Source of the DNA: an uncultured Ectothiorhodospiraceae bacterium
GTDB taxonomy: Bacteria; Pseudomonadota; Gammaproteobacteria; UBA6429; Thiohalophilaceae
Assembly (NCBI GenBank): GCA_947258695.1
Contig: CAMYJG010000024.1
Coordinates: 1-40,048 of the forward strand
Length of the DNA stretch: 40,048 nt
Direction: 5' to 3'
In this document: in pieces, positions 1 to 40,048 of the stretch
How the letters are laid out: the number at the start of each line of letters is the position of its first letter
Numbering within the stretch: position 1 is the first letter of the stretch
The notes under the pieces: model-generated
Database searches by the model: none
What the model was told of the DNA's origin: nothing
Seen by the model: the letters and a program-made list of their open reading frames with translations, nothing else
Translations under genes and position numbers: made by a program

Positions 1-3
1 TAT

Positions 4-435
4 TTATTCAATATTCCAGTTACCAATATCATCATCACTAGGCTGACCATCAGGCCCTAAAGAATAAAGATCGAGATCAGTGTGGGTACCTGGAAAGAGA
101 TATAAATAGTCTTGTCCCCAGGGATCTTTATTGAGTTTTTTAATATAACCGCCTTTCTTATAATTTCGCGGTTGTGGTGAACCCGAAGGTTTAGATACTA
201 ATGCTTCCAGTCCCTGATCGGTACTGGGATATTGATAATTATCCAGCTTATAAATATTCAAAGCGCTTTCTAACGCAGTAATATCATGTTTTGCTTTTTC
301 AATCCTGGCCTGCTCGGGACGACTCATTATTTTTGGCACAACGGCTGCAGCTAAAATACCCAGGATGACAACGACCACCATAATCTCAATTAAAGTGAAA
401 CCGCCCTGATTCCGCAGCTGACTATTCATTTTCAT
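4..435 (-). CDS. gspG: Type II secretion system major pseudopilin GspG
   Basis: Major pseudopilin of the type II secretion system, which forms the periplasmic pseudopilus that drives folded proteins through the outer-membrane secretin. The 143-residue protein starts with a short basic leader followed by a prepilin peptidase site (G-G-F-T-L-I-E at about residues 11-17, with cleavage before Phe and the conserved Glu at +5). A hydrophobic helix (IMVVVVILGILAAAVVP) follows. The C-terminal half has the GspG signatures YP-S-T-D-Q-G-L-E-A-L and DPWG, and the aspartate-rich SLGPDG...DDD loop that binds calcium in the family. Length is normal. The start is supported by an AGGA motif about 10 bases upstream; a second ATG two codons in is possible. 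No other gsp gene is visible; any partners would lie to the left of the window. Confidence 0.95.
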   Translation of the reverse strand: MKMNSQLRNQGGFTLIEIMVVVVILGILAAAVVPKIMSRPEQARIEKAKHDITALESALNIYKLDNYQYPSTDQGLEALVSKPSGSPQPRNYKKGGYIKKLNKDPWGQDYLYLFPGTHTDLDLYSLGPDGQPSDDDIGNWNIE

Positions 436-474
436 TCAAACACTTCCTGTATACGTTTTGACATGCCGGCAAGT

Positions 475-1371
475 CTACCACAACCATGTGAATTCAATAC
501 CAATATTACGTGTTTCACTTCTCGGTTCTAACGCTCCATCAAAAAATCCGTCTAAATCACAATCCACCAGGTTGCCGTTTCTTGTCAGGGAAATAATATT
601 ACTCTTACCAATATCAATCATTTCATAATACGGCGTAACCGTAACGACATGTTTGGTGGTTTTGATTTTCACCGGCAATGAAATACGTGCACCCGACTCA
701 TTGCCTAAATTAACCTGGCCATCATCGTAACCACAGAATCCTAAAAAATCGATATCCATTTTGGCATTCATCATTTTTGTATAACGAAAATCATAACCCA
801 CGCTTACCGTATCTGAGGCACGAAAATCAGCCGCATAACCGGCCAACCAATAAAACCATCTATAGTGTTCCAATAACCCCGCAACCGCTCTGCCCGTGTT
901 ATCGCGCCCATTTTGAATATGGCGGTACCAGTAGCGATAACCCATTCCCAGGTAGGGTTCATGTTTGCCGGCTAACTTTGTACCAATTTTAATATTTCCG
1001 TCAAAAATTATTGCTATTGAATCTGTTTTAACCGGCACTCCATCCTGAGTCTGACCATCGTAGTTAATCCGGTTCCCATGTAAAGTAGTCTCCAGTTCGG
1101 TAAAAAAAGTGGCATGGTATTGTTTACGTTTAAAAATAATACCAGGTATCAGCCCAGTCTCAGCATCAAGAAAAACATTATCATCACTTTCATCAATATT
1201 ATAAGTATTTGTACCATCACCATATTCTGTATATTCAAAATTCAGTAAACCTATCCCTAACTGGTATTCAGCTGGCTCTGCGACAACACCAGAAAATGCC
1301 AACAACCCTACCAAACCCGCTACGAGCTGTAAGAATTGCTTCTGTACCCCATTGTTATATTCTAATGTCAT
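475..1371 (-). CDS. Secreted outer-membrane beta-barrel protein, unknown function
   Basis: Not recognised as a named family. The sequence has an N-terminal signal peptide (hydrophobic stretch QLVAGLVGLLAFSGVVA, likely cleaved before EPAEYQLG). It then alternates aromatic and polar residues in short strands (YLGMGYRYWYR, VGYDFRYTKM, VVTVTPYYEMIDIG) and ends in aromatic residues (IEFTWLW), as outer-membrane barrels do. I chose the ATG at 1371 with GAG upstream; the frame can also open at a TTG two codons earlier. It lies 39 bases upstream of gspG on the same strand, so the two may be co-transcribed, and it could be a secretion substrate or surface protein. Function is not inferable. Confidence 0.7.
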   Translation of the reverse strand: MTLEYNNGVQKQFLQLVAGLVGLLAFSGVVAEPAEYQLGIGLLNFEYTEYGDGTNTYNIDESDDNVFLDAETGLIPGIIFKRKQYHATFFTELETTLHGNRINYDGQTQDGVPVKTDSIAIIFDGNIKIGTKLAGKHEPYLGMGYRYWYRHIQNGRDNTGRAVAGLLEHYRWFYWLAGYAADFRASDTVSVGYDFRYTKMMNAKMDIDFLGFCGYDDGQVNLGNESGARISLPVKIKTTKHVVTVTPYYEMIDIGKSNIISLTRNGNLVDCDLDGFFDGALEPRSETRNIGIEFTWLW

Positions 1372-1507
1372 ATTCAACTCTATTATACTGACCGACAGTG
1401 AGTATCAACGGCCTTGGTAAAAAACTCAATAGTCATCCATCACAAGATGAATTTTTCGCGCTATACTCAATGACCAGATAAATCACAATAGATTACTTAT
1501 TATTAAG

Positions 1508-3631
1508 ATGAAATTATTTTTAAAACTATTTCTTTCACTCTTTATCCTTTTAATTATCATTGTTATTGCTTTTGCCGTTACCTTTGATGCAAATGATTAT
1601 AAAAAAGATATTATCAGTTTAGTGAAAGATAAAACGGGTCGGGACTTATCTATTCCGGGTGATATTTCTCTCTCACTATTTCCCTGGATTGGTATTGACC
1701 TGGGAGCCATTCAAGTCAGTAATGCAAAAGGCTTCGAAAAAAAGCCCTTTGCTAAAATGAAGCACCTTCAGGTACGGGCAAAGTTGTGGCCTTTAATTCA
1801 ACAAAAACTCGAAGCCGATACGATTGTTATCGAAGGACTTACTCTAAACCTGGCGAAAAATAAACAAGGCATCACAAACTGGGATGATTTAACGAAAACT
1901 ACCTCAGCACAAAAAAAACCAGTACAAGTAAAAACCAAAGAAAAAGAAAAAGAAAAACAAAAAGAAAAAGTCAGCCCACAAAATATACTCGCGGCGATTG
2001 CCTTAAATGGAATCAAAATTGAAAACGCCCAATTCAATTGGCATGACCAGCAACAAAAACAAAACATTAATATCAAAGATATTCAACTAAGCCTCGGTAA
2101 ATTACGCCCAGAGACTAAAATACCTTTTGCTCTGCAATTTACTCTTGAGGAAAAATCTGTCACGGCAAGCGTCAACTTTACAAATGAGATTGAAATATCA
2201 TCCAAGCTAGATCAATTTTCTTTTCACGACAGCAACTTAAGTTCAGCCATAAAATTAGCTACTCTGAAAAAAGAATTCGCCCCAAAACTTAACAGTGCAC
2301 TAATGCAACTCAACTTAACAAAACAAACTTTTGATACCCAACAATTGAATCTGTCAGAAGGTGAATTAAACGTACAAACGAAAGTAGCTGTAAAACAACT
2401 TTTCAAGAAACCCGCTATAAACAGCCAGCTGGTTATTTCTACCTTTGATCCCCGCACTTTAGCCAAGTCACTTTCGGTAACACTACCTGCAATGAGTGAT
2501 GAGAACGCACTCAAAAAAGTCAGTGCCCAGTTAAATATTAAAGGTACACAAGACAATCTTCACTTTACTAATATCGAACTATCACTGGATGATACGAAAA
2601 TCGTTGGTAATGCCCGCTACAAGCCAATGCCTTCATATTCATCGCTTAACCTTGTGGTTGATCAGATTAACCTCGATCGCTATTTGCCAAAAGCCGTTGA
2701 ACAAAGTGACGAGATAAAAACCGCACAAAGTAACCGTAAGCTTGCCGAAGCCGCCATTATTCCCGTAGCACTATTAAGTGTGATAAATATGGATACCGAT
2801 CTGAGTGTGAATAACATCACGGTGAAAAATACGCGATGGAAAAATCTTAAGCTTATCGGCCAATCAAAAAATGGGCATATCAAAATCAAACCCTTAATCC
2901 TGCAAGGCTATGACGCCACCATTACAAGTCAATTTAGTATCAAGGCAGTTAAAAAATCTGCCTCCTTATCCGGCAACCTGGAGATTAAAAACATTAGCGC
3001 CGGTAAACTATTCAATGACTTTATGAAAAAAGATAAATTAAGAGGACAAACATCGCTAAACGCGGACTTCACAACATCCGGAATAAAACTAACGCAACTA
3101 AAACAAAACTTAAACGGGAAATTAAGTCTTAAACTCAAAGATGGCACGTTGAAAGGGTTTGATCTCAACCATAAACAAAAAGTACTTGAAGCAAAAATAA
3201 AAAGACAACCTATTCCCGCAGCACCCACGCCTGTGGAAACAAAAATCGCGAATCTCACGGCAACCGCCATAATAAGAAACGGTGTGTTAACGAATAAAGA
3301 TCTACGTGCCGCAACCCCACTCTCTCGTATCGCTGGCCAGGGTACCGTGAATATTCCTAAAGAACAGATCAACTACACCAGCTCGGTAAAGTTCACCTCA
3401 TCTAAAGAGATCCAAGCAAACAAGCCGTATGAAAAAATGAATGCCGTTCCACTGGATATTCACATCAGCGGGACGTTTGCTAAACCAGAGGTTAAAGTTG
3501 ATTATCAAAAAACATTAAAACAGCTTCTGAAAAAAGAAGTGAAGAAGAAAAAGAAAAAAGTCACCGATAAAGCGAAAAAAAAGCTGGAAGATAAACTTAA
3601 AAACAAACTCAAAGATCTATTTAAGTTTTAA
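1508..3631 (+). CDS. AsmA family protein
   Basis: AsmA-like protein of 707 residues, a member of the bridge-like envelope proteins linked to outer-membrane lipid or protein homeostasis. One N-terminal membrane segment (about 3-24) is followed by the typical AsmA start ([36 protein letters not shown]) and a long beta-rich periplasmic body. The C-terminal AsmA_2-type region ([18 protein letters not shown]...[15 protein letters not shown]) spans about 535-680. Two oddities are a charged K/E repeat at about residues 138-155 and an extremely lysine-rich C-terminus (about 676-707). The stop is 8 bases before mutY, so asmA-mutY-yggX is probably one transcript. The start has only a weak ribosome-binding site. 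Confidence 0.9.
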
Positions 3632-3639
3632 CTCGCCGC

Positions 3640-4689
3640 ATGACTTCAGAATCAATTTTCAGCCAAAAATTATTGGCCTGGTATCAACAGCATGGCCGCC
3701 ATGATTTACCCTGGCAACAAGACCGTAGCCTGTACCGGGTTTGGGTTTCTGAAATCATGTTGCAACAAACCCAGGTTGTCACCGTTATCCCTTATTTTGA
3801 ACGTTTCATGGCACGCTTTCCAGACAGCCAAACTCTGGCGAATGCCAGTGAGGATGAAGTGTTACACCTGTGGACCGGGCTGGGATATTACGCTCGAGCC
3901 AGGAACTTACATAAGGCGGCACAAATTATTCGCGATCAATACGCTAATGCCTTTCCTGAAAATTTTGACTCTGTGTTGGCATTGCCGGGAATAGGGCGCT
4001 CAACCGCGGGGGCGATCCTGGCGCAGGCGCTGGGACAAAAACATGTCATTCTTGATGGCAACGTTAAACGGGTACTGACACGGCTCTATGCCATCGAGGG
4101 CTGGCCAGGGAAAAAAGCGGTTGAAAACCAGCTTTGGGACATCGCCGAAACACTCACGCCGGACAATAATCTGACCGATTATACTCAGGCCATTATGGAT
4201 TTAGGGGCAACCACCTGTGCCCGTAAACCCAGCTGCCAGGCATGCCCGATGACAAAAGACTGCAAAGCATTTGCACAAGCTAACGTCACGGACTATCCAA
4301 CCCCTAAAAAACGTAAAGCACTGCCAGTAAAAGCAACTCACATGCTTTTATTGAAAAACGACGCGGGTGAGCTACTTTTGCAAAAACGTCCTCCTAGTGG
4401 AATTTGGGGCGGATTATGGAGTCTCCCTGAATACCCGGTAGATAATGAACAAGATATTACAATGTGGTGTGAGCAGCAGCTAGGCTTAATAATTGATGAC
4501 TGTCAGACATTGCCTGTTTTACGCCATACTTTCAGTCATTTTCATCTTGATATCACCCCGATCTCAAGCCGGGTTAAAAGCCCTGCAAATCATGTGATGG
4601 AAGCCGCAAACGGAGTCTGGTATAACACGCAACGGCCTGAAACGTTGGGACTACCAGCACCAGTGCTAAAGATACTCAATCGAATATAA
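3640..4689 (+). CDS. mutY: A/G-specific adenine DNA glycosylase MutY
   Basis: MutY removes adenine mispaired with 8-oxoguanine or guanine in base-excision repair. The 349-residue protein has the catalytic Glu38 in [10 protein letters not shown], the helix-hairpin-helix [13 protein letters not shown] (115-127) with catalytic Asp139 in [10 protein letters not shown], and a cluster of four cysteines (C193, C199, C202, C208) for the 4Fe-4S site. A NUDIX-like 8-oxoG recognition domain fills the C-terminus, including [15 protein letters not shown] and the FSHFHL motif. The spacing between the first two cysteines is five residues, one fewer than the six in E. coli MutY. It lies between an asmA-like gene and the iron-trafficking gene, a grouping known in other gammaproteobacteria. 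Confidence 0.97.
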
Positions 4690-4711
4690 CGAACATATGG
4701 GAGCGTGCCTC

Positions 4712-4978
4712 ATGGGCAAAATGGTTAACTGTGTCATTCTCAAACAAGAAGCGGAAGGACTGGATAAGGCCCCTTATCCGGGTGAATTAGGGCAGCGCAT
4801 TTTAGACAATGTCAGTAAAGAAGGCTGGAAAAAGTGGATGCAGCAGCAAACCATGCTGATGAATGAACATCGCCTCAGCCCAATAGACCCCAAGCACCGC
4901 CAGTTTCTTGAGCAAGAAATGGAAAAATTCTTTTTTGGTGAAGGTTCCGTGGCACCGGATGGCTACACTCCCCAATAA
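4712..4978 (+). CDS. yggX: Probable Fe(2+)-trafficking / oxidative damage protection protein (YggX family)
   Basis: Small cytosolic protein of the YggX family, which protects iron-sulfur proteins against oxidation and is often paired with mutY. From the ATG at 4712 it is 88 residues and reads M-G-K-M-V-N-C-V-I-L-K-Q-E-A-E-G-L-D, aligning with the family start (MxRxVxCxxLxxEAEGLD, conserved Cys7). YPGELGQRI, WKKWMQQQTMLMNE and the C-terminal FFFGEG block are also present. The frame opens 15 bases earlier at 4697, but the extra residues do not fit the family and a GGGAG ribosome-binding site at 4699-4703 is well placed for 4712. It follows mutY by 22 bases. Confidence 0.93.
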   Translation: MGKMVNCVILKQEAEGLDKAPYPGELGQRILDNVSKEGWKKWMQQQTMLMNEHRLSPIDPKHRQFLEQEMEKFFFGEGSVAPDGYTPQ

Positions 4979-4983
4979 TCGAC

Positions 4984-5012
4984 TTGACGTCAGGCTCGTG
5001 ATCACGTCTAAT
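4984..5012 (+). promoter_or_regulatory. Sigma-70 promoter of tRNA-Phe
   Basis: TTGACG at 4984-4989, a 17-base spacer, then TCTAAT at 5007-5012, followed by the GC-rich discriminator ACGCGCC typical of stringently controlled stable-RNA promoters. Transcription would begin near 5019, a few bases before the tRNA. It starts six bases after the yggX stop codon, so the tRNA has its own promoter. Confidence 0.7.
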
Positions 5013-5026
5013 ACGCGCCTGTTGTT

Positions 5027-5102
5027 GGCCGGATAGCTCAGTCGGTAGAGCAGAGGATTGAAAATCCTCGTGTCCCTGGTTCGATTCCAGGTCCGGCCAC
5101 CA
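5027..5102 (+). tRNA. tRNA-Phe (GAA anticodon)
   Basis: A 76-base cloverleaf. The acceptor stem GGCCGGA pairs with TCCGGCC, followed by discriminator A and an encoded CCA. The D-arm is GCTCAGTCGGTAGAGC, the anticodon stem is GAGGA/TCCTC around loop TTGAAAA (anticodon GAA, Phe), the variable loop is GTGTC, and the T-arm is CCTGGTTCGATTCCAGG. It lies directly downstream of yggX. Confidence 0.98.
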
Positions 5103-5163
5103 CTTTAAGCAGGATCACTTGACTCTAAACTGACCCATTTCCCAGATTTTTTGCTTTCGATTT

Positions 5164-5358
5164 ATGCCCACATCTTCTCTAAAAATTAATCAACGTATTG
5201 AGGCTGTTTGTGAAGCCGGCTGTGAAGCGGTTCGTGCCTCGATTCAAACACTTGAATCCGGTAACCAGGTTGCCCTAACCGCCGATCTCAGCCCCGAGGA
5301 ATCGCAAAAAGTCCTCTCTGAATTAAAAACAATAATGGCTGTTTACGACAACCACTAA
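5164..5358 (+). CDS. Small conserved-looking hypothetical protein
   Basis: A 64-residue acidic, helical protein with two internal cysteines (EAVCEAGCEAVRASIQTLE) and an ending DLSPEESQKVLSELKTIMAVYDNH. I do not know its function; I recall similar small proteins with an LSPEE...VL.ELK.IMAVY ending in other gammaproteobacteria, but cannot confirm this here. No signal peptide or membrane segment is visible. It lies 62 bases after the tRNA and ends 23 bases before the convergent cysQ stop. Codon use matches neighbours, so I consider it a real gene. Confidence 0.65.
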   Translation: MPTSSLKINQRIEAVCEAGCEAVRASIQTLESGNQVALTADLSPEESQKVLSELKTIMAVYDNH

Positions 5359-5381
5359 CGCTGTTTCACCTGGCTTAAGAT

Positions 5382-6182
5382 CTACAAATAATCACTCCAT
5401 TTAATAGACAGATCCCCAACAACAAAAAAATGAGGATTCAATAAAATATCCTTGGTGTTGTACTTCAGGCGGTTCATCGAAGTGTCTGTGATCGCACCGC
5501 CGGCTTCCTCAACGATACATTGTGCCGCAGCTGTATCCCATTCAGATGTTGGGCCTAAGCGGGCATAAAGATCTGCTGTACCCTCGGCGACCAGGCATGA
5601 CTTAAGAGCACTACCGATACGTATAATTTCATACTCGCCCAGGTTCGCCATGAATGCTTGCATTTCTTCAGTAGGTTGGGAACGTCCACAGGCAACGATG
5701 GTTTTTGTGCCGCAATTTTCCCGAACATGAATCGCTTTGGGTTGATTGGTGCTATCTTGTTTAAATGCACCCTGCCCTTTTGCGGCGTAATACAGCACGC
5801 CAATGACGGGGGCATAGACCACCCCCAGAACTGACTCATTACCATCTACCAGGGCAATATTAATGGTGAATTCACCATTACGTTTTATAAACTCACGCGT
5901 GCCATCTAATGGATCAATTAACCAGTAGCGTAGCCATTTTTGTCGCTCAGCAAACGAGGTCGGCTTGGACTCTTCGGTTAATATAGGCAGATGTGGAGTT
6001 AATTCTTTTAAAGAAGCTTCGATGATTTTATTTGCAGCCATGTCGGCTTCGGTAATAGGTGTTAAATCAGATTTTTGCTCGATCGAATACCCGGAATCAT
6101 AAACTTCCATAATGACCTTACCGGCCTGATACGCCACCTGTATCACCGGATCAAGTAATTCTTTTAAATCGGCCTTTTCCAT
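5382..6182 (-). CDS. cysQ: 3'(2'),5'-bisphosphate nucleotidase CysQ
   Basis: Mg-dependent phosphatase of the inositol monophosphatase superfamily that converts 3'-phosphoadenosine 5'-phosphate (PAP) to AMP, recycling the by-product of sulfate assimilation. The 266-residue protein has the metal-binding motifs: TEES (about 69-72), WLIDPLDGTREF (about 87-98, with Asp90 and Asp93) and SEWDTAAAQCIVEEAGG near the C-terminus. Length is typical. It is transcribed away from a yrfG-type nucleotidase. In Pseudomonas, as I recall, cysQ, nudE and yrfG lie together, so this pair appears to be the remnant of that cluster without nudE. Confidence 0.93.
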   Translation of the reverse strand: MEKADLKELLDPVIQVAYQAGKVIMEVYDSGYSIEQKSDLTPITEADMAANKIIEASLKELTPHLPILTEESKPTSFAERQKWLRYWLIDPLDGTREFIKRNGEFTINIALVDGNESVLGVVYAPVIGVLYYAAKGQGAFKQDSTNQPKAIHVRENCGTKTIVACGRSQPTEEMQAFMANLGEYEIIRIGSALKSCLVAEGTADLYARLGPTSEWDTAAAQCIVEEAGGAITDTSMNRLKYNTKDILLNPHFFVVGDLSIKWSDYL

Positions 6183-6313
6183 AAATTAATAACCTGAAAA
6201 CAACTTCTGCTGCCTACTATCGAACACTAACTATATCACTATACTTACTAAAAATTATGGCAAAAAGCTGTTACGATCATTTTATCTTCTTATCCATTAT
6301 AGTCTCTACCTCA

Positions 6314-6964
6314 ATGCTAAACTGGAATACTATATCTACCGTATTGCTTGACATGGACGGTACGTTATTAGACTTACATTTTGATAATTACTTTTGGCAA
6401 CATCATGTTCCCAAGCGTTTTGCTGAAAAAAATGAAATGCACATTGATGATGCCCATGAAATTTTAACGCCGAAATTCCGTTCCGCAGAAGGTACCATGA
6501 ACTGGTATTGCGTTGATTACTGGTCACAACAACTCAACCTGGATATTGCCCAACTTAAAGCTGAAGTTGATCACCTTATTTCCGTGCACCCGCATGTTGT
6601 AGAATTTTTAGAAAGCATTAAAGCTGCCGGCAAACACGTTGCCCTGGTCACTAATGCTCACCAGAAAAGTTTAATGTTAAAAATGGATCGCACAGCCTTA
6701 AGTCATCACTTCGATGACATTATTTGCTCGCATGATTTTGGGCTGCCGAAAGAAGACCCCGAGTTTTGGTCAAAACTTAAAAAAACGTTACCCTTTAATA
6801 AAGACGAAACCCTGCTGGTTGATGACACCTTGTCGGTGTTACGCTCGGCGCAAAAGTATGGGATTAAAAATTTACTCGCGGTACTCAACCCGGATAGCCA
6901 AAGCCCGCAACGTAACACCGAAGAGTTTCAGGCTATTAAAGACTTCCGTGATATTACACCTTAA
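6314..6964 (+). CDS. yrfG: GMP/IMP nucleotidase, YrfG-type HAD hydrolase
   Basis: HAD-superfamily 5'-nucleotidase, probably acting on purine monophosphates. The HAD motifs are LLDMDGTLLDL (nucleophile Asp of DMD near residue 14), VTNAHQKSL (motif II Thr), a Lys in GLPKEDPEFW (motif III) and LLVDDTLSVL (motif IV). Family-specific blocks are HFDNYFWQHHVP and MNWYCVDYWSQQL, which match E. coli YrfG closely. I place the start at 6314, where the protein begins like YrfG (MLNWNTISTVLLDMDG). The frame opens earlier at 6257, adding a 19-residue stretch with no counterpart in the family. The 3' end abuts a nested inverted repeat. Confidence 0.85.
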   Translation: MLNWNTISTVLLDMDGTLLDLHFDNYFWQHHVPKRFAEKNEMHIDDAHEILTPKFRSAEGTMNWYCVDYWSQQLNLDIAQLKAEVDHLISVHPHVVEFLESIKAAGKHVALVTNAHQKSLMLKMDRTALSHHFDDIICSHDFGLPKEDPEFWSKLKKTLPFNKDETLLVDDTLSVLRSAQKYGIKNLLAVLNPDSQSPQRNTEEFQAIKDFRDITP

Positions 6965-6973
6965 AATCATTCC

Positions 6974-7151
6974 GCCACAAAGGACACTAAGGTAAAAAAG
7001 CTTAAACCACGGGGGGCACGGGGAATACAGGGAAACAAAAATTTATTGCAGGCATTATGTTCGGTTTGAGCAGCTTTAGAATTCCCCGTGTTCCCCGTGC
7101 CCCCCGTGGTTAATTTTGATTTTTGTTTGTCTACTTAGTGCACTTTGTGGC
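6974..7151. repeat. Nested double inverted-repeat element between convergent genes
   Basis: Two inverted repeats, one inside the other. The outer arms are 6974-6994 and 7131-7151, beginning GCCACAAAG with a later shared CACTAAG and two mismatches over the first 18 bases. The inner arms are 7003-7035 and 7081-7113, which pair over 33 bases with four mismatches and contain a perfect 21-base core (7005-7025 with 7091-7111) made of CCACGGGGGGCACGGGG. Outer and inner arms share a C-C-A-C-N3-G-G-N-C-A-C pattern. The element starts 9 bases after one stop codon and ends 5 bases before the convergent one. It could act as a bidirectional terminator or be a non-autonomous repeat family. Confidence 0.8.
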
Positions 7152-7156
7152 TAAAT

Positions 7157-7570
7157 TTATTCTTCCTCAAAGCGCTGATCCCATTTTTTAAAACGCTTAC
7201 GGCAATAATCATCCAGCTGCTGATAGGTTTTAAAATAAAACTCAAAATGAAGTTCAGCCGGTTCATCGTATTCACAAAAATCATTGGAATAATCGCGGCA
7301 AATTTGCGGCCGGGTTTCATAAATGCCGCAGCCACCATCCGCTTGCAAAAACTGGCATTCGTTCATCGCAATTAAAAACCAGCCATCTTCATCCTTATAA
7401 ACCTGCATATCCTTATGTGCCAACTGCCATAACATATGATCAAAATCTGACATCGAACGCGGTGTCTCCATTTCCTGGGTGGTATACACGCAGCATTTCG
7501 TTCCCGCACAAAATGAACATTTATTTTCGGGCGTTATCTCTATATTTTGCAAATTTTTGTTGGCAGACAT
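7157..7570 (-). CDS. YkgJ-type cysteine-cluster protein
   Basis: A 137-residue protein with the CxxC...CC pattern and later cysteines of the YkgJ/UPF0153 putative zinc- or iron-chelating family: CSFCAGTKCC at about 19-28, NECQF, GGCGIYETRPQICRDY and a final Cys in DDYCRKRF. The G-C-x-I-Y-x-x-R-P-x-x-C-R motif is the most diagnostic. Proteins of this family bind a metal but their cellular role is unknown. It is convergent with the yrfG-type gene and divergent from the histidine kinase at 7642, with 71 bases between the starts. Confidence 0.8.
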   Translation of the reverse strand: MSANKNLQNIEITPENKCSFCAGTKCCVYTTQEMETPRSMSDFDHMLWQLAHKDMQVYKDEDGWFLIAMNECQFLQADGGCGIYETRPQICRDYSNDFCEYDEPAELHFEFYFKTYQQLDDYCRKRFKKWDQRFEEE

Positions 7571-7641
7571 TCCAATACACCATTAATATAAGTATCACAA
7601 TAAAAACAGCAGTATACCTTCTCTTTTGCCAGTAGGAAAAA

Positions 7642-9306
7642 ATGATAAACAGCCTCTTTAAAAACATCTATTGGCAAGATCGCGAGTCAAATCAAGCAAT
7701 TATCCGCCTAATATTAAGTATTCTGGTGACGATACAAATCGGTTATGGCATCGAGATGCAGTATTATCCACCCCGATTTGATGAGTTTGTCTATCTTGCT
7801 GTTGCCTTTAACAGTTTTGCAGTTGTTAGCCTGGTATCAATCAGATATTACCCGCATTCCGAATTACGCACCTACCTCTCGATCCCTGCAGATGTTATTG
7901 GCGTTAGCTACGCCATGCTCCTGACTGACTCAGGCCCGTTTAGCCCGCTATTTTTACTCTACCCCTGGATGTATGTCAGTTATGCGGTGCGCTATGGCAT
8001 AAACCATTTATATTACGTCGCATTAAGTTGTATTACCGCGTTTATTATTATTTTAGCTATTACCAATACCTGGGCCACGCATTCTTTAGATGCCATTGTC
8101 TACCTGGTTTTTCTGATAATACTGCCGTTATACCTTAACGTTATATTGCGACGCATAATTACAGAACGAGAAGAAAAAGAACGGGCCTTAAATGCACGCA
8201 ATGAATTTCTCGCAACCATGAGTCATGAGATCCGCACACCCATGAGCGGCATTATTGGCATGACCACTTTACTGGAGCGTACCGAGCTCAATGAACAACA
8301 GCAGGACTACATCGCATCTCTGCGCGATACCTCTACAGTCCTTCATACATTAATCAATGATGTACTTGATCTATCCAAGCTCGAGGCTAAGAAATCGCAG
8401 CTCGATTTACATCCTGTCAATCTTACTGACGTTATCACTAATTCCATTCAGGTGTTTGCCCCAAGAGCAAAAGCAAAAAATATTAAGCTGATTACCCAAC
8501 TTGAAAATTTACCAGAAACCGTGATTACCGATGCAAACCGCTTGCGCCAGGTGCTGTTAAATTTAATCAGCAATGCAGTTAAGTTTACTCAGACCGGTGC
8601 CGTTACAATCAGTGTCAGCGGGGAACAAAATAATAATAATACCTGGGATATAAGATTTGAAATCGAGGATACTGGCTCAGGTATTGAGCACAAGCATTTA
8701 CGACGTATATTTGAAGCATTCTATCAATGTAATCAAATTACAAATTTGCCTCACCAGGGCACCGGCCTGGGTACAACCATCTCGAAACAGCTGGTTGAGC
8801 TGATGGGTGGAGAAATTGGTTTATCCAGCACTTACGGCGAGGGAACGACTTTCTGGTTTCAATTACCGCTACAGCAAGTTGACAACCATATTCTGCCTAA
8901 TGAGCGCCAGGCGAATACAGAGACTGTTGCTGGCAGCTCTAAGCCACTAAATATACTTATTGCAGAAGATAACCCAATCAATGCAAAAATCATCACAACT
9001 TTCCTCGAAGATGAAGGACATAATGTTACTTTAGTCAATAATGGAAATGATGTTTTAGAAAAACTAAAATCGGCTAAATATGATATGGTATTTATGGATA
9101 TGCGAATGCCTGGCACCACGGGACCTGAGGCAACAAAGCAATGGCGATTAATTGAAGGTGATGATACTCACACCCCGATCATTGCGCTTACTGCTAATGC
9201 CTCCCCCGCTGATCGCCATACGTGTTTTACTTCGGGGATGAATGAGTTTTTAGTGAAACCTGTTAGCCCGGATCAACTAAACGAGATAATTCAAAAGTAT
9301 AGTTAA
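7642..9306 (+). CDS. Membrane-bound hybrid sensor histidine kinase / response regulator
   Basis: A 554-residue hybrid kinase. Five or six hydrophobic segments cover about residues 18-168 with almost no periplasmic domain, a layout like RpfC-type sensors. A short coiled stretch (REEKERALNARNEF) leads to the HisKA domain with phospho-accepting His195 in MSHEIRTPMSG. An HATPase_c domain follows with the N box (NLISNAVKF, 307-315), DTGSGI (343-348) and GTGLG (373-377). A receiver domain occupies about 436-553 with acceptor Asp486 (FMDMRMPG). There is no HPt domain, so phosphate would pass to a separate protein. The stop lies 4 bases before the next ORF, a GAF-GGDEF cyclase, so both are likely one output pathway. 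The signal sensed is unknown. Confidence 0.9.
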   Translation: MINSLFKNIYWQDRESNQAIIRLILSILVTIQIGYGIEMQYYPPRFDEFVYLAVAFNSFAVVSLVSIRYYPHSELRTYLSIPADVIGVSYAMLLTDSGPFSPLFLLYPWMYVSYAVRYGINHLYYVALSCITAFIIILAITNTWATHSLDAIVYLVFLIILPLYLNVILRRIITEREEKERALNARNEFLATMSHEIRTPMSGIIGMTTLLERTELNEQQQDYIASLRDTSTVLHTLINDVLDLSKLEAKKSQLDLHPVNLTDVITNSIQVFAPRAKAKNIKLITQLENLPETVITDANRLRQVLLNLISNAVKFTQTGAVTISVSGEQNNNNTWDIRFEIEDTGSGIEHKHLRRIFEAFYQCNQITNLPHQGTGLGTTISKQLVELMGGEIGLSSTYGEGTTFWFQLPLQQVDNHILPNERQANTETVAGSSKPLNILIAEDNPINAKIITTFLEDEGHNVTLVNNGNDVLEKLKSAKYDMVFMDMRMPGTTGPEATKQWRLIEGDDTHTPIIALTANASPADRHTCFTSGMNEFLVKPVSPDQLNEIIQKYS

Positions 9307-9310
9307 CGAT

Positions 9311-10501
9311 ATGAGTAGCTCCGATTCAAAGTCCAACTATGAGCTGAGAAAACAGCTCAAAGCACTTATGTCGCAAGCTCAAAAAAATGAAGCTAAGCTG
9401 CAAAAATTACAAAACCAGGAACTGCAATTTATCAGCGCCAATAGCTTACCTGAGCTCATAGATCTCACTTTGCAACAATACCGTGATGCCTACGAACTAG
9501 ATTATGTCTCACTGTTGTTAATTGATCATGATCACGAGATACGCCATGTGGTTGAGTTTATGAGCCCTGGGCTACTTAAATTACCGACCCTTATTTTTGC
9601 AGACTCACATGCCCAGTTAGAAAATGTAGTGATCTCACAGGCTGCAACCAAAGAAAAAATTAATCCCATTGAATTACAGAAAACACTGTTTCCCAACTTT
9701 TCCGATAAGCCATACCTTGGCGCATGCACTGATGCATGTCGCAATACACTTTTCCCTTCTATGAATAGTAAAGAGGCAAGTGTTGCAATATTACCTTTAA
9801 TTCGTCATAACAAACTGATTGGCTCACTTAACCTTGCCAGTTCTGATACTGCACGATTCGTCTCTGGTACAGCCACTGACTTAATAAAACGTTTATCTTC
9901 AATCCTTGCCGTTTGCATAGAAAATGCCATCAATAATGAAAAGCTTAAACTACTCGGCTTAACCGATGCACTCACCGGCATACATAACCGACGTTATTTC
10001 ATGCAACGACTTGAAGAAGAAGTTGTGCGTGGTTTACGGCAAAAACTGCCTGTCAGTTGTTTGTTTATCGATATAGACCATTTCAAGTCATTTAACGATG
10101 TCTATGGCCATTCTGTTGGTGACCAGGTGTTGCGCTATGTTGCTGATATTATAAAAAAACAAATGCGATTGAGTGATGTATTGGCACGCTATGGCGGCGA
10201 AGAATTTGCAGTATTGCTGACTAACACCGACACAGAATTAGCGCAGGATATTGCAGAGCGGATTCGCTTTTCAATTGCGGATGCGATTTTACACGTTGAA
10301 AGTTTAACTGAAGATCTCAATGTTACTGTTTCAATCGGTTGCACCACGATGACAAAACCGAATAGCCAAAATATAACTTCACTTGGTGAAACTCTTTTAA
10401 ATACCGCTGATCAGGCGCTCTATGTATCAAAAGAATCAGGCAGAAACTGTATCAGTGTCGCAAAATTTAATGAGCTTGCAGCGGCGCAAGCAGCGCATTA
10501 A
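9311..10501 (+). CDS. GAF-domain diguanylate cyclase
   Basis: A 396-residue cytosolic protein with a short N-terminal coiled coil (about 10-45), a GAF-like/DUF484-like sensory region (about 45-205, ending in LPLIRHNKLIGSLNLAS) and a C-terminal GGDEF domain (about 213-385). The active-site motif is GGEEF (295-299), with the metal-binding Asp254 in FIDIDHFK. The allosteric inhibition site is intact as RLSD (286-289), five residues before GGEEF. It should synthesise cyclic di-GMP with product inhibition. It is almost certainly co-transcribed with the upstream hybrid kinase (4-base gap). The last 35 bases overlap the 3' end of the convergent gene. Confidence 0.92.
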   Translation: MSSSDSKSNYELRKQLKALMSQAQKNEAKLQKLQNQELQFISANSLPELIDLTLQQYRDAYELDYVSLLLIDHDHEIRHVVEFMSPGLLKLPTLIFADSHAQLENVVISQAATKEKINPIELQKTLFPNFSDKPYLGACTDACRNTLFPSMNSKEASVAILPLIRHNKLIGSLNLASSDTARFVSGTATDLIKRLSSILAVCIENAINNEKLKLLGLTDALTGIHNRRYFMQRLEEEVVRGLRQKLPVSCLFIDIDHFKSFNDVYGHSVGDQVLRYVADIIKKQMRLSDVLARYGGEEFAVLLTNTDTELAQDIAERIRFSIADAILHVESLTEDLNVTVSIGCTTMTKPNSQNITSLGETLLNTADQALYVSKESGRNCISVAKFNELAAAQAAH

Positions 10502-11123
10502 AATTCTTTGGCAAAACATACTGTAAAACTTCTTTACCTTCTTCTTTATAAATAAGATCCAGTCCTTTTTCAGGGTATAGATAATGCCAGCCCTGTTCTT
10601 TTGTTTTCAATTTTATCTTATGAGCAGGTTCTCCAAATCGCTGTATTATGGTTTTTTCATCTAAATTAACCGTTGGAAGATAAATTAAATTTTTAACCGT
10701 TGCAGATTCCAGCCTGTCAGTTGAAGGTTTGTCCAGCTCATATCGAAACCCATTATTTCCTGCTGGTTCCTTCTTAACACTTTCATTTCGTATTTTATCA
10801 AACTGCTGTTGTGTTGCATTAACAGTAAAAATAAAACTACCAATCAAACCACCTAATGTTATATTTTTATAATAGGCTTCCAGTGATAATGTATTAGCTG
10901 TTTCAAACAGGGCTATTTTAGGACGTGACTTTAATATTTCATTAATCTCTTTTACTCGCGTCTCATCTAAAATAATTCCAAAAATACGTGAGCGTCCGTC
11001 CTCTAACAGGGTTATTTGCCATGGATATTTTTCATCAATAGTGCCATCTTTTTCTGCTGTCTTATCCAGTATAAATAACAGCACAATCAAAATCAGAACA
11101 CTTACAATAATAACTTGCTTCAT
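10467..11123 (-). CDS. Membrane-anchored hypothetical protein
   Basis: Unrecognised 218-residue protein. The N-terminus has one membrane helix (VIIVSVLILIVLLFILD, about 4-20) followed by a polar periplasmic-looking domain with repeated Tyr/Leu-rich strands. A late block, RFGEPAHKIKLKTKEQGWHYLYPEKGLDLIYKEEGKEVLQYV, resembles small SmpA/BamE-like or GLPGLI-like beta folds only loosely. It is the last gene of a pip-dtd operon: its start overlaps the dtd stop by one base (TAATG), so translation is probably coupled. Its 3' end runs 35 bases into the convergent cyclase gene. Confidence 0.65.
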   Translation of the reverse strand: MKQVIIVSVLILIVLLFILDKTAEKDGTIDEKYPWQITLLEDGRSRIFGIILDETRVKEINEILKSRPKIALFETANTLSLEAYYKNITLGGLIGSFIFTVNATQQQFDKIRNESVKKEPAGNNGFRYELDKPSTDRLESATVKNLIYLPTVNLDEKTIIQRFGEPAHKIKLKTKEQGWHYLYPEKGLDLIYKEEGKEVLQYVLPKNFNALLAPLQAH

Positions 11124-11563
11124 TAATTTACCTGCAACCAGAATGTCACCGGGCCATCGTTTAATAACGATACCTTCATATCTGCACCAAACTCGCCGGT
11201 TTCAACTTTCTGATAATTACTTTTTGCTTGCTGTACAAACTCGTTAAACATCTGCTTACCTGATTCTGGTGCAGCCGCCGACGAAAAACTTGGTCGACAG
11301 CCCTTTTGAGTATTTGCCGCCAGGGTAAACTGCGGAACTAACAATACTCCACCGTCAATATCCTGGACACTCAAATTCATTTTATCATCTTCATCGGCAA
11401 AAACACGGTAGCTTAATAGTTTGTTAAGTAAACGCGGTATGAAAGACTCATCATCATCTTTTTCAAAACCGATAAAAACGAGTAAGCCTTTTTGAACCTC
11501 TCCAATAACACAACCTTCAACAACAACTTTTGCTTCTGTAACTCTTTGAATTAATGCAATCAT
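11123..11563 (-). CDS. dtd: D-aminoacyl-tRNA deacylase
   Basis: Dtd hydrolyses D-amino acids, and glycine mischarged on tRNA-Ala, from tRNA. The 146-residue protein begins MIALIQRVTEAKVVVEG like other Dtd proteins. It contains the catalytic-pocket motif PQFTLAA (usually SQFTLAA; here Val-Pro-Gln replaces Leu-Ser-Gln) and the C-terminal Gly-cisPro motif GPVTFWLQ that enforces chirality. It overlaps pip upstream by 4 bases (ATGA) and the downstream membrane protein by 1 base, so the three form a tight operon. Confidence 0.95.
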   Translation of the reverse strand: MIALIQRVTEAKVVVEGCVIGEVQKGLLVFIGFEKDDDESFIPRLLNKLLSYRVFADEDDKMNLSVQDIDGGVLLVPQFTLAANTQKGCRPSFSSAAAPESGKQMFNEFVQQAKSNYQKVETGEFGADMKVSLLNDGPVTFWLQVN

Positions 11564-12510
11564 GAAAGTTTATTGGCCATATCATCTGTTGCTGTGACCA
11601 GCGCATCAACTGTACCCGGTTCTGTTGCAGAGTGGCCTGCATCAGATATAATTTTTAACTCTGCATTGGCCCAGCTTTGATGTAACTCCCAGGCACTTTC
11701 CAGCGGACAAATTAAATCATAGCGTCCTTGCACAATCACACCCGGGATATTCTGTAACTTACTTGCATTGTTTAAAATCTGGTTCTGTTCAAGGAAAGAG
11801 TCGTTCATAAAATAGTGACACTCAATTCGCGCAAGACTTAATGCAGTATGGGTACTGCCAAAATGATCAATCACATTTTTATTTTGTTTTAGTGTTGCGG
11901 TACGTCCTTCCCAGATTGACCATGCCTTCGCTGCCTGCATTTGTGCAATTTCATTTTCTCCGGTCAGTCTTGCATAATACGCTTTTAATAAATTACCACG
12001 CTCATCTTCGGGTATAGGTGCAATAAAATCCTGCCAGTAATCTGGATAGATTCGATCAGCACCTTGCTGGTAAAACCAGCTTATCTCTTTTTTCCGGGTT
12101 AAAAATATACCACGTACGATTAAACCCATCACACGATCAGGATGGGTCTCTGCATACACCAGCGATAAGGTTGATCCCCATGAGCCACCAAATAAAACCC
12201 AACGGTTAATTTTCAGCTTCTCCCTGATCACTTCCATATCGGTAACCAGCGCCTGGGTAGTATTACCTTCAAGTTCAGCATGCGGTGTTGAACGCCCCGC
12301 GCCACGTTGATCAAATAAAATAATACGGTAGACATTCGGATCAAAAAATCGGCGATGATAAGATTCACATCCCGCACCAGGCCCGCCATGCACAAATAAC
12401 ACGGGGATACCTTCAGAATTACCACTTTCTTCTACATATAAGACATGTGGCTCATCCACTTTAACCTGGTGGTCTTTATAAGGAGTAATGTCCGGGTAAA
12501 GCGATCTCAT
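11560..12510 (-). CDS. pip: Proline iminopeptidase
   Basis: Alpha/beta-hydrolase aminopeptidase of family S33 that releases N-terminal proline from peptides. The 316-residue protein carries the oxyanion-hole motif HGGPGAG (41-47), FDQRGAGRSTPH (66-77), the nucleophile elbow GGSWGS (108-113, Ser110), an acidic residue near GRYDLICP, and the catalytic His in SDAGHSATEPG near the C-terminus. Length is normal. The AGGAAG ribosome-binding site directly abuts the palindromic repeat that fills the gap upstream. Confidence 0.95.
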   Translation of the reverse strand: MRSLYPDITPYKDHQVKVDEPHVLYVEESGNSEGIPVLFVHGGPGAGCESYHRRFFDPNVYRIILFDQRGAGRSTPHAELEGNTTQALVTDMEVIREKLKINRWVLFGGSWGSTLSLVYAETHPDRVMGLIVRGIFLTRKKEISWFYQQGADRIYPDYWQDFIAPIPEDERGNLLKAYYARLTGENEIAQMQAAKAWSIWEGRTATLKQNKNVIDHFGSTHTALSLARIECHYFMNDSFLEQNQILNNASKLQNIPGVIVQGRYDLICPLESAWELHQSWANAELKIISDAGHSATEPGTVDALVTATDDMANKLS

Positions 12511-12525
12511 ATTTTTTTTCTTCCT

Positions 12526-12650
12526 GTCATTGCGAGTGAATAAAATGACCGCAGCAATCTCATCAATTTAGCACTAAATTGAGTTTTCCTTAAACTGAAA
12601 AGAGCTTCGTCGTTGCTCCTCGTTTATGCCCGTTCTTTGGGTGCAATGAC
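12526..12650. repeat. Palindromic intergenic repeat (GTCATTGCGAG type)
   Basis: A 125-base element bounded by inverted GTCATTGC (12526-12533) and GCAATGAC (12643-12650). Internal segments GCAGCAATCTCAT and GAGCTTCGTCGTTGCTCCTCG resemble the widely seen bacterial repeat reading TCATTGCGAG...GCAATCTC...CTTCGTCG...GCAATGAC. It holds a perfect 9-base stem with a 2-base loop (12563-12582) and a smaller stem just after it. It fits between the pip ribosome-binding site and the stop codon of the upstream membrane protein. Confidence 0.7.
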
Positions 12651-12659
12651 CACTTTTTT

Positions 12660-13217
12660 CTAATCTTTTACCATCTCGGTTTTAAACCCTTTGGCGACTG
12701 CAACTCCCATTAAAAAGAGTGATGCTAGAATTATAATTGGACCTATACCGGTTTCTAAAATTTTACCGGCCCATGCCATTCCCAGTACACGGTCAAGTAA
12801 CATCATGCCGGAATGTAACACGGTACCTATTATAAAACCCCAGCTTAACGCTTGCTTTTGCCAGGCAGCAATTGAAACAAAGCAAAGAATAAAACCAGCC
12901 ACAATGTTGAGTAATGCTTCCAGGTTACCATGTGCATGTGGACCACCTTTTATATAATCAATACCAAACTCAACATTACCAAGCTTACTCATACTTAAAA
13001 TACCATCAGTATTTGCCATGGCGATTTGTTTTGCATTTAACGGCTCCAGCTCTTCTTCAAAGCCATCAGATTTTAATTGCGACAGCCGGCCCACTGCAGC
13101 CTGCTTCTCACCCGATGCGGCGCCATATTCTGCATACATATCCACCATCACCGTACCTAAAAATGCGGTAATAGCGAAAAATATAAATCCAAATACGATG
13201 TTCTTTTTCCCTATCAT
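12660..13217 (-). CDS. Multi-spanning membrane protein, unknown function
   Basis: Unrecognised 185-residue inner-membrane protein. One N-terminal membrane segment (about 6-26) is followed by a polar loop (about 27-95) containing HAHGN, and then three hydrophobic segments (about 98-116, 122-142 and 152-176). The HAHGNLEALLNI region carries histidines next to the membrane, which may hint at metal or heme binding; this is speculation. A good GGAGG ribosome-binding site supports the start. It is separated from pip by the palindromic repeat and from typA by a bidirectional terminator, so it is probably transcribed on its own or with pip. Confidence 0.65.
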   Translation of the reverse strand: MIGKKNIVFGFIFFAITAFLGTVMVDMYAEYGAASGEKQAAVGRLSQLKSDGFEEELEPLNAKQIAMANTDGILSMSKLGNVEFGIDYIKGGPHAHGNLEALLNIVAGFILCFVSIAAWQKQALSWGFIIGTVLHSGMMLLDRVLGMAWAGKILETGIGPIIILASLFLMGVAVAKGFKTEMVKD

Positions 13218-13312
13218 AACTGTGCCTCCGTGTTTATATAGTGAGTTATCGAATATGTAATATTAGTTGGAACTTATGCTGTTATCTACACGATATTTAT
13301 AGAAATAAAAAA

Positions 13313-13345
13313 GCCCTGTTAAGAGTAATCTTAACAGGGCTTTTT
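13313..13345 (-). terminator. Rho-independent terminator of typA
   Basis: A perfect 12-base stem (GCCCTGTTAAGA at 13313-13324, complement at 13329-13340) with a GTAA loop, flanked by an A-run before it and a T-run after it. On the minus strand it lies 21 bases beyond the typA stop. The A/T runs on both sides make it potentially bidirectional. Confidence 0.9.
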
Positions 13346-13365
13346 AACAAATCGAAAGACTATTT

Positions 13366-15183
13366 TTACTTCGCTTCGCGACCCGCGCGTTTACGTTCAT
13401 TTTCAGTTAACAACTTCTTACGCAAACGAATATGATGTGGCGTGACTTCTACCAGCTCATCATCATCAATAAACTCTAACGCTTGCTCTAGTGTCTGTTT
13501 GATTGGCGGTGTCAATGAAATCGCTTCATCAGTACCAGACGCTCGAACGTTAGTTAACTGCTTACCTTTTAAAACATTAACAACTAAGTCATTTGAGCGC
13601 GAATGTATTCCTACAATCATGCCTTCATACACTTCATCACCATGATCAAGGAACATACGACCACGATCTTGTAAGTTGAATAGAGAGAAGCCAACTGCTG
13701 CTCCTTTACCATTTGAAACCAGCACACCATTCATGCGTTGGCCATATTCGCCTTCTTTAGCAGGACCATAGTGATCAAAGACACTGTAAATTAAGCCAGT
13801 ACCCTGAGTTGCCGTCATAAACTCTGTACGGAAACCAATTAATCCACGTGCAGGGATTAAAAAGTCTAAACGTACACGACCGTGTCCATCTGGCACCATG
13901 TCTTTTAAGTCTGCACCACGTTCACCGAGTTTTTCCATGATGCTGCCCTGATGTTGCTCTTCCACATCAACGGTTAGCACTTCATAGGGCTCTTCTTTAA
14001 CACCATCAACTTCTCTTACAATAACTTCTGGACGAGATACGCCAAGTTCAAAACCTTCGCGACGCATATTTTCAATTAGAATAGAAAGGTGGAGTTCACC
14101 ACGGCCCGAGACTCTAAATTTATCTGGAGAATCACCAGGCTCAACGCGTAACGCAACATTATGAATCAATTCACGCTCAAGGCGCTCTTGTATGTTGCGT
14201 GAAGTCACATACTTACCATCTTGTCCAGCAAGTGGGGAGTTATTTACCTGGAAGGTCATGCTTAATGTTGGTTCATCAACGGATAATGGCGGTAGTGCTT
14301 CAACATTAGCTGGATCACAAATCGTGTCTGAAATACGTAAGCCATCGATACCCGTGAAAGCAATGATATCACCCGCTTCAGCATTCTCTGTTTCAACACG
14401 CTCTAAGCCAAGGAAACCATAGATGATTTGTACACGTGCATTACGTGTTTTACCATCCACATCAATCACGGTTACTTGATCGTTCTTTTTCAATTTACCT
14501 TGAGCAATACGCGCGATACCGATGACACCAACGAAGCTATTATAATCAAGTGATGACACTTGCAGCTGTAATGGTTTTTCTGCATCAACCGGTGGAACTG
14601 GAACGTGCTCTACTATCGCTTCAAATAATGGTGTCATGTCACCTTCGCGCACTTCTGGTTCACTACCAGCAAAGCCATTTAGACCTGATGCATAAACAAC
14701 AGGAAAATCGAGTTGCTCGTCGGTCGCACCCAAGCGATCAAAAAGTTCAAAGGTTTGATCCAGCGCCCATTCTGGACGAGCGCCAGGTCGGTCAATTTTA
14801 TTTACAACAACAATTGGACGTAAGCCACGCTTAAGCGCTTTTTCTGTTACGAAACGTGTTTGAGGCATTGGGCCTTCAACCGCATCTACCAGCAATAATA
14901 CTGAGTCCACCATTGAGAGAACACGCTCTACCTCTCCACCAAAATCGGCATGGCCCGGTGTGTCTACGATATTGATACGGTAATCGTTCCATTTAACCGC
15001 CGTATTTTTAGACAGAATCGTGATGCCACGTTCTTTTTCCAAGTCATTGGAATCCATCATACGAGTTTCAGCTTCACCACGTGTTTCTAAGGTGCCTGAC
15101 TGAAGTAAAAGTTGGTCAACGAGGGTAGTTTTACCGTGGTCAACGTGAGCAATAATGGCGACGTTACGCAGATTCTCAATCAC
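13366..15183 (-). CDS. typA: Translational GTPase TypA/BipA
   Basis: Ribosome-binding GTPase needed for stress and low-temperature growth and for large-subunit assembly. The 605-residue protein has G1 [10 protein letters not shown] (about 11-20), the switch region with [13 protein letters not shown]3 [14 protein letters not shown], and G4 [15 protein letters not shown]-like domains follow ([17 protein letters not shown], then [26 protein letters not shown]), and the C-terminal domain is specific to BipA. Length matches the family. A consensus -10 lies upstream and a strong terminator lies downstream, so it is a single-gene unit. The ribosome-binding site CCGGAGA is well placed. Confidence 0.97.
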
Positions 15184-15215
15184 TGGGGATTTCTCCGGAA
15201 ATGCAAAAGGTGCGC

Positions 15216-15221
15216 ATTATA
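15216..15221 (-). promoter_or_regulatory. -10 element of the typA promoter
   Basis: On the minus strand the sequence reads TATAAT followed by GCGC, 33 bases upstream of the typA start. No convincing -35 is seen at 17 bases, so only the -10 is claimed. Confidence 0.45.
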
Positions 15222-15277
15222 TAGCCGAATAGGTGATTTACCCAGTAAATTCTTGCAAAAAGTACATTATTCGCAAA

Positions 15278-16123
15278 TTAACCGCTAACAACGTAACCCG
15301 CTTCACATACTTCCAGAGGGTAATCTTCATCAATCATGCGTGAAGTCTCGAGTACTTCGACTATCCGCTTGCGACTGGCTGCTGCCAGCTCCTGCCTGGA
15401 GAGTGTATTGGCCGGAATTTCATCAAGAAAATCGAGTTGTACCTGGAGTGTCCCTACTCTGAATAAATTCCATAAGTGCGCCATAAAGTGATCATCATCC
15501 ACATAGGGCGCAACCACCCGGTCCGGCTTACCTTGATAGAAATAACTGATCGCAATGGGTTGAACCGGGCAGGCGGCGCTGTTTGCCGATTCAAATAACC
15601 CGCTATTAAAGCGTTTTACAGATTCACCAATGGTAGTCGTCCCTTCAGGGAAAAACGCGGTTTTACATCCGGACTGATTAATTTCATTTAAATGATTAAG
15701 CGTTTTGTGTACGGCAAACACGCTTCCGCGTTTAATAAATACGGTACCGGTTGCACCCGCTAACTTGCCGACAAAGGGCCAGCGTTCAAGATCATTTTTT
15801 GAAACAAAGGTCACCGGTGTTGTCGCTGCGATAGCAACAATATCTAACCATGATATGTGGTTTGAGACTAATACGGCGGACTGTGAGTAAGCTGCACCGC
15901 TAGTCTGAATGTTTAAACCTAAAATTCGGCTTCCTTGCCACATCCATCGCTGGACGACACTCACTCCTCGCGTACTATAAAACCAGTGTTTCCCATATCG
16001 TATACGATGGCTGAAAATTATTATAAAACCATAAATAAAATGTACACCCAATCGAATTAAACTTAGAAAAGCTTTGATATGGGATAAAACATTCAACAAC
16101 CACGTCATATTATGCGCGCTCAA
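15278..16123 (-). CDS. olsA: Lyso-ornithine lipid O-acyltransferase (PlsC family)
   Basis: Membrane acyltransferase of the PlsC/LPLAT family, here probably OlsA, which adds the second acyl chain to lyso-ornithine lipid. The 281-residue protein has a hydrophobic N-terminal segment (about 22-38), the catalytic block NHISWLD (His89 and Asp94, the HX4D motif) and the substrate block FFPEGTTT. The role is inferred mainly from context: it overlaps olsB by 14 bases, the order seen in Pseudomonas and rhizobia. Alone it could be called a 1-acylglycerol-3-phosphate acyltransferase. Confidence 0.88.
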   Translation of the reverse strand: MSAHNMTWLLNVLSHIKAFLSLIRLGVHFIYGFIIIFSHRIRYGKHWFYSTRGVSVVQRWMWQGSRILGLNIQTSGAAYSQSAVLVSNHISWLDIVAIAATTPVTFVSKNDLERWPFVGKLAGATGTVFIKRGSVFAVHKTLNHLNEINQSGCKTAFFPEGTTTIGESVKRFNSGLFESANSAACPVQPIAISYFYQGKPDRVVAPYVDDDHFMAHLWNLFRVGTLQVQLDFLDEIPANTLSRQELAAASRKRIVEVLETSRMIDEDYPLEVCEAGYVVSG

Positions 16124-16877
16124 AGAAATGGCGTTGATAGCGCTGACTCATTGCATCACAAGGTAATAAAACAAAAACATCGGCAACATTAAATTCGGCA
16201 TCCCAATGCGGCTCACCACAAATTAGTGCACCCTGTCGCAGGTAACCTTTTAATAAAGGTGGAATGATCACATCACCAACGAGTTCTTTATCTAATCTAA
16301 GCGGGATCAATGGCCGTACCCGCATATCATTTCCTGAGAAATGCTTGTTACGCAATATATGCATTATGGAATTGATATAAGTATCACCATCGCGCAAAGA
16401 AATACTTGCACAACCAATTAAGTAATCAACATTTTTCTTAATCACAATATCAGCGATACCTTGCCAAAGTATTGCCAGTACGGAACCTTTACGACTATTT
16501 AAATCAATACAGGTTCTGCCTACTTCCATAAAACGGCCAGGTTGAGACAACACATGCTTCAAATCAAATTCTGTTTCTGAATAAAACAAGCCAGATCTTT
16601 TTGCATCTTCGCTTAGTAATAAGCGTGTTGTTGCAATAATTTTTCCTGTCTCATTATCAAAAACCATCAGGTGCTGACAGAACTCATCAAATCGATCCTG
16701 ATCGATTCCGGCTTCTTTAGTCGATAAACGCGCGCCCATTTCCTGGGAAAAAATACGGTAACGTAAACGTAAACATTGTTCTATCTCATCCTGATTTTCG
16801 GCCAGTCTGACTTGAAATCGTTTATTCGTTTTTAACCTGGTTTGGTTAACGGTAATATTTTGAGCTTGCGTTGCCAT
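16110..16877 (-). CDS. olsB: L-ornithine N-alpha-acyltransferase (hemolysin-like GNAT)
   Basis: OlsB transfers a 3-hydroxyacyl chain from acyl carrier protein to ornithine, the first step to the phosphorus-free membrane ornithine lipids. The 255-residue protein contains the family blocks RLRYRIFSQEMGA (about 38-50), DEFCQHLMVFD, GRFMEVGRTCIDLNSR and LIGCASISL, and a C-terminal PLLKGYLRQGALICGEPHWD. Such proteins are often mislabelled hemolysin. The 14-base overlap with olsA indicates one operon. A possible Pho box lies about 70 bases upstream, which would suit a lipid made under phosphate limitation. Confidence 0.9.
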   Translation of the reverse strand: MATQAQNITVNQTRLKTNKRFQVRLAENQDEIEQCLRLRYRIFSQEMGARLSTKEAGIDQDRFDEFCQHLMVFDNETGKIIATTRLLLSEDAKRSGLFYSETEFDLKHVLSQPGRFMEVGRTCIDLNSRKGSVLAILWQGIADIVIKKNVDYLIGCASISLRDGDTYINSIMHILRNKHFSGNDMRVRPLIPLRLDKELVGDVIIPPLLKGYLRQGALICGEPHWDAEFNVADVFVLLPCDAMSQRYQRHFFERA

Positions 16878-16945
16878 CTCTTTGCACCTTCTATCTATTT
16901 TTTTATCAATTTAGAGATAAAAAGTGACAAATTAATTACGGATAA

Positions 16946-16963
16946 TTGATGTTTTTATGACAG
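16946..16963 (-). promoter_or_regulatory. Candidate PhoB binding site upstream of olsB
   Basis: On the minus strand the sequence reads CTGTCAT, AAAA, then ACATCAA. The first half matches the Pho-box half-site CTGTCAT exactly and the spacing is right, but the second half matches only 3 of 7. A possible -10 (TAATTA) lies downstream. Ornithine-lipid genes are phosphate-regulated in several bacteria, so the position is meaningful even though the match is weak. Confidence 0.35.
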
Positions 16964-17026
16964 CCAAAAAGTACTCATGTTTTTTTTCCGCTTAGCCGAT
17001 AACCAGTTACATATTACTAAAGCAGT

Positions 17027-17123
17027 ATGACAACAAAAAATAGAGGATAGCTGTCAGGATATCTCGCAACGTGTTGAAAGCTCAATTATTGCCTTTCAAT
17101 TCTATGACAAACTAAACCAGCGA
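17027..17123 (+). other. Probable 5' part of the downstream small gene, out of frame by one base
   Basis: An ATG at 17027 opens the reading M-T-T-K-N-R-G and hits TAG at 17048. If one A is removed from the six-A run at 17035-17040, the frame becomes M-T-T-K-I-E-D-S-C-Q-D-I-S-Q-R and joins, without a stop, the ORF that is otherwise assigned an ATG at 17124. The intervening codons read as a plausible amphipathic helix (QRVESSIIAFQFYDKLNQR). No alternative ATG, GTG or TTG exists in that frame between 17031 and 17124. Confidence 0.55.
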
Positions 17124-17351
17124 ATGACGCTGGTGGCTAAGACATTAAATTTTTTAACTCAAATTCTGGATGATCCTGACAAAACAAATGTTCAGGAAGA
17201 ATGGATAAAATTACAGAACATGATTCGTTCCAAGTACACGCTTGATGCAGACCAACAAATTTTTGAAGATGTATTAAATGGAATGCCTGTTGAAGAAGCA
17301 TTAAAAGCAGCGGCTGAAAAAACAACAGAAAATGAAATTGAGTTTTTTTAA
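17124..17351 (+). CDS. Small helical protein, possibly frameshifted at the 5' end
   Basis: As it stands, 75 residues from the ATG at 17124, with no obvious ribosome-binding site. The sequence is acidic and helical with the ending ENEIEFF. Coding character continues upstream: see the segment 17027-17123, where a one-base change would give a protein of about 107 residues beginning MTTKIEDSCQD. The pattern I-x-A-F-Q-F-Y-D-x-L-x-Q-R resembles the ALQFQD...Q helices of small chemotaxis- or stress-associated proteins, with an acidic hydrophobic tail, but I cannot name the family. It is convergent with the OmpR-type regulator, with 12 bases between the stops. Confidence 0.6.
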   Translation: MTLVAKTLNFLTQILDDPDKTNVQEEWIKLQNMIRSKYTLDADQQIFEDVLNGMPVEEALKAAAEKTTENEIEFF

Positions 17352-17363
17352 GCGTTGTTAATC

Positions 17364-18059
17364 TTATTCACCAGTGTGAACAAGGTGTTCGAGACGATAC
17401 CCCTGGTGATAAATCGAGCTTAAACGCCAGCCTTTTTCCGGAGCTATATCGAGTTTTTTACGAATACGACTCATATGAGTGTCCACCGTTCGGGTATTCA
17501 GCCCTAAATCGTATCCCCATACTGCAGATAAAATATGATCGCGTGAAAGTAGTCGGCCCACATTCTTAAATAGAAATTGCACCAGCTTAAATTCTTTTTC
17601 TGTCAGTTTAATTTGCTCACCTTCAACCAGGACTTCTCTTGAGGTGGAATCGATTCGATACGGTTTGAGCTCTATCACTTCGTCATCAACATGCGGATTC
17701 GCACGACGTGCAACGGCATTAACACGGGCAACCATTTCTTTGTGTCTTACAGGCTTGGTAATGTAATCGTCAGCACCAAGTGTCAAAATTTTAGCTATAT
17801 CATCCTCGGTTGCTTTTTGCGTAACAAAAATAACCGGAACATCGACGTCATCATTACTGTTAATCCAGTTAAGCGTTTGCTCACCATCAAACTCTGGCAT
17901 GATCCAATCTAGTAATACAATATCAAAATTTTTATTTCTGACAGCCTGAATAAAATCCTGACCACTGGAGTAATGAGTACAAGTATGGTTCTCTTCTTCC
18001 AACCATAGCATCATCAATGCAGCAATATCCGGATCGTCATCAACGATAGCGATATGCAT
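17364..18059 (-). CDS. OmpR/PhoB-family response regulator
   Basis: A 231-residue DNA-binding regulator. The receiver domain (about 1-118) has the acidic pocket DDD (7-9), phosphoacceptor Asp51 in LLDWIMPEFDG, a conserved Thr in FVTQ and Lys in ITKPV. A winged-helix output domain (about 128-225) has LTEKEFKLVQFLFKNVGRLLSRDHIL and the recognition region NTRTVDTHMSRIRKKL. No histidine kinase lies beside it, so it is an orphan within this window. The 14 residues before the C-terminus (GYRLEHLVHTGE) end normally. The target is unknown; the nearby 9-base inverted repeat upstream could be an autoregulatory site. Confidence 0.92.
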   Translation of the reverse strand: MHIAIVDDDPDIAALMMLWLEEENHTCTHYSSGQDFIQAVRNKNFDIVLLDWIMPEFDGEQTLNWINSNDDVDVPVIFVTQKATEDDIAKILTLGADDYITKPVRHKEMVARVNAVARRANPHVDDEVIELKPYRIDSTSREVLVEGEQIKLTEKEFKLVQFLFKNVGRLLSRDHILSAVWGYDLGLNTRTVDTHMSRIRKKLDIAPEKGWRLSSIYHQGYRLEHLVHTGE

Positions 18060-18149
18060 GTTATAATCTAATCCCTGTTATCAGCGAGCTAAAACAAACG
18101 CTCAAAGCCCTTAAAAAGATAATAGCAAATTTTTATATTTATTAAACTT

Positions 18150-18194
18150 AAGTGTATTCTTATCTCAAATTGTGGACTGTTTAGCAATACACTT
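18150..18194. promoter_or_regulatory. 9-base inverted repeat in the divergent intergenic region
   Basis: AAGTGTATT (18150-18158) and its exact complement AATACACTT (18186-18194) are separated by 27 bases. They lie in the 243-base gap between the OmpR-type regulator and the TatT gene. This may be a paired operator; no T-run follows, so it is unlikely to be a terminator. Little else is seen in this gap. Confidence 0.3.
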
Positions 18195-18302
18195 CAATAG
18201 ATTCTGCTTACTAATTCATATTTATGGAGTTTCTGGTATATTTTGCATTCAAGTTTCTTCCATTTTAACGACCTTTACTGATTAGCGGTAAAACTGAAAT
18301 AA

Positions 18303-19160
18303 ATGCATACTTTAAGTAAATTAATTGCTCCCATAATAATTGGACTCAGTCTAACTTCTTGTGCCTCGATTATTTCCTCTGCCACCAACAAAATGGCGAC
18401 TAATTTATCGACCGCCATTACCAATAATGATGACCTGGCAACAGTAAAAGCGGGGGCACCGGCATATTTACTAATGCTCGATAGCTTCATTGAGGGTGAC
18501 CCGGACGACAGTAAAATGCATATTGCCGCTTCAAAGCTCTACGGTGCTTATGCCGGCGTATTTGTAAAAGATGAGCCTCGAGCAAAACGTTTAACCCAGA
18601 AATCGCTCGATTTTGCACTGCATGCCAGCTGTCTGGAAATCTCGGAAAGCTGCGGCATAAGAAAGACGAAATTTTCTGAGTTTGCAAAAATCATTGAGCA
18701 ATTTGATAAAGAGCAAATTGATCTACTTTTTGCGCTTGGCTCGAGTTGGGCAGGCTGGATTCAAAACCGCAGTGGGGACTGGAACGCCGCGGCTGATCTC
18801 GCTCGCGTCACTAAAATCATGCAACACATCATCAAACTCGATGAAAACCATGAAGCTGGCCAGGCTCATCTCTATATGGGAGTGCTTAGCACACTCTTGC
18901 CACCTGCACTTGGTGGTAAACCCAAGGTTGGACAAAAACATTTCGAAAAAGCGATTCAGATTTCTGAAAACAAAAATCTTATTGCTAAAGTGCTCTACGC
19001 AGAAAAATATGCGCGACTTGTTTTTGATCAAGAATTGCATGATAAATTACTTAAGCAAGTTTTAGAGACTGAACCGCGTATTGATGGTTTCACGTTAACC
19101 AATATGCTCGCCCATGAACAAGCCAAAGAATTACTGGATAGTGGCAAAGATTATTTTTAA
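18303..19160 (+). CDS. tatT: TRAP transporter TatT-component lipoprotein
   Basis: Periplasmic lipoprotein of the TRAP-associated T-component family, all-helical TPR-like trimers known from Treponema pallidum TatT that work with the binding protein of unusual TRAP transporters. The 285-residue protein has a lipobox LTSC with Cys20. Helical repeats follow, and the family block LYMGVLSTLLPPALGGKPKVGQKHFEKAIQIS lies at about 198-230; the PPALGGKP motif is the strongest marker. It is followed after 100 bases by the P, Q and M subunits, which confirms the assignment. Its own start at 18303 lacks a strong ribosome-binding site. Confidence 0.9.
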   Translation: MHTLSKLIAPIIIGLSLTSCASIISSATNKMATNLSTAITNNDDLATVKAGAPAYLLMLDSFIEGDPDDSKMHIAASKLYGAYAGVFVKDEPRAKRLTQKSLDFALHASCLEISESCGIRKTKFSEFAKIIEQFDKEQIDLLFALGSSWAGWIQNRSGDWNAAADLARVTKIMQHIIKLDENHEAGQAHLYMGVLSTLLPPALGGKPKVGQKHFEKAIQISENKNLIAKVLYAEKYARLVFDQELHDKLLKQVLETEPRIDGFTLTNMLAHEQAKELLDSGKDYF

Positions 19161-19235
19161 CTCACCGACTTAAAACCAGCACTAAATACACATAAACTTA
19201 ATACTGAACATTACACATCTTGGTCTAGTCATTGC

Positions 19236-19241
19236 TATAAT
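19236..19241 (+). promoter_or_regulatory. -10 element upstream of the TRAP P-Q-M genes
   Basis: A perfect TATAAT lies 19 bases before the dctP start, with a GGAG ribosome-binding site at 19251-19254. A possible -35 TTACAC lies at 19211-19216 with a long 19-base spacer. This suggests that the P-Q-M genes can be transcribed apart from tatT. Confidence 0.45.
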
Positions 19242-19260
19242 GCAGTAACTGGAGAAATAT

Positions 19261-20265
19261 ATGAATCTAACTCGCATACGCTTCACCCTGGGCTTCGCTT
19301 TTTTAAGCCTGTTTATCTTTAGCAATTCAACTCAGGCCGCAACACTTAAAATTGCCACACTTTCACCCGATGGCACCAACTGGATGAAAAAAATGCGTGC
19401 CGCGGCAAAAGAAATTGCTCAAAAAACAGAGAACCGGGTAAAAATAAAATATTACCCTGGTGGTGTTATGGGTAATGAAAGTGCCATCTTGCGTAAGATG
19501 CGTATTAACCAGTTACAAGGTGCGGCAGTAACCGGCGGTGCTTTAACTAATTTTTATAAAGATGCCAATATTTACGGCATGCCTTTTTTGTTTAACTCAC
19601 AACAAGAAGTGATTCACGTACGTAAGTACATGGATGAACTTATTCTAAAAGGACTCGAAAAAAATGGGCTTATCTCTTTCGGCCTGGCTGAAGCAGGTTT
19701 TGCTTATATCTTCTCGAATTCCATTATTCGAAGTGTTTCTGATTTACACAAGTACAAAGTCTGGATCCCGGACACCCCGGCAGCTCGTGATGCCGTTAAA
19801 GCATTTGAAGTAAGCCCGACACCTTTACCACTCAGTGATGTTTTAGCTGGCCTACAAACAGGTTTAATAGACACCATAGCCTCACCACCGATCGCATCGA
19901 TAGCTTTACAATGGTATACCCAGGTTAAATATATTACCGAAATGCCGATCTTATATGGCTATGGCACCATGGTCGTTAGCAAACGTGCTATGAAAAAACT
20001 CAAAAAAGCCGACCGTAAAATTGTAACTGAAACCATGCGCAACGTGTTTTCGAAAATAAATAAACAAAACCAGAAAGACAATATCGAAGCCATGGCCGCG
20101 ATAAAAAACCAGGGCATACAGTTTATTAAACCCCGTGCTGAACAACTCGCTGAATGGAAAACGATTGCGGCTAAAGCAAATCAACGCCTGGTTAAAAATG
20201 GCTTCAATAGTCAGAAAATGTTTAAGCTAGTTAATAAACATATTGCAGACTTTAGAAAAAAATAA
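19261..20265 (+). CDS. dctP: TRAP transporter periplasmic solute-binding protein (TatP/DctP family)
   Basis: Extracytoplasmic binding protein of a TRAP transporter. The 334-residue protein has a signal peptide (cleavage after TQA, near residue 26) and starts mature sequence as ATLKIATLSPDGTNWMKKM. It contains the family blocks KIKYYPGGVMGNE, NIYGMPFLF, and SPTPLPLSDVLAGLQTGLIDTIASPP. In DctP/SiaP proteins the segment before the PTP block holds an Arg (I-R-V-P) that clamps the ligand carboxylate. Here it reads KVWIP with Trp168, so that Arg is absent, as expected for the TatT-linked class. The ligand is unknown and may be hydrophobic. Confidence 0.93.
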   Translation: MNLTRIRFTLGFAFLSLFIFSNSTQAATLKIATLSPDGTNWMKKMRAAAKEIAQKTENRVKIKYYPGGVMGNESAILRKMRINQLQGAAVTGGALTNFYKDANIYGMPFLFNSQQEVIHVRKYMDELILKGLEKNGLISFGLAEAGFAYIFSNSIIRSVSDLHKYKVWIPDTPAARDAVKAFEVSPTPLPLSDVLAGLQTGLIDTIASPPIASIALQWYTQVKYITEMPILYGYGTMVVSKRAMKKLKKADRKIVTETMRNVFSKINKQNQKDNIEAMAAIKNQGIQFIKPRAEQLAEWKTIAAKANQRLVKNGFNSQKMFKLVNKHIADFRKK

Positions 20266-20270
20266 ACATC

Positions 20271-20792
20271 GTGCATAAATTTTTACTTCGTATTTATAAT
20301 GCACTACTTGCAACAGAAACATTCCTGTTACTGTTTTTTTTAACAACGGCTATTCTTCTTGCTTGCTCACAAATACTATTACGTAACTTTTTTGATACCG
20401 GTATTTTCTGGGCAGACTCTGCATTACGCGTACTTGTATTATGGATAGGTATGATTGGAGCAATGTTTGCCAGTCGAAACAAAAAACATATTCGTATCGA
20501 CCTGTTATCACACTATTTACCAGCATTAATTCAAAATAATATTGATCGCATCACCGATTTTGTTACCGCCTTTGTTTGCGGACTTGTCGCTTATTACAGT
20601 ATCGAGTTTATTCAATACGAGTACCAGGATGGTCAGATTGCCTTTGCCAATGTTCCGGTCTGGTTGTGTCAAACAGTGATCCCGTTTGCTTTTTCTATTA
20701 TGGCGCTGAGGTATTTTATTTTCTCTATATTACCCAAGCATTTAGTCACTACCGATACTGATGAGGCCAGTCCTCCCAGTGAATTAGTATAA
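20271..20792 (+). CDS. dctQ: TRAP transporter small permease subunit (DctQ)
   Basis: Small membrane subunit of the TRAP transporter, 173 residues with four hydrophobic segments (about 12-34, 45-65, 88-108 and 130-150). It has the family features ALRVLVLWIGMIGAMFASRNKKHIRIDLL at about 44-73. It starts at GTG, five bases after the dctP stop, and is followed twelve bases later by dctM, so the three genes are one operon. Confidence 0.93.
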   Translation: MHKFLLRIYNALLATETFLLLFFLTTAILLACSQILLRNFFDTGIFWADSALRVLVLWIGMIGAMFASRNKKHIRIDLLSHYLPALIQNNIDRITDFVTAFVCGLVAYYSIEFIQYEYQDGQIAFANVPVWLCQTVIPFAFSIMALRYFIFSILPKHLVTTDTDEASPPSELV

Positions 20793-20804
20793 AAGTGAAT
20801 TAAT

Positions 20805-22088
20805 ATGAGTTTAGGATTACTCGTTTCAATCATATTATTACTTGCCTTGCTTGGCATGCCACTGTTTGCCGTGATTCTTTCACTGGCATTATCAGGTTTT
20901 TATTACGCGGATATCGATCTTTCCGTTATCGCAATTGAAATCTACCGCCTAACCAATACCCCGTTATTACTTGCTCTACCCTTGTTTACTCTTGCCGGCT
21001 ATTTACTAAGTAATAGTAATACCTCCCATCGTCTGGTTCGTTTAACCCGTGCCTTCCTCGGCTGGTTGCCCGGTGAACTGGTTATTGTCAGCCTGATAAC
21101 ATCGGCTTTATTCACGGCTTTTACCGGCGCAACGGGTATCACTATTGTGGCCCTGGGTGCCTTACTTTACCCGGCACTTAAACGCGCGCAATACACCAAC
21201 ACCTTTAGTTTAGGTTTAGTGACGACATCCGGCAGCATGGGTTTATTATTACCGCCTTCTCTGCCCTTAATTATTTATGCCGTGATTGTGCAACAAATGG
21301 ATTTGGAAACACCGGTAGTCATTAAAGAATTATTCGTTGCCGGTATTCTTCCCAGCCTGCTGATGATTTCATTCGTTATCGCCTGGAGTATGTGGGCAAA
21401 CCGAGGCATGGCCAATGATCATATTCCGTTTGATAAAAAAGAAGCTCTTGAAGCACTCAACGATGCTAAATGGGAAATTCCATTACCGTTTATTATCCTT
21501 GGTGGCATTTATGGTGGCATTTTTGCTATTTCAGAAGCAGCGGCAATTACCGTGTTATACATTTTGATCGTTGAAGTTTTTGTTTATAAAGAAATTAAAG
21601 TTAAAGAACTACCCGATATTACTAAAGAAGCCATGCTGGTGGTTGGTGGCATACTTTTAATTCTTGCTGTATCACTGGCATTAACTAATTATCTAATTGA
21701 CGTAGAAATTCCCACCCGATTATTTGACTGGGTTAAACAACATATTTCCAGTCCTATCACCTTCTTGTTGTTCTTAAACTTATTTTTACTGATCCTTGGT
21801 GCCATTCTTGATATCTTTTCTGCATTAGTCATTATGGTGCCATTAATCGTGCCGCTTGCTATAGGCTTTGGCATTGATCCTGTTCACTTAGGGATTATCT
21901 TTTTAGCCAATATGCAACTGGGTTACTTTACACCACCGGTAGGAATGAACCTGTTTATTGCCAGCTATCGCTTTAGACGTCCTATCACCGATATATACAA
22001 AGCAACTATCCCTTTCTTCTTGGTATTACTTATCGCGGTATTGATTATTACCTATTGGCCAACCCTGTCCCTTGCTCTTATTCGTTAA
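20805..22088 (+). CDS. dctM: TRAP transporter large permease subunit (DctM)
   Basis: Large permease that performs sodium-driven transport, 427 residues with about 12 hydrophobic segments. Family blocks include LALPLFTLAGYLLSNS, FTAFTGATGITIVALGALLYPAL, TTSGSMGLLLPPSLPLIIYAVI, and the C-terminal HLGIIFLANMQLGYFTPPVGMNLFIAS. Length and order are normal for DctM. It ends six bases before the next gene, a YchJ-like protein, which may share the transcript. Confidence 0.95.
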   Translation: MSLGLLVSIILLLALLGMPLFAVILSLALSGFYYADIDLSVIAIEIYRLTNTPLLLALPLFTLAGYLLSNSNTSHRLVRLTRAFLGWLPGELVIVSLITSALFTAFTGATGITIVALGALLYPALKRAQYTNTFSLGLVTTSGSMGLLLPPSLPLIIYAVIVQQMDLETPVVIKELFVAGILPSLLMISFVIAWSMWANRGMANDHIPFDKKEALEALNDAKWEIPLPFIILGGIYGGIFAISEAAAITVLYILIVEVFVYKEIKVKELPDITKEAMLVVGGILLILAVSLALTNYLIDVEIPTRLFDWVKQHISSPITFLLFLNLFLLILGAILDIFSALVIMVPLIVPLAIGFGIDPVHLGIIFLANMQLGYFTPPVGMNLFIASYRFRRPITDIYKATIPFFLVLLIAVLIITYWPTLSLALIR

Positions 22089-22094
22089 ACTTTT

Positions 22095-22565
22095 ATGCTA
22101 AGCGCACCTTCGACCTGCCCATGTTGTTCAGGAAAAGATTTCAATACATGCTGCGGAAAGTTTATTAACGGTAATACAATTGCAGAAACACCCGAACAAC
22201 TCATGCGCTCGCGTTATAGCGCCTATGCATTAAAAGATGAAAACTATTTACTGATTAGTTGGCATCCATCAACCCGGCCCGAGTCACTGGACTTAACTGA
22301 CGACACAACTCAATGGATGGGTTTAAAGATCATTTCAACCTCTGAAAGCGGTGTCCATTTTGTTGCTTACTTTACCCAGGACACACTGAATAAAGATAAA
22401 GTCTACGCATTAACCGAGCAAAGCAATTTTGCAAAAGAAGACAAATGGTACTATTTAGATGGCTTAGACGTTAATACCGTTCAACTTACAAAAAATATGC
22501 CTTGTCCTTGTCAGAGCGGAAAGAAATATAAGCGCTGTTGCGCCCTATTTATCGAGAAAGATTAA
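22095..22565 (+). CDS. YchJ-like SEC-C motif protein
   Basis: A 156-residue protein of the UPF0225/YchJ family with a SEC-C zinc-binding motif at each end: CPCCSGKDFNTCC (about 8-20) and CPCQSGKKYKRCC (about 138-150). The middle contains RSRYSAYAL, typical for the family. Function is unknown; zinc-dependent binding to protein or nucleic acid is assumed from the motif's occurrence in SecA. It is packed against dctM (6-base gap), probably by operon chance. Confidence 0.88.
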   Translation: MLSAPSTCPCCSGKDFNTCCGKFINGNTIAETPEQLMRSRYSAYALKDENYLLISWHPSTRPESLDLTDDTTQWMGLKIISTSESGVHFVAYFTQDTLNKDKVYALTEQSNFAKEDKWYYLDGLDVNTVQLTKNMPCPCQSGKKYKRCCALFIEKD

Positions 22566-22643
22566 TATACAGCACATTTTCCTTAAGAATATCAATTATT
22601 TGCCGATACTAACTACTATTGAATTCTAATAGGGCTAGTTTGA

Positions 22644-23555
22644 ATGCAAAGAAATGATAAATTTCTTAATTCGATTCTTAATTCCATCACTGATCATATT
22701 GTCGTCATTGATAAAAATGGCTATATCCAGTTTGTGAATGAAAGCTGGGCTGAATTTGGTGATAACAACGCCTGCCTGGTAAAAAACAATTGGGACGGTA
22801 TAAATTACTTAGAACAATGTGATAAGGCAGCAGCCAGTGGCGATAACTACGGCATAGTAGCCAGCATCGGCATAAGAAATGTAATTGCGCAAAAAGATCC
22901 TGTCTTTTATTTTGAATATCCATGTCATAGCCCGGCTGAAAAGCGCTGGTTTATGATGCGTGTCACCCCGTTTGAAGTTGATAATGAGCATTTCTTTGTT
23001 ATCTCTCACCAAAACATCACCGAAAGAAAATTAGCCGAAGAGAAAATTAAGCAATTAGCACAATTAGATGGCCTGACAAATATTGCAAACCGCAGAACAT
23101 TCGACAAATACCTTCTCGAAGAATGGAGACGATGCTGCCGATTGCATAAACCGATATCCCTTGCGCTAATTGATCTTGATTATTTTAAACTATTAAACGA
23201 TACCTATGGTCATCAAACTGGTGATGAATGCTTACGCAACATTGCCTTGCTATTAAAAGATTTCGCAAAAAGACCAAACGATATTTGTGCACGGTATGGT
23301 GGAGAAGAATTCGTCCTGGTGTGGGGTGACACCAATTCACAAGCCGCTAAAAGCCTTTCTGAAAGATTACTCCATGCTGTTTCTGAACTAAAAATACCCA
23401 ATGAAGAATCGCCTATCTCAAAATTTTTAACCATTAGCATTGGCTTAGCAACGCTAACGCCCGAAAAAAATAGTGAAGAAGGTGAACTCATTAGTTGTGC
23501 AGATAAACGACTATATAAAGCTAAAGATAAAGGAAGGAACAGGATAGAATTTTAA
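22644..23555 (+). CDS. PAS-domain diguanylate cyclase
   Basis: A 303-residue soluble cyclase with an N-terminal PAS domain (about 9-128, starting ILNSITDHIVVIDKNGYIQFVNESW) and a GGDEF domain (about 133-303). The active site reads GGEEF (219-223), with metal ligand Asp177 or Asp179 in LIDLDYFK. The inhibition site is intact as RPND (210-213). The PAS cofactor is not visible from sequence. It lies 80 bases upstream of a bacteriohemerythrin on the same strand, suggesting that O2, NO or redox state may influence cyclic di-GMP through this pair. Confidence 0.92.
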   Translation: MQRNDKFLNSILNSITDHIVVIDKNGYIQFVNESWAEFGDNNACLVKNNWDGINYLEQCDKAAASGDNYGIVASIGIRNVIAQKDPVFYFEYPCHSPAEKRWFMMRVTPFEVDNEHFFVISHQNITERKLAEEKIKQLAQLDGLTNIANRRTFDKYLLEEWRRCCRLHKPISLALIDLDYFKLLNDTYGHQTGDECLRNIALLLKDFAKRPNDICARYGGEEFVLVWGDTNSQAAKSLSERLLHAVSELKIPNEESPISKFLTISIGLATLTPEKNSEEGELISCADKRLYKAKDKGRNRIEF

Positions 23556-23560
23556 GTGAT

Positions 23561-23579
23561 TTAGATATCCATTATCTAA
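23561..23579. repeat. Short hairpin between cyclase and hemerythrin genes
   Basis: TTAGATA and TATCTAA form a perfect 7-base stem with a 5-base loop, starting six bases after the cyclase stop. No T-run follows, so it would be a weak terminator at best; it may stabilise or process the message between the two genes. Confidence 0.35.
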
Positions 23580-23635
23580 GTAATAAGGCTTGTTACTAAA
23601 CTTACTATCAACAAGTTAGGAGCATAATAAGATAA

Positions 23636-24037
23636 ATGTCAGTAATTGAATGGAAAAAGAAATACGAAATTGGTCATTCTCGGATTGATTTTGAACATCA
23701 AATATTCGTTGATCTTATTGCGAAAATTTATGATGCCGCTAAAGAAGGAAAAGATAAGGAATATCTACAAAGACTGCTATATGAGTTAAATAAATATGTT
23801 GAATTCCACTTTGTTAGTGAAGAAAATATTATGTATTCAATTAATTATCCTGAATATGAAACGCATAAACATCATCATGAAAAATTGTTAGAAATTTATA
23901 ATCAAAAATCAATGGAAATAGAATTGGGAGAACAAACCATCGATGATTTTCTAACATTTCTTTTAGATTGGTTTGTTAGCCATACTATAATTGAAGATAA
24001 AAAAATTGCTACTTATCTCAAAGGTAAAATAATCTAG
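23636..24037 (+). CDS. Bacteriohemerythrin
   Basis: Non-heme di-iron O2-binding protein of 133 residues. The ligand pattern is visible as His21 (DFEH), His58 and Glu62 (FHFVSEEN), His77 and His81 (HKHHH), and His116 and Asp121 (SHTIIEDKK), matching the H...HxxxE...HxxxH...HxxxxD signature. The N-terminus (IEWKKKYEIGHSRIDFEHQ) is standard. Proteins of this type carry or sense oxygen or nitric oxide. It has a ribosome-binding site (GGAG about ten bases upstream) and follows a cyclic-di-GMP cyclase. Confidence 0.95.
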   Translation: MSVIEWKKKYEIGHSRIDFEHQIFVDLIAKIYDAAKEGKDKEYLQRLLYELNKYVEFHFVSEENIMYSINYPEYETHKHHHEKLLEIYNQKSMEIELGEQTIDDFLTFLLDWFVSHTIIEDKKIATYLKGKII

Positions 24038-24091
24038 GAGCTAATAATAGCATTGTTAAAAGAAGCACTCGCTGCTCGCTGTTGACTGGTA

Positions 24092-24295
24092 TTAATAATG
24101 AGGTGGAGGCGGCTCTTTCTCATTAGACACATTTGACGCTTCAGCAACACTGGCAATGCGAATATTTAAAAGCCTGATTTCTTCACGCAGTTGATCAAGC
24201 TGATGTTGCTGATCGGTAATGACTTCGTTTAACTCGTTAATGGTTTGATCCTGAAAAGCGAGTTTACTTTCCAGTTCGATGATTTTATTTTCCAT
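24092..24295 (-). CDS. slyX: SlyX-like protein
   Basis: Small coiled-coil protein of 67 residues with the SlyX pattern: IIELESKLAFQDQTINELNEVITDQQHQLDQL followed by a proline-rich end (EPPPPHY). Function is unknown. It lies 13 bases after the DAHP synthase gene on the same strand and is probably its operon partner. It is convergent with the bacteriohemerythrin. Confidence 0.9.
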   Translation of the reverse strand: MENKIIELESKLAFQDQTINELNEVITDQQHQLDQLREEIRLLNIRIASVAEASNVSNEKEPPPPHY

Positions 24296-24308
24296 AATAG
24301 AAAAATTA

Positions 24309-25379
24309 TTAAGCTTTCTTAGCTGCGCGACGTTTTTGAACTGCGTTAGCCAGTTCTTTTAACACGTCTATGCTGTCATCCCAGTTAATACAGGCATCGG
24401 TAATACTCTGGCCATAAACCAGTTCTTTACCTTCTTCGACATTTTGGCGACCGGCAACAAGGTGACTTTCAATCATCACGCCCATGATATTTTCATTACC
24501 ACCTGCTACCTGCCCGGCAATTACTTTTGATACATCAATCTGACGTTGATGTTCTTTTTGGCTGTTCGCATGACTGCAATCGATCATAAGGCGTTGTTGT
24601 ACACCTGCCGCTTGTAATTCATTTACTGCTTGATCGACATGTACGGCATCGTAGTTGGGCTCTTTACCGCCACGTAAAATGATATGGCAATCATCATTGC
24701 CCGTTGTGGCAAAAATAGCGGAGTAGCCTTTTTTGGTTAAAGATAAAAAGTTATGTGGGCGACTGGCAGCACCAATCGCATCAATTGCAACCTGCAGACC
24801 ACCGTCAGTACCATTTTTGAATCCAACCGGTGATGATAAGCCCGAGGCCAATTCACGATGCACCTGGCTTTCTGTGGTACGCGCACCAATGGCACCCCAA
24901 CTAATTAAGTCCGCGATGTATTGTGGTGTAATCAAATCCAGGAATTCAGTCGCAGCGGGTACATCCATTTCATTTAAATCAGCCAATAAGCAACGTGCTA
25001 AGTGAAGACCTTTATTAATTTCATAGCTGTCATCAAGATTGGGATCATTGATTAAGCCTTTCCAACCTACCGTGGTCCGAGGTTTTTCAAAATAAACTCG
25101 CATAACAATTAATAAATCATCTGCGAGTTCATGACGCATATCTTTTAAACGTGAAGCGTATTCACGTGCTGCTTCCGGGTCGTGGATTGAACACGGCCCG
25201 ATAATTACCAACAGGCGATCGTCTTTACCATTTAATATGTTGTGAATCGCGGTACGCGTATCAAAGATTAACTTGGTCGCCGACTCAGAAATGGTGCAAT
25301 CTTCATGTAATTGTTCAGGCGATATTACTTCATTCATCGCAGTAATGCGTAAATCGTCTGTTTTATATTTCATGCTCAT
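24309..25379 (-). CDS. aroG: 3-deoxy-7-phosphoheptulonate synthase (DAHP synthase, class I)
   Basis: First enzyme of aromatic amino acid synthesis, condensing phosphoenolpyruvate and erythrose 4-phosphate. The 356-residue protein has the class I blocks VIIGPCSIHDPEAAREYASRL (about 58-78), MRVYFEKPRTTVGWKGLINDP, GARTTESQVHRELASGLSSPVGFKNGTDG, and DCSHANSQK (metal and substrate binding). It is of the E. coli AroF/G/H type. Which amino acid inhibits it cannot be told here, so the symbol aroG is a type label. It follows the secreted hydrolase gene by 9 bases and precedes slyX. Confidence 0.95.
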   Translation of the reverse strand: MSMKYKTDDLRITAMNEVISPEQLHEDCTISESATKLIFDTRTAIHNILNGKDDRLLVIIGPCSIHDPEAAREYASRLKDMRHELADDLLIVMRVYFEKPRTTVGWKGLINDPNLDDSYEINKGLHLARCLLADLNEMDVPAATEFLDLITPQYIADLISWGAIGARTTESQVHRELASGLSSPVGFKNGTDGGLQVAIDAIGAASRPHNFLSLTKKGYSAIFATTGNDDCHIILRGGKEPNYDAVHVDQAVNELQAAGVQQRLMIDCSHANSQKEHQRQIDVSKVIAGQVAGGNENIMGVMIESHLVAGRQNVEEGKELVYGQSITDACINWDDSIDVLKELANAVQKRRAAKKA

Positions 25380-25388
25380 AACTAATAA

Positions 25389-26264
25389 TTATTTAATTAA
25401 ATGTTTATTCATAAATGCCGCAGCGCGCTGAACCGCATCTTTTGATGCTAAATCATCAGCAAATGTTCTGACATTTTCTGGCCGGAAATCAAAGCCACGG
25501 CCTACACCCGGGTAAACGATGACACGGGCATCACGGCCTTTCTCACGTAATGACTTAATACCCGACTCTATGACCCGGCGGCGCTGATATTGTTCTTCAT
25601 CACCAATGAACACCAGCATCGGAATTTTCATTTCATCCACTTCCGGCGCATAGCCATAAACCTGTAATGCCTCTGGCGCATTGGGATCTTGCAAATGCGG
25701 ATAATAAGACACGTAACATGCCACATTTTTTTGCTGGCGCTTAAATGTCGTTGCCACTTTCAACGTGTAGTAGCCACCTCGAGTATGTGAGTACAAACAC
25801 GCTTTTTTGCTGCTGATGTCTTTTCTTGCCAGCAACACGCTTAAGCCCTGGTTAACATCTTTTTCCAGCTCGTAATCGTGCTCAACTGGATGGGTACCCA
25901 TAAAATGCGCCTTGTAGATATCAGGTGCCAAAACGACAAAGCCCTGCGCCGCAATACGCTTCACATGACGCTGTATCAATTCATCCAGGCCACGCCGCCC
26001 ATGCTGGAATAAGACCGCGGGGTATTTACCCTTTTTCTTCGGCCTGGCCACCATAACGGGAACGTCGACACCGTCACTCTCGTAGCTACTCCATTTAACA
26101 TCGAGGTCATAGTTTTTCGATGTGGTAATTTTGCCTTCATTCCACCATGTATTACTCCACCACCAACTATTATCAGCCTTTTCCTGGTGTGCATGAGCTG
26201 AAGGCATGGCAGCCAAATTTAAAACTAAAGCCAAAAGCCCATATAAAGGCAAATTTTTTCCCAT
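25389..26264 (-). CDS. Secreted dienelactone-hydrolase-family protein with degenerate active site
   Basis: An exported alpha/beta-hydrolase of the dienelactone hydrolase family. From the ATG at 26264 it is 291 residues with a clear signal peptide ending in SAHA before HQEKADNS; the frame also opens at a TTG seven codons earlier, which spoils the signal peptide. Fold landmarks are present (AVLFQHGRRG, FVVLAPDIYK, PMLVFIGDEEQYQ). The nucleophile elbow, normally G-x-C/S-x-G-G, reads SHTRGG, with Thr in place of Cys or Ser. The catalytic His block, normally PGxGHGF, reads PGVGRGF, with Arg in place of His. Only the Asp survives. It may be a binding protein rather than an enzyme. A Trp-rich stretch (NSWWWSNTWWNEG) follows the signal peptide. 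Confidence 0.8.
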   Translation of the reverse strand: MGKNLPLYGLLALVLNLAAMPSAHAHQEKADNSWWWSNTWWNEGKITTSKNYDLDVKWSSYESDGVDVPVMVARPKKKGKYPAVLFQHGRRGLDELIQRHVKRIAAQGFVVLAPDIYKAHFMGTHPVEHDYELEKDVNQGLSVLLARKDISSKKACLYSHTRGGYYTLKVATTFKRQQKNVACYVSYYPHLQDPNAPEALQVYGYAPEVDEMKIPMLVFIGDEEQYQRRRVIESGIKSLREKGRDARVIVYPGVGRGFDFRPENVRTFADDLASKDAVQRAAAFMNKHLIK

Positions 26265-26291
26265 TTTTAATCCCAATTCAGACAAAACGGC

Positions 26292-26316
26292 GGGGGATCC
26301 GGGGGAATTCGGGCCC
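26292..26316. other. G-rich tract with BamHI, EcoRI and ApaI sites
   Basis: The plus strand reads G5-ATCC, G5-AATTC, GGGCCC: three six-base restriction sites (GGATCC at 26295, GAATTC at 26305, GGGCCC at 26311) in 22 bases, 28 bases upstream of the hydrolase start. Two G5 runs and a G3 run lie close together in an otherwise AT-rich gap. It may be a natural G-rich regulatory tract with G-quadruplex potential, or a linker left by cloning. The rest of the 203-base gap up to the receiver gene holds only a weak hairpin at 26439-26452. Confidence 0.5.
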
Positions 26317-26467
26317 AGCCAATAAAAAGTCGGTTATTTTACTCTAGCTTTCGGCTAAATACCTAATAATTAAGTATAAATGCTGTGTATTTGGCTATTT
26401 TAAAGGGAATTCAAGGGGTGGAGGGCTGAAAAGCGGCGGTTTTAGTTAAAACTGGGGGATGATGTCG

Positions 26468-26854
26468 CTAGCAGGACACTAAATTACTGATTCTATCTAA
26501 AAACAGGTTTTCATTAATAGGTTTAGAAAAGAAGCCACTCAGACCAAATGACTCGGCATTTACAGCACTGATTTTTTCACTGTAGCCGGTAATTAATAAA
26601 ACCGGAAGAGTCGGACGGAGCTCTAATATGGCCTGGGTGATTTCAACACCGGTTAAACCTGGCATGACCTGATCGGTGACGATTAAGTCAAAATCATCCG
26701 GATGCTCCTTAAAATAGTTTAAGGCTTCAACCGGCTCATTTAGCACTTTGACGCCGTAACTTTCAGCCTCTAATAAAGCACCGAGATACTCAGATACGAG
26801 TTCATCGTCATCAACGACTAAAATATGACGTTTTGTTGCTAGCCTGCTTGCCAC
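26468..26854 (-). CDS. Receiver-domain-only response regulator
   Basis: A 128-residue CheY-like protein made of one receiver domain, with acidic residues DDD (15-17), phosphoacceptor Asp61 in IVTDQVMPGLTG, Thr in LLITGYS and Lys in FSKPI. It resembles the receiver domains of hybrid kinases more than CheY. No output domain is present, so it probably relays or drains phosphate, possibly with the hybrid kinase at 7642. The start is GTG at 26854. Just upstream, 21 bases are repeated nearly in tandem and in frame (GCAAGCAGG in both copies), giving V-A-S-R-L-R-I then V/M-A-S-R-L-A-T. Confidence 0.85.
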   Translation of the reverse strand: MASRLATKRHILVVDDDELVSEYLGALLEAESYGVKVLNEPVEALNYFKEHPDDFDLIVTDQVMPGLTGVEITQAILELRPTLPVLLITGYSEKISAVNAESFGLSGFFSKPINENLFLDRISNLVSC

Positions 26855-27040
26855 TATTCTTAACCTGCTTGCTACTAAATAAATTCGATTTCAAAATAAG
26901 TCTATACCAAATTTTTAGAATCGTCTTGGGCGAAATGTTAAATTTTGAAATGTTTACTTTGTTGTAACAAATTGCATCACATTTTTATATTGACCATATT
27001 TCATCAGATCACTAAAAAGTCAGATTACGTATTGCATTTT

Positions 27041-29221
27041 TTATTTTCGCTTTTTTTTACGCGATAAATTTTTTTCCTTTTTACCTTGAATTTCAGGATT
27101 GGTTATTTTGTGTTCACCTGAAAATTTTGTTACAAATCGTTTTTTCGAGCCTGTTTTTTTCCCTGAACTTTTTTCCAGACTACCTTTCGGTTGAAACGAA
27201 GGAATTAAATGCCGCTTACCATTACCAATTAAATCTGCACGACCTAAACGTTTTAAAGCTTCTCGTAATAACGGCCAGTTTTTTGGATCGTGATAACGTA
27301 AAAATGCTTTATGTAATCGTCTTGCTTTTAAATTTTTCGTAGTCACAACATCTTCACTATTATGAGTGACACGCTTTAAGGGATTTTTTTCTGTGTAATA
27401 CATGGCACTGGCTGTAGCCATTGGTGAAGGTAAAAATGTTTGTACCTGGTCGGCACGAAAACCATTTTTCTTTAACCAGATTGCAAGGTTCATCATGTCT
27501 TCATCAGTTGTTCCGGGATGAGCGGCAATGAAATAAGGAATCAGATATTGTTCTTTACCAGCTTTTTTTGTTGCCGCTTCAAACATTTCTTTAAAGCGAT
27601 CATAAGTACCAATACCCGGCTTCATCATTTTCGATAAAGTATTCTCTTCGGTATGTTCAGGCGCAATTTTTAAGTAACCACCAACATGATGTGCGACTAA
27701 CTCTTCAACATATTCCGGTGATTCAACCGCTAAGTCATAACGTACACCGGAACCAATCAGTACTTTTTTAATACCCGGAAGTTTACGTGCACGCTTATAT
27801 AAAGAGACTAAAGGCGAATGATCGGTGTTTAAATTCTGACAGATACCCGGGTAAACACAGGATGGTTTACGACAGGCGGCTTCTATCTCTCGACTCTTGC
27901 AGGCAAGACGATACATGTTTGCGGTAGGACCACCGAGGTCAGAAATTATTCCAGTAAAGCCCGGCACCGTATCCCGTATTGTTTCTATTTCCTGGATGAT
28001 AGAATCTTCTGAACGGTTTTGAATAATGCGTCCTTCATGTTCTGTAATCGAACAAAAAGTACAACCACCAAAGCAACCACGCTGAATCGCAATTGAAAAA
28101 CGAATCATTTCATATGCAGGAATTTTTTTATCCGCGTAAGCTTTATGAGGCAAACGGGTATAAGGTAGTTCATACAACCGATCCATTTCTTTTGATGTTA
28201 AAGGAATAGGCGGTGGATTTAGCCAAATGTCTCGCTTACCATGACGTTGTACTAAGGCACGTGCGTTACCCGGGTTAGTTTCTAAATGTAAAATACGCGA
28301 GGTGTGTGCATAATATACTTTATCTTTTATTACCTGTTCGTAAGATGGTAAGCGTATAAAACTTGTTGCACGATCAAGTTTTGCAATACGTTTCTTTTTT
28401 AACTGTGGCTGAAAATTAACAACGGTATTTGAGCTGGCATCGTCAACATCACTGTAATCAGGGATCGTTTCATCATAAGGATTTTTATTTTTTTCTACTT
28501 TACCAAGCTCATCAATATGCGTTGAATCAATTTCACTCCATTCTTCCGGTAATTCTTTACGAATAAATCCAGTGCCACGAATATCAGTAATATCTTTTAT
28601 ATTTTCATTTGCTGCTAAGCGATGCGCAATTTCAACGATCTGACGTTCACCATTTCCATATACCAGCATATCCGCCTTGGAGTCTAATAAAATAGAACGC
28701 TTAACTTTATCCGACCAGTAATCATAATGTGCGATTCGGCGTAAAGAAGCTTCAATACCACCTATCACGATAGGGACATCATTAAATGCTTCGCGCGCCC
28801 GTTGAGCGTAAACAACCACCGAGTGATCCGGACGTTTTCCCCCTTCTGCACCGGCAGTATATGCATCATCCGAACGAATACGACGATCTGCGGTGTAGCG
28901 GTTGATCATCGAATCCATATTACCGGCCGTTACGCCAAAAAATAAATTCGGTTTACCCAGTGTTTTAAATGCTTCAGCGCTTTTCCAGTCTGGCTGGGAA
29001 ATAATACCGACACGAAAGCCCTGTGCTTCCAGTAAACGCCCAATAAGCGCCATACCAAAACTTGGGTGATCGACATAAGCATCGCCGGTAACCAGGATAA
29101 TATCGCAACTATCCCAACCCAGGTCATCCATTTCTTGCCGCGACATGGGTAACAGCGTGGATGTACCAAAGCGTTTAGCCCAGAACTGACGATATGAGAA
29201 AATATTTTTTGCTGATTCCAT
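27041..29221 (-). CDS. YgiQ-family radical SAM protein
   Basis: Large radical S-adenosylmethionine protein of 726 residues. The iron-sulfur motif is CFGGCTFC (Cys383, Cys387 and Cys390). N-terminal family blocks include [33 protein letters not shown] and [27 protein letters not shown]. The C-terminus has [34 protein letters not shown] and ends in a lysine-rich tail ([14 protein letters not shown]). The reaction is not established for this family. It stands alone, with 186 bases upstream of the receiver gene and a divergent small gene at its start. Confidence 0.93.
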
Positions 29222-29361
29222 GATGATTTGAAGGGTTTAACTGAAAAATTGTAACGTCAATTATAGCCTAGTCTTTGACATGAAAGTGCAAAAAGACTGT
29301 CACAAAGCTGCAATATCTTGTGTCTACATTTCTTTATATGTTCAATATTAAGGAAATCAAC

Positions 29362-29610
29362 ATGTCCAGGTATAAATTAATAAGTATAGAATCAACCAGC
29401 CCACCGGCCGGATCAGTTTTTAAACGCTGGTACAAATTTGTCATCGCTAACGAAAAAAATTCGATAACAAATTTACGTTCTGGAACTGAAAAAGAAGTTC
29501 GCCAATTTGCCATCGAAGCAGTGAACCGATTAAACGAAAAATATCTTACTCACATTCAATTTAAACATCACAAACCCGTCAACGACAATATCAATAATAT
29601 TTATCTTTAA
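29362..29610 (+). CDS. Small hypothetical protein
   Basis: Unrecognised 82-residue basic protein starting MSRYKLISIESTSPPAGSVFKRWYKFVIAN. I place the start at 29362 because an AAGGA ribosome-binding site sits eight bases upstream; the frame opens earlier at 29320 without one. No membrane segment. The middle block (VIANEKNSITNLRSGTEKEVRQFAIEAVNRLNEKY) suggests a small beta-beta-alpha fold. It is followed 25 bases later by another small gene with its own strong ribosome-binding site, so the two form a small operon. Confidence 0.65.
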   Translation: MSRYKLISIESTSPPAGSVFKRWYKFVIANEKNSITNLRSGTEKEVRQFAIEAVNRLNEKYLTHIQFKHHKPVNDNINNIYL

Positions 29611-29635
29611 GACTAAAAATAAGAGGAACCTAGCT

Positions 29636-29809
29636 ATGAAGCAAGATAAAATGACACCCTTTGAACAATGGCGCTGGAAAATCAACAGAAAGGTTGCAGA
29701 ATTTATTCATCAACCTGATGATTTAAACCAGGCAGAGCTTGAAGCTATGATAGATAGTTATCGCAACTATCATAGAATGAAAACGTTTATTAATGTAAAA
29801 AATTATTAG
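29636..29809 (+). CDS. Very small hypothetical protein
   Basis: A 57-residue ORF beginning MKQDKMTPFEQWRWKINRK and ending FINVKNY, with a strong AGAGGAA ribosome-binding site about eight bases before the ATG. It is charged and helical (LNQAELEAMIDSYRNYHRMK). It follows the 82-residue gene and ends 5 bases before the stop of the convergent unknown gene. The good translation signal and lack of overlap make it likely to be real. No function is known. Confidence 0.6.
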   Translation: MKQDKMTPFEQWRWKINRKVAEFIHQPDDLNQAELEAMIDSYRNYHRMKTFINVKNY

Positions 29810-29814
29810 GCGAC

Positions 29815-31044
29815 TCACCTTAAGTCGAATTTATTACTCCTTCCATGTAAACAATTACTGTTCATTAATTCTTCTATGTACGTATCAAAATCTGGGAAAG
29901 TAAAACTTTCGTTATTATTTTTTCGCATTTGTAACGAAAGTAAATTATCTATCACGTCAGAGTAAATTTTCATTACCCGCGCTTTACGTAAAGACTTAAT
30001 TTCCTTTACTATTTCTTTTTCATCAGAACTGGCAAGATAATAAAACATCAGCATTACATTTTTTGAATTAATATCCAGTTGGCCTAATGTGCCATAAACA
30101 TGGTGTTGTGGTGGAAATATAGGTGCAATCATTCTTATTAATTGGGTAACGGTTTTAATCTTTAAATACAAATTTGCATTACTATTATTTTTCATAATAA
30201 GCGTAACAAAATCCAGCAAAGGCATTGTTTTTAATTTTACCCGACCGACATAATCGGATAGATGTGCATAATATTGATCGGGTGATAATAAGTAAGCTGT
30301 TGCCAGCCAGTAAAGTCGTGTTTTCTCATTCAGTGTTTCATCCTTTGCCAGAATTTTTTTACACACCGTCAGTAATTCAGATGTATCGCAATATTTAAAT
30401 GCGAGCTGTAATAGCTGCAATAATGTTTTTGCTTTACAACGTTGCCAGTTTTCCAACAGTGACAAAACACTATATTGAATGATTTCAATATCCGGATTGT
30501 TACCTAAAATAAGATCACGACCTGGTAAAAATGTAGCATTGTTATTTAACATTGCTACCCAATATTTTCTTAATGCAGATTTTATAATGTCTTTGTCTTC
30601 TGCAAGTAAGTTATCAAACCAAATATCATGGTGTGCCGAGGTATTTGAAAAATGAAACGCCACGGCCTTTTCAAGCAGTTCTTGGTTTACCTGTTTAATG
30701 CTCGCCAGCGACTGCTGAGCAAGCAAATCAAGACCTGCAAGAACAACATAGCCTTCTGCATACTCATCTTTTTTAGCAGCTGCATGCCCTATTTCTTCTA
30801 CCGAAGGTAAATTATTTAAATCTATACTGGCTAAAAACCCTGAAAAGATTGCGTCAGCAAGCTCTTCATTTGCCAATAATTTTACTTTTTCTTTTTCGGC
30901 TAATTCACTGTCTATCACATAAAACATACCAAGGTAGGCCTTGGCAAAAGGAATCAATACCTGGATATTTTCGCCTGTTTTTATTAAATTTATATCTGAT
31001 AACAATGTCTCATCGTTTTCAGAACGGGTTAAATCAAAGTCCAA
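29815..31044 (-). CDS. Hypothetical protein, all-helical
   Basis: Unrecognised 409-residue soluble protein, acidic and leucine-rich, with helical-repeat character (for example CKAKTLLQLLQLAFKYCDTSELLTVCKKILAKDETLNEKTRLYWLATAYLL at about 206-256), like TPR- or HEAT-type scaffolds. There is no signal peptide, membrane segment or catalytic motif that I can identify. Its 5' side faces a GST gene with 116 bases between the starts; its 3' side meets the small-gene pair. Confidence 0.6.
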   Translation of the reverse strand: MDFDLTRSENDETLLSDINLIKTGENIQVLIPFAKAYLGMFYVIDSELAEKEKVKLLANEELADAIFSGFLASIDLNNLPSVEEIGHAAAKKDEYAEGYVVLAGLDLLAQQSLASIKQVNQELLEKAVAFHFSNTSAHHDIWFDNLLAEDKDIIKSALRKYWVAMLNNNATFLPGRDLILGNNPDIEIIQYSVLSLLENWQRCKAKTLLQLLQLAFKYCDTSELLTVCKKILAKDETLNEKTRLYWLATAYLLSPDQYYAHLSDYVGRVKLKTMPLLDFVTLIMKNNSNANLYLKIKTVTQLIRMIAPIFPPQHHVYGTLGQLDINSKNVMLMFYYLASSDEKEIVKEIKSLRKARVMKIYSDVIDNLLSLQMRKNNNESFTFPDFDTYIEELMNSNCLHGRSNKFDLR

Positions 31045-31160
31045 AATAAATAACCTTATTATTTGATAGTCATTAAACCAACATTATTACATAAATTTTT
31101 ATTATTGTTTTTTACTGATATAGTAACTTATTCAAGATGATTGATTAAAAGGAATCAATA

Positions 31161-31838
31161 ATGTCATTACCAGCACTAAAACTGATTAGTTTTACACTCT
31201 GCCCCTATGTACAACGGGCAATGATCGTTTTAAAAGAAAAAAATGTGCCGTTTGATATTGAGTATATCGATCTGTCTGAACCACCACCCTGGTTTTATGA
31301 CATATCTCCCCTGGAAAAAGTACCCGTGCTTTTAGTCAACGATGAGCCTTTATTTGAATCCATGGTCATCTGTGAATACCTTGATGAAATCACCGAAGGA
31401 TCATTGTATCCGTCAGATGCTTTCGCCCGCGCCAGGAACCGCGCCTGGATTGAATTTGGTAATGATATCCTCAATACAACCTACGAGTTCTATACCACGG
31501 AAGATGAAAAACGCTTTAAGCATTTAAAAAATACTTTGATGGATCGTTTTGAAGTTCTTGAGGATGAGTTTGCAGGTGACAGTTTCTTTAACGGTGATAA
31601 TTTTTCAATGATCGATGCGGTCTATGCCCCGGTTTTTCGCTATCACCAACGTATAGCTGGCTATAAAGACTATGGATTATTTGAAGATGCACCGAACATT
31701 AAAGCCTGGGGAGATCGTTTAATGCAAAGACCATCTGTTATTAGCTCTGTACCTGATTCTTATGATAGTGACATGACAAACTATATTAAAAAACTTACCT
31801 CTGTATTCCGTAACGAAATTAGTGAGCAGTTAAAGTAG
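31161..31838 (+). CDS. Glutathione S-transferase family protein (omega-like)
   Basis: A 225-residue GST with a thioredoxin-fold N-terminal domain: FTLCPYVQRAMIVLKEKNVPFDIEYIDL puts a likely catalytic Cys14 in CPYVQR. The glutathione-binding motif is present as KVPVLLVND...LFESMVICEYLDE. A helical C-terminal domain follows. The Cys in place of Tyr or Ser points to omega or stringent-starvation-like GSTs, which act as thiol transferases or dehydroascorbate reductases. Ribosome-binding site AAGGAA lies just upstream. The physiological substrate is unknown. Confidence 0.88.
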   Translation: MSLPALKLISFTLCPYVQRAMIVLKEKNVPFDIEYIDLSEPPPWFYDISPLEKVPVLLVNDEPLFESMVICEYLDEITEGSLYPSDAFARARNRAWIEFGNDILNTTYEFYTTEDEKRFKHLKNTLMDRFEVLEDEFAGDSFFNGDNFSMIDAVYAPVFRYHQRIAGYKDYGLFEDAPNIKAWGDRLMQRPSVISSVPDSYDSDMTNYIKKLTSVFRNEISEQLK

Positions 31839-31919
31839 TGCCTATAGTCGCTATTAAATTCGTATTCAACACGTGATTCAGATATATTTAAATTAACTTA
31901 TTCTTTAACTGGTAGAACA

Positions 31920-32231
31920 ATGTCTGAACCAAGTGAACAAGAAGATCTGCTTTCAATCATAAACTTACTTGCCGGCGCGGCCCAGGCTGGCTCACAAGGC
32001 ATCATGGCACAAGCGGCTTTGAACGTTATACTGGCTTCCGAAGCAGTGGTCAGATCTCGAAATATGGAGCTGGATCAGTCTATTCAGGATGCGGCTATGA
32101 ATGCTTTAAACGATGCTCAAAGCGCGTTATTCAAAGCATCTACGGTGGAAGGAGCGATGGAAGAAGCGAAACAGGATATTATTAATAATAAACAAAAAGT
32201 TTATGATCCAAACCTGAAAAAAGGCCATTAA
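31920..32231 (+). CDS. Small Ala-rich hypothetical protein
   Basis: A 103-residue alanine-rich helical protein (LLAGAAQAGSQGIMAQAALNVILASEAVVRSRN) with a polar C-terminus. I do not recognise the family with confidence. The QGIMAQAA stretch recalls R-body RebB-type killing-trait proteins only faintly, and the rest does not match. It has a ribosome-binding site (GGTAGAAC) of modest quality. The gene ends inside a terminator hairpin shared with the convergent rhodanese gene, so it is probably transcribed alone. Confidence 0.6.
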   Translation: MSEPSEQEDLLSIINLLAGAAQAGSQGIMAQAALNVILASEAVVRSRNMELDQSIQDAAMNALNDAQSALFKASTVEGAMEEAKQDIINNKQKVYDPNLKKGH

Positions 32232-32252
32232 TCTTCAGGTTATTGGCCTTTT
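32219..32252. terminator. Terminator hairpin overlapping a stop codon
   Basis: AAAAGGCCA (32219-32227) pairs with TGGCCTTTT (32244-32252), with the TAA stop at 32229-32231 pairing into TTA at 32240-32242. A run of A before and T-rich bases after make it usable in both directions between the convergent genes ending at 32231 and 32264. Confidence 0.65.
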
Positions 32253-32263
32253 CATTTTAAGAC

Positions 32264-32596
32264 TTATACGGCTTGCGGTACGCCAAGTTCAAGACCACTG
32301 CCGGCCCAGGCCATCATGCCGCCACGTAAATTGTATACGTTATCATAACCCTGTTGCTGTAAAAACATGCAGGCCTGGGCTGAGCGAGCGCCACTACGGC
32401 ATACCATAACCAGTGTTTCGTCTTGTGCTAATTCATTGATACGTAAAGGAATTGTATGCATTGGCAATGCCTCTGCACCGGGGATAATTCCGCTGTTAAG
32501 TTCAGCTGGTTGGCGTATATCTATAACGCGAATGGCATTACCTTTTTCTTTTAATTGAGCCAGTTCTGTCACTTCAATTTCTTTAATCAAACTCAT
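32264..32596 (-). CDS. Rhodanese-like sulfurtransferase
   Basis: A single-domain rhodanese of 110 residues, with the entry block VIDIRQPAELNSGIIPGAEALP and the active-site loop CRSGARS (Cys66 as sulfur carrier) followed by LQQQGYDNVYNLRGGMMAWAG. There is no signal peptide, so it acts in the cytosol, passing sulfane sulfur to an unidentified partner. It is convergent with the Ala-rich gene and divergent from the RNA methyltransferase at 32755. Confidence 0.92.
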   Translation of the reverse strand: MSLIKEIEVTELAQLKEKGNAIRVIDIRQPAELNSGIIPGAEALPMHTIPLRINELAQDETLVMVCRSGARSAQACMFLQQQGYDNVYNLRGGMMAWAGSGLELGVPQAV

Positions 32597-32754
32597 GTTT
32601 TATACCCAAGATTATCTAAAGAACAGATAGTATATTAGCAAAATCTAATATTTCAAGCTTTTTAAGACTAAATTGACGGGTAAATCCGTACTAAAACGTT
32701 AAATTATGTATATTCAGGTAAAATATGCTGTTTTTATTCAACATTTGAAGAATT

Positions 32755-33309
32755 ATGGTCAGTCGTCAACACAGTAATAAGCGCGAAGAACGCTACCGAA
32801 ATGCAATGCGGCGCTACAAGAAAGACCGCCAGCGTAACGTGCTTGCACAACCTGGAGAGCACACCTTTATCCTGGTTCTGGATCACCTCCAGGCTGGCTT
32901 TAATGTGCCTAAAATCTTTCGCTCGGCTGAAGCCTTTGGTGCGCATGAAATTCATCTCATCAACATCGATGCTTTTGATCCTGCACCTGCCAAGGGCGCG
33001 TTTCGAAAAGTACCGGCTAAATTTCACAGCAATATCGCAGATTGTTTCGCTCACCTCAAACAACGAGGCTACTCACTGTTTACCCTTGAAGCAGACAAGG
33101 GTGAAACTTTGTATGAATCAAAGCTACCGGAAAAAAGTGCTTTTATCCTCGGTAATGAAGAACGAGGAATTAGTTTTGACTACAGCGCTTTTCCAGAAAT
33201 AAACATTCTCAGTATTCCACACTTTGGAGAAACTGAGAGTTTAAATGTCAGTGTTGCAGCATCTATCGTGATGTATGAATACCTGTCGCAACATCATAAG
33301 AAAAAATAA
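32755..33309 (+). CDS. TrmH/SpoU-family RNA 2'-O-methyltransferase
   Basis: A 184-residue SPOUT-fold methyltransferase. The three knot motifs are NVPKIFRSAEAFGA (motif 1, with the catalytic Arg), FILGNEERGIS (motif 2) and ILSIPHFGETESLNVSVAASIVMYEYL (motif 3). The N-terminal extension is basic (HSNKREERYRNAMRRYKKDRQR), as expected for RNA binding. The RNA target is not identifiable, though tRNA or rRNA is likely. It ends one base before the convergent gene at 33311. Confidence 0.9.
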   Translation: MVSRQHSNKREERYRNAMRRYKKDRQRNVLAQPGEHTFILVLDHLQAGFNVPKIFRSAEAFGAHEIHLINIDAFDPAPAKGAFRKVPAKFHSNIADCFAHLKQRGYSLFTLEADKGETLYESKLPEKSAFILGNEERGISFDYSAFPEINILSIPHFGETESLNVSVAASIVMYEYLSQHHKKK

Positions 33310-33310
33310 A

Positions 33311-33685
33311 CTATTCTATCCAGGCAAGCGCGTCTTCTATTTTTCGAAATGTATTAATAGAAACCGGACGATCATTACTCCAGCCTTCATAAACCCGGGT
33401 CATGCCATAGGCAAAATCATCACTGGCAACCAGTGCTAATTTATAACTAACCCCATTTTTATCAAACGCGTTACGTGCAACCTCACTGATCTTTTGCGCA
33501 TCTTCTGAACTCAATTCTACCGCAGTACCTGCTTCGACAACCCAAATAGCATCCATACCTATTTTATACTTTGGATTGGCTAAAGTGTTTTCGATTGTTT
33601 CGGTGATGGTACACATCGAAATACTATCGGCTAAATGATGTATAATTAGATTTTTCTTTTCATTGACTTTTGTATTTACAGTCAT
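33311..33685 (-). CDS. SpoIIAA-like (STAS-related) protein
   Basis: A 124-residue protein I assign tentatively to the SpoIIAA/STAS-like fold, mainly from its ending RVYEGWSNDRPVSINTFRKIEDALAWIE, where the final Ala-Trp-(I/L) helix is typical, and from alternating strands and helices (DAIWVVEAGTAVELSSEDAQKISEVARN...YKLALVASDDFAYGMTRVY). No phosphorylated Ser motif can be identified. It may be an accessory or stress protein. It stands between convergent trmH and a 259-base upstream gap in which I see nothing but AT-rich sequence. Confidence 0.6.
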   Translation of the reverse strand: MTVNTKVNEKKNLIIHHLADSISMCTITETIENTLANPKYKIGMDAIWVVEAGTAVELSSEDAQKISEVARNAFDKNGVSYKLALVASDDFAYGMTRVYEGWSNDRPVSINTFRKIEDALAWIE

Positions 33686-33944
33686 CCTTAACTTGCCCTT
33701 AAGATAAATCGCCCACCTGTAATTATTTATTTAGTACAGCAGCTAAATTATATCGGCTAGCAACCCATCCATAGGCACACTAATATAATTTACATCTATC
33801 CTTTAAAAATAATCTCAAAAATATATAAATAAATCAATGATAGAGCTCCCATTCTTAAACAAAATAATTAACGAATTGCTATACTCTGTTAATGCTATAC
33901 AAAATGTAGATATTATTTTTTTCTCTGAATAAACTGGGAATGCA

Positions 33945-34232
33945 ATGAAATTTAAAATTTTATCGGTAGGACAAAAATTTGAGTATCAAGGTCAGGTCTA
34001 CGTAAAAACTTCACCAATCGTCGCAAGCAATGTTGAAACGGGACATAACAAGATGATCCCTCGTTACGCAGTATTAACCTTACTTGATAACAATGGAACT
34101 TCAGAAGAAAAAAACACCAATAAATCTGTTTATACCGGTGATGTATTAACTGCGTTTAATTCCTTTTATGAAAAGTGCATTCAGTCGCTTGAAGATAGAA
34201 ATGTACTTATTCCTGAAAGCTTCATCAGCTAA
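33945..34232 (+). CDS. Small hypothetical protein overlapping peroxiredoxin in antisense
   Basis: Unrecognised 95-residue protein with an N-terminal beta-rich block (FKILSVGQKFEYQGQVYVKTSPIVASN) of the kind seen in small ligand- or nucleic-acid-binding folds, and a helical C-terminus. The last 87 bases overlap the 3' end of the convergent peroxiredoxin gene. The start has a weak upstream ribosome-binding site (TGGGAATGCA). Because the peroxiredoxin would be of normal length without the overlap, this gene is the likelier original owner of that stretch. Confidence 0.6.
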   Translation: MKFKILSVGQKFEYQGQVYVKTSPIVASNVETGHNKMIPRYAVLTLLDNNGTSEEKNTNKSVYTGDVLTAFNSFYEKCIQSLEDRNVLIPESFIS

Positions 34233-34811
34233 ATAATCGGCAACACCGTCTGGTGTAGCTGTCATACCTTTATCGCCTTGATTCCAGCCAGCAGGGCATA
34301 CTTCACCATGTTCTTCTGTGAATTCTAAAGCATCGACCATACGAATCATTTCATCAACATTTCTGCCTAAAGGTAAATCATTAACAACTTGATGACGTAC
34401 CACGCCTTTCATATCGATTAAGAAAGAACCACGGAAAGCAACAGCTCCATCCGGCGTTTCTACATCATAGGCTTTACATATAGCATGTGTCATATCTGCA
34501 ACAAGGGTATAACCTACCGGACCAATACCACCTTTATTTACAGGCGTGTTACGCCATGCATTATGTGTAAAGTGAGAGTCAATAGAGACACCAATGACTT
34601 CAACATTACGTTTTTTAAACTCCTCCATGCGATGATCAAACGCAATCAACTCCGAAGGACAAACGAATGTAAAATCCAGAGGATAAAAGAAAATTACGGC
34701 ATACGTGCCTTTCGTTGCTTTCTTAAAATTAAACTCATCTACAATTTCACCACTGCCCAGCACTGCTGGTGCCGTGAAATCTGGTGCTTCACGACCTACT
34801 AATACACCCAT
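34146..34811 (-). CDS. Two-Cys peroxiredoxin (AhpC/PrxI type) with C-terminal extension
   Basis: Thiol peroxidase that reduces peroxides. Peroxidatic Cys51 lies in DFTFVCPSE and resolving Cys172 in GEVCPAGW; Thr48 and Arg128-type residues (AFRGSFLIDMKG) are in place. A GGIG loop near residue 94 resembles the GGLG motif of overoxidation-sensitive enzymes. The protein should end near residue 199 (DYLADEAF), but the frame continues 22 residues to RNKYISIFKRLNALFIKGIKRS, antisense to the convergent gene. A perfect AAGGAGA ribosome-binding site supports the start. It lies downstream of the SulP gene on the same strand. Confidence 0.92.
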   Translation of the reverse strand: MGVLVGREAPDFTAPAVLGSGEIVDEFNFKKATKGTYAVIFFYPLDFTFVCPSELIAFDHRMEEFKKRNVEVIGVSIDSHFTHNAWRNTPVNKGGIGPVGYTLVADMTHAICKAYDVETPDGAVAFRGSFLIDMKGVVRHQVVNDLPLGRNVDEMIRMVDALEFTEEHGEVCPAGWNQGDKGMTATPDGVADYLADEAFRNKYISIFKRLNALFIKGIKRS

Positions 34812-34895
34812 GGAAATCTCCTTAAACTTAAACTATTAAAAATTTAGACGCATTCTATGCATAGTAAAGATCAACTTCAATACATATTCCAATTA

Positions 34896-36440
34896 TTAGG
34901 CTATTTGATCATCAGCCACATGATACTTAGGATCTTCCATCAGATTTACTTCCACCAGATCGCCTGCCTTCTTTAATAACTCACGGCATTCCGGACTCAA
35001 GTGACGAAAGTGTAATGTCTTGCCTGCTTTAATATATTTCACAGCTAAGTTATCAATGGCTTCAATTGCAGAATGGTCGGCTACCCGAGAATTTTGAAAC
35101 TCAATAATAACTTCCTGTGGATCTTCTTCTGGATTAAATAATTCCATGAAGCTTTTCACTGAACCAAAAAATAATGGTCCATTTAACTCATAAATACGGA
35201 TACCGTATTCATTGTCATAGCCTTTTATATTTATATGTGAAGCATGATCCCAGGCAAAGAACAAAGCAGATACAATCACACCAACAACAACAGCTACCGC
35301 TAAATCGGTTGCCACGGTGACAGCTGAAACCAGGATTAAAACAAAGGCATCTGTTTTTGGGATCTTGTCCATGATGCGTAGGCTCGACCATTCAAATGTG
35401 CCGAGCACCACCATGAACATAACACCAATTAATGCAGCCATTGGTATTTGTTCAATCAAACTCGAAGCAAACAAAATAAAAACTAATAAGAACAGGGCTG
35501 CTGAAATACCGGATAAACGTTGACGTCCACCGGAGTTAACATTAATCATGCTTTGCCCAATCATGGCACAACCACCCATACCGCCAAAGAAACCCGTTGC
35601 TGTATTGGCAATACCCTGGCCCACGCATTCTTTATTACCACGGCCGCGTGTGTTGGTAACATCGTCAATTAACTGCAAGGTTAACAACGATTCAATTAAA
35701 CCAATCGCGGCCAACACTAAAGCGAATGGGAAAATAATATAAAGCGTTTCCAGTGTGAAAGGAACTTCAGGAATATGAAATGGTGGGAAAACACCTTCGA
35801 TTGATGCTAAATCGCCGACTGAATTGGTATTAATATCAAAACCAATCACCATGAATGAAACCACTAAAATCGCTGCCAATGCTGCAGGAAAAGCAGCGGT
35901 AATTTTTGGTAAGTAATGCATAATGGCCATGGTTAGCGCCACTAAACCTAATAAGACATATAAGCCTGAACCACTCATCCAGTCCATACTGCCATCAGCC
36001 TGCTCAACCTGAAAATGCTGTAATTGCGCCAGGAAGATTACGATGGCGAGACCATTAACGAAACCCAACATAACCGGGTGTGGCACGATGCGGATATATT
36101 TACCCAGACGTAAAACACCCGCTGTAATTTGTAAAATACCAGTTAAAACAACCGCGGCAAATAAGTATTCCACGCCATGCTGAGCCACTAGCGCTACCAT
36201 CACCACGGCCATGGAGCCTGTTGCGCCAGAAATCATTCCAGGGCGACCACCAAAAATAGAGGCTAATAAACCCACCATAAATGCAGCATATAAACCAACA
36301 AGCGGAGATACGCCAGCAACAAAAGCAAAGGCGACAGCTTCAGGCACCAGTGCCAGCGCAACGGTTAAACCTGAAAGAATCTCGTTTTGAAAACATGCGC
36401 GATTAGCACAACCCAACTGGAACATAACAAACTCCGGCAC
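34896..36440 (-). CDS. SulP-family anion transporter
   Basis: Membrane transporter of the SulP/SLC26 family, 514 residues. A hydrophobic core with about 11-14 segments starts at [35 protein letters not shown] and includes [17 protein letters not shown]-terminal STAS domain (about 400-500, [17 protein letters not shown]...[22 protein letters not shown]) is present. Bacterial SulP proteins carry sulfate, bicarbonate or dicarboxylates; the substrate is not decided by sequence. The YeeE transporter upstream hints at sulfate. The start has a CGGAG ribosome-binding site. Confidence 0.93.
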
Positions 36441-36496
36441 TTTTATAGCGATGGCAAAAAAGAGGCGAATAATAGCAGAAAAGCTGCGCTAAAACT

Positions 36497-37138
36497 TTAT
36501 TTTGTATAAACCTGGCTCAACCAGATAAAAGTTTGATTCTGATAAGATTTTTTAAAGCCCGCGGCCTTGATCCAGCGCTCTATATCAGCAGGATTATGCA
36601 CATAAGCCCTGAAATCTGATCCGATTACTTTAAAGATAACAGCCATTACTTCAATGACCAGCCTGATGAACCAGCGTTTTCTTGGATAAGTTAAGCCAAT
36701 CACCCGCTGCGTTTTCACCACAGAACTATTCACTAATAACTCGGCATGAGGATAACAGCAAACCACTTTATCCAATATGGTGACTTCGGCAGGATCAACC
36801 TGATCTAATAACTCAATAAAATCACCCTGCAGGTAAGTGACTCGATCACTTAAGCCTTTTTGTTCTGCCCATGTTTGTGCTTCTTTTAACATATCGGGCG
36901 CAAGGTCGATGCCTGTCGCACTTTTAGCACCTTTTTCTAACAACACCTGGTGCAAATACCCCACGCCACTGCCTATTTCTAATAGTGTAGAATTTTTATA
37001 GCCTGCTTGCTGCAACCCTTCAATCAATTGTAATTGTGAAGGCTCAAATCCTTTTTTCGTAAAACGCCGACGATAGCTACGCGCGAACAACGAAAATAAT
37101 CGTCCCCCGGATTTTGAATGTGGGCAGCAACAGCTCAT
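36497..37138 (-). CDS. Class I SAM-dependent methyltransferase
   Basis: A 213-residue methyltransferase with the SAM-binding motif I LLEIGSGVGYLHQVLLE (about 54-70), acidic motif II GIDLAPDML, and GDFIEL. The N-terminus begins MSCCCPHSK, a three-cysteine cluster, and there is a C-terminal amphipathic region (RWFIRLVIEVMAVIFKVIG). It resembles BchM-type enzymes in this layout, but the substrate is unknown. Its ATG directly follows the stop codon (TAG) of the upstream YeeE gene, so translation is coupled and the two are probably functionally linked. Confidence 0.85.
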   Translation of the reverse strand: MSCCCPHSKSGGRLFSLFARSYRRRFTKKGFEPSQLQLIEGLQQAGYKNSTLLEIGSGVGYLHQVLLEKGAKSATGIDLAPDMLKEAQTWAEQKGLSDRVTYLQGDFIELLDQVDPAEVTILDKVVCCYPHAELLVNSSVVKTQRVIGLTYPRKRWFIRLVIEVMAVIFKVIGSDFRAYVHNPADIERWIKAAGFKKSYQNQTFIWLSQVYTK

Positions 37139-38161
37139 CTATGATTTAAACTTTTCCATCCATTTTACGGTAAATGCCGTACCGAAAAACATGCCAGCAA
37201 ATGCCAGCATCGATTCAAATGACAAGGTAGAGATACCGGTTAAACCCTGACCGACATTACAACCATAAGCCATAATGCCACCAATGCCCATTAGGCTACC
37301 GCCAACAACAGCCATTCTTGCCGAGCTTACTGATGGTTTTTCAAACTTAAATTGGCCTTTAATAAAAGAGAACACTAGTGCTGTAACAAAAATGCCAATC
37401 ACGAATGAAATAGCAAAAGAAAGGGCAGGGAATTTAGCCGCTATTATAATGTAACCAAATCGTGCTAATGGTCCTGAAACAGTTATTGCAGATGGCTTGG
37501 TGGGATCAAATTCATCCTGCGCTAACACGCCGGTAATATACCAACCACAAACAACCATGAAGCCAATGATTGCACCGCCAACTACCATTGCCATAGCATC
37601 CGGATTCCAGTTTTTAACCAGGTACGCCAACATCAAGCCTACAAAAACCACTGCAAGTAACCATTGAGGCATACCTAAAATCGTTGCAATAGAAGCATCA
37701 CCTGTGAGTTCCGCTGAGGTGGCATGAGTAATATCCAAACGAGTGGTTTCTAAAAAACTAAACTGCGCTGATGCAGCTAGTAACATAAAAAAGATCAGTG
37801 CAATAATGGCAGTCAGGTTGCCTTCTGCGGATTTTACCAGGGTGCGTGTGGCACAGCCCCCGGCTAAGACACCTCCAATACCAAATAGCAAACCACCTAT
37901 AGCTGCACCAAACCAGTCAAGTTGTGAGTTACGGTATGAGGAATCAGCAATCGCTACCGTGTCGGTAAATTCAAGCAGTTGCGTACCGGTAATCGCCACG
38001 GCTAATGCCGCAATAAAAGCAAGTATCTGGCGGTTATCCTTAATTAAAATGTAATTTCCCAGCGCTGCTACCATGCAAAAACGAAAATGTTGTACCAAAT
38101 AGCCAAAAATTGCGCCAACAGCCAAACCACCACCAACTAACCACGTGTTTAACTCTTCCAT
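37139..38161 (-). CDS. YeeE/YedE-family sulfur-compound transporter
   Basis: Polytopic membrane protein of 340 residues made of two related halves, the fused form of YeeE/YedE (TsuA-type thiosulfate transporter family). Three cysteines typical of the transport path are visible: Cys29 in HFRFCM, Cys103 in LAGGCATRTL and Cys301 in MAYGCNVGQGL. It should import thiosulfate or another sulfur compound. It heads a same-strand group with a methyltransferase, a SulP transporter and a peroxiredoxin. Confidence 0.9.
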   Translation of the reverse strand: MEELNTWLVGGGLAVGAIFGYLVQHFRFCMVAALGNYILIKDNRQILAFIAALAVAITGTQLLEFTDTVAIADSSYRNSQLDWFGAAIGGLLFGIGGVLAGGCATRTLVKSAEGNLTAIIALIFFMLLAASAQFSFLETTRLDITHATSAELTGDASIATILGMPQWLLAVVFVGLMLAYLVKNWNPDAMAMVVGGAIIGFMVVCGWYITGVLAQDEFDPTKPSAITVSGPLARFGYIIIAAKFPALSFAISFVIGIFVTALVFSFIKGQFKFEKPSVSSARMAVVGGSLMGIGGIMAYGCNVGQGLTGISTLSFESMLAFAGMFFGTAFTVKWMEKFKS

Positions 38162-38238
38162 AACATCACCTAGAAAATATTATTGTTAAAACTAACCATA
38201 TCAAGTCTAAATAACTAAACCAATAGCTTTATATACTC

Positions 38239-38850
38239 TTATTGTATATGCGTTAAAATTGCATTATAACAACTCTTTTTGCCCTCAAAAGTAATCGTTG
38301 CCACACCAAACTTATTTGCTGTAGCAGTATTTGCCGCACTATCATCAATAAACAAACATTCATGTGGATTTAAATTATAACGCTCAAATAAAATTTCAAA
38401 AATTCGCTTACCTGGTTTAGCAACGTTTTCAACACCCGAGGTTACTATGCCATCGAACAAGTCAAACAACTCATATTGATCTCTGAGATGCTTAAATAGC
38501 TCGGGAGATATATTCGATAAACAATACGCATTAAGATTTTTTTCTTTAACGTCTTTAAGTAACTCAAACGTCCTTGTTATTAATATTAATGATTCTTTAG
38601 TTTGTTTAAAAAGTTTTTGTGTTTGTTCCAGCTTAATATTTAATCTATTACTCGCTCTTTCAATTGCTTGCTCTTCTGTTAGTAAGGCACAGTCAAAATC
38701 CATCCAGTCTTTGTGATAATAAAGCTCACTCTGGATTTTTTTTTGTAATTCAATGTCATCAGTAAAACCCTGTGTTATTTTTTCAGGATTCCAGTCAAAC
38801 ATCACCGCACCCAGGTCAAAAATAACATTTTTTACTTTAAGATTGCTCAT
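38239..38850 (-). CDS. HAD-family hydrolase (YihX-like)
   Basis: A 203-residue HAD hydrolase. Motif I reads VIFDLGAVMFDWNP, where the second Asp of the usual DxD is replaced by Gly, as in YihX-type glucose-1-phosphate phosphatases. Motif II is CLSNISPELF, motif III is Lys in AKPGKRIFE and motif IV is LFIDDSAANTATA. Substrate is not certain. It overlaps lgt upstream by 14 bases and is translationally coupled to it. Confidence 0.86.
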   Translation of the reverse strand: MSNLKVKNVIFDLGAVMFDWNPEKITQGFTDDIELQKKIQSELYYHKDWMDFDCALLTEEQAIERASNRLNIKLEQTQKLFKQTKESLILITRTFELLKDVKEKNLNAYCLSNISPELFKHLRDQYELFDLFDGIVTSGVENVAKPGKRIFEILFERYNLNPHECLFIDDSAANTATANKFGVATITFEGKKSCYNAILTHIQ

Positions 38851-39634
38851 GTTTACCTTTATTAAATATCAAATATAAGCCAAGTAATATAACGGGAATA
38901 CTTAACCACTGTCCCATTTTTATAGCAAGTAGTGGTGAGAATGCTTCCTGCGGAACTTTAAGAAACTCAATTAAGAAACGTGAAGCAAATATAACCACCA
39001 TTAACAAACCCATCATAAAGCCTGGCTTTAGTTTATCGCTTTGTTTCAAATACAAATATGACAACAACAGGAACAAACCTAAATAGACTAAAGCTTCATA
39101 AAGTTGAGCTGGATGGCGAGGAATTAAATCTATACGAGTAAATACCACAGCCCATGGTACAGAGGTCTGAATGCCTAAAATCTCAGAGTTAAAAAAGTTA
39201 CCCATGCGAATAAAGAAAGAGCCTAACGCAATCACTATGGTCATTCTGTCGAGCAACCATAAAAACGTCATATCAGAAGTTTGTTTTGCGTAAACGTACA
39301 TTGCGATGAGCATACCGACCACGCCACCATGACTGGCCAAACCACCCTGCCAAATTTTTAATATTTGTAAAGGATTCGATAAGTAAAAACCGGGATCATA
39401 AAATAAACAATGAGCTAAACGCGCACCCAGTATGGCTCCCAAGGCCATATAGATAAACAATCTATCAATGGTATTAATTGATTTACCTTCACGTTTGAAG
39501 ATCCAACCCATGATATGAAAACCAATAAAAAATCCCGAAGCAAATAAAAATCCATACCAGGCAATACTAAAATTGCCAAAAGATATTAATAGTGGACTAA
39601 CATCCCAGTGAAAATAATCAGACGTATTTAACAT
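38837..39634 (-). CDS. lgt: Prolipoprotein diacylglyceryl transferase
   Basis: Inner-membrane enzyme that attaches diacylglycerol from phosphatidylglycerol to the lipobox cysteine of prolipoproteins. The 265-residue protein has seven or more hydrophobic segments, the catalytic H-G-G motif in LASHGGVVGM, the signature RMGNFFNSEILG (Arg and Asn essential), and RHPAQLYEAL. A final hydrophobic helix and positive tail complete it. It starts five bases after the DnaJ-related gene stop. Confidence 0.96.
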   Translation of the reverse strand: MLNTSDYFHWDVSPLLISFGNFSIAWYGFLFASGFFIGFHIMGWIFKREGKSINTIDRLFIYMALGAILGARLAHCLFYDPGFYLSNPLQILKIWQGGLASHGGVVGMLIAMYVYAKQTSDMTFLWLLDRMTIVIALGSFFIRMGNFFNSEILGIQTSVPWAVVFTRIDLIPRHPAQLYEALVYLGLFLLLSYLYLKQSDKLKPGFMMGLLMVVIFASRFLIEFLKVPQEAFSPLLAIKMGQWLSIPVILLGLYLIFNKGKHEQS

Positions 39635-39639
39635 TTTAT

Positions 39640-40048
39640 TTAACCTAATAATGACTTAATCGCATCATTTATTTTTTGTATTTTTTCAGTTTCACCACCG
39701 CGATCCGGATGGTGCTGCATAATCAATCGGCGATATTCCTGTTTTATTGTTTTATCATCGACAGGATCTTTTAATCCTAATTCAGCCAATGCGGCTTCAC
39801 GATTATCATAATGATGATACTTTTTCCAAAAAGAACTTAGCATGTCATAGACATCATCTTCTGACGTATTATCCAGGTTGGAAAAATCAAGGTAATATGA
39901 CATCAATTTCTGTTCTTCTTGTATTGCGTTTTCACCATTACTATAAGGCAGCAACTGAATGTTTAAGGTATGAATATTTAATAAGTGTGTTTTATTTTTT
40001 AAATATTTATTACGTAACGTGTATAGCGCGTGGAATAAAATAAAGTGC
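39640..40048 (-). CDS. DnaJ-related protein, 5' end outside the window
   Basis: The C-terminal part of a protein with a J-domain whose HPD motif is intact (MQHHPDRGG). The J-domain begins about IKQEYRRLIMQ. The frame can be opened at a TTG at 39954 giving 104 residues, but it stays open to the window edge with residues HFILFHALYTLRNKYLKN upstream, continuing LLPYSNGE...YYLDFSNLDNTSEDDVYDMLSSFW. This matches what I recall of the N-terminal domain of DNA-J-related proteins, so the true start lies beyond 40048. It sits just upstream of lgt. Confidence 0.82.
   Translation of the reverse strand, partial: HFILFHALYTLRNKYLKNKTHLLNIHTLNIQLLPYSNGENAIQEEQKLMSYYLDFSNLDNTSEDDVYDMLSSFWKKYHHYDNREAALAELGLKDPVDDKTIKQEYRRLIMQHHPDRGGETEKIQKINDAIKSLLG

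Follow-up and report, generated by a model that had tools for sequence, protein, structure and literature searches.

The gap between two convergent genes in the window (the whole 40,048-nucleotide stretch analysed here, from an uncultured Ectothiorhodospiraceae bacterium) holds two inverted repeats, one nested within the other, which raises the question of what this structure is and how it came to be there. The original prediction described a repeat unit duplicated with drift, possibly a member of a genome-wide family spread by a separate enzyme, and possibly also a terminator. The locus comprises the following features.

6257..6964, + strand: upstream gene, GMP/IMP nucleotidase-like HAD protein of 235 aa (NCBIfam NF011564, E 3.6e-69, passes the family cut-off)
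6974..6991, + strand: outer left arm, AAG class, GCCACAAAGGACACTAAG (inverted-repeat pairing and motif match)
6992..7004, no strand: left linker, A-rich (sequence and nesting geometry)
7005..7034, + strand: inner left arm, GGG class, holding the perfect core 7005-7025 (inverted-repeat pairing)
7035..7081, no strand: inner-hairpin loop (pairing and RNA fold)
7082..7111, - strand: inner right arm, GGG class, core 7091-7111 (inverted-repeat pairing)
7112..7133, no strand: right linker, T-rich (sequence)
7134..7151, - strand: outer right arm, AAG class, one mismatch against the motif (pairing and motif match)
7157..7570, - strand: convergent downstream gene, 137-aa protein without an NCBIfam match (ORF and NCBIfam search)

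The architecture stands as first described. The inner arms share a perfect 21-base core, in which 7005-7025 pairs with 7091-7111, within an imperfect longer pairing of 59 nt (6976-7034/7082-7140, 75% complementary). The outer arms pair over 23 nt (6969-6991/7134-7156, 83% complementary), including a perfect 9-mer at 6974-6982/7143-7151. The pattern CCAC-N3-GG-N-CAC is common to outer and inner arms, with one mismatch in the outer right arm, and the element fills nearly the whole gap between the convergent stops, the plus-strand gene ending at 6964 and the minus-strand gene at 7157. At one mismatch or fewer, CCACNNNGGNCACNNNG has four matches in the window against 0.72 expected, all inside the element, a number reached in 1 of 100 shuffles. 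Folded as RNA, 6960-7160 reaches -90.8 kcal/mol, whereas shuffles average -48.8 (z -10.3) and 0 of 200 are as good. An Rfam search returned nine matches up to E 1, all under the gathering score and mostly to microRNA models.

As supposed, the hairpin belongs to a dispersed family. Throughout the 3.2-Mb genome, CCACNNNGGNCACNNNG matches 41 times on the plus and 46 times on the minus strand (87), compared with 3 and 5 (8) for the reversed pattern. Paired copies, which the original prediction had led us to look for, were found as well: in 40 stretches around most motif matches, plus the window, we delimited 41 inverted pairs. These comprise 17 plain AAG pairs, 20 AAG pairs with a GGG arm inside, one AAG pair with a mixed inner arm first, two plain GGG pairs and one mixed pair, the last being an element on contig C40 that carries a gene. 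Because 20 of the 41 are AAG pairs that enclose one or more GGG arms, the idea that a single repeat unit was duplicated locally is ruled out; the nesting instead combines two arm classes, outer AAG and inner GGG, that recur genome-wide. Both inner GGG arms were detected in 11 of the 20 nested AAG/GGG pairs, the window element being one of these. On the left, the inner arm begins 32-58 bases past the outer one (19 measured; 41 bases in six of them), and the right-side offset is 33-53 bases in 14 of 15 nested pairs and 89 in the other. AAG-class arms consist of tandem units of 8-10 bases of the type CCACNAAGG, and the gene-less elements of this genome span 57-210 bases, apart from one of 423 with masked bases.

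Different copies have largely unrelated interiors: shared sequence at E<1e-3 was found in 8 of 820 pairs of elements, one such pair consisting of the two gene-bearing elements described below. Elements L047, L052:361, L064 and L035 share 23-36 bases of interior and perhaps form a recently amplified subfamily. Target duplications, also among the expected marks, were sought at the ends of 39 elements, at lengths of 3-12, placed 0-6 bases from the ends, and at fixed offsets of 0-8 with lengths of 2-10; none exceeded the permutation range. With one mismatch allowed, direct repeats of lengths 8 and 9 were about 2 sd high (8 against 4.1, maximum 9; 5 against 2.1, maximum 6). The absence of a clear target duplication, together with the unrelated interiors, argues against ordinary cut-and-paste.

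A profile search revealed that this genome encodes GxxExxY (TIGR04256/PF13366), a PD-(D/E)XK nuclease-like protein, in two intact copies and a broken one. Both intact genes are bracketed by inverted arms of the hairpin family. On contig C30, the gene at 1130-1477 lies between AAG arms at 1092+ and 1548-; on C40, arms at 4064+ and 4520- enclose the gene at 4136-4486. The arms of the broken copy, on C5, are of the CGC class. It is common for GxxExxY reading frames to extend into repeats of this kind. The original idea, that the family is dispersed and spread by a separate enzyme, is largely borne out, as a coding element with the same ends exists and could supply that enzyme; the candidate, however, is a PD-(D/E)XK nuclease-like protein rather than the RAYT-like one that had been guessed, and is unreported in this role as far as searches of the open-access literature show.

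Across 17 GxxExxY sequences, 22 columns are invariant, among them E27, D67, E77, K79 and Q91, which we take to be the pattern of a PD-(D/E)XK site. The protein matches PF13366 at E 1.8e-41, and a match to the Cas4 profile is weak and under the cut-off. For the structure model (pLDDT 95.3), the best solved fold found by Foldseek is Cas4 SSO0001 (E 2.2e-3, TM 0.50), followed by alkaline and lambda exonucleases; these matches are weak, none reaching E 0.001, and a search of the PDB by sequence gave one match at E 0.7. GxxExxY was found in 0 of 50,697 phage records and in 8 of 72,556 plasmid records. Gene copies within one genome are diverged, aligning at 57-65% or not at all in the eight genomes compared, so no recent jump of the gene is seen in these genomes. 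For the same reason, defining exact element ends from recent same-genome gene copies was ruled out.

The bracketing of GxxExxY genes extends far beyond this genome. In a motif-free test, the left flank of each gene was aligned with the reverse complement of its right flank and compared with shuffles. Among 32 loci of our genome and phylum (two own loci and 30 from the best of the phylum sample), 28 beat all 50 shuffles, three of them (L087, L098 and L099) by one or two points only, and four (L092, L095, L097 and L101) had no inverted flanks above shuffles. In a cross-phyla set, inverted flanks within 200 bases each side of the gene exceeded 100 shuffles at 68 of 77 loci, whereas 4 of 484 equally sized control windows from these loci did so; the other nine loci had no arms above shuffles. 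This set is the best 80 of 576 confirmed loci, named by organism, minus three with short flanks, and a few loci are common to it and the 32-locus set. Loci above chance come from Proteobacteria, Bacteroidota, Acidobacteriota, Verrucomicrobiota, Planctomycetota, Chloroflexota and Cyanobacteria, as well as one Spirochaetota and one Methanosarcinales MAG. Direct-orientation flank repeats also exceeded shuffles at 27 of the 77 loci, in our reading partly because one flank may itself contain a whole hairpin.

The arms at these loci are again built of 8-10-base units, such as CCACGAAG, CCGCAGAG and CCACAGAT, and hairpins of the CCACNAAG/CGCNRAG type adjoin GxxExxY across those many phyla. The arms of the window family are likewise inverted, consist of RCRCNRAG-like units of 8-10 bases and are also found around a GxxExxY gene. 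Such bracketing, here and in many phyla, suggests that the protein is the enzyme that spreads the repeats. On a quick tree of 115 GxxExxY loci, the CAC/CGC arm type requires 20 changes against a mean of 31.9 and a minimum of 25 in 200 shuffles (95 rows labelled), and the GAT/RAG arm type requires 3 against 6.8, minimum 5 (106 rows labelled). Joint inheritance explains this tracking of the tree by arm type, which is hence no proof of recognition.

Repeat number also goes with the presence of the gene. TIGR04256 is present in 58 of 299 phylum genomes. It occurs in 33 of the 38 genomes with at least ten matches to CCRCRRAGNNCRCRRAG, a pattern that covers only some arm classes, and in 25 of the 261 others (hand count). 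In the best-sampled family (f33, 74 genomes), the median number of repeats is 17 with the gene (n=45) versus 0 without it (n=29; p 4e-7). Eight repeat-bearing phylum genomes without a TIGR04256 match contained no PF13366 gene either (0/8). Among PF13366-free genomes, G005, G037, G108, G224 and G263 hold 13-36 arm matches, three of the five being 99-100% complete, and three further ones hold 8-9. G037, which belongs to another family, has 21 arm matches and may have another enzyme or have lost one.

Within the genus, we compared eight genomes, which are 83-98% complete, so that the apparent lack of a gene may reflect a gap in the assembly. Three GxxExxY lineages were distinguished. Lineage A (the C30 site) has AAG arms and occurs in G000 (the genome of the window), G301 and G302; lineage B (C40), with GAG arms, is found in G000 and G305; lineage C has CGC arms and occurs in G301, G302, G305 and G303, the arms of the last having been aligned without a shuffle test, and is broken in G000. 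The numbers of arm matches are as follows (AAG, GAG, CGC).

G000: 79, 3, 2
G301: 130, 1, 78
G302: 101, 1, 57
G305: 0, 50, 26
G303: 0, 10, 3
G300: 0, 15, 0
G299: 15, 0, 4
G304: 1, 38, 1

The three genomes that have a GxxExxY gene with AAG arms thus contain 79, 101 and 130 AAG arms, and the five others 0-15; CGC arms number 78, 57, 26 and 3 in genomes with a CGC-armed gene and 0-4 in those without. Counts are higher in genome-by-class cells with a matching intact gene (p 0.0004; 0.0013 after subtracting the gene's own two arms). In permutations over all three classes, the observed value was reached by 3 of 243 rearrangements of class within genome and by 7 of 20,000 of genomes within class. The GAG class is the exception, being frequent in G304 (38) and G300 (15) without the gene and rare (3) in G000 despite a GAG-armed gene. 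In the genus, copy number mostly follows the resident GxxExxY gene, with exceptions.

Orthologous sites capture the elements in different states. G301 and G302 have the C30 gene-bearing element, but G300, G304 and G303 lack it and have 3-38 bases instead; by coordinates it is absent from G299 too. The C40 site is a 30-base gap in G299 and holds CGC hairpins in G301 and G302. In G304, the gap at the C40 site (L282/L287) contains other repeat-like stretches, GTTCGTCCTGAGCTTGTCGAAGGA and CCCTCCCTCAGGGAGGG, the first of which has no match in the window; the presence of other repeats there favours preferred or tolerant gaps. The window's own gap (6965-7156; orthologs L106-L110) is occupied by an element in all six genus genomes where the locus was found, with outer arms that, classed by eye, are of the AAG, GAG and CGC classes. 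Over six sites and the congeners, 16 of 32 combinations hold a class other than the outer class of G000, by a hand count of the gaps read, long or unread gaps being dropped. Such class differences reflect either strongly preferred gaps or in-place overwriting by the active class. In G302 and G301 (L246 and L247), a nested element without a gene separates GxxExxY from its outer arm.

Taken together, these data lead us to propose that the window element is a gene-less, non-autonomous hairpin repeat, probably mobilised by the PD-(D/E)XK nuclease GxxExxY. The hairpin family and the protein are associated at the sequence level, and from this association we infer binding, cleavage and movement. In the putative model, the AAG-class arms would be the ends of an element whose full form carries one gene, GxxExxY. 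The protein would recognise the arms, probably extruded as a hairpin or cruciform, and cut at them, and copies would arise during repair or replication. The lineage-A GxxExxY that is now on contig C30 would have acted in trans to spread the window copy, in whose AAG loop the GGG-class hairpin would sit. Any terminator effect would be a by-product. Elements of this kind are reminiscent of MITEs, which include NEMIS, RUP and Nezha (PMC3733652, in the part of the text available), in being short, present in many copies and devoid of coding capacity, with terminal inverted repeats and with ends common to a coding element of the same genome, namely the AAG arms around the C30 GxxExxY. Unlike ordinary MITEs, they show no target duplication beyond the permutation range, and their interiors are mostly unrelated.

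The inner GGG hairpin may have a different owner than the AAG arms. In this genome, no GxxExxY gene with GGG arms was seen, and the inner hairpin may thus belong to another enzyme. In TIRtrons, a TIRYT HUH transposase gene is flanked by TIRs, some of which have dispersed repeat families, and the TIR motif GGGGWSAS is reported for TIRYT genes (PMC3733652, available part). It is conceivable, if rather unlikely, that two enzyme families are nested here, only the inner GGG hairpin being TIRYT-like (HUH) and inserting into the loops of GxxExxY-family AAG hairpins. The distinctness of the AAG and GGG classes and their narrow nesting geometry agree with such an arrangement, as do the occurrence of GGGGWSAS in GGG arms and its absence from AAG arms, and a GGG hairpin that stands alone at the E18227 site of G300, a genome without AAG matches. 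However, a GGG-like arm pair also brackets GxxExxY in an Acidobacteriaceae MAG (L149).

A transposase could also account for the whole family, if a HUH enzyme of the RAYT/TIRYT type or another transposase spread the repeats and GxxExxY genes were cargo or preferred such neighbours; we consider this unlikely. Systems of similar appearance are known. In REPtrons (RAYT/TnpAREP), palindromic extragenic repeats, often in inverted pairs, reach high copy numbers, and the same repeats flank the gene of an enzyme that is repeat-specific (PMC3733652 and PMC8266576, in the parts available). The present family resembles REPtrons (REP, REPIN/BIME), as so described, in its many palindromic intergenic repeats in inverted pairs that also flank an enzyme gene, and TIRtrons, as described in the part of PMC3733652 cited above, in a gene flanked by inverted repeats that also form a dispersed family. 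Some repeat-rich genomes lack PF13366, and GGGGWSAS occurs in 10 of 31 GGG-class arms. Yet none of 78 AAG arms contains this motif, none of 80 GxxExxY loci has it in both flanks, and the candidate enzyme has a PD-(D/E)XK (PF13366) rather than a HUH fold. The GTAG tag of REPtrons is missing as well, position -4 of the left flank being A in 12, T in 24, C in 3 and G in 0 of 39 elements, and arms made of tandem units, like the element lengths given above, are further differences from REPtrons. Moreover, the arms lie within 200 bases either side of GxxExxY across phyla, and arm class tracks GxxExxY lineage in the genus. Around three GGG or mixed copies that stand alone, inspection by eye showed no transposase-like ORF.

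The possible terminator function deserves separate consideration. By rough ORF calls, all 25 scored copies (26 were looked at, one being without sequence) lie between genes, often no more than about 35 bases from where a gene ends; the same gaps are occupied by an element in several species, and a T-rich tract lies 3' of the inner stem. These features would fit host-maintained bidirectional terminators or mRNA 3'-end structures whose arms resemble each other through recombination, an explanation that we regard as very unlikely. A terminator scan found one plus-strand site versus 0.5 in shuffles, which is chance level. The copies lie in 20 tandem, 4 convergent and 1 divergent gaps, near the background of 39, 5 and 6, and any enrichment in convergent gaps is unclear (4/25 versus 5/50). 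Neither the arms around GxxExxY in many phyla nor the clean absences at orthologous sites would be explained. Least probable is that GxxExxY is no mobility enzyme and forms a regulatory module with the arms, processing hairpin RNA or controlling DNA structure there: the arms do form very strong RNA hairpins and some weak fold matches of the protein are tRNA-splicing endonucleases, but gene-bearing elements are missing at some orthologous sites, and the position of one, flanked by annotated fabD and fabG genes, is that expected of an insertion.

Mobilisation by GxxExxY, if causal, would give an unannotated class of mobile elements its enzyme and allow the nuclease that had been active in a given lineage to be read from arm class. 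A minimal PD-(D/E)XK protein, about 123 residues long, could then be tested as a mobility enzyme on a defined hairpin substrate. GxxExxY is spread over many phyla yet seldom named in the open-access literature; it stands beside a CRISPR-like RT in the available part of PMC8934634. Among the matches listed in open-access searches, no report tied GxxExxY, PDDEXK_3, DUF559 or GIY-YIG to such repeats, and oligo searches showed no report of the CCACNAAG/CGCNRAG-type hairpins, the listed papers being on different topics to judge by their titles.

Other small nuclease genes are bracketed likewise, as small samples from plasmid records, hand-picked for variety, suggest. All four GxxExxY genes chosen from 8 records had inverted flanks above 200 shuffles, as had 4 of 5 GIY-YIG genes (from 36; L296-L298 and L300) and 4 of 5 DUF559 genes (from 46; L302-L305), L302 and L308 beating the shuffles by two points only. 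We tentatively raise the possibility that GxxExxY, DUF559 and GIY-YIG are unrelated small stand-alone nucleases that each own a gene-bracketing hairpin family spread genome-wide by the nuclease. Such a class would parallel REPtrons and, through nuclease-driven, duplication-free copying, account for many bacterial intergenic palindromes. Individual examples in the plasmid records are flanked, going by annotated names, by fabD and fabG, by sufB and sufC, and by a YqeY-domain gene and dnaG. The repeats around stand-alone GIY-YIG and DUF559 genes differ from GxxExxY arms and are inverted or hairpin-forming, for example GTCATCCCCGCGAAGGCGGGGATCCAGG and CCCCTCCC..GGGAGGGG.
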